Positions 1 to 64,000 of a DNA stretch of 64,000 bases are shown piece by piece. Within the stretch, counting starts at the first letter, position 1, and the number at the start of each line of letters is the position of its first letter. A program made the position numbers and the translations under genes. The stretch is taken from assembly GCF_013408655.1 (NCBI RefSeq), contig NZ_JACCBP010000001.1, forward strand, positions 4,340,001-4,404,000, written 5' to 3'. This DNA comes from Pigmentiphaga litoralis (GTDB lineage: Bacteria; Pseudomonadota; Gammaproteobacteria; Burkholderiales; Burkholderiaceae_B). The notes beneath the pieces were generated by a model. That model had not been told where the DNA came from, ran no database searches, and saw only the letters and a program-made list of their open reading frames with translations.

Positions 1-36
1 GGCGGCGAAACGTTGGATCAATTCAGAGAAGTTCAT
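1..36 (-). CDS. Partial CDS, N-terminal 12 codons only
   Basis: On the minus strand an ATG at 36-34 opens a frame running off the window edge, reading MNFSELIQRFAA. It lies 66 nt downstream of the OPRT-like gene on the same strand, so it is probably the next gene of that operon. An orotidine-5'-phosphate decarboxylase would fit beside an OPRT, but 12 residues are too few to identify a family; this is inference from context only. Confidence 0.4.
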   Translation of the reverse strand, partial: MNFSELIQRFAA

Positions 37-102
37 AAACCAAGAGGCAACGGGTAAGGGAATCGGAAAAACGGATCAGGCGGTGGCAATCAGGGGTGGC
101 GA

Positions 103-777
103 TCAATTCAGGCGGCCAATGCCGCCATGCGCCTTGGACCAGTCGGACGTGTGCGACAGGAACAGTTCAACCTTGTCGATATCGCCGGGTGTCAGGAAAT
201 TATCGGCCTTGGCCAGCCCGATGATGTCCTGCCAGGTGGCCAGCGCGTGGATCTGGATATCCAGTTCGTCCATCGTGCGGCGGCTTTCGGCAAACGTATC
301 GTAATAGAAGATGCTGAGCAGATGGCGCACCTGCAGGCCGGCGCCGCGCAGCGCCAGGCAGAAATTGCGTTTGCTCTGGCCGTCGGTGGTCAGGTCATCG
401 ACCAGCAGGGCACGGTTGCCGGCCACCACTTCGCCTTCGATCTGCGCGTTGCGGCCAAAGCCCAGCGGCTTCTTGCGCACGATCTGCAGCGGCAGCGACA
501 GGCGGTCGGCCAGCCAGGCGGCATAGGGCACGCCGGCCGTTTCGGCGCCGGTAATGACGTCGATCTCTTTCAGGCCGATGCGGTTCTTGACGACCGACAG
601 GGCCGCCTCATTCAAGGTCGTGCGCGCCGCGACCGACGAAATCAGCTTGCGGACGTCCACATAGACGGGGCTGGCCCAGCCGGAGCGCAATATGAAAGGC
701 TTGCCGCCGGTGACGTGGACGGCGCCGGACTCCAGCAACAACCTGGCGACGACGGGCCCGATAGTGGTTTCTTCCAT
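103..777 (-). CDS. Orotate phosphoribosyltransferase paralogue
   Basis: Phosphoribosyltransferase that would join orotate and PRPP to give OMP. The type I PRTase signature is visible as RALLVDDLTTDGQS in the middle of the protein, with ITGAETAGVPYAAWLA before it and a basic RKKPLGFGRNAQ loop. I prefer the ATG at 777 (224 aa); a TTG at 807 would add ten residues and overlap the upstream XRE gene. It differs clearly from the second, housekeeping-like pyrE at 8313-9059. It follows the XRE regulator directly and is divergent from the MFS/PyrK/PyrD genes, so it may salvage imported orotate. The OPRT family call is firm; the specialised role is inferred. Confidence 0.8.
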   Translation of the reverse strand: MEETTIGPVVARLLLESGAVHVTGGKPFILRSGWASPVYVDVRKLISSVAARTTLNEAALSVVKNRIGLKEIDVITGAETAGVPYAAWLADRLSLPLQIVRKKPLGFGRNAQIEGEVVAGNRALLVDDLTTDGQSKRNFCLALRGAGLQVRHLLSIFYYDTFAESRRTMDELDIQIHALATWQDIIGLAKADNFLTPGDIDKVELFLSHTSDWSKAHGGIGRLN

Positions 778-799
778 GACTTCTTCGTGTGGCGTGAGA

Positions 800-1684
800 T
801 TAGACAACTTTTAGCATGCTACCCAAAAGATCCGCGGCTTTCTGTCCCTTATAGGATCGATGCCACAGATCTTCCACCATTTTCGTATACAGCTCGACCG
901 CCTGTGGCGCGGCAGTCACCTGCGCGATGCCGGTGGTGATGTTGGGCAGCTCGCCAAACCGGAAGGGGCTGACCGCCACGAACGATGCGCCCGGCCGTTC
1001 GAACACCTGGAAGGTGGCGTTGGGCATGCTGCCGTCGACGATGCCGATCTGCATGTCCATGGGGTGTTCCTGCAATAGCGCGATGATGCGTTCGACCTCG
1101 CGCCGCGCGGCCAGCGACCGTTCCATGCGCACCGACGGCGGCAGGTCGATCCGGCCCACCAGGCCGAAGTGGACGAACCGTTCGATTTCACGCAGCCCGA
1201 TCAGGCTGATGATGGGCGGGCGGCGGCGTGAAAACGCGCGTTTGCGATCGTTCAGCAGTTTCATGACCGCGGCGATGCGTGGATCGTCCTGGTCGGGATT
1301 GGCTTCGCGCAGCATCTGTTCCAGATGCGCGGCGTAATCGTCCGACGTCAGCAGGAAGGAAATCGGTTCGAAGTGCGCCATGATCCGCGTCGCGTCGGTT
1401 TCCAGCTGGCGCATGCGTTCGATATAGGCGACCGGCGACGTGTAGTACTCGGCGCCCACGCCCAGCAAGGACGCCAGCGACGTATTCAGGATGACGCCCA
1501 GCCGTTCCAGCGTTTCGATCTTGACGATATGACCTTTCTCCATCCGGTAGACGGCCGCGCGCGACACGCCCAGCTGGTCGGCCACGGTTTCGGCGCGCAA
1601 CGACGCGCCCAGGCGATAGGCACGCAGGCGTTCGCCAATGGCCTGGAAGTCGACGGATTGATGGGGAATGACGGCAGTATCCAT
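800..1684 (-). CDS. XRE-family transcriptional regulator
   Basis: A 294-residue regulator. Residues about 15-70 form a Cro/CI-type helix-turn-helix, with VADQLGVSRAAVYRMEKG as the helix pair. The remaining ~220 residues are a C-terminal domain of unknown ligand specificity. It is the first gene of a minus-strand unit with the OPRT paralogue and is divergent from the MFS transporter gene, so it probably controls both units. AT-rich palindromic sites lie immediately upstream of its own start and upstream of the divergent gene, consistent with autoregulation. The inducer is not deducible; orotate or a related pyrimidine is a guess from the neighbours. Confidence 0.8.
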   Translation of the reverse strand: MDTAVIPHQSVDFQAIGERLRAYRLGASLRAETVADQLGVSRAAVYRMEKGHIVKIETLERLGVILNTSLASLLGVGAEYYTSPVAYIERMRQLETDATRIMAHFEPISFLLTSDDYAAHLEQMLREANPDQDDPRIAAVMKLLNDRKRAFSRRRPPIISLIGLREIERFVHFGLVGRIDLPPSVRMERSLAARREVERIIALLQEHPMDMQIGIVDGSMPNATFQVFERPGASFVAVSPFRFGELPNITTGIAQVTAAPQAVELYTKMVEDLWHRSYKGQKAADLLGSMLKVV

Positions 1685-1689
1685 ACACC

Positions 1690-1706
1690 TAGTCTAAAAA
1701 ATTAGA
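1690..1706. promoter_or_regulatory. Candidate operator next to XRE gene start
   Basis: TCTAA-N4-TTAGA inverted repeat (1693-1706) five to six bases upstream of the regulator's ATG. It contains the 12-mer TAGTCTAAAAAA (1690-1701), which recurs exactly at 1895-1906 before the divergent MFS gene; a related CTTAGATAAAAAA lies at 1856-1868. Likely binding sites of the XRE protein, by position and symmetry only. Confidence 0.45.
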
Positions 1707-1890
1707 AGCACTTGCGCCACGGCGATTTGCGGCGCGAACCAAGGCAGGGCATAAATCCGGGCGGCGCACCGGTCAAGTGCTTGTTTACTAGGGTTTTGCC
1801 TGGGTTTGGTGCAAAGGTCTTGCGGCTTTCGCCACATATCGCCGGGTCTTATCAGCTTAGATAAAAAACGCTTGAGAAGTAAGAAAAAGT

Positions 1891-1912
1891 GTCTTAGTCT
1901 AAAAAAAAAGAC
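1891..1912. promoter_or_regulatory. Second candidate operator, MFS side
   Basis: GTCTT-N12-AAGAC inverted repeat around a second copy of TAGTCTAAAAAA, about 70 bp upstream of the MFS start. It shares its core with the site at 1690-1706. The 1685-1983 gap otherwise shows only an AT-rich patch around 1855-1910 that could hold the divergent promoters. Confidence 0.4.
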
Positions 1913-1983
1913 GCGCCCGCCAGGGTTCCGGCGTTCCCATCTTCTAATTCGATCCTGACATTCGTTTCCCTCGGAGAGTGGAC

Positions 1984-3243
1984 ATGAGCAACAACACAGC
2001 CAGCATGGCCGGCAAGCCGGGTACCCCCGCCGCCGCGCCCGATCTGGTGGAGACCGACAGCTATGCGCGCAAGGCCGTCATTGCGTCGACCGTGGGTTAC
2101 GCGCTGGACGGCTTCGACCTGCTGATCCTGGGCTTCATCCTGGCGGCGATTTCGGCCGACCTGGGTTTTTCCGGCACGCAAGCCGGATCGCTGGTTACCT
2201 GGACGCTGGTGGGCGCGGTGTTCGGCGGTGTCGTGTTCGGCTGGCTCAGCGACAAGTACGGTCGCGTGCGCGTGCTGAACTGGACCATCTTGCTGTTCGC
2301 GATCTTTACCGGCCTGTGTTCGCTGGCCACCGGCTACTGGGACCTGCTGATCTATCGCACCATCGCCGGTATCGGCCTGGGTGGCGAATTCGGCATCGGC
2401 ATGGCGCTGGCCGCCGAAGCCTGCCGTCCGGAACAGCGTGCGCGCATGTCGTCGTATGTGGGCCTGGGCTGGCAGGCAGGCGTGCTCGCCGCGGCGCTGC
2501 TGACCCCGCTGCTGCTGCCGGTGATCGGCTGGCGCGGCATGTTCGCGGTGGGCGTGCTGCCTGCCGTGGCGGCCTTCGTGATTCGCCACTTCATTGGCGA
2601 ACCCAAGATCTTCATTGAAAACCAGAAGATCGCCAAGAAAGAGAACTCGTTCAAGATGCTGGTGGCGGACGCCGCCACGACCAAGATGAGTATCGGCGTG
2701 GTGATCCTGACGTCGGTGCAGAACTTCGGCTACTACGGCGTGATGATCTGGATGCCGTCGTACCTGAGCAAGCAGTTCGGCTATTCGCTGACCAAGTCGG
2801 CCATGTGGACCTCGGTCACGATCCTGGGCATGGCCTTCGGGATCTGGCTGTTCGGCCAGCTGGCGGACCGCGTCGGCCGCCGCCCCATCTTCCTGTTCTA
2901 CCAGGTGGGCGCGATCGTGACGGTGCTGGCGTACTCGGCGCTTGAATCACAGTACGCGCTGCTGATCGGCGGCGCCATCATGGGCATGTTCGTGAACGGC
3001 ATGATCGGCGGCTACGGCGCCCTGATCTCCGAGCTGTATCCCACGGCTGCCCGCGCCACGGCCCAGAACGTGCTGTTCAACATCGGCCGCGCGGTCGGCG
3101 GCTTTGGTCCGCTTGCCGTGGGTGCGGTGGCCTCCAAGTATTCGTTCAGCGCCGCGATTGCGCTGCTCGCATCGATCTACGTGCTCGACATCTTTGCCAC
3201 CCTGTTCCTGATCCCGGAACGCAAGGGCGCCGCGCTGGACTGA
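1984..3243 (+). CDS. MFS transporter, aromatic/organic acid:H+ symporter type
   Basis: A 419-residue inner-membrane carrier with about 12 hydrophobic segments in two halves. The MFS loop signatures are visible after TM2 (GWLSDKYGRVRV) and in the second half (GQLADRVGRRPIF). The first helix contains GYALDGFDLLILG, the acidic TM1 motif typical of the aromatic-acid:H+ symporter subfamily. The ATG at 1984 is preferred over a GTG at 1978 because GGAG at 1973-1976 is correctly spaced only for the ATG. It heads a plus-strand unit with PyrK-like, PyrD-like and M20 hydrolase genes, so an orotate-like carboxylated pyrimidine is a reasonable substrate guess. Confidence 0.85.
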   Translation: MSNNTASMAGKPGTPAAAPDLVETDSYARKAVIASTVGYALDGFDLLILGFILAAISADLGFSGTQAGSLVTWTLVGAVFGGVVFGWLSDKYGRVRVLNWTILLFAIFTGLCSLATGYWDLLIYRTIAGIGLGGEFGIGMALAAEACRPEQRARMSSYVGLGWQAGVLAAALLTPLLLPVIGWRGMFAVGVLPAVAAFVIRHFIGEPKIFIENQKIAKKENSFKMLVADAATTKMSIGVVILTSVQNFGYYGVMIWMPSYLSKQFGYSLTKSAMWTSVTILGMAFGIWLFGQLADRVGRRPIFLFYQVGAIVTVLAYSALESQYALLIGGAIMGMFVNGMIGGYGALISELYPTAARATAQNVLFNIGRAVGGFGPLAVGAVASKYSFSAAIALLASIYVLDIFATLFLIPERKGAALD

Positions 3244-3322
3244 TCCGTCCGCGCACCTTCGATGCAAGGGGAGGGGGCCCGCGCGCAAGCGCCGGCCCTC
3301 GCCCCGTTTTCAGGACATCCTC

Positions 3323-4225
3323 ATGCAGACTTCCTCCATGCAGGGCGACATCCCGGTCGGCCACACCGCCCCCGGCCACCCGGTGCCTGACGCGTCGTCG
3401 TGTCCGGGCAGCGCGTCGGGCTGTGGCGGCGGCGTCTCCGCGCCCGACACGGCCGGCCGCGTCATCAGCAACGACTGGATCAACCGCGACTATAAGCACC
3501 TGGTGCTGCAGGCCGATGGCCGCGCCGCGCAGGCGGTGGCCGGCCAGTTCTTCCATCTGCTGTGCCCGGTCACGGCCGACGATTCGCCGTTCTTTCGCCG
3601 CCCCATGAGCACCTACCGCGCGGACCCTGCAACGGGCCACGTGGAATTTCTGTACAAGGTGACGGGCGCCGGGACGCGCGGCCTGGCGACCCTGCAGCCG
3701 AATGACACGCTGCCGATGCTGGGCCCGTTGGGCGTGGGCTTTTCGCTGCCGCCCGGTGCGCGCAACATCGTGGTGCTGGGACGCGGCGTGGGGCTGGCCA
3801 CCCTGGCGCCGCTGTCCGATCTGGCGGCTGCGGCAGGCGTGGGCGTGACCGCGATCCTGAGCGCGCGCGACGCCGAAAACCTGATGTCGCAGACGCGTTT
3901 CAGCGGCACCGGCGCCACCGTGATCGAAGTGACGGATGAAGCCCTGACCAGCTCGGTCGACAAGGTGGAAGCCTTGCTGCGCGAACTGCACAAGGCCGGC
4001 AAGGCCGATGCCTTCTATACCTGCGGGTCGCAGCGCCTGACCGCGTTGATGCAGCGGCTGGGGAACGAGCTGGGCGTGCCCGGCGAAGTCGCCATGGAAC
4101 AGCAGATGGCCTGTGGCATCGGCATGTGCTATTGCTGCGTGCGCGCCTTCCGTGAAGGCGATCACCTGGTCAGCAAACGGGTCTGCTGGGATGGCCCCGT
4201 GTTTCCGCTTGCGGAGGTGACGTGA
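3323..4225 (+). CDS. Dihydroorotate dehydrogenase electron-transfer subunit (PyrK-like)
   Basis: Iron-sulphur flavoprotein that passes electrons between NAD(H) and a class 1B dihydroorotate dehydrogenase. The C-terminal 2Fe-2S ligands follow the PyrK pattern C-x4-C-x2-C-x15-C (C264, C269, C272, C288), in MACGIGMCYCCVRAF and KRVC. The middle holds the ferredoxin-reductase-type FAD and NAD domains. The N-terminal ~45 residues are low complexity (Gly, Ser, Pro), so the true start could be later. Its stop overlaps the start of the PyrD-like gene (TGATG), as expected for subunits of one complex. Class 1B enzymes are unusual for a betaproteobacterium's de novo pathway, which argues for a specialised role. 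Confidence 0.8.
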   Translation: MQTSSMQGDIPVGHTAPGHPVPDASSCPGSASGCGGGVSAPDTAGRVISNDWINRDYKHLVLQADGRAAQAVAGQFFHLLCPVTADDSPFFRRPMSTYRADPATGHVEFLYKVTGAGTRGLATLQPNDTLPMLGPLGVGFSLPPGARNIVVLGRGVGLATLAPLSDLAAAAGVGVTAILSARDAENLMSQTRFSGTGATVIEVTDEALTSSVDKVEALLRELHKAGKADAFYTCGSQRLTALMQRLGNELGVPGEVAMEQQMACGIGMCYCCVRAFREGDHLVSKRVCWDGPVFPLAEVT

Positions 4226-5211
4226 TGAATGCAAGAGACGGCGTGACGGTGCGCACTGGCCTGTCTGACGACACGGTGGTCGACCTGTCGATTGACGTAG
4301 GCGGCTTGCGCCTGCAGAACCCGATCATGCCGGCGTCGGGCACGTTTGCCGACGGCCTGGCCAACACCATCGACCTGAACCGGCTTGGCGCCTTCGTCAC
4401 CAAGACGATCACGGCCGAAAAGCGCAGCGGCAACCCGGTGCCGCGCGTGGCCGAAGTGCAGGGCGGCATGCTGAACGCCATCGGCATCCCCAGCAAAGGA
4501 TCCGAGTACTTCATTCGCGAATCCGTGCCCTTTTACCGTGGCTTTACGCCGCCCCTGGTCGTCAGCATTTCGGCCCCCACCAGCGACGGCTTTGCCGAAC
4601 TGGCGGCGGCCCTGTCCGACGTGCCCGGTGTGGCGGCCATCGAAGCCAATATTTCGTGCCCGAATATCGAAGAAGACGGCAAGGCGTTTGCCATGCACGC
4701 GCGGTCCACGGCCCAGGTCGTGAAGAACCTGCGCGCGGCCACCCGCCTGCCGCTGTGGGTCAAGCTCACGCCCAACACCGGTGAAATCGCCGCGGTGGCC
4801 AAGGCCGCCGAAGACGAAGGCGCCGAAGCCCTGGTGGTCGCCAACACCATCCTGGGCATGGCGATCGACATCCGCACCCGCCGGCCGAAGCTGGGCAACG
4901 TCATGGGCGGCATGTCGGGTCCGGCCGTCAAACCTATCGTGGTGCGCATGGTCTACCAGTGCCACCGCGCGGTCTCGATCCCGATCATTGGTTGCGGCGG
5001 CATTTCGACGGCGGATGACGCCGTGGAATTCATGTTGGCCGGCGCCACGGCCGTGCAGGTCGGCACCGCCACCTTCATTCGCCCCACCGCCATGATCGAC
5101 GTGATCGACGGCCTGGGCGCGTTCTGCCGGCAGCAAGGCATGACCGATCTGCGCGGCCTGATCGGCGCGGTTGAAGACACCGGCTTCGTGCCATTCGAAG
5201 CGATGGCCTGA
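4225..5211 (+). CDS. Dihydroorotate dehydrogenase, class 1B catalytic subunit (PyrD-like)
   Basis: FMN enzyme interconverting dihydroorotate and orotate, working with the PyrK-like subunit just upstream. The catalytic cysteine of class 1 enzymes is present in EANISCPN (about residue 145), and the phosphate-binding segment IGCGGISTADDAVEFMLAGA is near the C-terminus. A GTG at 4222 and an ATG at 4225 are both possible; GGAGG at 4213-4217 is better spaced for the ATG, which is used here (328 aa). Given a transporter and a carbamoyl hydrolase in the same unit, reduction of orotate, as in orotate-fermenting bacteria, is as plausible as biosynthesis. Class assignment is firm, direction inferred. 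Confidence 0.85.
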   Translation: MNARDGVTVRTGLSDDTVVDLSIDVGGLRLQNPIMPASGTFADGLANTIDLNRLGAFVTKTITAEKRSGNPVPRVAEVQGGMLNAIGIPSKGSEYFIRESVPFYRGFTPPLVVSISAPTSDGFAELAAALSDVPGVAAIEANISCPNIEEDGKAFAMHARSTAQVVKNLRAATRLPLWVKLTPNTGEIAAVAKAAEDEGAEALVVANTILGMAIDIRTRRPKLGNVMGGMSGPAVKPIVVRMVYQCHRAVSIPIIGCGGISTADDAVEFMLAGATAVQVGTATFIRPTAMIDVIDGLGAFCRQQGMTDLRGLIGAVEDTGFVPFEAMA

Positions 5212-5231
5212 CGGCCCGCAGAAGGAAGTTC

Positions 5232-6575
5232 ATGACAGACACCGCCTTGCAGAACACCGTGCGAACCGCCGCGGAATCGGCGTCGCCATCCGCGGCATTA
5301 TCCGCGGTATCGTCCGCGGCATCGTCCTTTACCGCGGAAGACCACGTGCTGGCCGCCACGCTGTTCGACCGCGTGCGCGACCTGAGCTTCGATGGCGTGG
5401 GCGTGTCGCGCGAAAGTTATGGCGCGTCGGAAACGGCCACGCTGGACTACCTGACGGAATGGGCCATCCAGCAAGGCCTGGAAGTCGTGACCGACGCCGC
5501 CGCCAACCGCCTCTTCACCTTGCCCGGCAGCGGCGATGCGGCCCACGTCGTGGTCGGCTCGCATGTCGACTCGGTGCCCCAGGGCGGCAACTTCGACGGC
5601 CTGGCGGGCGTCATCTCCGGCCTGCTCTGCCTGAAACGCCTGAAGGACGAAGGCCGGCAACCTGCCCACCCCCTGATGGTCGCCGGCATGCGCGGCGAAG
5701 AAAGCGCCTGGTTCGGCAAGGCCTACATGGGATCAAGCGCCATCCTGGGCAAACTGACCGCCGACGACCTGGCGCTCGTCAACAAACGCAACGGCAAAAG
5801 CATGGGCGAAGCCATGGCCGCGGCGGGGGTCGACATTGACGTGGTGGCCGCCGGCACACCCATGCCCTGGGTATCGAAGGTGCACGCGTATCTGGAACTG
5901 CACATCGAACAAGGCCCCATCATGGTTGCCCGCAAATGGCCCACCGCCATCGTCTCGGGCATCCGCGGGAACCTGCGCCACAACAGCGTCGCGTGCATCG
6001 GCGAACCCGGCCATTCCGGCGCCGTGCCACGCTGGCTGCGCAAGGATGCAGTGTTTGCCGTGGCCGACCTGCTGATGCGCCTGGACGAACACTGGCGCGT
6101 GCTGCTCGAACGCGGCAACGACCTGGTGGTGACGTCCGGCATCATGGGCACCGACCCCGCCGAACACGCCGTCTCGCGCATCCCCGGCCAGGTCAACTTC
6201 AGCTTTGAAGTCCGCAGCGAAAGCACCGACACCCTGGAAGCCTTCTACAAGGTCATGCGCGACGAATGCGACGCGGTGGCCCGCCAGCGCGGCGTGCGCT
6301 TCGAATTCGACCGCCGCATCGCGTCGGCCCCTGCGGTGATGGACACCGGCATCGTCAAGACGCTGCTGGATACCGCGGACGCCCTGTCGTTGCCGGTCGA
6401 AAAAGTCGCCAGCGGCGCAGGCCACGACGCCGCCCTGTTCGCCAACGCCGGTATCCCGTCCGGCATGATCTTCATCCGCAACGAACACGGGTCGCACAAC
6501 CCGCAAGAAGCCATGGACATGGATGACTTCATGGCTGGGACAAACCTGCTGTATCACGCGTTGCTGCGGATGTAA
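5232..6575 (+). CDS. Zn-dependent N-carbamoyl-amino-acid hydrolase / allantoate amidohydrolase family (M20)
   Basis: A 447-residue M20-type metal-dependent amidohydrolase. Metal-binding residues are visible as H111-x-D113 and D122 in GSHVDSVPQGGNFDGLAG, an acidic pair in RGEES (156-157), ELHIEQGP around residue 222, GHSGA, and H422 in NEHGSHNPQ. This family hydrolyses N-carbamoyl amino acids, ureidopropionate or allantoate. Twenty bases after the PyrD-like gene with an AGAAGGAAG ribosome site, it fits removal of the carbamoyl group from N-carbamoyl-aspartate, the step after dihydroorotase, but no dihydroorotase lies in the window. The N-terminus carries a 12-bp tandem repeat coding for a Ser/Ala linker. 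Confidence 0.82.
   Translation: MTDTALQNTVRTAAESASPSAALSAVSSAASSFTAEDHVLAATLFDRVRDLSFDGVGVSRESYGASETATLDYLTEWAIQQGLEVVTDAAANRLFTLPGSGDAAHVVVGSHVDSVPQGGNFDGLAGVISGLLCLKRLKDEGRQPAHPLMVAGMRGEESAWFGKAYMGSSAILGKLTADDLALVNKRNGKSMGEAMAAAGVDIDVVAAGTPMPWVSKVHAYLELHIEQGPIMVARKWPTAIVSGIRGNLRHNSVACIGEPGHSGAVPRWLRKDAVFAVADLLMRLDEHWRVLLERGNDLVVTSGIMGTDPAEHAVSRIPGQVNFSFEVRSESTDTLEAFYKVMRDECDAVARQRGVRFEFDRRIASAPAVMDTGIVKTLLDTADALSLPVEKVASGAGHDAALFANAGIPSGMIFIRNEHGSHNPQEAMDMDDFMAGTNLLYHALLRM
5289..5324. repeat. 12-bp x3 in-frame tandem repeat
   Basis: Three near-identical 12-mers (TCCGCGGCATTA, TCCGCGGTATCG, TCCGCGGCATCG) encode a Ser-Ala-rich segment at residues ~20-31 of the M20 hydrolase, before the conserved domain. 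Confidence 0.8.
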
Positions 6576-6667
6576 CGGCCTCCGGTAAGGAGGCTCGATT
6601 GGAAGGCCTGGCAAGGTCGCAACAGGGCCTCACCACGGGGCTTCAAGCAGCATCGTGGCTGCTGCGT

Positions 6668-6982
6668 TCAATCGGCGACGGTCCGTTCGACGTTGCCGCT
6701 GTACGGCTGGATGCGCGCCAGGACATCGGTAATGGCCTGCCGCGCGATCTCCAGATCGTAATAAGCCTGGCCACGCAGCCAATAGCCTTCGGACAAACCA
6801 AAGAAACGGCACATCCGCAAATCCGTATCTGCCGTGATGGCGCGCTTGCCATGCACGATTTCGTTGATGCGGCGCGGGGGCACCTCAATCGCCTTCGCCA
6901 GCGCGTACTGGCTCAACCCCATCGGTTGAAGGAATTCTTGCAGCAGAAGTTCACCGGGGTGGACTGGGAGAAGCTTGGTCAT
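6668..6982 (-). CDS. HigA-type antitoxin / XRE-family protein, orphan
   Basis: A 104-residue protein starting at ATG 6982 with MTKLLPVHPGELLLQEFL, the typical opening of HigA (VapI-like) antitoxins, followed by the helix-turn-helix SQYALAKAIEVPPRRINEI. HigA binds its own promoter and neutralises the HigB mRNA interferase. No HigB gene is evident: the 196 nt on its upstream side before xthA are too short and show no HigB-like frame, and the 6576-6667 gap on the other side is smaller still. It may be a relic or act as a stand-alone regulator. Confidence 0.75.
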   Translation of the reverse strand: MTKLLPVHPGELLLQEFLQPMGLSQYALAKAIEVPPRRINEIVHGKRAITADTDLRMCRFFGLSEGYWLRGQAYYDLEIARQAITDVLARIQPYSGNVERTVAD

Positions 6983-7178
6983 GGGGTCTATGGCTATGTG
7001 AGTCAGACGAAGTGCAGATGGGACGGCGATGATAATAACGTGACGCGTTACTAATAAGTGATTGTTGTCTATCCTTACTTGACCATCGTTCTCGCCGCGC
7101 CTTCGTACGCTGCTCACTGATCGGTGTATAAGTGCACCGCACGATTGCCCGTCGTTCCACTTAAGGATTTTTCGCCCC

Positions 7179-7961
7179 ATGCTCCGCGTCATCTCCGCCA
7201 ACCTCAATGGCATCCGTTCCGCTTACAACAAAGGTTTCCTGCCTTGGCTTGCCGCGCAGGATGCCGACTTTGTGTGCATGCAGGAACTGAAGGCGCAGGC
7301 GGCGGACCTGACGGTCGAGATGCTGAATCCGCCGGGCCTGTACGGCTACTTCCACTACGCCGAAAAGAAGGGCTACAGCGGCGTGGGCGTGTATGCACGC
7401 AAGCAGCCGGATCAGGTCATCCAGGGCCTGGGCGTGCCTGAGATCGACGCCGAAGGGCGCTACCTGGAGCTGGTCTACGAGGGCCTGTCGGTCATCTCGC
7501 TATACCTGCCGTCGGGATCGAGCGGCGAGCACCGCCAGAGCGCCAAATTCGCGTTCATGGAGCACTTCTTCCAGCACCTGGCCGACCTGGTCCGCTGCGG
7601 CCGCCAGGTCGTGCTGTGCGGCGATTGGAACATTGCGCACCGCGAAATCGACCTGAAGAACTGGAAGGGCAATCTGAAGAACAGCGGCTTTCTGCCCGAA
7701 GAACGTGCGTGGCTGACGCGGATTTTTGAAGAGTTGGGCTGGGTCGACGTGTACCGCCAGCTGCACCCCGAAACCACGGGCGAGGCCTACACGTGGTGGA
7801 GCAATCGTGGCCAGGCCTGGGCCAAGAACGTGGGGTGGCGGATCGATTACCAGATCGCGACGTCGGAGATTGCCGGCAGCGCCAAGGCCGCGGCGATTTA
7901 TAAAGATGAACGCTTTAGTGACCACGCGCCGTTGACGGTTGATTACGACTTCGCAGTCTGA
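7179..7961 (+). CDS. xthA: Exodeoxyribonuclease III
   Basis: A 260-residue apurinic/apyrimidinic endonuclease and 3'-5' exonuclease of base-excision repair. Conserved exonuclease/endonuclease/phosphatase motifs are all present: ISANLNGIRSA at the N-terminus, MQELKAQ with the metal-binding Glu, CGDWNIAHREID, and the terminal FSDHAPLTVDY. Full length for the ExoIII family. It sits alone between the minus-strand HigA-like gene and pyrE. The stop codon lies inside a 16-bp tandem repeat. Confidence 0.93.
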   Translation: MLRVISANLNGIRSAYNKGFLPWLAAQDADFVCMQELKAQAADLTVEMLNPPGLYGYFHYAEKKGYSGVGVYARKQPDQVIQGLGVPEIDAEGRYLELVYEGLSVISLYLPSGSSGEHRQSAKFAFMEHFFQHLADLVRCGRQVVLCGDWNIAHREIDLKNWKGNLKNSGFLPEERAWLTRIFEELGWVDVYRQLHPETTGEAYTWWSNRGQAWAKNVGWRIDYQIATSEIAGSAKAAAIYKDERFSDHAPLTVDYDFAV

Positions 7962-8003
7962 TTTTCCGGCGGTCTGATTTTCCAGCGCTCTGATTCTCCA
8001 GCC
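7956..8003. repeat. 16-bp x3 tandem repeat across the xthA stop
   Basis: GTCTGATTTTCCGGCG, GTCTGATTTTCCAGCG and CTCTGATTCTCCAGCC follow each other without spacing. The first copy contains the xthA stop codon, so the array looks like a duplication of the gene end. Confidence 0.8.
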
Positions 8004-8312
8004 GCATCGCCGTGGCCAGGTGCCGGGGCGGGCTGCAGGGCCGCCATCGAGGCGTCATCAGGCCGTCGTCATGCCGTCTCCGCCCCGTCTCCACGCCGAG
8101 GTTAAAGCTGCGTTCACGTCAGGTTTGTGACCCTTTTTCCCGGGAAAGTTTGCTTCCCTCCCCCGAAAAAATGCCCGCTGGACGCGACGCGGACGGGCAA
8201 ATGTTGTAAGGTACGCGCCAGTCTCCGTCAGTGCATCCGCCGCGTCCGCAGCGCCGCCGCGCTGGCCGAGAGTGCCGCCGGACCTGTTTCCGCGCCGTAG
8301 TGATCCTGTACC
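7962..8312. other. xthA-pyrE intergenic region
   Basis: About 350 bases without a credible gene. It starts with the 16-bp tandem repeat and must hold the pyrE promoter and leader, but I see no convincing -35/-10 pair and no clear attenuator hairpin plus T-run. Confidence 0.5.
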
Positions 8313-9059
8313 GTGACCGCCGTGCCCCAGAACTCAATCGACCCCTCCCGCGCCGCCGAATCCGGCCTGCCGCAAACCAACGCCAGCCTGGATGATCCCG
8401 GCCGCTTCCGCACTGATTTCGTCCGCTTCGCGACGGAACAGGGCGTGCTGCGGTTCGGCACGTTCACCACCAAGGCCGGCCGCCTGAGCCCGTACTTCTT
8501 CAACGCCGGCCTGTTCAACAAGGGCGCGGCCGTGGGCCAGCTGGCCGAGTTTTACGCGCAGGCGCTGCTGGCGTCGGGCGTCGAATTCGACATGCTGTAC
8601 GGCCCGGCCTACAAGGGCATTCCGCTGGTGACGGCCACGGCGATCGCACTCGCCGCCCGCGGCCGCGACGTGCCCTTCGCGTTCAACCGCAAGGAAGCGA
8701 AAGACCACGGCGAAGGCGGATCGCTGGTGGGCGCGCCCCTGACCGGCCGCGTCGTCATCATCGACGACGTGATCTCGGCCGGCACATCGGTGCGCGAGTC
8801 GGTCAAGCTGATCCAGGCCTCCAAGGCCACCCCCGCCGCCGTGCTGATCGCGCTGGACCGGATGGAACGCGTGGGCGCCGACGACGAACTGTCGAAGCAT
8901 TCCGCCGTGCAGGACGTGGAACACACCCACGGCTGCCCGGTGGTCAGCATCGCGTCGCTGGACGACATTCTGGACGTGATCCAGAACACGCACGACGGCG
9001 AGTTCGAACAGCACCGCGAAGCGGTCCTGAGCTACCGCGCCAAGTACGGCGTGCTGTAA
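8313..9059 (+). CDS. pyrE: Orotate phosphoribosyltransferase
   Basis: Converts orotate plus PRPP to OMP in de novo pyrimidine synthesis. The PRPP-binding motif [17 protein letters not shown] is complete. The core is preceded by [32 protein letters not shown] sequence typical of the dimeric proteobacterial enzyme, cited here by position (about residues 35-65). The frame opens with GTG at 8313, giving 248 aa with a ~30-residue extension before the conserved core; a later start is possible. It stands alone and ends in a strong terminator. It is longer and closer to classical PyrE than the paralogue at 103-777. Confidence 0.9.
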
Positions 9060-9072
9060 ACGGATCGAGTTG

Positions 9073-9103
9073 AAAAAAGGCGCCCCGATGGGCGCCTTTT
9101 TTT
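9073..9103. terminator. Bidirectional rho-independent terminator
   Basis: GGCGCCC (9079-9085), loop CGAT, GGGCGCC (9090-9096), flanked by an A-run before and seven T after. It serves pyrE on the plus strand and the Bug receptor gene on the minus strand. Confidence 0.9.
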
Positions 9104-9115
9104 ATCCTTCCCGCC

Positions 9116-10171
9116 TCAATCCAGCTTCAGGTTTTCATCCTTGATCAGCTTGCCCCACTTGGCCGTATCGGTGCGGGTGCGGGCTTCGAGTTCTTCGGGC
9201 GAACTGGCGATCAAGTCGACGCCCTGGTCGCGCAGCTTGGCCACCAGGGCCGTGTCGGTCAGGGCCTTGCGCAGTTCGGCGTTCAGCGTCTGGACGATGG
9301 CGGGCGGGGTGCCGGCGGTGGTGTAGAGGCCGTACCAGGTCGTGTATTCCATGCCGGGCAGGGTGGCGGACAGTTGCGGCATGTTGGCGGCGTCGGCCGC
9401 CTTGCTGGGGGCCGTCAGGCCCAGGGCGCGGATGGTGCCTTTGTCGATGCTGGACTTGAGCGAGGGCATGCTGCTGAACAGGCCCTGCACCTGGCCCGAC
9501 GTCAGGTCGACCATGACTTGCGACGTGCCTTTGTACGGGATGTGTTCGATCTGCGTGCGGCTGAGCGACTTCATCAATTCCATGCCCAGGTGCGCCACGC
9601 CGCCGGTGCCGGCCGACGCGATGTTGACCTTGCCTGGGTTGGCCTTGGCGTAAGCCAGGAATTCCGAAAAGGTGGTGACCGGCAGCTTGGCGCTGATGAC
9701 GAACACGTGGGGGCTGCTGGAGACGAGGCCGACTGGAACGAGCTTGGTCATGGCTTCGGCGCTGCTGCGCATGGTCAGCGGCTGGATGGTGACGTTGCCC
9801 GATGCCGCCATGAGGACGGTGTGGCCGTCCGCCGGCGCGCGGCCGACGGCGTTCATGGCCGGCACGCCGTGGCCGCCGCCGCTGTTTTCGACGACGACGG
9901 TCTGTCCGAGTTGCTGGCCAAGCTTTTGCGCCAATTCACGGGCGACTACGTCGGCCGGGCCGCCCGCCGCGAAGGGCACGACCATGCGGATGGATTTGCT
10001 GGGGAAGGCCTGGGCGTGGGCGGTACTGATGCCGAAGGTGGCAAGGCCGGCCAGGGCGAGCGTGGCGCCCAGGGTCGTGCGCAGTGTCGTGCGCAGTGTC
10101 GTGCTCAGTGTGGTGCTCAGCGGGTTACGCAAGATGGCGCGCCGGGCAGGGCGAGTAACGGGGAAGGTCAT
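9116..10171 (-). CDS. Bug-family periplasmic solute-binding protein (TTT receptor)
   Basis: A 351-residue secreted receptor of the tripartite tricarboxylate transporter family, greatly expanded in Alcaligenaceae. After a cleavable signal peptide ending in AHAQA, the mature protein opens with the family hallmark PSKSIRMVVPFAAGGPADVV. No TctA/TctB membrane subunits are nearby, which is usual for Bug proteins. It is downstream of the RraA/LigK-like gene on the same strand (143-nt gap) and probably under the divergent IclR regulator, suggesting uptake of an aromatic-derived or dicarboxylic acid. The signal peptide's n-region is lengthened by a four-copy 12-bp repeat. Confidence 0.9.
   Translation of the reverse strand: MTFPVTRPARRAILRNPLSTTLSTTLRTTLRTTLGATLALAGLATFGISTAHAQAFPSKSIRMVVPFAAGGPADVVARELAQKLGQQLGQTVVVENSGGGHGVPAMNAVGRAPADGHTVLMAASGNVTIQPLTMRSSAEAMTKLVPVGLVSSSPHVFVISAKLPVTTFSEFLAYAKANPGKVNIASAGTGGVAHLGMELMKSLSRTQIEHIPYKGTSQVMVDLTSGQVQGLFSSMPSLKSSIDKGTIRALGLTAPSKAADAANMPQLSATLPGMEYTTWYGLYTTAGTPPAIVQTLNAELRKALTDTALVAKLRDQGVDLIASSPEELEARTRTDTAKWGKLIKDENLKLD
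10074..10121. repeat. 12-bp x4 in-frame tandem repeat in a signal peptide
   Basis: Four copies of GTCGTGCGCAGT and close variants; on the coding strand they encode a repeated Ser/Arg-Thr-Thr-Leu unit in the signal peptide n-region of the Bug receptor. Copy changes would keep the frame. Confidence 0.85.
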
Positions 10172-10314
10172 GGTCGTCTCCAGTGTTATAGGTATCGCAA
10201 ATCAAGTCGGTCACGCGCCGCGGTCAGGCGGCTTCGGGTGGTGCGTTGCGTGAGTCAAGGCGGTCACGCGCCTGAGGCGTCCGGGTCGCAGCAGCGATCC
10301 ATCCTGTCGAAGGC

Positions 10315-11079
10315 TTACGCTGGCCGTTCGCCAACGCTGATCTCGGCCTTGGCCAGTTCGCCTTCCAGCCACGGCGGGGTCAGCGCGCCGGCAGCAATTG
10401 CTTCCATGCGGGCTTGCTCGCGGTCGAACTTGGCGCGGGCCTTGGCCAGCAGTTCGCCCTTGCGCGCGGCGGGCAGCACGGCCACGCCGTCGGCGTCGGC
10501 AAAGATCCAGTCGCCGGGCACCACGGGCGCGCCGGCGCACACGACGGGCTGCAGCACCGCGCCGTCGCCTTTCTTGGTCGGGCCGGCAGGGTGGGAGGCG
10601 GCCGCGAAGACCGGCAGGCCCAGCTTCTTCAATTCCAGCTGGTCGCGGATGGCGCCGTCGACGATCACCCCCGCAAAGCCGGTGGCCTTGGCCTGCGTGC
10701 ACATGATGCCGCCCATTAACGCCCGTTCCGTAAAGCCCTGGCCGTCCACGATCAGCACGTCACCCGGGCGTCCCAGGGTCAGCGCCAGGTGGATGGCGAG
10801 GTTGTCGCCCGGCGGCACCGACACGGTCAGCGCGGGGCCGTACGCGCGGCTTTCGGGATCGACCGGATTGATGCGGCTGGCCATGGCGAACGCGCCAACG
10901 TCCGCGAGCAGGGTTGACGTGAGCCAGTCGAGGTCGGCCAGCGGCAGGTCGGCCAGCGGGCGATCGCCTGGTTTCGTAGAGGCGGACGATGCAGAGGTCG
11001 ACGGAGCAACGGTCGACGGGGCAGGGTCCGTGCCGCGAGCTGCAGCCGCAGGCGAGGCGGAGGTCGATGGGGAGGTCAT
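10315..11079 (-). CDS. RraA-family protein, HMG/CHA aldolase-like
   Basis: A 254-residue member of the RraA/demethylmenaquinone-methyltransferase-like fold, which includes LigK-type 4-carboxy-4-hydroxy-2-oxoadipate aldolases / oxaloacetate decarboxylases. Visible family segments: GDVLIVDGQG, GGIMCTQAKATGFAGVIVDG, AIRDQLEL and PGDWIFADADGVAVLP. The ATG at 11079 is used; upstream codons to 11229 run into the palindromic operator and are not credible. The first ~45 residues are low-complexity Ser/Ala/Thr and include a duplicated PLADL. It pairs with the Bug receptor and a divergent IclR regulator, so an aldolase in carboxylate catabolism is more likely than RNase E regulation. Confidence 0.8.
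   Translation of the reverse strand: MTSPSTSASPAAAARGTDPAPSTVAPSTSASSASTKPGDRPLADLPLADLDWLTSTLLADVGAFAMASRINPVDPESRAYGPALTVSVPPGDNLAIHLALTLGRPGDVLIVDGQGFTERALMGGIMCTQAKATGFAGVIVDGAIRDQLELKKLGLPVFAAASHPAGPTKKGDGAVLQPVVCAGAPVVPGDWIFADADGVAVLPAARKGELLAKARAKFDREQARMEAIAAGALTPPWLEGELAKAEISVGERPA
10931..10960. repeat. 15-bp x2 in-frame tandem repeat
   Basis: AGGTCGGCCAGCGGC followed by AGGTCGGCCAGCGGG; encodes PLADL twice near the N-terminus of the RraA-family protein. Confidence 0.8.
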
Positions 11080-11229
11080 GGGCGGGGGTCTCTCGTTATG
11101 TCGACTTGCGGGAGTCGGACGCCGCGATGTCGACCGGAATCCATGCGGGATGTGCCACCCGCCGATCGTCGGTCCACAACGCGGACTGTGCGTGTACAGC
11201 GCTGTTTCACGGCAATTTACTATATACAA

Positions 11230-11254
11230 TTGCGTTGTACACAGTACAACGCAA
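11230..11254. promoter_or_regulatory. Perfect palindromic operator, probably of the IclR regulator
   Basis: Two 11-bp arms, TTGCGTTGTAC and GTACAACGCAA, separated by ACA form a perfect 25-bp palindrome. It lies midway in the divergent region between the RraA gene (start 11079) and the IclR gene (start 11344), next to an AT-rich TATATACAATT that could be a -10 for either direction. IclR proteins bind such pseudo-palindromes as dimers of dimers. Confidence 0.7.
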
Positions 11255-11343
11255 CGGCAGGTCGGGGCCTAGCGCAAGAACGTACCGGGGTAGCGCGCAC
11301 CCAGCCGGAGCCCCCGCTGAAACGAACAAGGACATCACGCTTC

Positions 11344-12057
11344 ATGAGTAACGACGGCGTCACCGCAGTGGAACGGGCCATGGCCGTGCTGGACTGTTTC
11401 AAGCTGGGCGCCGACCGCCTCAGCCTGGCGGACCTGTCAGCCCGCCTGCCGCTGCACAAGACCACCATCTTTCGCCTGCTGAACTCCCTGGTCCGCACGC
11501 GTTATGTCGTGCGCCATGACGACGGCCGCTATGCCCTGGGGCCGCGTGTCCTGTATCTGGGAAGGGTGTACGAACGCAGCTTTCGCCTGGGCGACGTGGT
11601 GGTGCCGCAGCTGAAGGCGCTGTCGAAGGAAAGCGGCGAGACCGCCTCGTACTACGTGCCGAGCGAAGGGCAGCGCCTGTGCCTGTTCCGCCTGCAACCG
11701 ACCGAAGGGGTGCACGATCAGCTGGTCGCAGGCAGCCTGCTGGACATCGACGACAGCGCGACGGGCCAGATCTTCCATGTGTGGGTGCGGGGGGACAGGC
11801 GGATGGCGACGCCGGATGAACTGCCGACCCATTCCAGCGGCCTGTACAGCCCCTTCACGACGTCATGGGCCGTGCCAGTGTTTGGCGATCAGGATCAGTT
11901 CGTGGGAGCGTTGACGCTAACCGGGCTGGCGCCGCGGGTGGAACCCGAAGCAGGGCGGCACAAGGCGACCCTGATGAAGCACGGAAGGACGTTGTCGGCG
12001 GCGTTGGGCGCCTCGGAATCGTGGTGCGACACGATCTACGGACGGCACGGCGACTGA
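11344..12057 (+). CDS. IclR-family transcriptional regulator
   Basis: A 237-residue regulator: an N-terminal winged helix (residues ~5-65, with LSLADLSARLPLHKTTIFRL as the recognition region) and a C-terminal effector-binding domain. The ATG at 11344 is chosen because MSNDGVTAVERAMAVLDCF is the standard IclR N-terminus; the open frame upstream runs through the operator. It is divergent from the RraA-Bug unit and probably regulates both directions through the 25-bp palindrome. The effector is unknown, likely the small acid bound by the Bug receptor or an intermediate handled by the RraA enzyme. Confidence 0.88.
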   Translation: MSNDGVTAVERAMAVLDCFKLGADRLSLADLSARLPLHKTTIFRLLNSLVRTRYVVRHDDGRYALGPRVLYLGRVYERSFRLGDVVVPQLKALSKESGETASYYVPSEGQRLCLFRLQPTEGVHDQLVAGSLLDIDDSATGQIFHVWVRGDRRMATPDELPTHSSGLYSPFTTSWAVPVFGDQDQFVGALTLTGLAPRVEPEAGRHKATLMKHGRTLSAALGASESWCDTIYGRHGD

Positions 12058-12178
12058 AGGACGTCGGCATCCACCCGCATATCCTTGCCAGGAATCACCA
12101 TGGCAATGACCCAGGGACCATGGTGTAGCCGACCCGGAAAGCCGCATCACGGAAGCAGATGCCACCGCCGACCGCGCG

Positions 12179-12206
12179 CCAGCACACTCAAGCCAGCACA
12201 CTCAAG
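12179..12206. repeat. 14-bp x2 tandem repeat at a gene end
   Basis: Two exact copies of CCAGCACACTCAAG (12179-12192, 12193-12206), with a partial third copy after them. The array overlaps the 3' end of the minus-strand phosphatase gene. Confidence 0.75.
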
Positions 12207-12804
12207 CCAGCACGATCCCCGCCGGCTCCACCACCAGGATTTCCCCATTGGACAGCGGCGTCACCAGGTCCGCCCGCCGGAATTCCCGCATCCACTGCGG
12301 CGACACTTCCAGGCCGCGCGCCAGGGCGGTCTTGTACGCATGGAAAAACTGGCCATGTCCGACCACCACCACAAAGCCGGTCTGCTGCAGCAAGCGTTCA
12401 TGGAACGCCTGCAGCCGCCGCGCGAAATGCGTGAAGGACTCGGCATCGTCGCCGTCGACATAATCGGGGTTCTCGCGCTGCCAGTAAGCGCTTGCCATCG
12501 GGCGGCGGCCGGCCACGTTCAGGCCGTGCACCTTGGCGTGCGACAGGTACGTGAATTCCTGGATCGGCCAGGTTTCCTGCGGCACGTCCGGCCAGCGCGC
12601 CACGATAGGCGCGGCGGTTTCGATGGCGCGCTGCATGGGCGACACGACCAGCAGATCGGGCCGCGTCACCACCTTGGCCGCCGTGCGTTCGGCCTGTTCC
12701 CGCCCCCGCGCCGTCAGCGGACTGGCTGACGCATTGCGCGTCATCAGCCCGGCGTTGGCGGTGCTTTCGCCGTGCCGGATCAACCAGACGGGGGACGGGG
12801 GCAT
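12202..12804 (-). CDS. Histidine phosphatase / phosphoglycerate mutase-like protein
   Basis: A 200-residue member of the histidine phosphatase superfamily. The phosphohistidine motif is at the N-terminus (LIRHGESTANAG, RHG at residues 10-12), followed by SPLTARGREQA, a second catalytic region VVSPMQRAIETA, and a late VVVGHGQFFHA supplying the second His. The substrate is not predictable; members dephosphorylate sugars, nucleotides or proteins. It begins two bases before the stop of gatB on the same strand, so it is probably co-transcribed with the gat genes. Confidence 0.82.
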   Translation of the reverse strand: MPPSPVWLIRHGESTANAGLMTRNASASPLTARGREQAERTAAKVVTRPDLLVVSPMQRAIETAAPIVARWPDVPQETWPIQEFTYLSHAKVHGLNVAGRRPMASAYWQRENPDYVDGDDAESFTHFARRLQAFHERLLQQTGFVVVVGHGQFFHAYKTALARGLEVSPQWMREFRRADLVTPLSNGEILVVEPAGIVLA

Positions 12805-12806
12805 GC

Positions 12807-14270
12807 TCAGGCCAGTTTCTGCTTCAACAATTCGTTGACCTGGGTGGGGTTCGCCTTGCCCTTGGCGGCTTTCATGATCTGGCCGACCAGCGAATTGAAC
12901 GCCTTTTCCTTGCCGGCGCGGTATTCGGCAACGATGGCTGGATTGGCCGCCAGCACGTCGTCGATCATCTTGCCGATCGCACCGGTGTCGCTGATCTGCC
13001 TCAGGCCGCGCGCGTCGATGATCGCATCGGCGTCACCCCCGTTTTCGCCGGCCCAGATCGCGCCGAACACTTCGCGGGCAATCTTGTTCGAAATCGTGCC
13101 GTCGGCAATGCGGGTGATCAGCTTGGCCAGTTGCGCGGGGGTGACAGGGCTGTCGGCCACGTCGCGTTCGTCGCGGTTCAGGGCCGCGGCCAGCTCGCCC
13201 ATGACCCAGTTGGCGGCCAGCTTGGCCTGGCCGGCCGGCAGGGCCTGGGCCACGGATTCAAAGTAGGTGGCGGTGGCGCGCGACACGGTCAGCTGCGCGG
13301 CGTCGTACGGCGTCAGGCCGTAGTCGGCTTCGAAGCGGGCCCGCTTGGCGGCTGGCAGTTCGGGCATCTCGGCCCGCACGCGGTCGATCCAGTCCTGGCC
13401 GATTACCAGCGGGGGCAGGTCGGGGTCCGGGAAATAGCGGTAGTCGTGCGCGTCTTCCTTGGACCGCATGCTGCGCGTTTCGTCGCGATCCGGATCGTAC
13501 AGGCGGGTTTCCTGCACCACGGTGCCGCCGTCTTCGATCAGTTCGATCTGGCGGCGGATTTCGTACTGGATCGCGCGTTCCAGGAAGCGGAACGAGTTGA
13601 CGTTCTTGACCTCGGTGCGGGTGCCGAATTCCTTCTGGCCGACCGGGCGCACCGACACGTTGGCGTCGATCCGGAACGAGCCTTCCTGCATGTTGCCGTC
13701 GCAAATGCCCAGCCACACCACCAGGCCATGCAGCGCCTTGGCATAGGCCACGGCTTCGTCGGCCGACCGCATTTCGGGTTCGGTCACGACTTCCAGCAGC
13801 GGGGTGCCCGCGCGGTTCAGGTCGATGCCGGTGGACTTTTCGCCATGCGGGCCCGCAAAGTCGTCATGCAGCGACTTGCCGGCATCTTCTTCCAGATGCG
13901 CCCGGGTCAGATTGATCGTCTTTTCGGTTTCGCCAACAAAAAAGCTCAGTTGGCCGCCCTGCACGACCGGGATCTCGAACTGGGTGATCTGGTAGTTCTT
14001 GGGCAGGTCGGGGTAGAAGTAGTTCTTGCGCGCAAAGATCGACCGCGTCGGGATCGTCGACCCCAGGGCCAGGCCGAGCGCAATGGCGCGATCGACCGCG
14101 CCGCGGTTCATGACGGGCAGGGTGCCGGGCAGGGCCAGGTCGACCGCGTTGGCCTGGGTATTGGGCGCGGCGCCGAAACGGGTGCTGCTGCCCGAAAAAA
14201 TCTTGGACGACGTGGACAACTGCACGTGCGTTTCGAGACCGATGACGACTTCCCAGGACTGGCCAGACAT
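12807..14270 (-). CDS. gatB: Asp-tRNA(Asn)/Glu-tRNA(Gln) amidotransferase subunit B
   Basis: A 487-residue subunit of GatCAB, which amidates mischarged Glu-tRNA(Gln) and Asp-tRNA(Asn). It opens with [15 protein letters not shown], holds the kinase-like core with [16 protein letters not shown] and [15 protein letters not shown], and ends with the YqeY-like tRNA-binding tail ([13 protein letters not shown]). Order on the minus strand is gatC-gatA-gatB. The 96-nt gap after gatA suggests separate but linked expression. Full length. Confidence 0.96.
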
Positions 14271-14366
14271 TCGATGAACCTGTGTGTAAGTAGGGGCGCC
14301 ACAAAACCAACGCGCCCAGGTAGAGCATATCGGGGCGCCGCCTGGATTTACCAGACGGCCCGGGCA

Positions 14367-15905
14367 TTAAACCGTTGCCGGACGACGCGTGTGCCAGTCG
14401 GTGACCTTCTGGAACGCGTCGGCGATGCCAAGCAGGCGGCCTTCGTCGAAATAATTGCCGATGATCTGCAGGCCCACCGGGCGCTGCGCATTGACGGCGC
14501 CCTGGCCAAAGCCGCAAGGGATGGACACCCCTGGCAGGCCCGCCAGGTTCAGGCTCAGCGTAAAAATGTCGGCCAGGTACATGGCGGTGGGGTCGTTGGA
14601 CTTTTCGCCCAGGTTCCACGCCACTGACGGCGCCACCGGCCCGACGATCACGTCGCACTGGCTGCCCAGCGCCTTTTGATAGTCGTCGGCGATCAGGCGG
14701 CGCAGCTTCTGCGCCTGCAGGTAGTACGCGTCGTAATACCCGTGGGACAGCACGTAGGTGCCCAGCAGAATGCGCCGCTGCACTTCGGGGCCGAACCCTT
14801 CGGCGCGCGACCGGCTGGTCATCTCGGCCAGGCCGGTGTACTGGTCGGCACGGTGGCCGTAGCGCACGCCGTCGTAACGCGACAGGTTGCTGGACGCTTC
14901 GGCTGGCGCGATCACGTAATAGGCCGGGATCGACAGTTCGGTGCGTGGCAGGGAAATGTCCACCCGCACGGCGCCGAGCGCTTCGAACTGCTGCAGGGCG
15001 GTGTCCACCGCCATGGCGACATCGGCGTCCAGGCCGGTGCCAAAGAATTCCCGCGGGATGCCGATCCGCAGCCCCTGCAGCGGCTTGTCGCCCTTGGCCT
15101 GCGCCTGGGCCACAAAGGCGTCGAACTCGTCACGCAGACGGCCCGACGCATTGGGCTTGTCGCCGCAGTGCTCCAGGCTGGTCGAATCGCGGGGATCGAA
15201 GCCCATGATCGGGTCCAGCAATTCCACCAGGTCGCGCGCGTGGCGGGCGATCGGGCCGGCCTGGTCCAGGCTGGACCCGTAGGCGATCATGCCGTAGCGC
15301 GACACGGTGCCATAGGTGGGCTTGATGCCCGACACGCCGCAGAACGCCGCCGGCTGGCGGATCGAGCCGCCCGTATCGGTGGCGGTGGCGCCCACCACCA
15401 GTCCGGCAGCCACCGCAGCGGCCGACCCACCCGACGATCCGCCTGGCACCGCACGGGTGTCCCAGGGGTTCAGCACGGGGCCATAGGCCGAATTTTCGTT
15501 GGACGAGCCCATCGCGAATTCATCGCAGTTGAGCTTGCCCAGCGTGACCGCGCCGGCCGCGTTCAGGCGTTCCACCACGGTGGCGTCGAACGGGCTGACA
15601 TAGCCTTCCAGCATCTTGCTGGCGGCCGTCGTTTTCCAGCCGCGCGTCACGAACACGTCTTTGTGGGCAATCGGGATGCCGGCCAGGGAACCCGCGGTCT
15701 GGCCTGCCGCCAGCGCCGCGTCGGCCGCGCGGGCCTGCGCCAGCGTCAGGTCGGCGTCGACATCCAGGAAGGCATTCAGGTCGCGGCGCGCGTCGATCGC
15801 GGCCAGGGCGCTTTGCGCCAGGTCGACCGCGGAAATACGGCGCTCGGCCAGCGCGATACGCAGCGCGGCGATGCCGTCGAATTCGGTATGCAAGGGAAGG
15901 GACAT
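14367..15905 (-). CDS. gatA: Asp-tRNA(Asn)/Glu-tRNA(Gln) amidotransferase subunit A
   Basis: A 512-residue amidase-signature enzyme that releases ammonia from glutamine for GatB. The Ser-cisSer-Lys triad regions are visible: [14 protein letters not shown] (Lys), [16 protein letters not shown] (Gly/Ser-rich amidase signature) and [16 protein letters not shown] (nucleophile Ser). It starts three nucleotides after the gatC stop, consistent with translational coupling. Full length. Confidence 0.96.
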
Positions 15906-15908
15906 GGC

Positions 15909-16217
15909 TTACTCGATCACCTTGGGCACCAGGAACAGGCCGTCGTCGATGGCGGGGGCGTTGGCGATCAGGCTGCTGCGAGCGTCGACACCGGACGTCT
16001 CGGTGACCGCGTCGGCGCGCAGGCGCAGCACGACGTCTTCGATCGCCGAGATGGGGTGGGTGAGGGGCTCGACGCCCTTCGTGTCGACCGACTGGAGTTG
16101 CTCGATCAGGCCGAAGATGCCGTTGAGGTCATTCAGGACTTGGGGACGCTGGTCAGCCGCCAGATCCAGTCGGGCCAGCCGCGCAATGCGCGTCACGTCG
16201 TTTTCGATAAGCGCCAT
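15909..16217 (-). CDS. gatC: Asp-tRNA(Asn)/Glu-tRNA(Gln) amidotransferase subunit C
   Basis: A 102-residue stabilising subunit of GatCAB. It contains the conserved VTRIARLARLDL helix, a middle LNGIFGLIEQLQSVDTKGVE, and PLTHP. It is the first gene of the gat operon and is divergent from mreB across a 211-bp promoter region. Confidence 0.94.
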   Translation of the reverse strand: MALIENDVTRIARLARLDLAADQRPQVLNDLNGIFGLIEQLQSVDTKGVEPLTHPISAIEDVVLRLRADAVTETSGVDARSSLIANAPAIDDGLFLVPKVIE

Positions 16218-16281
16218 GGCAATAGGGGGTAGGACGATGGCAGACGGCGGTCCGGAAAGCGACTGTCGTCATGCTGGGTGA

Positions 16282-17472
<1,191 letters not shown>

Positions 17473-17597
17473 GCAGTACGCACAAGCAGTCTGCCGCCGG
17501 GCCTCGGGTCCCGTCCTTCTGGTCCAGACAGGGCGGGATTTCCTGAATCCCCAGGGTGCCAAGCCCTCTATTGCAGGACGCGGTACCCTCGATCTCC

Positions 17598-18479
17598 ATG
17601 CAATACAGTCCCCCCGCCTTCTTCAAGCAAGGTCCGCCCGCCTGGGTGCGGCTCGCCTTCTTTGCGTTCATTTCGATTGTGCTGCTGGTGGTCGACAGCC
17701 GCATGCGCGCGCTCGACGCCATGCGCGAAGTCGTCAGTGTGGCCGTCTACCCCTTCCAGCGGGCCATGATGCTGCCGCGGGACGGCATCCGCCACATTGC
17801 CGAATTCTTTGAAATCAGCAGCACCGGCCAGCAGGAAGCCGAACTGCTGCAGCGCCAGCGCATCGAAATGGCCCAGGTCACGACCCAGGCCGCGCAGCTG
17901 GCGGCAGAAAACGCCCAGCTGCGGCGACTGCTGGGCGCCAGCGAGCGGGCACAGGTGCCGGCCGTGCTGGTGCAGGTGCTGTTCGAAGCGCGCGACCCCT
18001 TCAATCGGCGGCTGATCGTCGACAAGGGCACCCGTGCCGGGGTCCAGGCCGGCATGCCGGTCATCGACGACGGCGGCGTGGTGGGCCAGGTGATCCGCAC
18101 CACCCCGGTCAGTTCCGAAGTGGCGCTATTGACCGACCGGGTCCAGTCGATCCCGGTGCAGGTGCTGCGCAACGGCCTGCGTGGGGTCACCAGCGGGGGC
18201 GAAGCAGGGGGCCGGCTGGGCCTGCGCTTCATGGCCGCCGATGCCGACATCCAGGTTGGGGATACACTGGTCACCAGTGGCCTTGACGGGGTGTATCCCG
18301 AAGGCCTTCCTGTTGCCAAGGTGGAAACCGTCGAGCGCGACGCCAGCTTCGGTTTTGCCCGTGTCGTGTGCAAACCGGTGGCGGGTCTTGATCGATACCG
18401 GCATTTTCTGGTGTTGCAGTCCCTCGCTCCGGAACTCGCGGCGCCGAATAAAGACGAACCGGCAGCACCCCCTTCCTGA
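17598..18479 (+). CDS. mreC: Rod shape-determining protein MreC
   Basis: Periplasmic scaffold of the elongasome. The ATG at 17598 gives 293 residues: one membrane segment (about 18-36, LAFFAFISIVLLVV), a coiled coil rich in Gln/Glu/Ala (about 70-110), then the beta-domain with NRRLIVDKGTRAGVQAGMPV and GLDGVYPEGLPVAKV. An ATG 14 codons upstream is also open. It lies 125 nt after mreB and 10 nt before mreD. Confidence 0.93.
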   Translation: MQYSPPAFFKQGPPAWVRLAFFAFISIVLLVVDSRMRALDAMREVVSVAVYPFQRAMMLPRDGIRHIAEFFEISSTGQQEAELLQRQRIEMAQVTTQAAQLAAENAQLRRLLGASERAQVPAVLVQVLFEARDPFNRRLIVDKGTRAGVQAGMPVIDDGGVVGQVIRTTPVSSEVALLTDRVQSIPVQVLRNGLRGVTSGGEAGGRLGLRFMAADADIQVGDTLVTSGLDGVYPEGLPVAKVETVERDASFGFARVVCKPVAGLDRYRHFLVLQSLAPELAAPNKDEPAAPPS

Positions 18480-18489
18480 TTGGCTTGCA

Positions 18490-19032
18490 ATGAAAGCGCC
18501 TTCTACGCTTCCGCGTCCCCGCACACGCACTGAACACCTGCTGCTGCCGGTCCAGCCAAGCTTCATCTGGATAACCCTGTTTGTCGCATGGTTGATCAAT
18601 CTGCTGCCGTGGGGCCAAGTGGGTGGGGTGCCCGACGTGCTGGCGATCTGCCTGGTGTTCTGGAGCGTGCACGAACCGCGGCGCGTCGGCATGCTGGCCG
18701 CTTTCTGCTTCGGCCTGCTGATGGACGTGCATGGCGCCGCCCGGCTGGGGGAACATGCGCTGTCCTACACCCTGCTGTCGTTCTTTGCGATCCTGCTGCA
18801 CCGCCGCCTGGCCTGGTTTTCGCCCTGGTCGCAGGCGCTGCACGTGCTGCCGCTGTTCTTCTTTTCCGAATTCATCGTGCTGCTGCTGCGCGGCTGGCTG
18901 GATGGCACCTGGCCCGGCTGGTGGTGGGCCCTGAATTGTGTGGTCGCCGCCTTGTTGTGGCCGATCGCGGGCTGGATCCTGCAGGCGCCCCAGCGCCGCC
19001 CGGTCGACCCTGACGACACCCGTCCGATCTGA
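18490..19032 (+). CDS. mreD: Rod shape-determining protein MreD
   Basis: A 180-residue integral membrane protein with about five hydrophobic segments and the conserved GVPDVLAICLVFWSVHEP and GLLMDVHG regions. It partners MreC in the elongasome. The ATG at 18490 is used, although the frame is open 300 nt upstream inside mreC, because MreD proteins begin near this point and it follows the mreC stop by 10 nt. Confidence 0.92.
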   Translation: MKAPSTLPRPRTRTEHLLLPVQPSFIWITLFVAWLINLLPWGQVGGVPDVLAICLVFWSVHEPRRVGMLAAFCFGLLMDVHGAARLGEHALSYTLLSFFAILLHRRLAWFSPWSQALHVLPLFFFSEFIVLLLRGWLDGTWPGWWWALNCVVAALLWPIAGWILQAPQRRPVDPDDTRPI

Positions 19033-19050
19033 TGGTCGGCGGCACCGTGC

Positions 19051-20949
19051 ATGACTGAACTCAAGAACACCGAACGGGATCTTCACCGCTTCCGGCTGCG
19101 CCTGCTGGTCGCGGTGGGCTTCGTGCTGATCTGCTTTGGCCTGTTGACCTGGCGCTTCTGGTATCTGCAGGTCGACAAGCACGACGACTATGCCGCGCGC
19201 GCCGAACAGAACCGCATTTCGATCGTGCCGGTCACGCCCCATCGCGGCATCATCGTCGACCGCAACGGGGTGCTGCTGGCGCGCAATTATTCCGCCTACA
19301 CCCTGGAAATCACCCCATCCAAGGCCGGCAAGCTGGACGAAACCATCGACGCGCTGGCCAAGGTGATCGCCATCGAACCGCGCGACCGCCGCCGCTTCAA
19401 GCAACTGGTGGGCGAATCCCGCCGCTTTGAAAGCCTGCCCCTGCGCAGCCGGCTGACCGACGAAGAAGTCGCCCGCTTTTCGGCCCAGGCCTTCCGTTTT
19501 CCGGGGGTCGAGGTCAAGGCGCGTTTGCTGCGCCAGTACCCAGAAGGCGATTCCGCGGCGAATGTGGTCGGCTATATCGGCCGCATCGCCCAGCGCGACC
19601 AGCTGCGGCTGGAAGAGCAGGGCGTCAGCTCGAACTATCGGGGCACCGATCACATCGGCAAGGAAGGCATCGAAAAGTCGTACGAAGACACCCTGCACGG
19701 CAAGACGGGCGTCGAAGAGGTCGAGGTGACCGCAGGCGGCCGCGCGGTGCGCACCCTGTCGCGCACGCCCCCCGTGTCGGGCAAGAACCTGATCCTGTCC
19801 ATCGACATCGAACTGCAGAAAGTGGCCGAAAAAGCCTTTGGCAATCGCCGGGGCGCCCTGGTCGCCATCGAACCCAAGACCGGGGACATCCTGGCCTTTG
19901 TGTCGCGCCCGTCGTTCGACCCCAACCTGTTCGTGGACGGCATCGACGTGGAAAGCTGGAAGGCGCTGAACGAATCGCCCGACCGGCCGCTGCTGAACCG
20001 CCCCCTGTACGGCACCTACCCGATCGGGTCGACCTACAAGCCGTTCATGGCGCTGGCCGGACTGGAAACCGGGACGCGTTCGGCTTACGCCACGATGTAC
20101 GACCCGGGTTACTTCGAATTCGGCGGACGGCGCTTCCGCAACGCCGGCGAAGCGCACTACGGCCACATCGACATGAAACGCGCGCTGGCCGTCTCGTCGG
20201 ACACCTACTTCTACTCGCTGGCCAGCGAAATGGGCGTGGACACCATCCACGACTTCATGAAGCCCTTCGGTTTCGGGCAGATCACGGGCATCGACCTGGG
20301 GGGCGAGCGCACCGGCGTGCTGCCGTCCACCGCCTGGAAACGCAAGGCCTACAAGCGGCCCGAACAGCAGCGCTGGTACGCCGGTGAAACGCTGTCGGTC
20401 GGCGTGGGGCAGGGCTACAACGCCTTCACGTTGCTGCAACTGGCGCAGGCCACGTCGGTGCTTGCCAACAACGGCATCTACATGAAGCCCCACCTGGTCA
20501 AGGCGCTGCAAGACAGCGGCACCGGCGAACAAACCCTGACCGTGAGCAAGGAAAGCTATCGCATCCCGCTCAAGCCCGCCAACATCAAGGTGGTCAAGGA
20601 AGGCATGGCCGCGGTGACCACGGTCGGCACCGCCGCCAAGTCGTTTGCCGGCGCGCCCTACCAGGCGGCAGGCAAGACCGGCACCGCCCAGGTCTACAGC
20701 CTGAAAGCCGGCGAGCGCTACAACGCCAGCCGCATCGACGAACGCCTGCGCGACCACGCACTCTTCATGGCCTTTGCGCCCCTGGAACAGCCCACCATCG
20801 CCGTCGCGCTGATCGTCGAAAACGCCGGCTGGGGCGCGTCGATTGCCGCGCCGCTGGGCCGCCAGATCTTCGATTACTGGCTGCTCGGCAAAAAGCCGGG
20901 CGAGCCCGCGCCGGCCACGCCACCCAACCGGGGAGTCGAGGTTGATTGA
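19051..20949 (+). CDS. mrdA: Penicillin-binding protein 2
   Basis: Class B transpeptidase of the elongasome, 632 residues. An N-terminal membrane anchor (VGFVLICFGLLTWRFWYL) is followed by the pedestal domain and the transpeptidase domain. Active-site motifs: SxxK in GSTYKPF (Ser327), SSD at 382-384 and KTG at 542-544. The gene overlaps the rodA start by 8 nt, fitting the PBP2-RodA partnership. Confidence 0.96.
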   Translation: MTELKNTERDLHRFRLRLLVAVGFVLICFGLLTWRFWYLQVDKHDDYAARAEQNRISIVPVTPHRGIIVDRNGVLLARNYSAYTLEITPSKAGKLDETIDALAKVIAIEPRDRRRFKQLVGESRRFESLPLRSRLTDEEVARFSAQAFRFPGVEVKARLLRQYPEGDSAANVVGYIGRIAQRDQLRLEEQGVSSNYRGTDHIGKEGIEKSYEDTLHGKTGVEEVEVTAGGRAVRTLSRTPPVSGKNLILSIDIELQKVAEKAFGNRRGALVAIEPKTGDILAFVSRPSFDPNLFVDGIDVESWKALNESPDRPLLNRPLYGTYPIGSTYKPFMALAGLETGTRSAYATMYDPGYFEFGGRRFRNAGEAHYGHIDMKRALAVSSDTYFYSLASEMGVDTIHDFMKPFGFGQITGIDLGGERTGVLPSTAWKRKAYKRPEQQRWYAGETLSVGVGQGYNAFTLLQLAQATSVLANNGIYMKPHLVKALQDSGTGEQTLTVSKESYRIPLKPANIKVVKEGMAAVTTVGTAAKSFAGAPYQAAGKTGTAQVYSLKAGERYNASRIDERLRDHALFMAFAPLEQPTIAVALIVENAGWGASIAAPLGRQIFDYWLLGKKPGEPAPATPPNRGVEVD

Positions 20950-22108
20950 ACGTTCGCCATTTGGCAATCGCCGTTCGTGGCGCGAAACCATCGCCCGCGC
21001 GATCCTGGTTTTCGACGTCCCCATGCTGTTGGTGCTCATGGCGCTGGCATCCATCGGCCTGATGTCCATGTATTCCGCCGGCGGCGGTTTCGACGGCCGC
21101 TTTGCCGACCAGCTGCGCAACTACGGCGTGGCCCTGGCCGCCATGTGGCTGCTGGCGCAGTTTTCTCCCCACGCGCTGATGCGCCTGGCCGTCCCGGTCT
21201 ACGTGCTGGGCGTGCTGCTGCTGGTCGCGGTCGAAGTCGCCGGCATCACCAGCAAAGGCGCCACCCGCTGGCTGGAACTGGGCGTCACCCGCATCCAGCC
21301 GTCCGAAATGATGAAGATCGCCGTGCCGCTCATGCTGGCCTGGTACTTCCACCGCCACCAGGGGTGGCTGCGCGTGCGCGACTTTGTCGTGGCCGGCCTG
21401 CTGATGGGCGTGCCCTTCGCGCTGATCGTGCTGCAACCCGATCTGGGGACGGCCCTGCTGGTCTTCGGCGCCGGCTTTTTCGTGCTGTTCTTTGCCGGCC
21501 TGTCATTCAAGCTGCTGATCCCGGTCACCGTCGTCGTCACCCTGGCATTGGGATCGCTGGTCACCTTCGAACATGACTTATGTGAAGGCGACCTGGACTG
21601 GGTGATCCTGCACGACTACCAGAAACACCGCGTCTGCACGTTGCTGAACCCGGGGTCCGACCCGTTGGGCAAGGGCTTCCACACCATCCAGTCCACCATC
21701 GCCGTTGGGTCCGGCGGCACGCTGGGCAAGGGATGGATGCAGGGCACCCAAACGCACCTGGACTTCATTCCCGAGCGGACCACCGACTTCATCTTTGCCG
21801 TCTACGCGGAAGAATTCGGCCTGGTCGGCAACGTGGTGCTGCTGTTCCTGTACCTGCTGCTGCTGATCCGCGGGCTGACCATCGCCGCCAACGCGCCCAC
21901 GCTCTTTTCCCGATTATTGGGCGGGGCGCTGACCATGGTGTTTTTCGTCTATGCGTTCGTGAACATGGGGATGGTGAGCGGCATCCTGCCCGTGGTGGGC
22001 GTCCCCCTGCCGTTCATGAGCTACGGCGGCACCGCACTGCTGACCCTGGGCTGTGCGGCGGGGATCCTGATGGGAATCAACCGGCATCGAACGCTGGTGC
22101 AGACCTAG
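20942..22108 (+). CDS. rodA: SEDS peptidoglycan glycosyltransferase RodA
   Basis: Polytopic (about ten segments) peptidoglycan polymerase paired with PBP2. Conserved SEDS segments include TRWLELGVTRIQPSEMMKIA, LQPDLGTALLVF, WVILHDYQKHRV and GVPLPFMSYGG. The likely start is a TTG at 20942, preceded by GGGAGTCGAGG and overlapping the mrdA stop; no ATG fits without running deep into mrdA. This gives 388 residues, normal for RodA. It ends at a strong terminator. Confidence 0.94.
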   Translation: MIERSPFGNRRSWRETIARAILVFDVPMLLVLMALASIGLMSMYSAGGGFDGRFADQLRNYGVALAAMWLLAQFSPHALMRLAVPVYVLGVLLLVAVEVAGITSKGATRWLELGVTRIQPSEMMKIAVPLMLAWYFHRHQGWLRVRDFVVAGLLMGVPFALIVLQPDLGTALLVFGAGFFVLFFAGLSFKLLIPVTVVVTLALGSLVTFEHDLCEGDLDWVILHDYQKHRVCTLLNPGSDPLGKGFHTIQSTIAVGSGGTLGKGWMQGTQTHLDFIPERTTDFIFAVYAEEFGLVGNVVLLFLYLLLLIRGLTIAANAPTLFSRLLGGALTMVFFVYAFVNMGMVSGILPVVGVPLPFMSYGGTALLTLGCAAGILMGINRHRTLVQT

Positions 22109-22130
22109 CGTCTGCGCCCCGTTTGAATGA

Positions 22131-22164
22131 AAAAAGCCCCCGATGCAGTCGGGGGCTTTTTTTT
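22131..22164. terminator. Bidirectional rho-independent terminator
   Basis: GCCCCCGA (22136-22143), loop TGCAG, TCGGGGGC (22149-22156), A-run before and eight T after. It ends the mre-rodA operon and, on the minus strand, the convergent esterase unit. Confidence 0.9.
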
Positions 22165-22186
22165 CCCGAAAACACGGATCCGCAGA

Positions 22187-23068
22187 TCAATCCCCCTTAG
22201 GGGGGTGACCCGTCTGCATCCACTGGACCACGGTTTTGACCCATGGATGTTCCGCATCGGCCATGGCAAGCGCCGTGTCGAAGTGCGTATGGTCCGCATA
22301 GACCGCAGTACGCAAGGGCGCAGGCTGCTGCCGCAGCGCATCGATGAACAGCAGGTTGCTGGCAATGATGCGCGGAAAGTCGTTGCCGCCGTAGCTGACA
22401 AAAAACGGGACGCCGTTTCCCTTCACTTGATGCAGCGGGCTTGCGGCTTCAGCGTCCATGGCATCCGCCAGGAACATCTCGTAGATCCGGGCTTCGCCGC
22501 TCCCTGGCGGCGGGTTGCTGAACACCAGATTGAGCTGCGAGCTGACCGGGAAGCAGCCTTTGATCACATCGGCCGGAAGTCCGGCGTGTTGGATCCGTTC
22601 CGGGCTCAGCGCAAGGAGCGCATACAGGTGCCCTCCGGCCGAGTGCCCCCCGACGTAGATGGCATTCGGGTCGCCGCCGAAACGCGCAATGTTGCCATGG
22701 ACCCACTGCAGCGCCGTCAGGCAGTCTTCCAGCGGCACCGGAAAGCGCGAGGACGGAGCCAGGCGATACGACACCGACACAAGGATGGCGGGGGCTGCAA
22801 GAATGGGCGGGGCCATCAGGCCCATCCATTCCTTGTAGCCATGCGTCCACGCGCCGCCGTGCGCGAACACCAGCACGGGCAGATCCGCGGGTGCGTCGTC
22901 GGGAACATAGACGTCCACCTTTTGCCAGTAGTCCGCGCCATAGGGAATGTCCAGCGTGCAGCGCGTGGTTTGCGCCACCTTCAAGGAAAGGGCCAGCGCC
23001 TTGCGTGCGTAGTCCTCCGCCTCCGGCGGGTACACCGGAGGTTGGGGCGGCAGATCATTGAAAGCCAT
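22187..23068 (-). CDS. Alpha/beta hydrolase, BD-FAE/HSL-like esterase
   Basis: A 293-residue carboxylesterase or amidase-like enzyme. The oxyanion-hole motif HGGAW and the nucleophile elbow GGHSAGGH are present, with the late acidic and His region around ADHTHFD. The ATG at 23068 is chosen, and the preceding 20 open codons are discarded. It is the last gene of the minus-strand unit amidohydrolase-permease-ATPase-binding protein-hydrolase and starts 17 nt after the binding-protein stop, so it may hydrolyse the imported compound or an amide intermediate. Kynurenine-formamidase-like activity is possible but unproven. Confidence 0.8.
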   Translation of the reverse strand: MAFNDLPPQPPVYPPEAEDYARKALALSLKVAQTTRCTLDIPYGADYWQKVDVYVPDDAPADLPVLVFAHGGAWTHGYKEWMGLMAPPILAAPAILVSVSYRLAPSSRFPVPLEDCLTALQWVHGNIARFGGDPNAIYVGGHSAGGHLYALLALSPERIQHAGLPADVIKGCFPVSSQLNLVFSNPPPGSGEARIYEMFLADAMDAEAASPLHQVKGNGVPFFVSYGGNDFPRIIASNLLFIDALRQQPAPLRTAVYADHTHFDTALAMADAEHPWVKTVVQWMQTGHPPKGD

Positions 23069-23084
23069 GGGAAATCCTGTTCGG

Positions 23085-24077
23085 TTACTTGGGCGCAAAG
23101 CGTGTGGAAAACGCTTTCTGAGGGACATCGTCGAGGAAGCCTTTCCCCATCACCTGGTTGGCGCGTTTGGCGAAGTTGCCCAGGTAGTCGATGTATTGCT
23201 GATCCCAGGTCAGCACGTAATCGTCGTTGACGCGGTCACGCAGGATGCCCACCGTGCTCGGCTCGAATCCGAATTGCTTGCCGACCTCGACGAACACTTC
23301 CGGGTGACTCTTGACGTACTGGACGGCCTCGATCCACGCTTTCGTGAAATTGGTCAGGGCTTCCGGGTTGGCCGCCATGAAATCGTCGTTGGTCGCGTAG
23401 CCGGTCCAAAGAAAGTTTTCGCCTGTCTTTTCCTTGTAGACGTCGGCCAGCTTGGCCACGGACCGGAACTTGCCCGATGCCACTGCCTTGGCTGCCAGCG
23501 GATCGAACAACAGCGCCGCGTCGATCTCGCCTTTGTCCAGAAGGGAAGGCAGCAGGCCCGGGCCTGCGTACTGCAAGGTGCCGTTGGCGGCCGGGTCGTA
23601 GCCGTAATACTGGCTGGTCAGCACCCGCAGCAACACGGTCGCGGTGCCCGCCGCACCTGCGTACGAGCCGATGCGTTTTCCTTTCAGATCGTCCAGCGAC
23701 CGGACCGGAGAGTCGGCCTTCACCAGGACGTCGAGCGACGCGCCGCGGCCCACCGGATAGATCATGGTGACCGGCATGCCCTTGGAGCGGAACTGGGCAA
23801 ACGCCGTCCAGCCGCCGAATCCTACGTCCACCTGCTTGCCACGAATGGCGGTGAACAGCCCGTCAAGGGTCGGATACACCGAATACTCGACCTTCAGGCC
23901 GTATTTCTTGTCGATGCCCTGTTTGACCATCACGCCGGACGCAATGCCGTTCACCGACTGCGCGAGGTCGCCCAGCCGTATCGTCACGGGCTCGGCAGCT
24001 TGCGCTGTCAGCGTCAGCATTCCGGTCGCCACGACGGCGCCGACTTTGCACAGAAAACGAACGAGCGAATGCGTCAT
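23085..24077 (-). CDS. ABC transporter periplasmic binding protein, NitT/TauT (SsuA) type
   Basis: A 330-residue secreted protein with a signal peptide ending near AQAAEP, then TIRLGDLAQS and LFTAIRGKQVDVGFGGWTAF, the pattern of the SsuA/THI5-like family. This family binds sulphonates, nitrate, hydroxymethylpyrimidine or aromatic acids. Together with the downstream-coded ATPase and permease it forms a complete importer. Substrate unknown; the adjacent TrzN-like amidohydrolase and aminophenol-type dioxygenase point to an N-containing aromatic or heteroaromatic compound. Confidence 0.88.
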   Translation of the reverse strand: MTHSLVRFLCKVGAVVATGMLTLTAQAAEPVTIRLGDLAQSVNGIASGVMVKQGIDKKYGLKVEYSVYPTLDGLFTAIRGKQVDVGFGGWTAFAQFRSKGMPVTMIYPVGRGASLDVLVKADSPVRSLDDLKGKRIGSYAGAAGTATVLLRVLTSQYYGYDPAANGTLQYAGPGLLPSLLDKGEIDAALLFDPLAAKAVASGKFRSVAKLADVYKEKTGENFLWTGYATNDDFMAANPEALTNFTKAWIEAVQYVKSHPEVFVEVGKQFGFEPSTVGILRDRVNDDYVLTWDQQYIDYLGNFAKRANQVMGKGFLDDVPQKAFSTRFAPK

Positions 24078-24129
24078 CTCAGTTCCTTGATGTTGGGAGG
24101 TGGACTAGTGCGAGTACGGCAAATAACGG

Positions 24130-24915
24130 TCAGTGCTGGGGCGCGGCGGCTTCCGCCACTTTCAGGAACAGCGTCACGACGCCACGATTGATGTCAAAAA
24201 TGGCAGGGTCGTCGTAATCGCGCGGACGCGGGATCGGGACAGGGATTTCTTCCTGCACTTCGCCTTGCGACATCATCAGGATGCGGTCCGACAGGTAGCA
24301 GGCTTCGTACGAGTTGTGGGTGACGAAGATGATGGTCTTGCGTGTCTTCTGCCAGATATCGAGCAGGTCGACCCGCATGCGTCGCGCGGTCAGCTCGTCC
24401 AGCCCGCTGAACGGTTCGTCCATCAACAGAATGTCCGGCTCGACGCACAGCGCGCGCACCAGCGCGAGCCGCTGGCACATGCCGCCCGACATCTGATGCG
24501 GATAGTGGCCGCGAAACGCCGTCAGTCCGGCCAGCACGAAATACCGGTCTTTCAGTTCCTTGCGCCGGGCGGGGGCCACATTGCAGCTGGTCATCGCAAA
24601 ATCGACGTTCTGTTCCGCGGTCAGCCAGGGCAGCAGCCTGGGTTCCTGGAACAGATAGCCGATGCGCATGGGCGGTTTGCCGCCCCGGAACGTCTTGCCT
24701 CCCACGTCGATTTCGCCGCCGTACTGCCGGTCCAGGCCCGACAGGATGTTCAGGAAGGTCGACTTGCCGCAGCCCGAGGGTCCCAGGATGCAGATGAACT
24801 CGCTTTGGCGGACGGTCAGGTCCAGGCCCTTGATGACACGCAGTGGGGGCGCGCCGTTGCGGCCAGGAAATTCCTTGACGAGATTGCGAACGGAAAAAGC
24901 CACGGTATCGGTCAT
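24130..24915 (-). CDS. ABC transporter ATP-binding protein, NitT/TauT type
   Basis: A 261-residue nucleotide-binding subunit. Walker A GPSGCGKST, Q-loop YLFQEPRLLPW, Walker B DILLMDEPFSGLD and H-loop FVTHNSYEA are all present. The signature reads MSGGMCQRLALVRAL, so the usual Gln of LSGGQ is Met, as seen occasionally in this subfamily. The ATG at 24915 overlaps the permease stop by four bases. The frame is open a further 280 codons upstream, but that is shadow of the permease gene. Confidence 0.92.
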   Translation of the reverse strand: MTDTVAFSVRNLVKEFPGRNGAPPLRVIKGLDLTVRQSEFICILGPSGCGKSTFLNILSGLDRQYGGEIDVGGKTFRGGKPPMRIGYLFQEPRLLPWLTAEQNVDFAMTSCNVAPARRKELKDRYFVLAGLTAFRGHYPHQMSGGMCQRLALVRALCVEPDILLMDEPFSGLDELTARRMRVDLLDIWQKTRKTIIFVTHNSYEACYLSDRILMMSQGEVQEEIPVPIPRPRDYDDPAIFDINRGVVTLFLKVAEAAAPQH

Positions 24916-25655
24916 AGGTTCACCCTTGGGCGCCAGGCAAAGAGACGGCCCTCTATCGGTTTGAGAATGGCAAGTTCGATGATCAGCATCACGATGGTGA
25001 ACAGCAGCGTCCACGCAAGCACCTGGGTCATGTCCGCCAGCTGATACCAGTAGAACAACTGGAAGCCGACGCCATTGGGGCGGCCGATCAGTTCGATCAG
25101 CACGGCAATCTTCCAGATGACGCCCAGGCCGAACCGCACCGACGCCATCACGTAAGGCAGCACTTGCGGCAGGATGACGCGGCGAAAGATGAGTACACGA
25201 TTGGCTTCGAAGACGCGCGCCATGTTCACCAGCTTCGTGTCGATGCTCTTGACGCCTTCCCACAGATTGATGGCGATGGAGGGCGCACCGGTAATGCCGA
25301 TCGCGACGATGGTGGCGACTTCGTTCAGGCCCAGCCAGATGAAGCAGATCAGCGCGTAGCACAGGCTGGGTATCGTCAGCCCGATCATGACCCACAGGTC
25401 CAATGCCCGTTCGACCCGGTAGTACAGACCCATGAAGACGCCAAGCGGCACGCCGATCAGCATGGCGAGCACCAGACCGCCGATCACCCGCCAGAGCGTC
25501 ATGCCCAGGTGGGTCATGACATTGCCTGCCGCAATGTCGGCGATCAGGGTCTGCGTGGTCAGCAGCGGACCCGGCAGGACTTCCGGTGTCATCAGCGCGG
25601 AAATGGCTGCCCATAACGCAATGGCGACCAGGACCGAAGCAAGTCGTATCTTCAT
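24912..25655 (-). CDS. ABC transporter permease, NitT/TauT type
   Basis: A 247-residue inner-membrane protein with about six hydrophobic segments and the BPD_transp_1 EAA-type loop around NLWEGVKSIDTKLVNMARVF. It overlaps the preceding amidohydrolase stop and the following ATPase start by four bases each, indicating tight coupling. The ATG at 25655 (MKIRLASVL) is used. Confidence 0.9.
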   Translation of the reverse strand: MKIRLASVLVAIALWAAISALMTPEVLPGPLLTTQTLIADIAAGNVMTHLGMTLWRVIGGLVLAMLIGVPLGVFMGLYYRVERALDLWVMIGLTIPSLCYALICFIWLGLNEVATIVAIGITGAPSIAINLWEGVKSIDTKLVNMARVFEANRVLIFRRVILPQVLPYVMASVRFGLGVIWKIAVLIELIGRPNGVGFQLFYWYQLADMTQVLAWTLLFTIVMLIIELAILKPIEGRLFAWRPRVNL

Positions 25656-27046
25656 GAGATCTCTCGGGAAACGGAAGGACGGGAATCGGATTGGCGATGG
25701 GCGACACGTTCCAGGCACGCGTTCGCCAGGTCATTGCAGCGGGTAAGCAGGGCAGTTTCATCGATGAAGGTCAGGCGCCGGTCCCGCATCCGGACGCTGC
25801 CGTCGACAATCACGTCGCGCACATCGGCGCCCCGCGCGCTGAAGACCAGGCAGGCATCCAGATTGGACGCCGGCGTCAGGTGCGGCTGGCGCAGATCCAG
25901 GGTGATCACGTCGGCGCGCTTGCCCACTTCCAGCGACCCGGTCTGATGGCTGATGCCCAGCGCCCGCGCGCCTTCGATCGTTGCCATGCGCAGGGCCCGC
26001 CGCGCGGGCAGCACGGACGGGTCCCCCACCGCGGTCTTGGCCGTGGCGCATGCATATTTCATGCTCTCGAACAGGTCCTGCCCGCAATTGGCGGCCGGTC
26101 CGTTCGTCGCCAGGCCACAGGTCACACCGGCATCCAGGAAGGGTTTCAGCGAAGGAAAGCCGGTGCCCCAGAACAGGCGGGTCTGCGGGTCGAGCACGAC
26201 CGACGTGCCGGAGTCCACGAGCAGTTCGATTTCATGCGCCGACAGGTCGGACACGCCCACCGCCTGGACATCCGGTCCCAGGCATCCTGTTTCGTGCAGC
26301 AGTTCGACATTGCGGACAGGGCGGCCGTAATGACGGGCGATGACGCGGTTGAATTCCTGTGATTCCGCAACGTGCATGTGCAGCGGCAGGCCCAGGTCAT
26401 TGGCCAGGGCACGCGTATGACGCAGCATGGATTCGTCCACCGCCCATGGCAGCAGGGGGCCGATCGCCAGACGCAGCCGGCCGTTGTCGGCGCCGTGCCA
26501 GTCCCGCGCCAGCGCGGTGACCCGGCGCGTCTGCTCCGCTGGCGTTTCCGCAAAGGCAGGGTCGAAATGGCGCGCCTCGAACGCGCGCGCCACCATGCCG
26601 CGCAGGCCTGCCTGGCGCATCGCTTCAAACGCAAGCGTCTCGGGGGAAAACGTGTCGGTCCGGGCCGCAAAAAGATTTTCCACGACCGTGGTGTTGCCGT
26701 TCTTCAGGTTTTCGACACATCCCAGCAACTGGGCATGCAGCATGGCTGCGTCGTCCATCGCAGCCATGACCGGCATCTGCCGATCCAGCCAGGTCAGCAG
26801 GTCGACATCAGTCGCCAGGGTCCTGCCGAAAATCATGCACAGGTGGGTGTGGCAATTGACCAGCCCCGGCATGACCGCTTTGCCGGTGGCATCCATCCGA
26901 TCGGCATCGACCTGCTCGGGCAGTCCCGACCGCGGGCCGACATACAAAATGCGGTCATCTTCGATGAGCACACAGCCCGAGTCGAAGATGTCGTGTCGGT
27001 CATTGATGGTCAAGACCGTGCCGTTTTCGATCAGTAGGCGCGACAT
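25652..27046 (-). CDS. Amidohydrolase, TrzN/AtzA/cytosine-deaminase-like
   Basis: A 464-residue metal-dependent hydrolase of the amidohydrolase superfamily. The first metal pair is in GLVNCHTHLCMIFGR, the third ligand in LPLHMHVAESQEF, and the late acid in the GLATNGPAANCGQ region, where the usual catalytic Asp appears as Asn (TNG rather than SDG). Relatives deaminate or dechlorinate guanine, cytosine, triazines and adenosine derivatives. It heads an operon with an ABC importer, so it probably acts on the imported ring compound. Catalytic details are uncertain because of the altered motif. Confidence 0.82.
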   Translation of the reverse strand: MSRLLIENGTVLTINDRHDIFDSGCVLIEDDRILYVGPRSGLPEQVDADRMDATGKAVMPGLVNCHTHLCMIFGRTLATDVDLLTWLDRQMPVMAAMDDAAMLHAQLLGCVENLKNGNTTVVENLFAARTDTFSPETLAFEAMRQAGLRGMVARAFEARHFDPAFAETPAEQTRRVTALARDWHGADNGRLRLAIGPLLPWAVDESMLRHTRALANDLGLPLHMHVAESQEFNRVIARHYGRPVRNVELLHETGCLGPDVQAVGVSDLSAHEIELLVDSGTSVVLDPQTRLFWGTGFPSLKPFLDAGVTCGLATNGPAANCGQDLFESMKYACATAKTAVGDPSVLPARRALRMATIEGARALGISHQTGSLEVGKRADVITLDLRQPHLTPASNLDACLVFSARGADVRDVIVDGSVRMRDRRLTFIDETALLTRCNDLANACLERVAHRQSDSRPSVSREIS

Positions 27047-27072
27047 GGCGCTCCTTCAGGCAGGAAACAGGA

Positions 27073-27864
27073 TCAGGCGGCGTTGGCGCGATGAAGCGGC
27101 GAGCCGGCGGCAACTTCGGTAATGTGGCGGGCGGCGGCCACCACATGCAGGACGGCCTGCTTGAGTGCGGCGTCCTGCAATCGGTAGGCGGGGGCGGCGA
27201 TGGTGACGGCGCCGAGCAGGGCGCCCGATGGGAAGAACGCGGGCGCGGACACACTGCGCACCCCCGCTTCGATTTCGCCGTCGCTGATGGCGTACCCCTG
27301 GTCGCGGATGCGTTGCAGCAATTGCTCCAGCGTCTTGGGTTCTACCGCTGTCTGGTTGGGCAGGCGATGACGAGGCAGCATGCGTGCCCGTTCCGCATCG
27401 GTCATGTAGGCAAGGTGAACCTTGGCGGACGACCCGGCAAACAAAGGTGTGTTGCTGACGGGTTCGGCCGACACCCTGACCGCCTGCCGGCTTTCGACCG
27501 AGAGCGAGCAGAACACGCGGTCTCCCATTCGCGTCGTGAACAACGCGGTTTCACCGGTCGCCGCCGCCAGCTGGTTGATGTAGACCTCGGCAATCGCGGC
27601 CGACGATGCCGGGTCTTCGCAGGTCCGCACCAGATTCACGAAGCCGGACGCCAATCGGTAGGTGCCATTGCCATCGATGTCTTCGATCAGGCCCCTGTCG
27701 CGCAGAATCTGCAGATAGCGGTAGGTTGAACTGCGCGAGGTGCCGAACTTCCGGGCAATGGCGGATGCGGTCAGCACCACATCGGGTTTGACGAACGCCA
27801 GCCACATATCAACGATGCGTTCGAACGACGGGTACCGCGCATTGAGTTCGCTTCGATCAGTCAT
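27073..27864 (-). CDS. IclR-family transcriptional regulator
   Basis: A 263-residue regulator with an N-terminal winged helix (TASAIARKFGTSRSSTYRYL) and a C-terminal IclR effector domain (GVRSVSAPAFFPSGALLGAV). The ATG at 27864 has a good GAGGAAG ribosome site; the 24 preceding open codons lack one. It lies between the aminophenol dioxygenase genes and the amidohydrolase-ABC operon on the same strand and probably controls both via a shared inverted repeat. Confidence 0.87.
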   Translation of the reverse strand: MTDRSELNARYPSFERIVDMWLAFVKPDVVLTASAIARKFGTSRSSTYRYLQILRDRGLIEDIDGNGTYRLASGFVNLVRTCEDPASSAAIAEVYINQLAAATGETALFTTRMGDRVFCSLSVESRQAVRVSAEPVSNTPLFAGSSAKVHLAYMTDAERARMLPRHRLPNQTAVEPKTLEQLLQRIRDQGYAISDGEIEAGVRSVSAPAFFPSGALLGAVTIAAPAYRLQDAALKQAVLHVVAAARHITEVAAGSPLHRANAA

Positions 27865-27941
27865 GGCCACTTCCTCTGGATTCCCGGAGCGTTGGACGTC
27901 GTGTACATCATGGAAGGAATGCCAGACGCAGAGCAACGGAT

Positions 27942-27960
27942 AGTCCCACCCTGAGGGACT
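27942..27960. promoter_or_regulatory. AGTCC-N9-GGACT inverted repeat, site 1
   Basis: Perfect 5-bp arms with a nine-base spacer (extended arms AGTCCC/GGGACT) located 78 bp upstream of the IclR start and downstream of the amnA stop. The same arrangement occurs at 29946-29964. A candidate binding site for the adjacent IclR protein. Confidence 0.45.
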
Positions 27961-28079
27961 GAAGCGGGGTTTATTTCCAGCAGCCGCAAAAGATCGCGGC
28001 GTCGTGAATCAGCATGCAGGCGTGCGGGGGCCGGGCCTGTCTTTCCGCAGAAAGCAGGCCCGAAGCCGTCAAGGAACGG

Positions 28080-28892
28080 TCAGATGCGAAATTCGACGAC
28101 GGCGGCGCCGCTGCCATACGACGGGCCGTAGCCGAGCGTTCGTGCACCCTGGAACCGGTCGCCGAGTGCGCCAAGAATCCAGTGAAGATGCTTGAACCCC
28201 ATGTCGACCTTGGCCGCCTTGGCATAGGCAGGCGCCTGGGCCTTGACCGCGGCAAGATCGCCGCCTTCAAGCAGTCCCAGCATGTGGCGGTTGGCCGTGT
28301 CATCCGCTTCGGTCAGCAGATGGTCGGTCGCGATATCGATGTCTTCACGGAATGCCGAACCCGACAGTCCGCCTACGCCCACGACAGCGACCCGCTTGCC
28401 CTGTTCTGCGGCGCAGGCCACGGCGGCCGCGCCAAGCCGCGCCGTCATGTCCCCATCGTGGTAAAGGTTGTTGGACGTCAGGACCACCGGTGTCTTCGCA
28501 TCCTTCAACAGATAGTGCGCGGCAACGATGGAGCCCGTATCGATCGGGAAGTGGTCGTAGTCGACGTCGCGGGACCGCACGCCAAACGCGGCCGTGGACG
28601 CAATGCACGCCTGCGCAAGCGCCGTGTCCACCTGGATATCAAACGGCAGCTTGCCGTACTCGTGCCAGTTCTCATCCACGTGGGAACCTGAAATGGCGGG
28701 CCGCGTCTGCCAGAGCTGATCGAGCACGGCGATCCACTGCGTGGAATACACCAGCACGACATCCGGCTTGCTCGCGGCAAGCGCCGCACCTGCCTGGCGG
28801 TAGGCGTCGGCCAGCGGACGCCACGGGGGATTGCTTTCGCGCAGCATGGGCAAGGGGGTGCCGGGCACCAGGAATGCACTCACTATCGTCAT
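28080..28892 (-). CDS. amnA: 2-aminophenol 1,6-dioxygenase-type alpha subunit (LigB superfamily)
   Basis: A 270-residue protein of the class III extradiol dioxygenase (LigB) superfamily, closely resembling the alpha subunit of 2-aminophenol 1,6-dioxygenase: MTIVSAFLVPGTPLP at the N-terminus, FPIDTGSIVAAHYLL, VVGVGGLSGSAFREDID and a terminal GSGAAVVEFRI. The metal-ligand His pair of the catalytic subunit is absent here (FLVPGTPLP in place of FLAPHPPHL), as in known alpha subunits. The start at 28892 is 32 nt after the beta-subunit stop. It presumably forms a heterotetramer with the upstream gene product. Confidence 0.8.
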   Translation of the reverse strand: MTIVSAFLVPGTPLPMLRESNPPWRPLADAYRQAGAALAASKPDVVLVYSTQWIAVLDQLWQTRPAISGSHVDENWHEYGKLPFDIQVDTALAQACIASTAAFGVRSRDVDYDHFPIDTGSIVAAHYLLKDAKTPVVLTSNNLYHDGDMTARLGAAAVACAAEQGKRVAVVGVGGLSGSAFREDIDIATDHLLTEADDTANRHMLGLLEGGDLAAVKAQAPAYAKAAKVDMGFKHLHWILGALGDRFQGARTLGYGPSYGSGAAVVEFRI

Positions 28893-28924
28893 GACATTCT
28901 CTCTTGATGGGTGTCCGCAAGGGG

Positions 28925-29881
<957 letters not shown>

Positions 29882-29945
29882 TCAGGACAGCGGGGCAGCA
29901 AGCGATGACCCATTCTTTGCCGATGTGGGTCGGGCAACAAGGTCG

Positions 29946-29964
29946 AGTCCTCGATGGCGGGACT
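29946..29964. promoter_or_regulatory. AGTCC-N9-GGACT inverted repeat, site 2
   Basis: Same arms and spacer length as at 27942-27960, here 101 bp upstream of amnB. The pair suggests one regulator controls the dioxygenase genes and the IclR/ABC unit. Confidence 0.45.
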
Positions 29965-30020
29965 GGCCAGCACAAATTTTGCAAGGGAGGGGGAGTCGCA
30001 CAGCGGGCGCTGGGCGGTTG

Positions 30021-30047
30021 CCGGGTCTGCCGCGATGGCAGACCCGG
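30021..30047 (-). terminator. Strong hairpin after ligJ
   Basis: CCGGGTCTGCC, loop GCGAT, GGCAGACCCGG: eleven perfect base pairs, 30 nt beyond the ligJ stop on the minus strand. There is no T-run, so it could be a rho-dependent end or an mRNA 3' stabiliser. Confidence 0.5.
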
Positions 30048-30076
30048 ACAGGAAGTGGCGTACCGGGTCCTGCTGC

Positions 30077-31102
30077 TTACCGGCCCTGCGATTTCAGCAG
30101 CGCATCCAGACGCGGATACACGCGGCGGGCGTTGCCTTCGAAGATCATCTGGCGGGTGTCGGTCGTGATGTCGGTGTTGTCGACATAACGGCGGGTGTCG
30201 TCGAAGTAGTGGCCCGTGTCCGGGTCGATGCCGCGGACGGCGCCGATCATTTCGCTGGCGAACAGGATGTTTTCCGCCGGGATGACTTCGGTCAGCAGGT
30301 CGATGCCCGGCTGGTGGTAGACGCAGGTGTCAAAGAAGATGTTCTTGAGCAGGTGTTCGCGCGGCTCGGGCTTTTTCAGGGCCTGGGCCAGGCCGCGGAA
30401 GCGACCCCAGTGGTAGGGCACGGCGCCGCCGCCATGGGGGATGATGAAGCGCAGCGACGGAAAGTCCTTGAACAGGTCGGATTCCAGGCACTGCATGAAG
30501 GCGGTGGTGTCGGCGTTCAGGTAGTGGGCGCCGGTGGTGTGGAAGCACACGTTGCAGCTCTGGCTGACGTGGACCATGGCGGGCACGTCATATTCGACCA
30601 GCTTTTCGTACAGCGGGTACCACGAGCGGTCGCTCAGCGGCTTGCCGGTCCAGTGGCCGCCCGAAGGGTCCGGGTTCAGGTTGACGGCGACGTTGCGGAA
30701 TTCTTCGATGCAACGGGTCAGTTCCGGAATGCAGGTGGCGACGTCCACGCCGGGGCTTTGCGGCAGCATGGCGGCGGGCACGAAGTGTTCGGGGAACAGT
30801 TCGGCCACGCGAAAGCAGATTTCATTGCAGATCGCGGCCCAGGTGGCGGACACCTGGAAGTCGCCGATGTGGTGCGCCATGAAGGACGCGCGCGGGCTGA
30901 AGATCGTCACGTCGTGGCCGCGCTCTTTCATGATCCGCAGCTGGTTGGTTTCGATCGATTCGCGCAGTTCGTCGTCGCTGATCTTCAGGTCGGCGGGGTT
31001 CGGCGGCGTCGTCTTGTTGTTGAAGGCGGCGACCTGCTGGTTGCGCCAGTCTTCAAGCGCTTTGGGGGCGGTGGTGTAGTGACCGTGGCAATCGATGATC
31101 AT
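30077..31102 (-). CDS. ligJ: 4-oxalomesaconate hydratase
   Basis: A 341-residue member of the amidohydrolase-2 family that hydrates 4-oxalomesaconate in the protocatechuate/gallate 4,5-cleavage (meta) pathway. The N-terminal metal motif MIIDCHGHYTTAPKALEDW, the segment FSPRASFMAHHIGDF, the metal-binding HVSQSCNVCFHTTGAHY region and IPHGGGAVPYHWGRFRG match LigJ throughout. Other pathway genes (ligAB, ligC, ligI) are absent here; a LigK-like RraA gene lies 20 kb away. It is divergent from a LysR regulator that probably controls it. Confidence 0.88.
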   Translation of the reverse strand: MIIDCHGHYTTAPKALEDWRNQQVAAFNNKTTPPNPADLKISDDELRESIETNQLRIMKERGHDVTIFSPRASFMAHHIGDFQVSATWAAICNEICFRVAELFPEHFVPAAMLPQSPGVDVATCIPELTRCIEEFRNVAVNLNPDPSGGHWTGKPLSDRSWYPLYEKLVEYDVPAMVHVSQSCNVCFHTTGAHYLNADTTAFMQCLESDLFKDFPSLRFIIPHGGGAVPYHWGRFRGLAQALKKPEPREHLLKNIFFDTCVYHQPGIDLLTEVIPAENILFASEMIGAVRGIDPDTGHYFDDTRRYVDNTDITTDTRQMIFEGNARRVYPRLDALLKSQGR

Positions 31103-31252
31103 TGCGGGTTCCAGTAAAGATTCGCGGTGGGACTCATACGTACGCCATGTTGCAAGACGGTGCGACTAGCGGTCAAATATATGTTTTCGCGCCGACCCAT
31201 ATCGAAATTTGAATGGGTTATGCTGCACTGCAAGGCTTTCCGGGACAGCACG

Positions 31253-32218
31253 ATGGATTTACGTCAACTGCGTTACTTCGTGGCCGTGGCCGAGGCCATG
31301 AGTTTTACGGTGGCCGCGCGCAATCTGAACATCAGCCAGCCGCCACTGAGCATGCACATTCGGGCGCTGGAAGATGCCCTGGGCACTCGCCTGTTCGACC
31401 GCACGCACCGCACCATTACCTTGACCGAAGCGGGCGTTGTCTTCCTGGAGCAGGCGCGGCTGACGCTAAGCCAGATGGAAAGCGCCGTGCGCCTGACCAA
31501 GCTGGCGGGGCAGGGCGAGACGGGATTGCTGCGGATTGCGTTTACCAATTCGGTTCCGCTGATCCCGGGCTTTGCCCAGCTGATCAAACGATTCCGCCGG
31601 CAGTACCCGCTTGCCCGTCTGGAAATCGTCCACATGCCGACCGGCCCGCAGCTGCGGGCGCTGGAAGACCGGAGCATCGACATTGGCCTGATGCGCCCCG
31701 CGCCGCAGTTCCAGCCGCCCGCGCACCTGCGCTTTGTCCAGCTGTGGAATAACGAATTGCGGGTCGTCATGCCCACGGACCACCCCCTGGCCGCCCTGAA
31801 CCGCCCGCTGGCGATCAAGGAACTGGCCGACGAACCGCTGATCCTGTTCCCCCGAGACATCAGCTGCGGCCTGCACGAGCAGATCACCCAGCTGTTCAAC
31901 GACGCCGGCACCGTCCCGCACCTGGGGCAGGAGGCCCGCGAAGCGGTCACCATCGTCGGGCTGGTGGCTGCTGGCGTGGGCATTTCGCTGCTGCCCGATG
32001 TGTACGCCAGCCTGCAGACCACCGGCATCCACTACGCCCGGCTTGCTGCGCGCACGACCAACTGTCCGCTTTTCCTGGCGCACCACAACGACAACCCGAC
32101 CGACCTGGCAGCGAGGTTCGTCGCCTTGGCGCAATCCGAAATTGCGGCGGCTTCGCTTCAGCCAGGCAACGCGGCCCGGCCACGCGCCACCGAGGCTAAC
32201 GAGCCGATTCCTGCGTAG
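31253..32218 (+). CDS. LysR-family transcriptional regulator
   Basis: A 321-residue LTTR starting at ATG 31253 (MDLRQLRYFVAVAEAMSF). The winged helix-turn-helix (FTVAARNLNISQPPLSMHI) is followed by the two-lobed inducer-binding domain. It is divergent from ligJ with 150 bp between starts, where TATATG...CATAT symmetry around 31178-31202 may include its site. The expected inducer is a protocatechuate or gallate meta-cleavage intermediate. Confidence 0.88.
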   Translation: MDLRQLRYFVAVAEAMSFTVAARNLNISQPPLSMHIRALEDALGTRLFDRTHRTITLTEAGVVFLEQARLTLSQMESAVRLTKLAGQGETGLLRIAFTNSVPLIPGFAQLIKRFRRQYPLARLEIVHMPTGPQLRALEDRSIDIGLMRPAPQFQPPAHLRFVQLWNNELRVVMPTDHPLAALNRPLAIKELADEPLILFPRDISCGLHEQITQLFNDAGTVPHLGQEAREAVTIVGLVAAGVGISLLPDVYASLQTTGIHYARLAARTTNCPLFLAHHNDNPTDLAARFVALAQSEIAAASLQPGNAARPRATEANEPIPA

Positions 32219-32290
32219 TCGTAGGGGATCCGCCTGGCAGGCTGAATGTGGAATAAGCCCGCCCCAAAATCCGGCCCCTTCAAGACTTCC

Positions 32291-32366
32291 CGCCTCGAAG
32301 CAACCGGCCTCGAAGCAAACCGCCTCGAAGCAACTCGCCTCAAAACAGCCGCCTTAAAACAGCCCG
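32291..32366. repeat. 15-bp ladder (about 5 copies) at the mutY 3' end
   Basis: Degenerate units with CCT at 32293, 32308, 32323, 32338 and 32352 (period 15, 15, 15, 14). Read on the minus strand, each unit resembles the last codons and stop of mutY (GGCGGGCTGTTTTAA), with TAA, TGA and CGA at the stop position in successive copies. It lies in the convergent gap between the LysR gene and mutY. Confidence 0.8.
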
Positions 32367-33445
32367 CCGTCCACGAACAGCCCCGCCAGCAATTTCTTGA
32401 CCGGCGCGGGCAACGCCGCATCCCCCGCCCGCGCCACGGGCATCCACCACCATTCGGCCTTGTCCAGTCCCGTACCAGGCGCGGCGCCATCGGCGGCAGC
32501 CGCCTCGTCCACCCGAACATGCCAGGGCGTCACATGCAGCTTGAAATGCGTGAACGTGTGCGAAAACACCGGCAATTCAAACGCTTCCTGCGCCTTCACT
32601 CCCAGCTCCCGCCAAGCCGCCTCGGCGCCCGACGCCAGCGCAAACTCCGGCAGACTCCACAGCCCACCCCAGATCCCGGGTGATGGCCGCATCTTCAACA
32701 GCACACACCCGTCACGCTCCAGCACCAGCATTCCGGTGTCCCGTTCCGGCGACTTTTTGCGCACCTTGGGCGTCGGCAAATCGTGCTGACGCGCTTCCCG
32801 CAGCGCCACGCACGTTCCCCGAACCGGGCACCGCCCGCAGTCTGGGGCCCCTCGCGTACAGACCGTCGCGCCCAGATCCATCAGCCCTTGCGTGTACGAC
32901 CGCATGTCGTCCGCCGTCGTGCTGCTCACGACCGGCAGGTTTTCGCCCGCCAGTCCCCACATGATCAGTTCCACGGGCCGCTTCGACGGGTCGCCCTCGA
33001 TCCCGAAGTGCCGCGCGAAGACCCGTTTCACGTTTCCATCCAGGATCGGGCTGCGCTCGCCATACGCAAACGCCGCAATGGCTGCCGCAGTGGATCGGCC
33101 AATGCCCGGCAGCGTCTCGATATCCGCCGCCGTGGGCGGAAATTGCCCGCCCCAGTTGGCCAGCACTTGCTGAGCACAGGCATGCAGGTTCCGCGCACGG
33201 GTGTAGTAGCCCAGCCCCGCCCACAGCTGCATGACGTCTTCGGCCGGCGCGCGCGCCAGGTCGGCCACGGTCGGAAAGGTGTCCAGGAAACGTTCGTAGT
33301 AAGGGATCACTGTCGCCACCTGCGTCTGCTGCAGCATGATTTCCGACAGCCAGATGCGATAGGGATCCTGCGTGTTCTGCCAGGGAAGGGCGTGGCGGCC
33401 ATGCTGGCGCTGCCACGTGACGACGTGCTCGGAAAACGTGCTCAT
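32354..33445 (-). CDS. mutY: A/G-specific adenine DNA glycosylase
   Basis: A 363-residue glycosylase removing adenine opposite 8-oxoguanine. The helix-hairpin-helix LPGIGRSTAAAIAAF and catalytic Asp region ILDGNVKRVFARHF are followed by the 4Fe-4S ligands C-x6-C-x2-C-x5-C in CTRGAPDCGRCPVRGTC and a C-terminal NUDIX-like 8-oxoG-recognition domain. The ATG at 33445 is used (MSTFSEHVVTWQ); about 120 further open codons upstream overlap mutM and are not credible. It is on the same strand as mutM. Its stop sits in a 15-bp repeat ladder. Confidence 0.95.
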   Translation of the reverse strand: MSTFSEHVVTWQRQHGRHALPWQNTQDPYRIWLSEIMLQQTQVATVIPYYERFLDTFPTVADLARAPAEDVMQLWAGLGYYTRARNLHACAQQVLANWGGQFPPTAADIETLPGIGRSTAAAIAAFAYGERSPILDGNVKRVFARHFGIEGDPSKRPVELIMWGLAGENLPVVSSTTADDMRSYTQGLMDLGATVCTRGAPDCGRCPVRGTCVALREARQHDLPTPKVRKKSPERDTGMLVLERDGCVLLKMRPSPGIWGGLWSLPEFALASGAEAAWRELGVKAQEAFELPVFSHTFTHFKLHVTPWHVRVDEAAAADGAAPGTGLDKAEWWWMPVARAGDAALPAPVKKLLAGLFVDGGLF

Positions 33446-33575
33446 GGGATGGGGATAGAAAGCGGTGAAGAGAAGAATCGTGCAAGACGCCTTGGTCGGG
33501 ACGCCGCGGGAACCAGGCAGACACGGCGCGGCCCGTCGCAAGGCGTCACGCCGCAGTGGTCCGGCGTTCGGGCCG

Positions 33576-34400
33576 TCATGGCTTCTGGCAGCGCGGGCAA
33601 TAGTAGGTCGCCCGCTGACCCTGCACGATCTTGCGGATGGGCGTTGCGCATACCCGGCAGGGCAGCCCGGCCCGGTCATAGACGTAGGCCCCGATCTGGA
33701 AGTAGCCGGACTCGCCCCCCGCGCCGACATAATCCCGCAGCGAACTGCCGCCGGCTTCAATGGCGCTGCCCAGGGTGGCCTTGACTGCCTCGGCCAGCTT
33801 GTCATAACGCCTGGGCCCGATCTTGGATGCGATGGTCCGGGGGTGAATGCCCGCCCGAAACAGGCTTTCGGACGCGTAAATATTACCGACCCCGACCACG
33901 ATATCCCCGCCCAGCAGCACTTGTTTCACCGCCTGCTTGCGGTTGCGCGTCAGCCGATGCAGCCATCCGCCATCAAACCTCGGGTCAAAGGGTTCGATTC
34001 CCAGGTGGCCCAGCAAAGGGTGAGTCAACACATCGCCGCTGGACGCCGGATGCCATAGCACCGCACCAAAACGCCGGGGATCGTGCAGCCGCAGCACCCC
34101 GCGGTCGAACACCCAGTCGACATGATCGTGTTTGCGCGGGGCTTCGTCCGGATGCACATGGCGCAGCGATCCGGACATGCCCAGGTGGACGATCATCGTG
34201 CCGGTCTCGAAGGGCAGCAGCAGATATTTGCCGCGCCGGGCCACCGCCGACACGCTGCGGCCGTCGACCTGCCGGGACAGGTCATCGGGAATCGGCCAGC
34301 GAAACCGGGATTCGCGAACCACCAGGCGACGCAGCACCTGGCCATCGACGGTCGGAGAGATACCGCGTCGTGTGACCTCGACTTCGGGGAGTTCTGGCAT
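33576..34400 (-). CDS. mutM: Formamidopyrimidine-DNA glycosylase
   Basis: A 274-residue bifunctional glycosylase/AP lyase that excises 8-oxoguanine. It begins [14 protein letters not shown] with the catalytic Pro2 and Glu3 and ends in the C-x2-C...C-x2-C zinc finger ([15 protein letters not shown]). Next to mutY on the same strand: two parts of the GO repair system are therefore adjacent. Confidence 0.96.
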
Positions 34401-34744
34401 AGTTGTTGCTGGAGTTGTTTCCGGAATTACTGTGGGATTGAGGCGAAGGCAACGCCGGGCGACGCTGCAGGCCCGTCGATCGGGAACCGCGACAGGTCAG
34501 GCGAACCTGGGCTGCCATTGAACCGCCGGACGCGGCCGCGGTCCGATAGAACCTGCCGTGGACCCGCTATGCTGAACCCGTCCGCAAGTTGTCGACCCGC
34601 GTTATTGCACCTGCCGCGGCGGGACCCGTTACCGGACCGAAATGTGTCCGCGGCTGGAAACCAAGTGGGGCCTGATCGTCAGGAACCCAGTGCTAACATC
34701 CCCACTGTCGGGCTGGCGCCTCTGATGCGCCGAGGAATTGTGCC
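34401..34744. other. mutM / TPR-protein divergent intergenic region
   Basis: About 340 bases with promoters expected in both directions. I see a GAGGAAT ribosome site just before the TPR gene start but no convincing -35/-10 pair, hairpin or small gene. Confidence 0.4.
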
Positions 34745-36550
34745 ATGTTGTCAAACACGTATCGCAGGAAGTTGGCGGCACTCGGGCTGGGCCTGTTGGC
34801 AAGCACGATGGCCTTTGCACAGTCGGGGGGTGAAGAACCGTCCGACGGCTTCCTGGTGCCCGGATTGAGCGTGTCGCCCCAGGGGCCGCGCACCGGTGCG
34901 CCTAAGGCGCTGCCGCAAGTTGAACTGACTGGCGAAATCCTGTTCCAGGTCCTGGCTTCCGAAGTCGCCGCCCAGCGGGGCGCGCTGTCGGCCGCGACGG
35001 GCACGTCGCTGGAACTGGCCCGTTTCACCCGGGATCCCCGACTGGCGCGCCGCGCGGTGGAGTTCGCGCTGACTTCCGGCGACCTGGTGCGCGCGCTTGA
35101 CGCCGCGCAGGTCTGGGTCGAACTGGATCCGGCCGATGTCGAAGCCCGCCAGACCTCGCTGTCGCTGGCTGCCGCCGCCGGCCGTATCGAAGGCCTGGGC
35201 GCCGCCTTGCGGTCGCGCATCGCCACGGCCAGTGCGGCCGAAAAGCCTGCTGCCATCGTCGAAGCCCGCCGGGTACTGGGCCGGCTGGAAGACCGCCGCC
35301 GCGCGCTCGACATTCTTGATGAAGCCCTGACCGACGTTCGCGAACTGCCGGAAGCCCGCATGGCCCTGGCCCGCGCCGCCGCTGCCGCGAACGACGCGCC
35401 GCGCGCTTTGCGCGAAGCCCGCGCCGCGCAGGCGGCCCAGCCGGATTCCGAAGCCGCCGCAGCCCTGGTGCTGCAGACCGGTATTGAAAGCGAGCCCGAC
35501 AAGGTCATTGCCGCCACCCGCGCCTTCATTGCATCGCACCCCAAGGCTCGCGAACTGCGTGTGCTGCTGGTGCGCGCGCTGGCCCAGGTGCAGGACGTGG
35601 ACGGTGCCCGCGCCGAACTCGATTCCATGTCGCGCGCCAATCCCGAAGACTTCGAAGTGCTGTACATGCAGGGCGCGCTGGCCTACCAGACGGGCCAGCT
35701 CGACGATGCCGAAAAGTACCTGAAGCAGTATTCGGCAATCGAAGACCAGCGCGCCGCCGCTGGCCAGCCCGTGCCGACGCCGCCTGAAGGCAACGCCGCC
35801 TTGCTGCTGCGTGTGCAGGTGGCCGAAGAACAGAAGCGCTACGACGACGCCTACGAGCTGTTGCAAGGCATTCAGGACCCGGCTGCCGCGTTCCCGGCCC
35901 GCCTGCGCCAGGCCGTGATCCGCGCCAAGCAGGGCCGTCTGGACGATGCCCGCAAGGTGCTGGCTATCCTGGACCCGCGCGACACCCGCGAAGGGGTGCA
36001 GGTCGCAATGACCGAATCGCAGATCCTGCGCGACGCGAACAAGATGGACGAGGCCACCAAGGTGCTGGCCGATGCCAACACCAAGTACCCCGACAACCCC
36101 GTGATCATGTACGACCTTGCCATGCTGAACGAGCGCGAAGGCAAGATCGCCGAGATGGAAACGCTGCTGCGCCGGGTGATCGCGGTCAAGCCGGATCATG
36201 CGCACGCCTACAACGCGCTGGGCTACTCGCTGGCCGACCGCAAGCTGCGTCTGCCTGAAGCCAAGGCGCTGGTGGAACGCGCCCTGAACCTGCAGCCTGA
36301 TGACGCCTTCATCATCGACAGCATGGGGTGGGTCTATTACCGGATGGGCGACAACGCCAGGGCGCTGTCCTACCTGGAACGTGCCTACAGCCTGCGTCCC
36401 GACGCCGAAATCGCGATCCACCTGGGTGAAGTGCTGTGGGCCTCGGGCCAGCAGGACAAGGCCCGCCAGCTGTGGCGCGACGTCAGCCAGAAGGATCCGG
36501 GCAACGAAGCCCTGCGGACGACGCTGGCGCGCCTGGAGGCGACGCTTTGA
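34745..36550 (+). CDS. Secreted tetratricopeptide-repeat protein
   Basis: A 601-residue periplasmic protein: signal peptide (residues 1-25, ending AFAQS), then Ala/Glu/Arg-rich helical hairpins typical of TPR repeats. The clearest are NKMDEATKVLADANTKYPDN and the three near the C-terminus (HAYNALGYSLADRKLRLPEA, IIDSMGWVYYRMGDNARALS, IHLGEVLWASGQQDKARQLW). This protein commonly sits directly before lolB in betaproteobacteria. It probably works as an envelope scaffold; no enzymatic motif is seen. Confidence 0.85.
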   Translation: MLSNTYRRKLAALGLGLLASTMAFAQSGGEEPSDGFLVPGLSVSPQGPRTGAPKALPQVELTGEILFQVLASEVAAQRGALSAATGTSLELARFTRDPRLARRAVEFALTSGDLVRALDAAQVWVELDPADVEARQTSLSLAAAAGRIEGLGAALRSRIATASAAEKPAAIVEARRVLGRLEDRRRALDILDEALTDVRELPEARMALARAAAAANDAPRALREARAAQAAQPDSEAAAALVLQTGIESEPDKVIAATRAFIASHPKARELRVLLVRALAQVQDVDGARAELDSMSRANPEDFEVLYMQGALAYQTGQLDDAEKYLKQYSAIEDQRAAAGQPVPTPPEGNAALLLRVQVAEEQKRYDDAYELLQGIQDPAAAFPARLRQAVIRAKQGRLDDARKVLAILDPRDTREGVQVAMTESQILRDANKMDEATKVLADANTKYPDNPVIMYDLAMLNEREGKIAEMETLLRRVIAVKPDHAHAYNALGYSLADRKLRLPEAKALVERALNLQPDDAFIIDSMGWVYYRMGDNARALSYLERAYSLRPDAEIAIHLGEVLWASGQQDKARQLWRDVSQKDPGNEALRTTLARLEATL

Positions 36551-36675
36551 AGGCAGGGGTGATGCGTTCGGCAGCAATGAGATCAAAGGCGTCGCGCTCT
36601 GGGGCGCCGCGCCAGCCGCTGATGCGTTCCGGGGGGCTGAAGCCCGGCACGGTGCGGTCGATAGCGAGGAGTTCC

Positions 36676-37293
36676 GTGAAGATCCGTTGCGCGAAGATCC
36701 GTTCCGGGCTGATGCGGCTTCTGTTCCCGGCAATTCTGATCGGCGCACTCTCTGCCTGCGCCGTGCCCGTTCCTATCCCTGTGCCTGGTGGCGCTTCAGA
36801 AGCGCCGACCGCCGCGGCTTTGTCCCGGGTCGGCCGATTCGCCCTGCGGGTCGATGAAGTCGGTGGCAAGCAGAACGCCGTGCAGGGCGGCTTTGCCTGG
36901 CGCGATGATGGCCAAAGCCTGGTGCTCGATCTGGTGTCGCCCCTCGGCGCAACGCTGGCCCGCGTTGAAGCCGGCCCGCAAGGCGCCATGCTGCGCGAAG
37001 CCAACGGCACCGAAACCCACGCATTGAATCCCGACGCGCTGGTTGCCCTGGTGCTTGGCAGCCGCATTCCGGTTGCCGGCATGCGCGACTGGCTGCGCGG
37101 CGCCTTGCCCGACAGCCCACCCGCCACGGTCACCGAAAAAGACGCCCAGGGCCGCCCCACGGCCTTCGAACAAGCCGGCTGGCAGGTGCAGGCGTCGCAG
37201 TACGACGCCGCCGGCCCGACGCGCATGGCCTTGCAGCGGCAAGAACCCACCGGGCAGAATGTCGACCTTCGGCTGGTGATCAACACGCCGTAG
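36676..37293 (+). CDS. lolB: Outer-membrane lipoprotein insertion factor LolB
   Basis: Receives lipoproteins from LolA and inserts them into the outer membrane. The lipobox LSAC follows a hydrophobic stretch (LLFPAILIGALSAC), and the body shows the LolB beta-barrel pattern (GRFALRV, GGFAWRDD, LDLVSPLGATLARVE). I choose the GTG at 36676 because it has a strong GAGGAG ribosome site; the ATG at 36712 has none. The N-terminus then carries a duplicated KIR-C/S-A/G unit encoded by a 15-bp repeat. It lies 87 nt before ispE. Confidence 0.88.
   Translation: MKIRCAKIRSGLMRLLFPAILIGALSACAVPVPIPVPGGASEAPTAAALSRVGRFALRVDEVGGKQNAVQGGFAWRDDGQSLVLDLVSPLGATLARVEAGPQGAMLREANGTETHALNPDALVALVLGSRIPVAGMRDWLRGALPDSPPATVTEKDAQGRPTAFEQAGWQVQASQYDAAGPTRMALQRQEPTGQNVDLRLVINTP
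36678..36707. repeat. 15-bp x2 in-frame repeat in the lolB signal peptide
   Basis: GAAGATCCGTTGCGC then GAAGATCCGTTCCGG; doubles the positively charged n-region of the LolB signal peptide. Confidence 0.75.
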
Positions 37294-37380
37294 TCGTCTG
37301 GCGCCGTATTGCGTATGGGTCAGGCGCGGTCTGGCCTGATTGCCTTGACCGCGCAGCCATCCACTCCTGCTTCCGCACCC

Positions 37381-38352
37381 ATGCCTTCTCTGCGCGACAT
37401 TCCGGCCCCGGCCAAGATCAACCTGTTCCTGCACGTGACCGGCCGCCGCGCCGACGGCTATCACCTGCTGCAGACGGCGTTCCGCTTCATTGATCTGCAA
37501 GACACGCTGCACATTGCCACGCGCGATGACGGCCGCATCACACGCATCAATGACATTCCCGGTGTGCCCGAAGACGACGATCTGGTGATCCGCGCGGCCC
37601 GGTCCCTGCAGGCTGCAACGGGCTGCACGCTGGGTGCAGAAATCGAGCTGGTCAAAAATATTCCGATGGGCGGCGGATTGGGTGGGGGATCCAGCGACGC
37701 CGCATCCGTGCTGCTCGCTTTGAACCGTCTGTGGGACTGCGGATTGACGCGCGAACAACTGATGGAACTGGCGCTGCCGCTGGGCGCGGACGTGCCCGTG
37801 TTTGTGTTCGGCCGCAATGCGTTTGCCGAAGGCGTGGGCGAGCAATTGAGCCCGCTCAGCCTGCCGCCGCGTTGGTATGTGATCGTGCAGCCGGACGCCA
37901 GCGTGCCGACGCCAGAGATTTTTCGCGCCCCCGAGTTGACAAGGGATTCTGCTCCGGTCAGAATAGCGGACTTTTCTGGGAGCAGTACTTCTTCCAGTTT
38001 GAAGAACGACCTTGAGCCGGTCGCATTTGCCAGGTTCCCCGAAGTGGCCCGTATCGCGGGCGTGGTGAACGAAGTGTTGGCAAATGGGATGCAGTCCAAC
38101 GTGCTCAGTCCAGGCCGCAAGGTCAGGATGTCCGGGTCGGGTGCATGTCTGTTCGTGGAATGCGACACGCCGGAACAGGCAAGCTGGGCGGTTGAACAAA
38201 TCGCCGGTAGAATGCGCCAGCGCAGTAATGCTGAAGGTAGCAATGCTGAAAGCGCAGCAGTCGAAGAAAGCATGACCGATCTGCCCTACGTGAGGATCAA
38301 CCGTGTATGTGCCGGCCTCGCTGTCCATCCCCTGCTAGAATGGGTGGCTTGA
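37381..38352 (+). CDS. ispE: 4-diphosphocytidyl-2-C-methyl-D-erythritol kinase
   Basis: GHMP kinase of the non-mevalonate isoprenoid pathway. ATG 37381 gives 323 residues: PAPAKINLFLHVTGRRADGY at the N-terminus, the glycine-rich ATP loop IPMGGGLGGGSSDAASVL, and C-terminal VRMSGSGACLFVE. A short Ser-Asn-Ala-Glu duplication from a 15-bp repeat extends a loop near residues 282-291. It lies between lolB and tRNA-Gln, the standard betaproteobacterial arrangement. Confidence 0.95.
   Translation: MPSLRDIPAPAKINLFLHVTGRRADGYHLLQTAFRFIDLQDTLHIATRDDGRITRINDIPGVPEDDDLVIRAARSLQAATGCTLGAEIELVKNIPMGGGLGGGSSDAASVLLALNRLWDCGLTREQLMELALPLGADVPVFVFGRNAFAEGVGEQLSPLSLPPRWYVIVQPDASVPTPEIFRAPELTRDSAPVRIADFSGSSTSSSLKNDLEPVAFARFPEVARIAGVVNEVLANGMQSNVLSPGRKVRMSGSGACLFVECDTPEQASWAVEQIAGRMRQRSNAEGSNAESAAVEESMTDLPYVRINRVCAGLAVHPLLEWVA
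38224..38253. repeat. 15-bp x2 in-frame repeat in ispE
   Basis: AGTAATGCTGAAGGT then AGCAATGCTGAAAGC, encoding SNAEG-SNAES near the C-terminus. Confidence 0.75.
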
Positions 38353-38376
38353 ACAGATCGAATCATGAGGTAAAAT
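38349..38376 (+). promoter_or_regulatory. Sigma70 promoter for tRNA-Gln (and possibly prs)
   Basis: TTGAAC (38349-38354), 16-bp spacer, TAAAAT (38371-38376), followed by a GC-rich discriminator (AGCGATCGCGC) typical of stringently controlled stable-RNA promoters. The -35 overlaps the ispE stop codon. Confidence 0.6.
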
Positions 38377-38495
38377 AGCGATCGCGCTGATGAAAATCGC
38401 CGTCCGCTACACGCGATGTTTGCCGACACAGCCGGGAAACGTACGCTGCAAGTTTTTACGGCCTTGATGAAGTTTGCTTGATCAGGGCCAAGTGT

Positions 38496-38572
38496 TGGGG
38501 AGTCGCCAAGCTGGTTAAGGCACCGGATTTTGATTCCGGCATGCGAAGGTTCGAATCCTTCTTCCCCAGCCA
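38496..38572 (+). tRNA. tRNA-Gln (anticodon TTG)
   Basis: A 77-nt cloverleaf: acceptor TGGGGAG pairs with TTCCCCA (one G-T), anticodon stem CCGGA/TCCGG with loop TTTTGAT giving anticodon TTG, T-arm GAAGG-TTCGAAT-CCTTC, and an encoded CCA end. It lies between ispE and prs. Confidence 0.96.
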
Positions 38573-38586
38573 CCGCTCTTGACCGA

Positions 38587-38640
38587 AAAGCTGTTGATGC
38601 CCTCGGATCACTCCGTTGGTATCAACAGCTTTGTTGTTTT
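38587..38640 (+). terminator. Long hairpin with T-rich tail between tRNA-Gln and prs
   Basis: AAAGCTGTTGATGCC (38587-38601) pairs with GGTATCAACAGCTTT (38618-38632), 15 bp with one G-T, loop 16 nt, followed by GTTGTTTT. It ends the tRNA transcript. A second small hairpin (GGCTC-CTA-GAGCC, 38648-38660) precedes the prs start. Confidence 0.75.
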
Positions 38641-38680
38641 GTCGATCGGCTCCTAGAGCCATAGCCACGGGCGATGCGTC

Positions 38681-39631
38681 ATGGCGCAAGAAAATTTCAT
38701 GATTTTCACGGGGACGGCCAATCCCCGGCTGGCAGCAGACGTTGCCAGCCATCTTGGCATGCCACTGGGCAAGATGAGCGTAGGTCGGTTCTCCGACGGC
38801 GAAGTCATGGTGGAGATCAACGAAAACGTCCGCGGTAAAGACGTCTTCGTTCTGCAGCCCACCTGTGCCCCGACGAACGACAACCTCATGGAAATCATGG
38901 TGATGGTCGACGCCCTGCGTCGGGCATCCGCGGGTCGTATCACGGCAGCCATCCCTTACTTCGGTTATGCCCGTCAAGACCGCCGCCCGCGCTCCGCGCG
39001 TGTTGCGATCTCGGCCAAGGTCGTTGCCAACATGCTCCAGGTCGTCGGTGTCGACCGCGTGTTGACGATGGACCTGCATGCCGACCAGATCCAGGGCTTC
39101 TTCGATATCCCGGTCGACAACATCTATGCCGCCCCGATCCTGCTGGGCGACATCTGGAAGCGCAATCTGGCCAACCTGATCGTCGTGTCTCCGGACGTCG
39201 GCGGCGTGGTGCGGGCCCGGGCGCTGGCCAAGCGGCTTGAAGCCGACCTGGCCATCATCGACAAGCGTCGGCCCAAGGCCAACGTGTCGGAAGTCATGAA
39301 CATCATCGGCGACGTCGATGGTCGCACCTGCATCATCATGGACGATATGGTCGACACGGCGGGAACGCTGTGCAAGGCCGCCCAGGTGCTCAAGCAGCGT
39401 GGCGCCGTCGCCGTGTATGCGTATTGCACGCATGCCGTGCTGTCGGGCGGGGCCATTGGCCGCATCGCCGAATCCGATCTCGACGAACTCGTCGTGACCG
39501 ACACGATTCCGCCCAACGACGCTGCCCGCGCATGTGGCCGTATCCGCCACCTGTCGTGCGCGGCACTGATTGGCGAAACGATGCTTCGCATCTCGCGCGC
39601 TGACTCGGTCAGCTCGTTGTTCGTCGAGTAA
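38681..39631 (+). CDS. prs: Ribose-phosphate pyrophosphokinase
   Basis: Makes PRPP from ribose-5-phosphate and ATP, feeding purine, pyrimidine, His and Trp synthesis. 316 residues with [20 protein letters not shown], the flexible loop ([11 protein letters not shown]) and the PRPP loop [14 protein letters not shown]. Only about 40 nt separate it from the tRNA-Gln hairpin, so its own promoter is not obvious and readthrough is likely. Confidence 0.97.
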
Positions 39632-39777
39632 CACAACCCTATTTTCCCGATCGCTTCTGGGCTTCAGAAGCGACGGGTAAACCGGCGGTGCTGGTCGCGG
39701 CATTGTCGGACGGGACGCGGTTGTCGCGTCCTGTGCGTCGCGTGCAGGCTTGAGCCTGCCGCCCTTTGGAGAAAACC

Positions 39778-40422
39778 ATGAAATTCAACGCCACACCGCG
39801 TAGCGAACAGGGATCGAGTGCGAGCCGCCGCCTGCGCATCGCCGGCCGCGTGCCCGCCATCGTTTATGGCGCGGACGCACAACCGCTGAACATCGAGCTC
39901 GATCACAACGAAGTCTTCCATGCCCTGCGCAAGGAAGAATTCCACGCATCGATCCTCGACATGCAACTGGAAGGCAAGAGCAGCCAGGTTCTGCTGCGCG
40001 CCGTTCAGTGGCACCCGTACAAGCAACAAGTCATGCACATCGACTTCCAGCGCGTTGCGGCTGGCAAGGCGCTGCACACCAAGGTTCCGTTCCACTTCAT
40101 GAACCAGGAAACGTCTCCTGCCGTGAAGCTGAGCTCGGCCACGATCAGCCACGTGTTCACCGAAATCGAAGTGAACTGCTTGCCTGCCAACCTGCCCCAG
40201 TTCATCGAAGTGGACCTGGGCCAACTGGTTGCCGGTCAGTCGATTCACCTGTCGGAAATCAAGCCACCCAAGGGCGTGACGTTCTCGTCGCACTCGGGTG
40301 ACGATCCGGTGATCGTGACCGCACTGGTTGGTGGCGGCGCCGCCAACGTGATGACGCAAGACGAAGTCGCCGACGAAGCAGACCTGCCTGCTGCCGGCGC
40401 TGGCGAAGAAGAAGCCAAGTAA
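39778..40422 (+). CDS. rplY: 50S ribosomal protein L25 / Ctc family
   Basis: A 214-residue long-form L25 that binds 5S rRNA: N-terminal L25 domain (RLRIAGRVPAIVYGADAQPL) plus the C-terminal Ctc/TL5 beta domain, ending in a Glu/Ala-rich tail. The ATG at 39778 has a GGAG ribosome site ten bases upstream; a start four codons earlier is less likely. Confidence 0.95.
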   Translation: MKFNATPRSEQGSSASRRLRIAGRVPAIVYGADAQPLNIELDHNEVFHALRKEEFHASILDMQLEGKSSQVLLRAVQWHPYKQQVMHIDFQRVAAGKALHTKVPFHFMNQETSPAVKLSSATISHVFTEIEVNCLPANLPQFIEVDLGQLVAGQSIHLSEIKPPKGVTFSSHSGDDPVIVTALVGGGAANVMTQDEVADEADLPAAGAGEEEAK

Positions 40423-40543
40423 TCTGGCTTTGCCCACGGTCCGGCCTGCCGGACCGATCGGCTTCAGCGTTTCACGAGCCCTGGATGTGCCCTGCACACC
40501 AGGGCTTTTGATTTTTCAGCGTCCGCACGATACCGTCTGAGTC

Positions 40544-41137
40544 ATGCCCGAACCTATCCGCCTGATCGTTGGCCTGGGAAATCCCGGCCCCGACTACGAA
40601 CGTACCCGCCACAACGCCGGCTTCTGGCTGCTCGACCAGCTTGCCGATGACCTGCGCGCGCCCTTTACCGCCGACAAGGCCTTCTTTGGCCACGTCGGCA
40701 AGGCCCGCCACGACGGCGCGGCCGTGCTGCTGCTCAAGCCCATGACCTACATGAACCGGTCGGGGCAAAGCGTCAGTGCGCTGGCGCGGTTCTACAAGCT
40801 GGTGCCCGAGCAGGTGCTGGTCGTCCATGACGAACTGGACCTGCTGCCCGGACAGGCCAAGATCAAGCAGGGCGGCAGCCACGCGGGCCACAACGGGCTC
40901 AAGGACATCCAGTCCGCCCTGGGCTCGCCGCAGTTCTGGCGCCTGCGCCTGGGCATTGGCCATCCGCGTTCGCTGGGCCTGGCGCAGCAGGTGATCGATT
41001 TCGTGCTGCACCAGCCGCGGCGCGAAGAGCAGGACAAGATCGACGACACCCTGACGCGCTCGCGCGCGGTGATCCCGGCGTTGCTGAAGGGCGAGTTCGA
41101 CCAGGCCATGCAGCAGCTGCATAGTGGTAATGCCTGA
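40544..41137 (+). CDS. pth: Peptidyl-tRNA hydrolase
   Basis: A 197-residue recycling enzyme for stalled peptidyl-tRNA. The catalytic His is in [12 protein letters not shown], with [25 protein letters not shown] and [13 protein letters not shown] also conserved. In relatives ychF usually follows; here a 7.6-kb accessory block separates them. Confidence 0.96.
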
Positions 41138-42128
41138 CGGGGACGGCGGGCCGGGGTCGGATGGCCGGCCTGGCGATAACGGCGACTCCGGCGACGCCAT
41201 CGCCGGCCGTGAGAGCAGCCAGCCCAGCACTGTTGGCGACGCCGGCGACCCCAGCAACGGCGGAAATTCAGTTCACCCCAGGGCCACCGATGACTGCGGC
41301 GGCCCCGGCAATGCCGAAGACCGCAGCCATCTCGGCAACGTCATCAACTCCCGCGATTCCCGGAGTCCGCGCAGCACCGCCCGGCTGCGCGCCACCCGAT
41401 TTTCCGAAGAATTCCTGGACCTGCTGCGCTTCGTGCGCCGCCCGCAGCTGACGCCACATCGACCTCGCGTCGCGCAGCCTGCCTGGCGCGCCGAATGGCT
41501 GGGTGGGTTGTCAGTCAGCCGGCTGGCGTTCTGGCTGCTGCTGCTCTGGACCATCAACCTGCTGGTGCTGGGACCACTCGCCGTTTCAGTTGCGACCTTG
41601 TCAGGCACCGAACGCAAGCTGCCCGCAGGCGTGCTGTCGTGGTTCCTGGTGGTCGGCTGGGCGCCCGTGATCGAAGAACTGCTGTTCCGCCTGGGCATGC
41701 GCCGGCCGGCCCAGGCCGTGTGGCTGGCGCCCGTGCTGTTCGTTGGGTTGCTGCTGGGGCCGCGTCCCTTTGTGGTGGCCGGCGTCGTCATTGCCGCGGG
41801 CGGCATTGCGCTGATCCTGGCCCTGAAAAGACACCGCTGGCGCTTCGGCCGGCTGCGGCGCTACAGCCGCCGCTTCCCTTTCATTTTTCACGGCCTGACC
41901 GCCGTGTTCGCCTGCCTGCACCTGGCCAACTATTCGCTGGGCGGGGCATGGCTCGCGCTGCTGCCCTTGCTGGTGCTGCCGCAATGGATCACCGGACTCG
42001 TCCTGGGCTGGATGCGGGTACGATTTGGCATCGGCGCGTCGATTGCCTTGCACGCGTCATTCAATGCCGGGCCCATGCTGCTGATCGTGGCGCTGCGGAC
42101 CTGGGCGCCCGGCCTGCTGCAGGCCTGA
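41124..42128 (+). CDS. CPBP-family intramembrane metalloprotease
   Basis: A polytopic membrane protein with the Abi/CaaX-protease (CPBP) motifs: [15 protein letters not shown] (EExxxR), the first His in [11 protein letters not shown] (FxxxH-like), and a late HASFNAGP. Members cleave within membranes, and some give bacteriocin immunity. The first ~110 residues are a Gly/Asp/Ser/Arg low-complexity stretch and the start overlaps pth by 14 nt. No later ATG precedes the membrane domain, so a GTG/TTG internal start is possible and the N-terminus is uncertain. Confidence 0.75.
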
Positions 42129-42141
42129 AACGGAGGTGGAT

Positions 42142-42927
42142 ATGGTGTTGTCGTTCGAAGGGATCGTGGTCGTGGTGTCCGGTGCCAGCAAAGGTATCGG
42201 CTATGCGTGTGCGCAGGCCTTTGCCGCGGCAGGCGCGCGCGTCGTCGGCATCTCGCGCAGTCAGTCCAACCTGGCCGCCGCCCGCACGCAAATGCAGGCC
42301 GACGGACAGGACATGGCGGTGTACGCCGCCGACATGACCGACCCGGCCGCCGCCGCTGCCGTGGTCGACGCCATCGAACGTGACGTCGGCCCCATCGGCG
42401 TGCTGGTCAACTCCGCCGGCGCCGCCCGCCGCAACGCCCCCGCCGAACTCAGCTCCGACGCCTTCCGCCAGGCCATGGACGCCAAGTACTTCAGCTACAT
42501 GCACCTGCTCGAACCCGTCGCCAAACGGATGGTGGCGCGCAAGAAGGGCAGCATCGTTAACATCATCGGCCAGGGCGGCCGCAGCCCCAGCATCATGCAC
42601 ATCGCCGGCGGGTCCGCCAACGCTGCCCTCATGCTGGCCACCGTCGGCTACGCCAAGGCCTACGCGCCCTTCGGCGTGCGCGTCAACGGCATCAATCCCG
42701 GTCTGACGCACACCACGCGTGTCGACGAAGGCCTGGCCGTCCAGTCCCGCGCGTCCGGCCGGCCCGCAGACGAACTGCTGGCCGAGCAGGTGGCCGGCAT
42801 CCCGATGGGCCGCATCGCGCAGCCTGAGGAAGTCGCGAACGTGGCGGTGTTCCTTGCGTCCGACATGGCGAGCTACGTGTCGGGCGCGATCATTCCGATG
42901 GACGGGTGCGAATCGTCGGTGCTGTAG
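42142..42927 (+). CDS. SDR-family protein lacking the usual YxxxK
   Basis: A 261-residue short-chain dehydrogenase/reductase fold: cofactor motif VSGASKGIG, NSAGAA in place of NNAG, the NPG segment RVNGINPGLTHT, and SGAIIPMDG at the end. The region that normally reads YxxxK appears as HIAGGSANAAL: Gly and Asn replace Tyr and Lys, and the catalytic Ser position is also altered (NIIGQGG). It may be a divergent reductase or a non-reducing enzyme. The ATG at 42142 has a CGGAGG ribosome site. Confidence 0.8.
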   Translation: MVLSFEGIVVVVSGASKGIGYACAQAFAAAGARVVGISRSQSNLAAARTQMQADGQDMAVYAADMTDPAAAAAVVDAIERDVGPIGVLVNSAGAARRNAPAELSSDAFRQAMDAKYFSYMHLLEPVAKRMVARKKGSIVNIIGQGGRSPSIMHIAGGSANAALMLATVGYAKAYAPFGVRVNGINPGLTHTTRVDEGLAVQSRASGRPADELLAEQVAGIPMGRIAQPEEVANVAVFLASDMASYVSGAIIPMDGCESSVL

Positions 42928-42958
42928 GCCTGGGCCCTGGCCCCTGGACGGCCCCACG

Positions 42959-42986
42959 CCCCACGCACCACGCCCCACGCACCACG
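42959..42986. repeat. 14-bp x2 tandem repeat
   Basis: CCCCACGCACCACG twice (42959-42972, 42973-42986) within a longer CCCACG/CACCACG-rich tract between the SDR gene and the convergent AraC gene. Confidence 0.75.
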
Positions 42987-42991
42987 CACCA

Positions 42992-44095
42992 CTAAGGTGG
43001 GGCGTTGTCCTCTCTCGATGGCAACACCACCAGTTGCGCCTGCCGCATGCGCCGCGCGTCCCGCGGCGCAAAGCCAAAGTGGTCGCGAAAGGATGCCGTA
43101 AAGCTGGTCTGATGTTGATAGCCGACCGCAGTCGCCACTTCGCTGACGGACATCCGGCTGTCCATCAGCAGGTCCAGCGCATGTTCCATGCGCCGGGTCT
43201 GCCCCAGCTTGAACACCGTCTGCCCGTACATGAACTTGAAGCCGCGCTTGAGCTTGGACGTATTCGTGCCGACCGCGCGCGCCAGCGTGGGTATTGTCGG
43301 CATGTGCGACATGTCGGCCAACAGGATGTCACGCGCCTTTTCGATCAGCCGCAGGTCCCGGCCTGAAAACACGTGCTCCGAAGTATGTGCGTCGGCAAAG
43401 GCTTCCCACTGATCCAGCCCTGCACACAGGATTTCGCAGACCTTGGCTTCGGCGTACATCAGGCGCCGGTGGCCGGTATACGGGTTGCCCATCAGCTTTT
43501 CGACAGCATGCAGCGCGTCGGCACCCACGGGCAGGTGCAGATACGACAGATGGGCGCTGCCGATGGGATGCAGCCGCGCGTGTAGCGGATGATCGGGGCC
43601 CAGCGACGCAGTCAGAAAGCGTTCGAACCGGCGGCGCCGTACGTACAGGCTGACCGCGCGCCAGACCCCAGGTTTGCAGGACACCTGACAGCACACGCTG
43701 CCTTGCTGGACGATCGTGAGCGTGGGCCCGTCGATATGGACGTCGCCCGCTTCCGGAATCGACACATGCGCCGGCCCCTTCAGATAAAAGTGGAATTCCA
43801 CGAAGTCTTCGGGTGGAACGATTTCGGTTCGTGCGCGCAGGTAATGGCATTCCGAGATGACGAGGTAGGCGTCGTCATTCAGGCTCATCATCTCCCAATG
43901 CCCTTCGGCGGGGTTGTCGGATACCGGAACGCGGCAACCGTACAGACCGGCGCTGGGCGCAAACGGATCGGCGGGCGCAGCGGGAAGGGTGTCGTGGCGC
44001 AGACGGGCAAAGGTGCTTGTGGTCGTCGCGCCGAGGCCGGCGAGACGAGTCCGGAACAGTCCGTCGTGAATGTCGGATGGAAAGGAAGTGTGCAT
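42992..44095 (-). CDS. AraC-family transcriptional regulator
   Basis: A 367-residue regulator with an N-terminal ~240-residue sensory domain and C-terminal double helix-turn-helix (residues ~260-355), recognisable in ARAVGTNTSKLKRGFKFMYG and MSVSEVATAVGYQHQTSFTA. The FKFMYGQTVFKLGQTRRM stretch is reminiscent of PchR-type siderophore regulators, but no siderophore genes are near. Likely targets are the convergent SDR gene or the neighbouring ABC transporter. Confidence 0.85.
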   Translation of the reverse strand: MHTSFPSDIHDGLFRTRLAGLGATTTSTFARLRHDTLPAAPADPFAPSAGLYGCRVPVSDNPAEGHWEMMSLNDDAYLVISECHYLRARTEIVPPEDFVEFHFYLKGPAHVSIPEAGDVHIDGPTLTIVQQGSVCCQVSCKPGVWRAVSLYVRRRRFERFLTASLGPDHPLHARLHPIGSAHLSYLHLPVGADALHAVEKLMGNPYTGHRRLMYAEAKVCEILCAGLDQWEAFADAHTSEHVFSGRDLRLIEKARDILLADMSHMPTIPTLARAVGTNTSKLKRGFKFMYGQTVFKLGQTRRMEHALDLLMDSRMSVSEVATAVGYQHQTSFTASFRDHFGFAPRDARRMRQAQLVVLPSREDNAPP

Positions 44096-44224
44096 GAGCT
44101 TTCATCCTGCGGACGCGTTACAGGCCAAGGTTGTCATCCTATGCCGGTGCAGGAGCCCGTCGTCAGGAGGGGAAATACGATCCCATGGACTTTTTCATGA
44201 TTGCGTATTCCCCTCTTGTTGGCC

Positions 44225-45154
44225 TTAGACGATCGCCTTGGCCTCGGACGCTCGCGCGGTACCCGGTATGGGTTTGCCCCGCGCCGGCTTGCGTCGTGCC
44301 AGCGCAAACAACGTGATCAGCACGAACATTGCGGTGACCATCTTCAGGTCGGAAGGCTGGAAGCCGCAGGCCAGTACCAGCGAAATCAGCTGGAAGTACA
44401 CGACCGACCCGATCACCGGCGCGACCACCTGCCGCAGCAAGGTGCGGTGGCCGATGATGGCTTCGCCGACCAGCAGGGACGCCAGTCCGTTGATCAGGGT
44501 GCCGAAGCCCATGTTGACGTCGGCAAAGCCCTGGTTCTGCGCCAGCAAACCGCCGCCCAGCGCGGCGATCAGGTTCGCCAGCCCCAATCCGACCAGCGTG
44601 TAGACCTTCACGTTGATGCCCTGCGCGCGAGCCATGGCGGGACTCGATCCGATCGCGCGGATGGCCATGCCGTGCTGCGTGCCAAGAAACCAGATGATCG
44701 CCGCCACCAGCAGCACGTCAATCGCCGCCAGCAGTCCGATGCGATGGGGCAGGCCGCCTTCGGTGCCTGGCAGGTAGTCGAACAGGCTGGTGACCGAGAA
44801 CAAGGCGATGTTGGGCTGGCCCATCACGCGGATGTCGACCGAGTACAGCATCGACAGCACAAGGATGCCGCACAGCAGCGAGTTGATCTTGACCTTTTCA
44901 TGGATGGCCGCCGTCAGTGCGCCGCCGGCAAAACCTGCCATCGCGCCGATCAGCAGCGCGGACACGGGCTCCATGCCAAGGATCAGGCACTTGGCCGACA
45001 CGCACGCGCCGAACGCCAGGGTGCCTTCACCGGTCATGTCGGCAAAGTTGAGTATGCGGAACGGGATCATGACTGCGACGGCGATCAGGGCGTAGATCAG
45101 GCCCTGCATCAGACCCATGGGAATCAGGTTGAGGAAGGTGGACAGAATGGTCAT
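44225..45154 (-). CDS. ABC transporter permease, Trp/Tyr (TrpY/BPD-2) type
   Basis: A 309-residue inner-membrane permease of the branched-chain-like BPD_transp_2 family, with about eight hydrophobic segments and the motif FRILNFADMTGEGTLAFGA. It is the last gene of a binding protein-ATPase-permease unit, two bases after the ATPase stop. This set of three resembles transporters for aromatic amino acids in other bacteria; substrate unproven. Confidence 0.85.
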   Translation of the reverse strand: MTILSTFLNLIPMGLMQGLIYALIAVAVMIPFRILNFADMTGEGTLAFGACVSAKCLILGMEPVSALLIGAMAGFAGGALTAAIHEKVKINSLLCGILVLSMLYSVDIRVMGQPNIALFSVTSLFDYLPGTEGGLPHRIGLLAAIDVLLVAAIIWFLGTQHGMAIRAIGSSPAMARAQGINVKVYTLVGLGLANLIAALGGGLLAQNQGFADVNMGFGTLINGLASLLVGEAIIGHRTLLRQVVAPVIGSVVYFQLISLVLACGFQPSDLKMVTAMFVLITLFALARRKPARGKPIPGTARASEAKAIV

Positions 45155-45156
45155 GG

Positions 45157-45933
45157 TCAGGCCGCAGCAGAAAGGTGGGTGGCATCATCAAAGGCGGCCA
45201 CCAGGCGCTCTACCGTGAGCCCCTTTTTGGTGTCGCCCGACAGGTCCGCCAGGATGCGGCCGTGCTGCATCATGATCAGCCGGTTGCCGTAGGTCAGGGC
45301 ATGCTGCATGTTGTGCGTCACCATCAGGGTCGTTATGCCGGTCTCGGCAATGACTTGCGAAGTCACCCGCATGACGGTCTCGGCGGTTTTGGGATCGAGC
45401 GCCGCGGTGTGTTCATCGAGCAGCAACAGGCGCGGTTCCCGCCACACCGCCATCAGCAGCGACAGCGCCTGGCGCTGCCCGCCCGACAGCAGCCCGGCCT
45501 GGGCTTTCATGCGGCCTTCCAGCCCCAGCCCGAACGAGGCCAGTCGCGCTTGCAGGTCCCGCCGCGTCGACGCCGAGAGCGCACAGCCGAAGGTGCGCCG
45601 CGCGCCGCGCTGGGCGGCGACGGCCAGGTTTTCTTCGATGCTGAGGGCGGCGGCCGTTCCGATTGCCGGGTCCTGGAACACGCGCGCAATGTACCGGGCG
45701 CGCTGGTGCGTGGGCAGGTGGGTGATGTCGTGATCGTCGATGCGGATGACGCCGGCGTCCGACGACAATTCACCCGCAAGCATGTTCAACAAGGTGGATT
45801 TGCCGGCGCCGTTGCCACCGACGACCACGGCGAAATCGCCGGGCGCCAGGGTCAACGAGACGCCGTCGATGGCGATACGTTCGTGGGCCGTGCCGGCGTA
45901 GAACAGCTTCTGAAGGTGCTGGACAGTGAGCAT
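45157..45933 (-). CDS. ABC transporter ATP-binding protein
   Basis: A 258-residue NBD: Walker A VGGNGAGKSTLLN, signature GLLSGGQRQALSLLM, Walker B RLLLLDEHTAALD (His where Pro is usual) and switch His in MVTHNMQHAL. The ATG at 45933 (MLTVQHLQKLF) is used; 22 upstream open codons are unlikely. It lies between the binding protein and permease genes. Confidence 0.9.
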   Translation of the reverse strand: MLTVQHLQKLFYAGTAHERIAIDGVSLTLAPGDFAVVVGGNGAGKSTLLNMLAGELSSDAGVIRIDDHDITHLPTHQRARYIARVFQDPAIGTAAALSIEENLAVAAQRGARRTFGCALSASTRRDLQARLASFGLGLEGRMKAQAGLLSGGQRQALSLLMAVWREPRLLLLDEHTAALDPKTAETVMRVTSQVIAETGITTLMVTHNMQHALTYGNRLIMMQHGRILADLSGDTKKGLTVERLVAAFDDATHLSAAA

Positions 45934-45973
45934 GGGAAGGTGTCTTGAAAAGGGTCGGCGAATGGCTGCGATG

Positions 45974-46960
45974 TCAGTCGGCAAAGCAGTTGCAGTCATC
46001 GAAACTGGCAGGCACGGTCAAGCCCAGTTCACGAAACTTCTTCCGGCTGATGGTCGTGATGTAGTCGTCCGGGGAAGGGCGGATCACGGCGATCTGCGAC
46101 GGGGGCGTCCCCTTCAGGATCTGGTTGGCCACATGGGCGGCATTGGCGCCAACCGACTTCAGCGACACTGCAAAATTGGCCGCCGCCATGCCGGTTTTCA
46201 CGAACTCCGTTTCGGCGCTGTAGACCGGCACCTTCAGCTGCTTGGCAACGGCGGCAACCGCGGGAATCGCCGACTGCACAAGGTTGGACCCCGTGATGTA
46301 GACGAAGCCCGTGCCGCGCATCAACTGCGCGCGTTGCGGAATGTCGCCCACGGCATCGACACTGATCGCCGTGAACCCCAGGCCGGCCCGCGCCGCCGCT
46401 TCTTTCATCAACTGCGTGGTCACCACGTCGTTGACTTCACCCGGGTTGAACAACGTGCTGAACGAGGTGGCGTGCGGGAACATGCGCTTGCCCATGGCCA
46501 GCACCGCGTCGAAATCCTGCAGGTCCGACGAGCCCGCAAATCGTGCGCTGCCTTTGTCCCACGATGGCACCAGACCCGCCTTGACCGGGTCCGTGACCAG
46601 GGCAAAGACCAGCGGCACCTTGCGGTCGCTGACCGCCGAAATCGCCGTCTGCGATACCGAGGTGGTGATCGTCACGATCAGGTCGGGTGACGCGCCCGCC
46701 AGTTGCGAAAACATCTGCGGCATGAGGGCAGGCGTGAAGTTCGCGTCGCTGTACAGGTACTTGGTATTGGTGCCTTCGACATACCCGTGGCGGGCCATCT
46801 GTTCCTTGAATCCGGCCACGGCTTGCGCCAACGCCGGATGCGGGCCGAGATTGGCAATGGCGATGGTCGTGTCGGCCTGCGCGGCGTGTGCAAAGGAAAG
46901 GGCAGACGCAAAAACAAGGGCGCGCAGAACATGGCGCGCCGCGGCAAGCGGATAGGGCAT
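45974..46960 (-). CDS. ABC transporter substrate-binding protein (PF04392-type, TrpX-like)
   Basis: A 328-residue periplasmic binding protein. ATG 46960 gives a clean signal peptide (LRALVFASALSFAHAAQA) followed by TIAIANLGPHPALAQAVAGF and LVFALVTDPVKAGLV, diagnostic of the ABC_sub_bind family that captures Trp/Tyr-like compounds. The 35 open codons upstream have no family resemblance. First gene of the transporter operon. Confidence 0.88.
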   Translation of the reverse strand: MPYPLAAARHVLRALVFASALSFAHAAQADTTIAIANLGPHPALAQAVAGFKEQMARHGYVEGTNTKYLYSDANFTPALMPQMFSQLAGASPDLIVTITTSVSQTAISAVSDRKVPLVFALVTDPVKAGLVPSWDKGSARFAGSSDLQDFDAVLAMGKRMFPHATSFSTLFNPGEVNDVVTTQLMKEAAARAGLGFTAISVDAVGDIPQRAQLMRGTGFVYITGSNLVQSAIPAVAAVAKQLKVPVYSAETEFVKTGMAAANFAVSLKSVGANAAHVANQILKGTPPSQIAVIRPSPDDYITTISRKKFRELGLTVPASFDDCNCFAD

Positions 46961-47362
46961 GGCGGGTCTCGACAGAGGATGCGCCGCAGGGCGCAGTGGA
47001 GGGGAAAAGTGCCTGCAGGTGATCGCTTTGTAGCATCGGGCTTGTGTGCTGGCGCACCCTTGCAATCACGAGTTCCGATTGCCTCTTTGTTCTTGCTCTA
47101 ATGCCTATGCGGAGGGTGTTTCAGCCGGTTGGCTGTCATGGTTTTCCGCTACCGTTTTTGTTGCCCGAACACGCCCGATCACTGTGCCTGGATCGTTGTC
47201 AGGACATGCGAAATCCGTGCAAATTGTGGCGATGTAATCCGGATAGTGAGGCGATCCGAACGAAGTCTCCGGCCCGTCTTGTTACATGTTTTGAGTCCCT
47301 CTAGGCTGCATTGGCGGATGGCAGTTGCCGTTCTGCAAATGGACTTACGGGGAACAGAAAAC
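46961..47362. other. ABC-operon / porin divergent intergenic region
   Basis: About 400 bases of lower GC than the flanking genes, expected to contain both promoters. No convincing hexamer pair, operator or small gene was identified. Confidence 0.4.
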
Positions 47363-48499
47363 ATGAACACATGGCTTATGGGGGCGGGGCTCGCCATCGC
47401 ATGTATGGGCGCGGCGCAAGCCGAATCCACCACGACGCTGTACGGACTGCTGTACACCGGCTTGCGCCACGTGAACGACAGCGGCGGCAACAGCGTGACC
47501 GGGCTTGCGACGGGGCCGTCGCGGTGGGGCATCAAGGGGACGGAATCGCTGGGCAACGGCCGTTCTGCCCTCTTCGTGCTGGAAAGCGGTTTCGACTTGA
47601 GCAGCGGGTCTTCCTTTCAGGGCCGCCGGCTGTTCGGCCGCCAGGCCTTCGTTGGCGTGTCCGACGCGGCGGTGGGCCGGCTGACTGCCGGACGGCAGTA
47701 CGACATGGTGGCCGACTTTCTGGCGCCCTACGCGGCCACGGGCAAGTGGAACGGCTACATGGCGCACATCGGCGACAACGACAACCTCAACTACCAGTTC
47801 CGCCTGAACAACAGCATCAAGTACGTCAGTCCGGAAATCGCGGGCTTCCAGGCCGGCGCCGTCTACGCGATGGGGGAATCGGCCGGCTCGGGCAAGCCCA
47901 ACAGCGCCAGCAGCGCCGGCCTGCGTTATCGGCAGGGCGGGTTCTCGGCGGCCGCGGGCTACCTGCGCGTCAACAATCCAGCGACGTCCGTCTCTGAAGG
48001 CAACTGGAACACGATCCTATTCCCCGCGGTCACGCCGACGTCGGCCATGACGCCCGCCGCGCTGCGCCCGGACGCCATGACCACGTACGGTATCGGCGCC
48101 GACTATCAGGCGGACAAGCTGAAGTACGCGGTGGTCTACACCCAGACCCGCTTCGATGCGCTGGCAAGCACGGCGATCGGCCTGCCCGTGTCCGACGTGC
48201 GGTTCCGCAACCTGGAAGCCAACGTGTCCTTCGACGCCACCCGCAACTGGATGCTGGGCGCAGGCTATGCGTACACGACCGGCGACGTGGCGGCGACGCG
48301 CTTCAGGCCCAAGTATCACCAGGTGCACCTGATGACCAACTACTCGCTGTCCAAACGCACGATCCTGCAGCTGGCTACCACGCATCAACGCGCGGCAGGC
48401 GACGCCCGGAACGCCTACGTGCTGTACAGCAGCGATTCGGGAGCATCACAGGGTAAGTCGCAGACGGCCTTGCTGGCAGGCATGTTCCACTTTTTCTGA
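47363..48499 (+). CDS. Outer-membrane porin, Gram-negative (OmpC-like, betaproteobacterial)
   Basis: A 378-residue porin: signal peptide ending AAQAES, then [15 protein letters not shown], the [19 protein letters not shown] strand pair, [21 protein letters not shown] spanning a typical loop, alternating beta strands, and the C-terminal Phe (AGMFHFF) needed for barrel assembly. The ATG at 47363 is chosen over an open extension to 47129. It may bring substrates in for the adjacent ABC transporter. Confidence 0.9.
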
Positions 48500-48527
48500 C
48501 ATCACTACCGCCGCAGGGACGCCGCTT

Positions 48528-48557
48528 TTGGAGTCAAGGGGCCGGGGACGATACAAT
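48528..48557 (+). promoter_or_regulatory. Probable ychF promoter
   Basis: TTGGAG (48528-48533), 18-bp spacer, TACAAT (48552-48557), about 190 bp upstream of the ychF ATG. Confidence 0.45.
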
Positions 48558-48746
48558 CGCTGGTTGGCAGGATCCGGGCACACCGGAATCTGCCGCGTTG
48601 ATCCGTCTCCCCCAAGCGCCGCCGGCTTCCGGCGCAGCGCTTCAGTGTTCGGCACCGGTGGTATCCGGTGCCTGCTGTCCGGCCCCATTTTGCACCTGGC
48701 CCCCGCTTGCGTTGGGCAGTGCCTTGATTACTTTAAGGAATTTCCC

Positions 48747-49838
48747 ATGGCGCTCCAATGCGGCATCGTCGGCCTGCCCAACGTCGGCAAGTCCACCCTC
48801 TTCAACGCTTTGACCAAGGCTGGCATCGCCGCCGAAAACTATCCGTTCTGCACGATCGAGCCGAACGTGGGCGTGGTCGAAGTGCCGGACCCCCGCCTTG
48901 ACGCGCTCGCCAAGATCGTCAACCCCGAACGCGTCGTGCACGCCACCGTGGAATTCGTCGACATCGCCGGCCTGGTCGCGGGCGCCAGCACGGGTGAAGG
49001 CCTGGGCAACCAGTTCCTGGCCCACATCCGCGAAACCAACGCCATCATCAACGTTGTTCGCTGCTTCGAAGACCCGAACGTGATCCACGTGGCCGGCAAG
49101 GTTGATCCGATCTCGGACATCGAAGTCATCGAAACCGAACTGGCCCTGGCCGACCTGCAGACCGCCGAAAAGGCCCTGCACCGCTTCAACAAGCAGGCCC
49201 GGTCGGGCGACAAGGACGCCGCGAAGTTGGTCGCGCTGCTGGAACGCTGCATTGCCCAGCTGAACGAAGCCAAGCCCGTGCGCGGCATGGGCCTGTCGGC
49301 GGACGAACTGTTCCTGATCCGCGAAATGTGCTTCATCACCGCCAAGCCCGCCATGTACGTCGGCAACGTGGCCGACGACGGCTTTACCAACAACCCGTTG
49401 CTGGACCGCCTGACCGAATACGCCAACAAGCAAGGCGCCCCCACGGTGGCGATCTGCGCATCCATCGAAGCCGAACTGGGCGAGATGGAAGAAGCCGACC
49501 GCGCCGAATTCCTGGCCGACATGGGCATGGAAGAACCCGGCCTAAACCGCCTGATCCGCGCGGCGTTCAAGCTGCTCGGCCTGCAGACCTACTTCACCGC
49601 TGGCGTGAAGGAAGTGCGCGCCTGGACCGTGCCGATCGGCGCCACCGGCCCGCAAGCCGCAGGTGTGATTCACACCGACTTTGAACGTGGCTATATCCGT
49701 GCGCAGACGATTGCGTATGACGATTTCGTCTCGCTGGGTGGGGAACAGAAGGCGAAGGAGTCGGGCAAGATGCGCGCAGAAGGGAAGGATTATGTCGTGC
49801 AGGATGGCGACGTGATGAACTTCCTGTTCAACGTTTGA
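48747..49838 (+). CDS. ychF: Redox-regulated ATPase YchF (Obg-related)
   Basis: A 363-residue OBG-family nucleotidase that prefers ATP and binds ribosomes. It opens [40 protein letters not shown] is the G3/switch region, and the C-terminal TGS domain reads [19 protein letters not shown]. The ATG at 48747 follows TAAGGAA. It is the last core gene before the low-GC defence island. Confidence 0.96.
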
Positions 49839-50099
49839 TTCGTCGATGTATTTCTGAAGGTTGCACAGTTTCTCGGAGAGTCCTCAAGAACGTTTTCCTT
49901 GGCCTCTGATAAAAGTATGCCTCCATTTCGGTCGCAATCCGTCATAGCTGAATCTGCGTGCGATCAGCACCGCTCAGCAAGCGGCGCGTACTTCATTTGC
50001 TCCTAGCGGGCGATGATGAACGATTATTTTTGTCCTATTTCGTTCAGGACAGATTTCCCTCTCACAGTTAATCCGAGAGGGGTGTTGAGCGTAGAAGAT
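49839..50099. other. Left boundary of the defence island
   Basis: The base composition falls sharply just after ychF. Inverted repeats lie at 50032-50050 (GTCCT-N9-AGGAC) and 50057-50081 (CCCTCTC-N11-GAGAGGG), possibly the 3' end structures of the minus-strand operon, though without a T-run. No tRNA, integrase or attachment-site duplication is visible. Confidence 0.5.
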
Positions 50100-53000
50100 T
50101 CAAACAACTATTTGTTCAAATGCAAGGAGACGGCTCAAAACCTGGGCGCGCTTTTCAGGCGCCATCTCTTTAATGCGATCCACCAACGCAGAGATGTCCA
50201 GCTCGTCGAGTCTGTTTTCAATACGCGTTTTAAGCTCTACCACTTGGTCGAAGTCGTTAGCAGACACGTAAGAAGGGCAGGCGTCCATCATCGACAGTAG
50301 CTCAGTGCACCCTCGCCCCGATAACGTCGAAAGCGAGGCGACATGTTCATGCAACTGAGCGACCCATGCTGCTGACGCGACCGCTCTTTCGTGTTCCAGC
50401 GCTTGAACACGTAGAGTGTCCAGCTCTTCAAGCTTCGCAGTGACACGAGCACGGTCTGCACTCGAAAGCTCTGCAGGCAGCGAAACGAATTTTGCGGGAA
50501 CTCCCTCATTAGCAAGCTGGGCTGGCTTGCCCTGGAGGGCTGCTAGTTCTTCCACTGCTGCGACGGTCCAGACGCTAGAACGCTGCTTCGCTAGCGCATC
50601 CCGTGCTTCGATGTAGTGGGTAACACAAGTTTTTATCCATTCGTTTTCTTCGTCGAGCTCTTCATTGTCATCTGTATCCGGAGCGATTGCGACGCCAACG
50701 GCCGACGACGCATACGCTACCTCCAACAGATGCGCGACATTGTCCGCAGGGCCCGAAATCTTGTCGAACTCTGCGAGCAAGTTTACTAGGTCAGTGCAGC
50801 TTTTTCTCCGGTGTTGGATACCGTCGGCGTCACGAGTGCCTGAGAATTGCTGACCCATAAGGTTGAGACGGTGCAGTACATCAAGGGCGCTCTGGCTGGT
50901 GGCAGGTGCCATATTAAGGAGCTCAACATATACTCGTTGCCGCTCTTTCCGGAAGTCTCGTAGTTTCTCCTGCTTCTCCTGAAGTTGTGCGATTAAGGCT
51001 TTTATATCATCTGCTTTCGACAGCGTGCTAAGTGCCTCAGTCAGAAGACTAACTATTGCTTGTGCTCTTTCGATCTGGTCGCTTACCTCACGAAGCGGCA
51101 TTGACGCCGACGGATTCGGCGTTCCGATTAAATTGCTGGCGCTATCCAAAGCGGTGGTGTATTTGCAACGTTCCTGTACGTGCGCAATCATCTCCTGCGT
51201 ATGCTGCTCGACGGCGCGTGATTGATCCCTGATTCCTAAACCTTCTAGGGTTCGCTGCACGCGAATCATTTTTGCTCTGAAATCTGGTATCTGTTCCAGC
51301 GCGTTACACGCTTGCAGAGGAATCCACTTTGGCATGACTTCCCGAACCAAGGTCGCCATCTCATCGCATAATCCGTTAATTTTTGCGAGCTGCTGCTCAG
51401 ACCACTTACCCTTCTGAGCAGTCATTTCTTTACGCCTCGTTAGGTATTTCTCAGCAACAGCAACGTATTCTTGGGTTTTTTTGTGTTTGAACGCGTCTTC
51501 AAGACGGAGTTCTAGCGCCTCGAGTACGCTAGCGTAACTACGCAGCTGTTCATGGTCTGCCTCCGCCTTCTGACACAAGAATTTAAAGTTTCCTTCAAGC
51601 TGTTCGGGAAGTGGATCGTGTGAACGCATGCGTACGGCCTCATTCCAACGCTTTACGTTGCCTTCAAAAGTCGTCTCGGTCTCCCAGGTGTTCATGAGGA
51701 GCTGCCATCGGGTTATCGCGTCCTCGGTCAAGAACAGAATGGTCGTCTTCTGGAGTGCTAACTCCGACAAATACCTACTGGTAGTCCCGTACGCTGCTAC
51801 CAGCCAGTCTTTGAGAGAGATTCCGCTTCGCTGATACTGAATTGCGCGCGGTGGCACTGATTTTCCAACGAATAGTGCGATCAGCAGAGACGCCGATGCA
51901 AGGCTGCAGCCAAATGGCGGCTTGGTCAGCATCGCAAGATTATCTAACAAGGTTCGCTGCGGATCCGATTTATGGGCGTCCTCTAGGTGCTGTAAGACTG
52001 CTCGGATCTGCAGGTTTTCAGGGACTGACTTTATCTGCGCATCTCGCGAGAGGACGCCCCAAGAGGTTCCCAGAACGGCACGCACGCGGTTTTGTAACTT
52101 AACTTGTTGTACTGCCAGCCAAGCTTGCGATACTTCTCCGCCAAACAAGGCGCGCGCCAGTACCGCGACGTCAGCACTGCCAGTACCGTTGAGCGTGTTG
52201 AACCCGTCAAAGGGAAAGGGAAGAGCTTTCGGGTACACGTTTTTGAAAATCGCGCTAGCCTCGGCATTCAGCCGGCCCGGAACGACTTTAGTGCCTGCGA
52301 CAAGTGACACACGGTCTTTGATAGCATCGCGTAGTGATGTGCGGAGACCTAGCGTGGCCTGCTCGCGCTCTTCTGGAATAAAGCGTGCGTACCGCTCTTG
52401 TTCGATGTGGTCAAAGCTATCTTCCAGAACATACAGGGTCGCCAGATACTGGTGAACCCGTGCCGAACGATCGGAGAGTACAACTGTCCACACAGGCGCG
52501 GTCGTTACGCCAGATTTTTTTAATTCTCGACTGTAGACGTCCTCAATTTGCAGTTGTAATGCCGCTACGTCCGCCTCGGGGCTAGTCAGGCAGTAAAGGA
52601 TCTGACCTTTCGGCTGACTGGGTTTAACCGCCTGACGCCAGTCGTTGAACGCGTTTTGGACGCTAGCGCTAACGCGTTGATCGTTCGTGAGCTGTGCTGT
52701 AAAACTCCACTCAAGCGTGGGAACGTCGAACTCATACCCACATGTAGTCGAGATATCATTGAAGAGGTCTTCGCTCCATGCTTTTGCCCGAGTGAGGAAA
52801 ATCTCTTGGACCTCAGCCGAACCAACACGAGCAAGTTTCCCGCCTAAGTCCTTCTGATACTGCCCCCGGGTAGCCGCGTCAGTGACAATCTCATATTGCT
52901 TAAGTTCTTTGCTCCACGCGATCACACCTAACACTTGCTCAAGTCGCGTTAGATGTGATAGGCATGCGTCGATCGGTCTGCCAACGAATTCCACAAGCAG

Positions 53001-54602
53001 ACGGTTATAACTATCTTGTTCGCTCGAGATCACCCGCATTTTCTTAGTTGAGGTGATAGCAATTAGCAGGCCTCGATCGATTTCATCAATCTGAGAGTCA
53101 TATTTCGTTAGCGCAGCCATGAGATTGTCCACGCTGACACCGCCGTGAGCACGCTCTGCTGCGAGCATCTCTGTCAGCATTTCGCCCGTGAGAATCCGGC
53201 TGGCAGAAATGCTTGTCAGGTTGTTCCCTTCGATCGCAGCGCGGTCGAGGGTGGCGTCGACCGCGTTCTTGACGAAAGTAATTGCTGAGCGCGATTGGAC
53301 AATGTCTTGTTGGCGTGTCAGGAACCAAGTAGCCAGAGGGTGGAGCGGCCAACAGCCGCGGACGATCACCCGTTCAAACTCGTCGGGATCACTCCATACC
53401 GGTAGTTGTCTTAATCCTGGCAGCAGCGCCGCCATCATCTTGTGCAGAGCTTGATGGGCTGGCCGTTGTCGAGTAAGGCTCATTTCTAACGCCGCTTCGT
53501 TCTTCTTTTCAAGCAGATGCGCGATAATGGTTTCCAGATTCGATGACACATAGTACTTTTTAGCGACGTCGAAGCGGGTTATGTATTTCTGAATATGCAT
53601 AGCATCGCGGTTGCCCAATCGTGCCAGATACGCTTTCAGTTCATATTGAATGAAACCGAGGAAGTGTGCTTGCGATGCATTGTCCTGGATACCTTGGAAG
53701 ATCTGTTGTAGCGCTGAGTCGCCCGCGAGCGCGGGACGCTCAGCCACGTATTCTAGGAAGCGACCAAACTCGTCGAATAGGATAACCAAACGCGAAAACG
53801 GTCCATTCTGTGAGCAATAGGTTTCGCAAAACACAGTGATGAGATCCTGGATGGACTCGCGTCCGGAGACTGGAATATGGGCGCCATTCGCCTCCCAGTA
53901 CAGCGCATCGACAAGCGCGTAGGCGTCTTCATCTCGCGCTTCGAGCGAATCGGTAATGCTTTGCTGTGTTCGATTTGGGAACCGAGCCGCGAACTCACTG
54001 GTTCGTAGAGCGTAATTTCGCTTCACGAAGTTCGCGGCGTCATCAAAGCGCGGAGACAATTCACGCAAGGCGAAGTCCTCGATCCGATGCTCCTTAAGCG
54101 AACGGAAGAGTGATGCGCTTAACGCATTGCCTAGGTTGAAGTTTCCGGTGCCATCCAACGTAATCACGAGGGCCGGCTTCTCAATCTTTCCCAAGGCTTG
54201 GCGTGCGCTTTCAGCCGCCCTAGGTTCCGCAAGCGTAAGGTTAGACACGATGTGCTCACTGAGCACCGAGTGCGGCTCACGTAGCATACGGGCGAGTACC
54301 AACGCAAAGTGCGATTTACCTGAGCCGTAGCCTGCGATCGCGAGCGAGAACGGATTGCTGTGTGCCGCGGTGTCGTCGGCAATACGAGTAAGGAGATCGG
54401 CTATTAGCGTCGCTGTGTCAGTTAGCCGGTAGATCTCGTCGCCCTGAGCGTCCTTCTTGACTCCGTGATAGCGCGGACCGTGAAACACGAAACTTTTTGC
54501 TGCCTCGTCTGCACGCTCAATTTGGTCTTCTGCCCACAGTAACTGGACAGCACCATCAAAAAACAAGTCCGAACGAAACTGAACTAGATCGCAAACTTTC
54601 AT
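50100..54602 (-). CDS. Giant P-loop ATPase, BrxC/PglY-like, defence-associated
   Basis: A 1500-residue protein, last gene of the defence operon. It begins MKVCDLVQFRSDLFFDGAVQ and has Walker A GYGSGKSH at 91-98 and Walker B RLVILFDEFGRF at 271-282, a layout like the large ATPases of BREX (BrxC/PglY) and of DUF4007-linked phosphorothioation loci. The middle is helical, and residues ~1050-1450 are rich in Glu/Lys/Gln/Leu helices likely to form coiled coils. No nuclease motif was recognised. It starts 27 nt after the DUF4007 gene. Probably an NTP-driven sensor or motor of the anti-phage system; the precise family needs profile comparison. Confidence 0.75.
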   Translation of the reverse strand: MKVCDLVQFRSDLFFDGAVQLLWAEDQIERADEAAKSFVFHGPRYHGVKKDAQGDEIYRLTDTATLIADLLTRIADDTAAHSNPFSLAIAGYGSGKSHFALVLARMLREPHSVLSEHIVSNLTLAEPRAAESARQALGKIEKPALVITLDGTGNFNLGNALSASLFRSLKEHRIEDFALRELSPRFDDAANFVKRNYALRTSEFAARFPNRTQQSITDSLEARDEDAYALVDALYWEANGAHIPVSGRESIQDLITVFCETYCSQNGPFSRLVILFDEFGRFLEYVAERPALAGDSALQQIFQGIQDNASQAHFLGFIQYELKAYLARLGNRDAMHIQKYITRFDVAKKYYVSSNLETIIAHLLEKKNEAALEMSLTRQRPAHQALHKMMAALLPGLRQLPVWSDPDEFERVIVRGCWPLHPLATWFLTRQQDIVQSRSAITFVKNAVDATLDRAAIEGNNLTSISASRILTGEMLTEMLAAERAHGGVSVDNLMAALTKYDSQIDEIDRGLLIAITSTKKMRVISSEQDSYNRLLVEFVGRPIDACLSHLTRLEQVLGVIAWSKELKQYEIVTDAATRGQYQKDLGGKLARVGSAEVQEIFLTRAKAWSEDLFNDISTTCGYEFDVPTLEWSFTAQLTNDQRVSASVQNAFNDWRQAVKPSQPKGQILYCLTSPEADVAALQLQIEDVYSRELKKSGVTTAPVWTVVLSDRSARVHQYLATLYVLEDSFDHIEQERYARFIPEEREQATLGLRTSLRDAIKDRVSLVAGTKVVPGRLNAEASAIFKNVYPKALPFPFDGFNTLNGTGSADVAVLARALFGGEVSQAWLAVQQVKLQNRVRAVLGTSWGVLSRDAQIKSVPENLQIRAVLQHLEDAHKSDPQRTLLDNLAMLTKPPFGCSLASASLLIALFVGKSVPPRAIQYQRSGISLKDWLVAAYGTTSRYLSELALQKTTILFLTEDAITRWQLLMNTWETETTFEGNVKRWNEAVRMRSHDPLPEQLEGNFKFLCQKAEADHEQLRSYASVLEALELRLEDAFKHKKTQEYVAVAEKYLTRRKEMTAQKGKWSEQQLAKINGLCDEMATLVREVMPKWIPLQACNALEQIPDFRAKMIRVQRTLEGLGIRDQSRAVEQHTQEMIAHVQERCKYTTALDSASNLIGTPNPSASMPLREVSDQIERAQAIVSLLTEALSTLSKADDIKALIAQLQEKQEKLRDFRKERQRVYVELLNMAPATSQSALDVLHRLNLMGQQFSGTRDADGIQHRRKSCTDLVNLLAEFDKISGPADNVAHLLEVAYASSAVGVAIAPDTDDNEELDEENEWIKTCVTHYIEARDALAKQRSSVWTVAAVEELAALQGKPAQLANEGVPAKFVSLPAELSSADRARVTAKLEELDTLRVQALEHERAVASAAWVAQLHEHVASLSTLSGRGCTELLSMMDACPSYVSANDFDQVVELKTRIENRLDELDISALVDRIKEMAPEKRAQVLSRLLAFEQIVV

Positions 54603-54629
54603 GATGAACTCTTGTAGGAATTGTCGTGC

Positions 54630-55466
54630 TTACAGTAAATCACTGTAGATGTATGCAATTAGTTCGTCGCTGCTCTTGATTTTCATGATCAACGGTGCGC
54701 CGGTTTGTCGGTCGACACTTGTAATGCCTTGTGCAGTTGTCCAAGCCAGAAAATCATCGACTGCTTTATCCATCCAACCACTGCTTTCGAAAAACCTGGA
54801 GAGATTCTCTAGCTCCGAAAGGGGCAACTGTTGCATTGCGGGCGCTGTCAATTCCCAGTGGGCCAGCCATGTACATGCATATGCCCAATAGAATTCCTCG
54901 AGCATAGGTAGGGCTCCACGTAGAACAACATTTTTTTCGACAGTCAGCATGCCGGTTCGTGCGAAGCTCGCCTCCTCACGGTACGTGGTGAACAGTGGCC
55001 CGGGCAGGGATGAACTGTTGCCGAGCTCTTGTACGAGAAAGCTTGTCGCTGCCTCGACACTACTCACCCGCCCGAGTGCCAATCGCGAGCGTCCAAAAAG
55101 AACATGCCACGCGGCTGCGCCGCCAATTGGCCGTGACAACATCAGATGCAAGATGAGCTGAGTAAGTGGCTCATGTAACAACGGATCCTCGACGGCAAAC
55201 AGTCGACCTAACGGAGTGAGTTGCAGCGTGTAGACACCATTGCTGCCAGCCGACGCAGTTGTGATGCCCATCGCGTGCGCGTATTTGAGGTGTGGCAGAA
55301 CCTTCCCCGAGCTTCTTCCCGTGGGGATACCCGAGTCGGCAGAAATCGTGTCGATCGTGCCGCTGTATCCGTTCTTCGCCAGCTTCAGCAGAGCCGAAAG
55401 GTGTCGCCTATCCGGGAAAAACGTTTCGTGAAAGCTTGGGGGCAAGCCCTGGATTGTTCGTTGCAT
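54630..55466 (-). CDS. DUF4007-type protein
   Basis: A 278-residue protein opening MQRTIQGLPPSFHETFFPDR, the characteristic start of DUF4007 proteins, then a helical region that looks like a winged-helix module (TIDTISADSGIPTGRSSGKV, residues ~38-57) and a mainly helical C-terminal part. DUF4007 genes recur beside phosphosulphate-reductase-like (DndC-related) and large ATPase genes in sulphur-based defence loci; the biochemical role is not established. It lies 8 nt after dptH and 27 nt before the giant ATPase. It may be a DNA-binding specificity or regulatory subunit (inference). Confidence 0.7.
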   Translation of the reverse strand: MQRTIQGLPPSFHETFFPDRRHLSALLKLAKNGYSGTIDTISADSGIPTGRSSGKVLPHLKYAHAMGITTASAGSNGVYTLQLTPLGRLFAVEDPLLHEPLTQLILHLMLSRPIGGAAAWHVLFGRSRLALGRVSSVEAATSFLVQELGNSSSLPGPLFTTYREEASFARTGMLTVEKNVVLRGALPMLEEFYWAYACTWLAHWELTAPAMQQLPLSELENLSRFFESSGWMDKAVDDFLAWTTAQGITSVDRQTGAPLIMKIKSSDELIAYIYSDLL

Positions 55467-55474
55467 AATTTGCG

Positions 55475-58400
55475 CTATCGTGCATTTAAAGAGGTGATCT
55501 TGACTTTCACTGGCTCTCTACGCATCGGCTTTCCATCGATTATGCGATGCGGCCCGATTGCCCAACATTCCCCCTTGGCAAGCTTACTCAGCTCCGTTAT
55601 CCATTCATCCCGAGAACGACTCGTGGATAATTCTGCCAAAATCTGTGCGAATTCTTTAAGTTCGGTATCGACAGGCTTGAAGAATAACTTTTCAGTACAT
55701 TGGAACAAGCGGCTCCGCTGTTCTTTGTCGAACTGGGAGATGGTTTGCGTGGCGAGAATCATGCTAACCCCGAACTTTCGCCCTTCACGTAGGAGTTTAT
55801 CGATCGCACGATCGCTACGGTGATCGAGGTTTTGGACCTCATCGAGAACCACAGGAAGCGGCGAGTCCTTGCTGCCGTTCCGCGAGGCATAGGCAAAGAA
55901 ATCCCACAAGGCAAATTCCGTGATCAGGCGTTGCATATCCTTGGAAATATTTACCAGTTGCAGGATATGTGCTGGCAGTTCCCCACGAAAGATTTGCTTC
56001 CAACCAGAACCTTCATCGAGTGAAAATGGCCGTTGCTTAACGAACTCAGCTATTTTGACAGAGAGAGTGGCGGGCGCACTGCTGTCAGATTCTAGAGCCC
56101 CTAGCAAATCCTCGAGCCCAAACTGGATATTTGCCGACAAGCCCTGTTCTATGTGCCGAGCGAGTGCAGCGCGCTGCACCTCACCAATGGTGTAAACCGA
56201 AGCGAACACGTCGGCGACCCGGCTAGCAACATTGTGCGACTGTTCCTGCAAGTGGCCGATACCAGGCTCCTCGCGCTCGAGACGTTGGAACGGGTTGATT
56301 GGAAACGGTTTTTGTACCAGAACGTGCGTCTGTGGCTGCGCACGGTCGACAAACGTTTGGTCGAGCTTGCTTGGTAAGAACCCATCGGTGTAGTCGATGA
56401 TGGCTGCATGCTGGCGCTGTTTAATCATTTCAAGCAGCAAGCATTGGATGGCGTAGGTTTTTCCCGAACCTGAACCACCGAATATGAGCAGGTGCCGATT
56501 TTCGAGCTCTGCGTCGCCATATTCCCAGTGGACATTCTGTCCGCGGCTGTCTGTGCCAATCAGCAGACGGCAAATAGACGTTACCGGAGTCGCGCCCGAG
56601 ACGGATGCGTACGAAGAAGCGTGATCTGGGAGCGGCGGTGCTACAAAAGGCTGCTGCGTCGTGGATGCTTGAATTAGCGGCGTCTCGACCGCCACGGTGC
56701 AAACCGGCATGTCCATAGGACGCGCTGAATGCACCTTACGGAACGACGAACTTTGCTGTTCTGTGCTCAACGTTGCGCGCAGATCGGGAATTTCCGCTGC
56801 TGTAGGTTGCGCAACAATAGACGGCTCTGCGCCAATCGCTGGGATCGGCCCAATCTCCATCGCCGAAAGCTGTGCAGTTGGTACTTTCTTGGCCGGGCGT
56901 TCAGCGGAAGACAGCACAAGTGGTGTCCCCGGAATAGCGAAAGGTGCCGGAGTTTGTTCAGTCAATAGCCGAATGACGTCTTCAGTGCCGTACTGTAGTT
57001 GGTAGACACCGAACCCATTGGGAAGCGGGAGATCCATGGACACGTCGACTGGCCCCATGAACGATTGCGCCTCAAGCGTCGGCACCGTCGCCTTGCTCGT
57101 CCAGAATGTCGAAGCAACGGCACGCCAAGCGATGGTGAAATCGCCTTCGCTCAATCGATCGAGGGCACCGCACAACGCTCGATACTCATCTTGAGCGAGC
57201 ATTACCACCGCACGACTCGACAGCGCACGATGTAGCTGGGCCCACCAATATTTGCGCTCAAAGACAATTGTTCTTATCGGTGCGCCCTGAGGAGCAAAAA
57301 TTCGCACGAGTTGTCGGATACCAGAGCTTGCTTGAGCAAACGCAGTCTCCGCATGGCCAACGCTCTCATAGGCGAACTTAGATTCGATAACCGTCGCATC
57401 TATGCTTAGTCTTCCGTCTAGCACCTTGGCCGACAGGAAGAGCAGATCGGGAATATTTGGATCCTCGCGGTCGCGGAACCAGTGCCGGAAGCTATCAAGC
57501 GGAAGAAGTGCTTGCAAGATTGTTGTCGGATCTCTGCCAAGTTGGCGGCTGATCAGTGAATACCCGACTACATCACGGATGTATTCATCGCGGCCGATGG
57601 CGCGCACCAACGACAAACCTGGAATCTCGCAGGCCGCGTTGATGACGTTATGGGCCGCCAGGTTCGCCTGCTCGATGGAAAGGGCTTGTAAATGTTGCCG
57701 CAGCCGCTTGGCAATCGCTTTTGTCAGGGTCGCAAAGTCACTCACTTCTGTTGAGATAGTCTTATTTAGCTCACCGTAATTGCCCAAGCCACACGAGAAG
57801 CCTACAATCCGTCGATCTTGATTAATACTCCCAATCGTGGCAGCAGCGAGGAGATTGTTATCGACGTGTCGATCCACGCACGATACCCACACCGCTTTTC
57901 GATGCAGTAGTTCGACTGTCTTCTTCCAAGGCGTAAAGTCAATCTGCGTGACGACCTCATGCTCGGTCGAAGTTGCCGTAAACGAAATTTTAAGACGTGC
58001 TGCGATCTCGGTGTGTGCGCTCGCCATTTGCACGCGTCGATTGCTGATCGACATTTGTCGTTGGCTTTGCGCCGAGAGTTGGCGAACCGGGCGTGGATAC
58101 TCGGCTAGCGGAAACTGACGTAAGACTGAGCTAGCCACGGCATCAAACGGTTCGACTGGCTCCAGTTGGTCGCCATCGTGCTTATCGTCGAGAAAGTGCG
58201 CGATCACGCCCAAGTCAAAACGAAGGTCTTGTTCCACAAGAAGAATCTCTTCGAGTTCAGCCGGCTTTGTCGCGTGTCGATGACCGATGTGAATCGAACA
58301 CTGACGCTGCTTCGAAAAACCGCCCTCAGTCCATGCGTTTTTCCATGCGACCAGCATGTTGACGGCAGTGGTCGTCGCCACGCCTGTTGTGATCACCTTT

Positions 58401-60769
58401 AAGGTAAGGTGGAACGGGGTCGGTTGTTCTACGGTTTCCGTCAGGTAGCGATTTAGCCACTTATCAACACCGGAGAGAACGATATTGATTTCTGCGATAT
58501 TTGTGAACAGAAGACTGAGCTGGTCGTGCGAATGACTATGTAAGGATTGATAAGCGCGAATCAAATCTTCATAAATTCGTGCTCTGCCGGATGGTTGCAG
58601 CTTCTGGCTAAGATCATCATCATCGAACGTCTCTTGCCGCATCAAACTCTGCGACGCCACGGGTAAGGCTCCGCGATCAGCAATACCGATCAAGTGGGTC
58701 AGTCCGAACGCTTGTGATGCCGTCGTCAACGACAGGTTGGGGTCTGCGACTAGCGCTGCGATAGGGCGGCGCAATTCGGCAAGCTCCACCAATCGCTGCC
58801 AGCGATGCTCAGAGGTAGTAGCGTTGCCGTTGCTGAAGAGTTCTGCTACTACTTCACTAAAACCATCCCTAAGGAACACGGCCCGTGCGCTGGAAAGCTC
58901 GAGTACAAACGGCGACACTGGAAGTGCCACGGCCGCGCTCAGAAAGGGCTGGGTTGGTGTGTCCGTGCTCCGTACAGCCAAGAAGGCGCGATATAGGCAG
59001 GGCAAGACATACTCCGCCCCAGCTTGACGCTCAATCACCTGACGCACGACCTGAGAATACGCCGTTATGACGAGATGAATCTTCGAGTTGGCCGCATAGA
59101 ACCCGTCGTCAAGAATTGCCTCTAAGTGCTCTTTGTAGCGACTGGTCAGTGCCGTACAGCTCGAGATCAGCCCCGCAAAGTGCGGATGCCTGGCGACGTC
59201 GTCAAACACGTTCGCAACTCGGAACTCGTTTATCCCAAGCATCAAAAGGCGATGGGCGTCTTGTTCATCAATTGCCGAGAACAACTCATCAAAGCCACCG
59301 ATCCGAAAGGCAGGCAAGCGCGGTGCCGGCAACGCAGACAACGAACGCAATGCGAGCTCAGCCAGGACTAAACGTATGCGCTCAGGGTGGGAGGTCGGAA
59401 TCGGCCACACATATTGCTGTTCGAACGGATCGACGTCCATACTCGAATTGATCTCGACGGTGAACGAGATCTTTGCCATAGCCTTGGCATTGCGAACGAC
59501 AGGCTCGTCGAGGCCTTCAAGCGTCACTGGGATCTCTTGTTGCGCCTCGGGTAAATTCAGCCTTTCAGGGATGACCGCACCGACAATGCCATTCAGGAGT
59601 CGGTTTAGATCGCGCTCGGGATCGTGAACATCGGCTTCGTAAAGATTTATTCTTATTTTGATGTTGTCAAGGTGTTCCGCCTGATTGCCGTAACTATCGA
59701 ACCATCGTTGGATCGTAAGCTTAATCGCCTGTAAAAAAACGACGTCGCTATAGCCCTTTAATGTGGCCGTTTTGGGCTCCGCCTTGCCCTCCTTTTTCAC
59801 GCGTTTTTGAAGCAGTGTCAGCAAAGGGCGAGCGTCAGACTGGCGCAGACGAGTAAGAGCATCCTTATTGTTATCGAGTACGAAAGTACGTACGTCAGCT
59901 AGATATTCGGCCGCCGTATCGTACGGTAGTTGCCCTTCGATTACAGGATCGGGAAGCGCGAATGGTGGTATGGCGTCATCGCCCGTTTCCGCTGCTGCTA
60001 ACTTTCCTAACGTCTTGTCCCGCTCTGCTTTGGACGCGAACATCGTGTGCATTGCAAATCGATGTCCCAGGTCAATAAAGCCATGGACTTTTGCCGAGTT
60101 GCGACCTATCGGCACGTTTAGCAACGGCAGTGCCCCCCAGCTCGCCAAACTTGCATAACATTCGGCGACAACGTCGCGTAAATTGTCGGGGCGACGAGCT
60201 AATATGTCTTGGAAAAAGTTGGCGACGCGCAATAGGCGGCCCGCATTAAATTTTTCAACAGTATCCAAAAATCCCACTAGGGCATCGATGGCTGACGTGT
60301 TTTGGTCACAAAGATGCTCAGCAATACGTTCCACCCAAATGCGGTAGCGCTGCTCTAGGACGCGGCGCCATAATAAGTCTTCGCCGACAAGGTGAAAATC
60401 TTTCAAGCTTCCTTTATCAGATGCGTGGTCAAAACCAAAGAAGACGCAGTGCCCCTTGTTACGAAAGGTTGTCAACTGGTCGTCCATATCGACCCAGTTT
60501 TCTTGAATAATATTCGCTTGTACTAAGGCTGCTTTTTCTGCTGCGCTCCAGCTTTGCCAGAGACCTTTTGATATTTTTAAAGTTTTTTCTGTACCGGGAA
60601 ACTGAGTGAGGAAAAAATCGTCAACTCGTTTGAAAACGGCCAGAGTCTCAGCTAACGGCAAGCTCTGTACAACAAGCGTAACTTTATTCGAGTGGCCTGT
60701 GTCTGCGTCCAGCACGTCGGTACACTTGCCAATGAGGTAGTGCGATAATTCATCGACGAACAAATTCAC
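55475..60769 (-). CDS. dptH: DNA phosphorothioation-dependent restriction protein DptH
   Basis: A 1764-residue protein starting with GTG 60769 that overlaps the dptG stop (GTGA). The C-terminal third is a HerA/FtsK-like (DUF87-type) ATPase: Walker A GGSGSGKT at 1431-1438, IDYTDGF strand, Walker B PLPVVLDEVQN with Asp1643/Glu1644, sensor ILATQT at 1671-1676 and a late KGECWAIG. The first ~1400 residues are a large helical/beta region with no motif I recognise. Size, architecture and position after DptF and DptG match DptH, which with them degrades or damages DNA lacking phosphorothioate marks. Confidence 0.82.
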   Translation of the reverse strand: MNLFVDELSHYLIGKCTDVLDADTGHSNKVTLVVQSLPLAETLAVFKRVDDFFLTQFPGTEKTLKISKGLWQSWSAAEKAALVQANIIQENWVDMDDQLTTFRNKGHCVFFGFDHASDKGSLKDFHLVGEDLLWRRVLEQRYRIWVERIAEHLCDQNTSAIDALVGFLDTVEKFNAGRLLRVANFFQDILARRPDNLRDVVAECYASLASWGALPLLNVPIGRNSAKVHGFIDLGHRFAMHTMFASKAERDKTLGKLAAAETGDDAIPPFALPDPVIEGQLPYDTAAEYLADVRTFVLDNNKDALTRLRQSDARPLLTLLQKRVKKEGKAEPKTATLKGYSDVVFLQAIKLTIQRWFDSYGNQAEHLDNIKIRINLYEADVHDPERDLNRLLNGIVGAVIPERLNLPEAQQEIPVTLEGLDEPVVRNAKAMAKISFTVEINSSMDVDPFEQQYVWPIPTSHPERIRLVLAELALRSLSALPAPRLPAFRIGGFDELFSAIDEQDAHRLLMLGINEFRVANVFDDVARHPHFAGLISSCTALTSRYKEHLEAILDDGFYAANSKIHLVITAYSQVVRQVIERQAGAEYVLPCLYRAFLAVRSTDTPTQPFLSAAVALPVSPFVLELSSARAVFLRDGFSEVVAELFSNGNATTSEHRWQRLVELAELRRPIAALVADPNLSLTTASQAFGLTHLIGIADRGALPVASQSLMRQETFDDDDLSQKLQPSGRARIYEDLIRAYQSLHSHSHDQLSLLFTNIAEINIVLSGVDKWLNRYLTETVEQPTPFHLTLKVITTGVATTTAVNMLVAWKNAWTEGGFSKQRQCSIHIGHRHATKPAELEEILLVEQDLRFDLGVIAHFLDDKHDGDQLEPVEPFDAVASSVLRQFPLAEYPRPVRQLSAQSQRQMSISNRRVQMASAHTEIAARLKISFTATSTEHEVVTQIDFTPWKKTVELLHRKAVWVSCVDRHVDNNLLAAATIGSINQDRRIVGFSCGLGNYGELNKTISTEVSDFATLTKAIAKRLRQHLQALSIEQANLAAHNVINAACEIPGLSLVRAIGRDEYIRDVVGYSLISRQLGRDPTTILQALLPLDSFRHWFRDREDPNIPDLLFLSAKVLDGRLSIDATVIESKFAYESVGHAETAFAQASSGIRQLVRIFAPQGAPIRTIVFERKYWWAQLHRALSSRAVVMLAQDEYRALCGALDRLSEGDFTIAWRAVASTFWTSKATVPTLEAQSFMGPVDVSMDLPLPNGFGVYQLQYGTEDVIRLLTEQTPAPFAIPGTPLVLSSAERPAKKVPTAQLSAMEIGPIPAIGAEPSIVAQPTAAEIPDLRATLSTEQQSSSFRKVHSARPMDMPVCTVAVETPLIQASTTQQPFVAPPLPDHASSYASVSGATPVTSICRLLIGTDSRGQNVHWEYGDAELENRHLLIFGGSGSGKTYAIQCLLLEMIKQRQHAAIIDYTDGFLPSKLDQTFVDRAQPQTHVLVQKPFPINPFQRLEREEPGIGHLQEQSHNVASRVADVFASVYTIGEVQRAALARHIEQGLSANIQFGLEDLLGALESDSSAPATLSVKIAEFVKQRPFSLDEGSGWKQIFRGELPAHILQLVNISKDMQRLITEFALWDFFAYASRNGSKDSPLPVVLDEVQNLDHRSDRAIDKLLREGRKFGVSMILATQTISQFDKEQRSRLFQCTEKLFFKPVDTELKEFAQILAELSTSRSRDEWITELSKLAKGECWAIGPHRIIDGKPMRREPVKVKITSLNAR

Positions 60770-62400
60770 TTTTTCGCCTCGTAGGGATTAAGTACAAGCG
60801 CTACGGCATCCGAAAGCGGGATCAGGTAACCACCACGACGCAACTCTTCTTCAAACCAGGAAGAATCGATACCGAAGGCGTCTGATGCGTGTTGCGTCCG
60901 AGAGCTTGCTAACGCGAGCTGTATCAGGTCCTGATTAATAGCTAAACCGAAATGGGCGTAGGCTCGCTCGTAGAACTTGTCGAGTTGGATTCTTGTTCCT
61001 GGTGGCACCAACGCAGCAACCAGCAAACGCACCATGGGTGGCGGCAACGTAATACGCATCCCGGAGCCGTTCCGAGGGACAATAACGCCGACTTGCTTGC
61101 CGATCTTGCGAAACAAACGCAGCACGTTGTCATCGCCGCGGTTCAGCCAGCCTTCGCGCGTGGCGGCTACTTCCCCTTCAACGCCAGTGTCGTAGTCATC
61201 AAAAGCGCGAAGCGATTCGTAAAGCAAATTTTCGATTTCAGCATAGGCATTGACCGCGATCTTCTTTGTATTATCACCAGCTTGGTCGCCTGACGGACTC
61301 ACAATCCAAGCGTAGTTTCCAACGAATGGTTTGGTACCCGAAGAACCTGTAACGCGTGCGCTTTGGAAGCACAAGGTTCGCATAACGTGCAGGACGCAGA
61401 GATCCTTCAGCAGTGAAATTTTTTGCAAACCGCTGCGTTGTGCACTACAGATGTTATCGATCTCCCAGCCAAATAAGGATGCTTCCGTCGCCGTTTCAAT
61501 GGGCACCCACCCTAGGGCCGCTGGCAATCTCTTACCTTCACTTGTTATGCCGGCGGCGGCAAACGTCTGATCTACAAATTCCCCAAGTGGTCCGATTGCT
61601 TGTTCGCTCTCACGCAATACTTGCTGAAGGCCCGATTGCAGTCTCCCGCGCAAAGTCTCGAGATCTGCAATACTGCGTAAGTGGGTGTAGCAAGCTGCAC
61701 CTTCGCCGAATGAAAACAAGGTGTGTAGCCCCCCCAGACCCTCTTGAGTGTTGAACAGACTGGCGAGTTGCAAGTAAAGTAGCTCTCCGCCGCGGGCCAT
61801 GAAACTATGTGCGCTGGTGTCGAAATAGTGGCCATCGACCGCTTCATCCCAGGTCAAACCGGGGGTCTTCGCAGCACCTTTAGTGCCACCATGTTTCCAA
61901 AGGGTTTCACGCGCCAATAATGTTTCGGAGGCCGGCAAGAAAGTATGCGCAGTCCACGTGCGATCACCGGCCACGCCAACGAATCCGGAAAATACGCCTT
62001 GTATTAGTCGGACAGCGTCATTGCCGCTAATTTTCGATCCGGAATTGATGCGCTGCTCTAGCTCTTCAATGCCCACTTTGAAGGAATTGATATGACTCTG
62101 GTGGCGAGTTTCAAGCTTGGATGCACCCAGGAAAGAAAATAATTTGAGTGCAAGGCGACAGCGCGGGTGGTAGGACAGCTTGCTGGGCGCAGATCCATAC
62201 AAGGGAAACGCGTACGCATTCCCTTCGTTGTCATCTTTCGGGGCGGCAAAGACCAACAGAAATTCAGCTAGGTATTCAACCGGTGTTTGGTCCCGATGAA
62301 ATCGACGGCCAAAAACTTGAATGGCTGGGTTATCGTCCTCTATGGAGACCGATTTAATTCGTGACTTTGCCGAGAGACTAGAATTTGGGAATCGCGGCAT
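60766..62400 (-). CDS. dptG: DNA phosphorothioation-dependent restriction protein DptG
   Basis: A 544-residue protein of the DptG type, opening MPRFPNSSLSAKSRIKSVSI with no enzymatic motif; AAALVPPGTRIQLDKFYERA and a C-terminal WFEEELRRGGYLIPLSDAV are the more conserved-looking parts. It starts 2 nt after the dptF stop and ends inside the dptH start codon region. DptG bridges DptF and DptH in the restriction complex; the identification relies on gene order, length and overall pattern. Confidence 0.75.
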   Translation of the reverse strand: MPRFPNSSLSAKSRIKSVSIEDDNPAIQVFGRRFHRDQTPVEYLAEFLLVFAAPKDDNEGNAYAFPLYGSAPSKLSYHPRCRLALKLFSFLGASKLETRHQSHINSFKVGIEELEQRINSGSKISGNDAVRLIQGVFSGFVGVAGDRTWTAHTFLPASETLLARETLWKHGGTKGAAKTPGLTWDEAVDGHYFDTSAHSFMARGGELLYLQLASLFNTQEGLGGLHTLFSFGEGAACYTHLRSIADLETLRGRLQSGLQQVLRESEQAIGPLGEFVDQTFAAAGITSEGKRLPAALGWVPIETATEASLFGWEIDNICSAQRSGLQKISLLKDLCVLHVMRTLCFQSARVTGSSGTKPFVGNYAWIVSPSGDQAGDNTKKIAVNAYAEIENLLYESLRAFDDYDTGVEGEVAATREGWLNRGDDNVLRLFRKIGKQVGVIVPRNGSGMRITLPPPMVRLLVAALVPPGTRIQLDKFYERAYAHFGLAINQDLIQLALASSRTQHASDAFGIDSSWFEEELRRGGYLIPLSDAVALVLNPYEAKK

Positions 62401-62402
62401 GC

Positions 62403-64000
62403 TTAATAAATTTCCATTGTAGATTTATCAATCGCTACGCGATATACATTTTGCTCGCCGGTTATACTAATACTTAGTAGACGAAGGTCATCTTCCGGAA
62501 GCCGTTTGCAAGCGACGAGCTGAGAACAAAACAGGTCAAGTTGATTAATATGGATCGGATCGAGGTCTTGCCCGAAGTCGCCTGTGCTGCGATGGCTTAC
62601 GAAGTCGAGTAAGGGCAAGGGCAGTTTCATAAAGACTGCGCCGTTGGCAGGAGAATATACTAGGCGCGGCATTTTTTCTGAATCGTTGAACTCCATACGG
62701 AAATCGTTTTCATCGTATTCACCAATGACAACTTGAACCGGTTGCGTAGTCTCCATGTCGTCTCGGCGAAGCGTGATATATAGCTTGTCCTTGATGCTGG
62801 CGGTGCGTACGGCGCCAATGCAATGTTCGCTTAGCACCGACAGTATTTGACGAACCAATGCCCGGCGCTCGCTAATGGACGTATGCTGGAACCCGCTAAC
62901 ATGCCATTTCTCCCAAGCTTCTAAAACAGGCGAACCGCTGAAATCTTGAGTGAAACTTTCCCACCATCGACTATCCAACCGGGTACCAAACATGAAGGCT
63001 AGACGGCGAATCGCACTACGAGCCGTTCCGCCATGAATCCCATCGGCCGATTTGCTTTGCCAATACAGAAGTGGAGGGTGCACTACCTCAGGAACCGGTG
63101 CGAAGCTGTTTAATGGTTCATGTTGAAGCTTGAGCTCAACAGCCGGACGGGTGCGTTCCGAGGTGACATGGGCATTTAGTTGCTCGACGCAATACAGGCT
63201 ACTAGTCTGCAAACTGCGTTGGCGATCCGAGAACCCAAAAAAGAGTTCGCTGAACAGATGTTGTCGTAAAGTAGGGTCGACACCGTGTTGGTCAATCTTG
63301 TCTGCCACCTCTGCGCATCCTGCTCCGCCTGTGATGCTGTACGCAAGGTGGGCCGTCATTTGCCGCATCGTCAACCGTCGCTCATAGGCGGTCAGCAGAC
63401 GATACATGGATGACACACGCTGTTTCAGTTGCGGCGCCTGTTGAATCGCGCACACGTTTTTGCGGATGGGGCATACGCTTTGCAAGCAGCAGGCGTCACA
63501 TTCCTGCCAAGATGAATGGTTCGAAATCTTCGTTAACACGTTGACTGCGGTCTCGACATTATCGAGTTTGCTCAAGTTCGCAATATAAATCGGCTTCTCG
63601 AAATTGCTGATGCAATGGGCCGAGTCATTGAGCGTGCCGACGATAGGCCGGTCGAGCAGGTTCAACACTTCTTGCTCAATTTCCTCGTTGGCATTTCGCA
63701 TCCTGCTCAAGGTATTGAGGAGGGGGCCTGTATTGCTAACTATCAGCCAACTACCACTGCCGGCAACTGACGCTTCCTTGAATTTAGCGAGACGCTCGTC
63801 GGCGGTGTGCTCGCTCATGTCCTTTAAAATTGAGACGCGCAGGCCGTCGATGTTTTCGACTTCGTACGGCTTCGGCGGGCTTGAAAGCGTTTCTTCCGAC
63901 GTCATGCGACGCAGTTGCTTAAGCACCTCTAGTGCTACGGTCGACTTACCATCGCCAGCGTGGCCTGAAAGGACAATGACGACCTCTTTGCCACTGGTGA
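62403..64000 (-). CDS. dptF: DNA phosphorothioation-dependent restriction protein DptF (5' end beyond window)
   Basis: An incomplete frame of at least 531 residues. The Walker A motif GHAGDGKST (63965-63939) lies right at the window edge and upstream residues are missing. A GTG at 63926 is after the P-loop and cannot be the true start. A cysteine cluster, ECDACCLQSVCPIRKNVC (C-x2-C-C-x4-C-x6-C, coded around 63450-63505), could bind metal or an Fe-S cluster. The C-terminal half is a mixed fold without known motifs. DptF is the P-loop component of the DptFGH restriction module. First gene of this minus-strand operon within view. Confidence 0.78.
   Translation of the reverse strand, partial: TSGKEVVIVLSGHAGDGKSTVALEVLKQLRRMTSEETLSSPPKPYEVENIDGLRVSILKDMSEHTADERLAKFKEASVAGSGSWLIVSNTGPLLNTLSRMRNANEEIEQEVLNLLDRPIVGTLNDSAHCISNFEKPIYIANLSKLDNVETAVNVLTKISNHSSWQECDACCLQSVCPIRKNVCAIQQAPQLKQRVSSMYRLLTAYERRLTMRQMTAHLAYSITGGAGCAEVADKIDQHGVDPTLRQHLFSELFFGFSDRQRSLQTSSLYCVEQLNAHVTSERTRPAVELKLQHEPLNSFAPVPEVVHPPLLYWQSKSADGIHGGTARSAIRRLAFMFGTRLDSRWWESFTQDFSGSPVLEAWEKWHVSGFQHTSISERRALVRQILSVLSEHCIGAVRTASIKDKLYITLRRDDMETTQPVQVVIGEYDENDFRMEFNDSEKMPRLVYSPANGAVFMKLPLPLLDFVSHRSTGDFGQDLDPIHINQLDLFCSQLVACKRLPEDDLRLLSISITGEQNVYRVAIDKSTMEIY

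Follow-up and report, generated by a model that had tools for sequence, protein, structure and literature searches.

A phosphorothioation-linked SspFGH-type cassette with a putative second SspB-SspC pair in Pigmentiphaga litoralis

The locus and its genes

The window analyzed here is a stretch of 64,000 nucleotides of the Pigmentiphaga litoralis genome (G000:C1:4340001-4404000). Five open reading frames lie on its minus strand, C2, B2, H, G and F from left to right, with spacings of 2 nt (F-G), a 4-nt overlap (G-H), 8 nt (H-B2) and 27 nt (B2-C2); recomputed from the open reading frames, genes and spacings were identical to those listed in an earlier sequence-only reading. They are contained in a low-GC island, whose window part (50000–64000) has a GC content of 0.51–0.55, against 0.62–0.66 on the left and 0.64–0.66 on the right. 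The island extends to about window-equivalent 73000, and the whole block, from about 50,000 onwards, has 50–60% GC compared with 62–66% around it. Among 250 genomes of the family, only that of the window carries C2, and the named protein nearest to it belongs to Massilia sp. Root1485 (79% identical). From the low GC, the distribution of C2 within the family and the Massilia match, the locus appears to be a horizontally acquired island.

Only the C-terminal part of the SspF-type gene F lies in the window (62403–64000, minus strand). The gene is cut by the window edge and reaches window-equivalent 66488, and its NERD-kinase part, as well as sspBCD, sits past the right edge. The full-length protein (1361 aa) comprises a NERD domain, a putative pseudokinase, a kinase and an SspF core. 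In PADLOC it matched SspF (8.6e-27; residues 783–1088) and PglW (2.4e-46), and the Walker A motif of the core, GHAGDGKST (from residue 842; 63939–63965, minus strand), is invariant at residues 842–850 in the 20 F proteins of alignment A5. NERD and kinase domains were also detected with Pfam. In NCBIfam, residues 13–604 matched MAD6 with 281 bits (positions 7–609 of 612; cut-off 460) and residues 14–661 matched PglW with 153 bits (cut-off 990; front half only), both scores being below the curated cut-offs. The D...ELK motif of NERD and the HND and DFG motifs of the second kinase are kept in all five intact kinase-type F proteins, and HRN replaces HRD in the first kinase of the same five, which suggests that this kinase is probably inactive. 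PglW of BREX type 2 and MAD6 of MADS also have NERD and two kinase domains, but in F these are fused to an SspF core. The fusion is not new, since NERD with an inactive and an active kinase has already been described at the N-terminus of a subset of DndF proteins, according to the passages of PMC10853773 used here.

G (60766–62400, minus strand, 544 aa) matched SspG in PADLOC (8.2e-17) and aligned with canonical-type SspG in hhalign with a probability of 98.1 over 430 columns. H (55475–60769, minus strand, 1764 aa), with a nuclease and a HerA/FtsK translocase region, matched both DndH (9.5e-54) and SspH (3.4e-20) in PADLOC, and canonical-type SspH in hhalign (probability 96.1 over 229 columns). 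The aligned columns include the PD-(D/E)xK motif (D1108...E1129-x-K1131; 57377–57448, minus strand), which is kept in all 17 cassette H proteins of alignment A3; a fold search with this nuclease region was only weakly supportive. The HerA Walker A motif, GGSGSGKT (56456–56479, minus strand), is invariant in A3 at G1431, G1434, G1436, K1437 and T1438, and by profile match the C-terminal ATPase corresponds to the DptH structure 7es4 (7.4e-12). F, G and H are thus homologous to SspF, SspG and SspH, in the same order, by PADLOC and hhalign. They represent a divergent member of that group: canonical SspFGH proteins scored only 90 (F), 70 (G) and 44 bits (H) against the cassette profiles. The alignment with a canonical-type locus spans most of G, and in H the nuclease region.

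The writer genes sspB, sspC and sspD (311, 1101 and 279 aa, overlapping by 8 nt each) were found 1.4 kb from F on the opposite strand, divergently oriented, and their products matched PADLOC SspB (3.5e-109), SspC (E=0) and SspD (1.6e-136). The locus has one sspD. An IscS/SspA cysteine desulfurase is encoded at another place in the genome (a single full match, 6.9e-178); this shows only that a desulfurase is present, since the model matched 14 of 14 control genomes.

The sequence-only reading had called the first three genes a DptFGH module and had suggested looking for dnd modification genes further along the contig. A phosphorothioation-linked three-gene restriction module is indeed there, but it is of the SspFGH rather than the DptFGH type, and past position 64000 the contig carries sspBCD; the best DndC match in the genome falls within sspD and reaches 22 bits, where the cut-off is 290.4. 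The linked writer is therefore SspBCD and not Dnd. A classical Dnd/Dpt restriction module would agree with the DndH and 7es4 matches of H, and in the parts of PMC10853773 drawn on here DndFGH/DptFGH share with the window a P-loop F and an H that bears a HerA/FtsK ATPase and a restriction-endonuclease domain. However, the writer differs, and no DndF/DptF model matched the window part of F and no DndG/DptG model matched G in PADLOC or NCBIfam, PADLOC giving only SspF and SspG models, respectively. No DndF/DptF model was found for full-length F among the best 25 of 35 PADLOC matches, either, and NCBIfam yielded no Dpt model. This reading is considered extremely improbable.

The two remaining genes encode B2 (SspB2; 54630–55466, minus strand, 278 aa) and C2 (SspC2; 50100–54602, minus strand, 1500 aa). 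B2 has the SspB fold, of the DUF4007 type. Pfam DUF4007 did not match the B2 of the window and was found on 9 of 78 B2 homologues, the closest of these being 38% identical. C2, an AAA+-type ATPase about 400 aa longer than SspC, matched SspC (4e-19) and BrxC (8.1e-5) in PADLOC, and SspC in hhalign with a probability of 99.1 over 687 columns. Both its Walker A variant, AGYGSGKS (54312–54335, minus strand; A90, G91, Y92, G93, G95, K96 and S97), and the D277 and E278 of its Walker B motif, LVILFDEFGR (53760–53789, minus strand), are invariant in the 20 rows of alignment A1. PglZ (PF08665) was not matched in this genome (0/1) by a model that matched 2 of 14 control genomes. These comparisons make the pair a paralogue of the SspB-SspC that serves the writer, and not an arm taken from BREX. 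The DUF4007 label of the sequence-only reading holds for the type of protein and not for a Pfam match. The anatomy of the locus is firm, and it is very probable that it is an SspBCD plus FGH-type locus with an SspB-SspC paralogue pair.

Conservation of the cassette

A survey with two C2 peptide patterns, taking one genome per species, gave 45 loci, which given these patterns is a lower bound. Most of these loci are from gammaproteobacterial genera. The others are Caballeronia, a beta-proteobacterial MAG, Desulfuromusa, Syntrophomonas and MAGs labelled Rhodopirellula, Bradymonadales, Lentisphaeria, Bacillota and Acidobacteria, labels that may be wrong (the genes of the Rhodopirellula-labelled MAG are nearly those of Marinobacter). 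B2 precedes C2 in 39/45 loci and H lies upstream in 37/45. The full F-G-H-B2-C2 set was present in the same order in 25 of the 45, hence the joining of the module in one operon to a protein of the SspB/DUF4007 type and a large ATPase of the SspC/BrxC type, proposed from the sequence alone, extends beyond one strain. In 15 of the 20 incomplete loci the contig stops less than 10 kb upstream of C2; the other five are L042, L043, L045, L048 and L049. In many of the gammaproteobacterial loci the genes form a single same-strand run, sspB-C-D-F-G-H-B2-C2. The recurrence of this gene order in related loci indicates that the arrangement is more than chance, and the five-gene combination is conserved.

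The link to the writer was also maintained: within the examined stretch, sspD accompanied 23 of the 25 full cassettes and all of sspBCD accompanied 21. The full cassettes of Desulfuromusa and Bradymonadales (2/25; both MAGs) had no sspBCD on the stretch, and their genomes gave no good match to SspD. Over whole genomes, SspD matched at 1e-60 or better for 31/45 C2 loci; a looser tally of 36/45 is at the limit where 7 of 14 control genomes also match. In the class of the host, sspD was detected at 1e-50 in 10 of 369 genomes and in 0/14 controls. These ten held C2 (two), F-G-H without C2 (one), canonical-type SspFGH (two), SspE (one), a BREX-4-like set (one), or a PbeA-like helicase with an MzaB-like protein (one), and in two no effector was recognized (one of them, G271, searched with the cassette profiles only). 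A third genome of the class with C2, G161, is a fragmented assembly and gave no sspD match. G350 carries sspCD-F-G-H and no C2, and two canonical-type SspFGH loci without B2-C2 were seen in the survey. A recurring neighbor of 850–900 aa, suspected to be part of the system, turned out to be TIGR04096, a known phosphorothioation-associated putative methyltransferase, as identified in 3 scanned of 23 clustered neighbors (22 belonging to the 45 loci, the remaining one to G350). TIGR04096 did not match in the window's own genome, nor did the model match any of the controls, which leaves that negative with little weight.

It could be supposed that SspB2-SspC2 is a second writer pair, sharing SspD and sending sulfur to a second DNA motif, in keeping with the homology of both proteins to writer subunits and with the single sspD of the locus. 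However, H was present in 26 of the 30 loci with about 10 kb of sequence upstream of C2, which indicates that the pair travels with the nuclease; the exceptions are two C2 remnants (L048 and L049), a fragment locus (L042) and L045, where C2 has no B2 or H nearby. Moreover, the greater length of C2 than SspC, and two loci (L006 and L040) in which the cassette is kept and no sspBCD was seen, also speak against a second writer, which is regarded as unlikely.

Quick trees without bootstrap were built from 24 chosen rows for C2 and H and 23 for SspC, comprising the window and 21 of the 45 loci, plus two more rows for C2 and H and one canonical row for SspC. The C2 and H trees share three groups, with kinase-type F, with F bearing a sulfur-binding domain (SBD) and with F without extension. 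Two rows are placed outside their groups in these trees, Thiodiazotropha (no extension) and Marichromatium (SBD), and the Rhodopirellula row, whose F is short, groups with the kinase-type F. In the SspC tree, the SspC of a canonical three-gene system lies within the group of the window (100% SH-aLRT), a nesting that suggests that writer and restriction arm were probably re-paired at least once.

Sulfur-binding domains in sister systems

Divided by F type, the 25 full cassettes comprise 12 with a sulfur-binding domain, five with NERD-kinase (split in one) and eight with neither. The domain is absent from the F of the window, and the sulfur-binding model NF045808 found no match in its genome (0/1). 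An alignment of 12 F proteins some 780 aa in length matched, at its N-terminal domain, the sulfur-binding domain of ScoMcrA, a domain known as a reader of phosphorothioated DNA (5zmo, 5e-12), and three HNH-type entries (7ccd, 7cc9 and 7ccj, about 1e-6). Of the 13 F genes that bear an SBD, alignment A8 takes in 12 and omits that of L114, which is broken. The pocket residues of ScoMcrA are published, with lysine replacing R117 in most homologues, according to the part of PMC6224610 consulted. In A8, lysine occupies the R117 position in 12/12, Y164 is kept in 12/12, P165 in 11/12 and H116 in 9/12, and the A168 position holds R or K in 12/12.

A profile of the sulfur-binding domain found 13 loci with such an F, of which G350 lacks C2. 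Each of the 13 has sspD as the gene directly before F on the same strand, at a distance of 6 nt or less, or with an overlap, in 12. This link is not exclusive, as in L109 and L113 sspD is directly upstream of an F, or of its kinase part, without the domain. In PMC10853773, wHTH is listed among the DndF fusions and the sulfur-binding domain is equated with wHTH, so fusions of this type may be contained in its data; the relevant passages do not state that F reads sulfur.

A related arrangement was observed in G294, where an sspB-C-D set, its sspD short and two unrelated genes interspersed (one transposase-like by inspection), is followed by a fusion of a sulfur-binding domain to SspB, a second ATPase of the SspC/BrxC-like kind, a PglZ-like protein and BrxL, in a BREX-4-like locus. 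The fusion scored 88.6 bits with NF045808 (below the cut-off of 180) and 2.9e-18 for the SspB domain. With a second SspB-SspC beside an effector and a sulfur reader on that SspB, G294 provides the strongest hint that B2-C2 may serve the restriction arm.

The same locus, pairing a similar B2-C2 with PglZ and BrxL, would also fit the two-tier hybrid proposed in the sequence-only reading, here taken as FGH and an independent BREX-like arm, as would the weak BrxC match of C2, the resemblance of the front half of F to BREX PglW, and the Thiocapsa loci, where BrxC/D-family ATPases and a DEAD-box helicase lie between H and B2. Against such a hybrid stand the lack of a PglZ match in the window's genome, with the sensitivity of the model seen in the controls, and the tie of the pair to H in all but the four loci named above; this makes the hybrid quite unlikely.

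Relation to known systems and proposed mechanism

Among the closest published systems is SspABCD-SspFGH of Vibrio anguillarum FF-93, in which an SspBCD writer likewise adjoins F (P-loop), G and H (FtsK/HerA-like C-terminus), as given in the sections of PMC8092258 drawn on here. Unlike canonical SspFGH, the window locus adds SspB2-SspC2, and NERD-kinase-kinase on F. According to the same sections, canonical SspFGH damages non-phosphorothioated DNA, is toxic without host marking by SspBCD, and functions with SspBCD and no B2-C2, so the pair is dispensable for reading in general. BREX type 4 and BRC share a BrxC/SspC plus DUF4007/SspB pair, which BRC joins to a HerA translocase, but both have PglZ, and the seven components listed for BRC do not include an SspD writer (PMC12839542). 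DUF4007, BrxC and SspFGH do not appear in the main text of PMC10853773, and the open-access literature, as far as its listings show, gave no account of SspFGH combined with a second SspB-SspC pair. What is new is rated as an SspFGH-type cassette with a second SspB-SspC pair, a variant of a known system.

On its simplest reading, the cassette would act like published SspFGH, with B2-C2 added as scanner and loader. SspB-SspC-SspD would place single-strand phosphorothioate marks on host DNA, with sulfur from the host IscS-like desulfurase, and the restriction arm would consist of F-G-H-SspB2-SspC2. SspB2, with its DNA-binding SspB fold, and the AAA+-type SspC2 would duplicate the scanning pair of the writer and be dedicated to this arm. 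They would inspect DNA for the target and, on finding it unmarked, load the FGH nuclease or license it to act, sparing marked DNA. H would then move along the DNA by its HerA domain and damage it by its PD-(D/E)xK domain, and the NERD-kinase-kinase part of F may act as an additional effector or as a regulator. Taken alone, the part of B2-C2 as scanner and loader is given even chances. The reading as a whole, a horizontally acquired phosphorothioation restriction-modification locus of the SspBCD-SspFGH kind with B2-C2 extending its restriction arm in that role, is held to be slightly more likely right than wrong. It draws on sspBCD beside F, the desulfurase match, the kinship of B2 and C2 to SspB and SspC, the linkage of full cassettes to sspD, the agreement of the C2 and H trees, sspD upstream of the SBD-bearing F, G294, and the published action of SspFGH. 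Counting against it are the canonical systems without B2-C2, the lack of a sulfur-binding domain on the F of the window and of an NF045808 match in its genome, G350 without C2, the two full cassettes without sspBCD, G161 without an sspD match, and L045.

Alternatively, SspB2-SspC2 may restrain FGH, keeping the nuclease off marked self DNA or sequestered until infection. The toxicity of canonical SspFGH to cells lacking phosphorothioation (PMC8092258, same sections) would call for such restraint, and the genes of the pair come immediately after H; but canonical three-gene systems cope without the pair, and restraint is judged improbable. Returning to the scanner and loader, a broader proposal, put forward tentatively and with rather less than even confidence, is that two scanning machines, paralogous to each other, can drive phosphorothioation restriction-modification. 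SspB1-SspC1 would write together with SspD, and SspB2-SspC2, whether or not a sulfur-binding domain partners it, would read and load a nuclease. The reader pair would be portable, serving FGH here and PglZ/BrxL in G294, and would account for part of the sspBCD loci that seemingly have no restriction partner.

Such loci are numerous: 2,211 of 2,678 sspBCD loci are without a known restriction partner in the portion of PMC8092258 used, which leaves the reason open. The conserved divergent FGH cassette is a candidate for part of them, and a simple sequence search with the known SspFGH proteins could miss it. Additionally, the sulfur-binding domain on F, and once on a second SspB, makes mark sensing by FGH-type nucleases testable through point mutations in the known pocket. 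Finally, a duplicated SspB-SspC pair would link phosphorothioation restriction to BREX, where the homologous pair works with PglZ.

Neighbours and insertions of the cassette

A TIGR04096 PT-associated putative methyltransferase was a frequent neighbour of the F-G-H-B2-C2 cassette (for example, L008:14496-17048 and L005:20132-22705), with 23 clustered sequences, 3 of them scanned, of which 22 came from the 45 surveyed loci with C2 and one from genome G350. In the latter, where the sspC-sspD-F(SBD)-G-H genes and the putative methyltransferase occupy L120:6085-18863, it was located directly after H, at the place expected for B2-C2. Extra genes were also detected between H and B2 in three Thiocapsa loci (L014, L027, and L043). 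These encode BrxC/D-family ATPases and a DEAD-box helicase, as identified by scanning the L043 genes and by clustering of homologues in L014 and L027, and resemble the accessory genes of BREX type 2.

Other loci

A BREX-4-like locus was found in genome G294 (L139:2050-8085 and L141:16373-19998), in the order sspB-C with a short sspD, an SBD-SspB fusion, a second SspC/BrxC-like ATPase, a PglZ-like protein and BrxL, the sspD side being broken up by two unrelated genes. In genome G186 (L136:10607-18069), the genes after sspBCD encode a protein of 785 aa, whose match to JetC-like proteins is weak, and two large proteins that were not recognised; these may form another PT effector set. The loci of Thiocapsa marina (L115:7493-14129) and Thiocystis minor (L116:1416-9692) possibly represent a further divergent subtype; their F- and G-sized genes, which adjoin a weak SspC match, did not match any cassette profile.

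MADS-like relatives

Finally, a MAD6-like kinase that weakly matches the F core adjoins a HerA-type protein at L122:7340-18058, where a MAD7-like protein is additionally present, and at L121:9813-19319. These loci are MADS-like relatives of FGH, which suggests that MADS and FGH have a restriction core in common.
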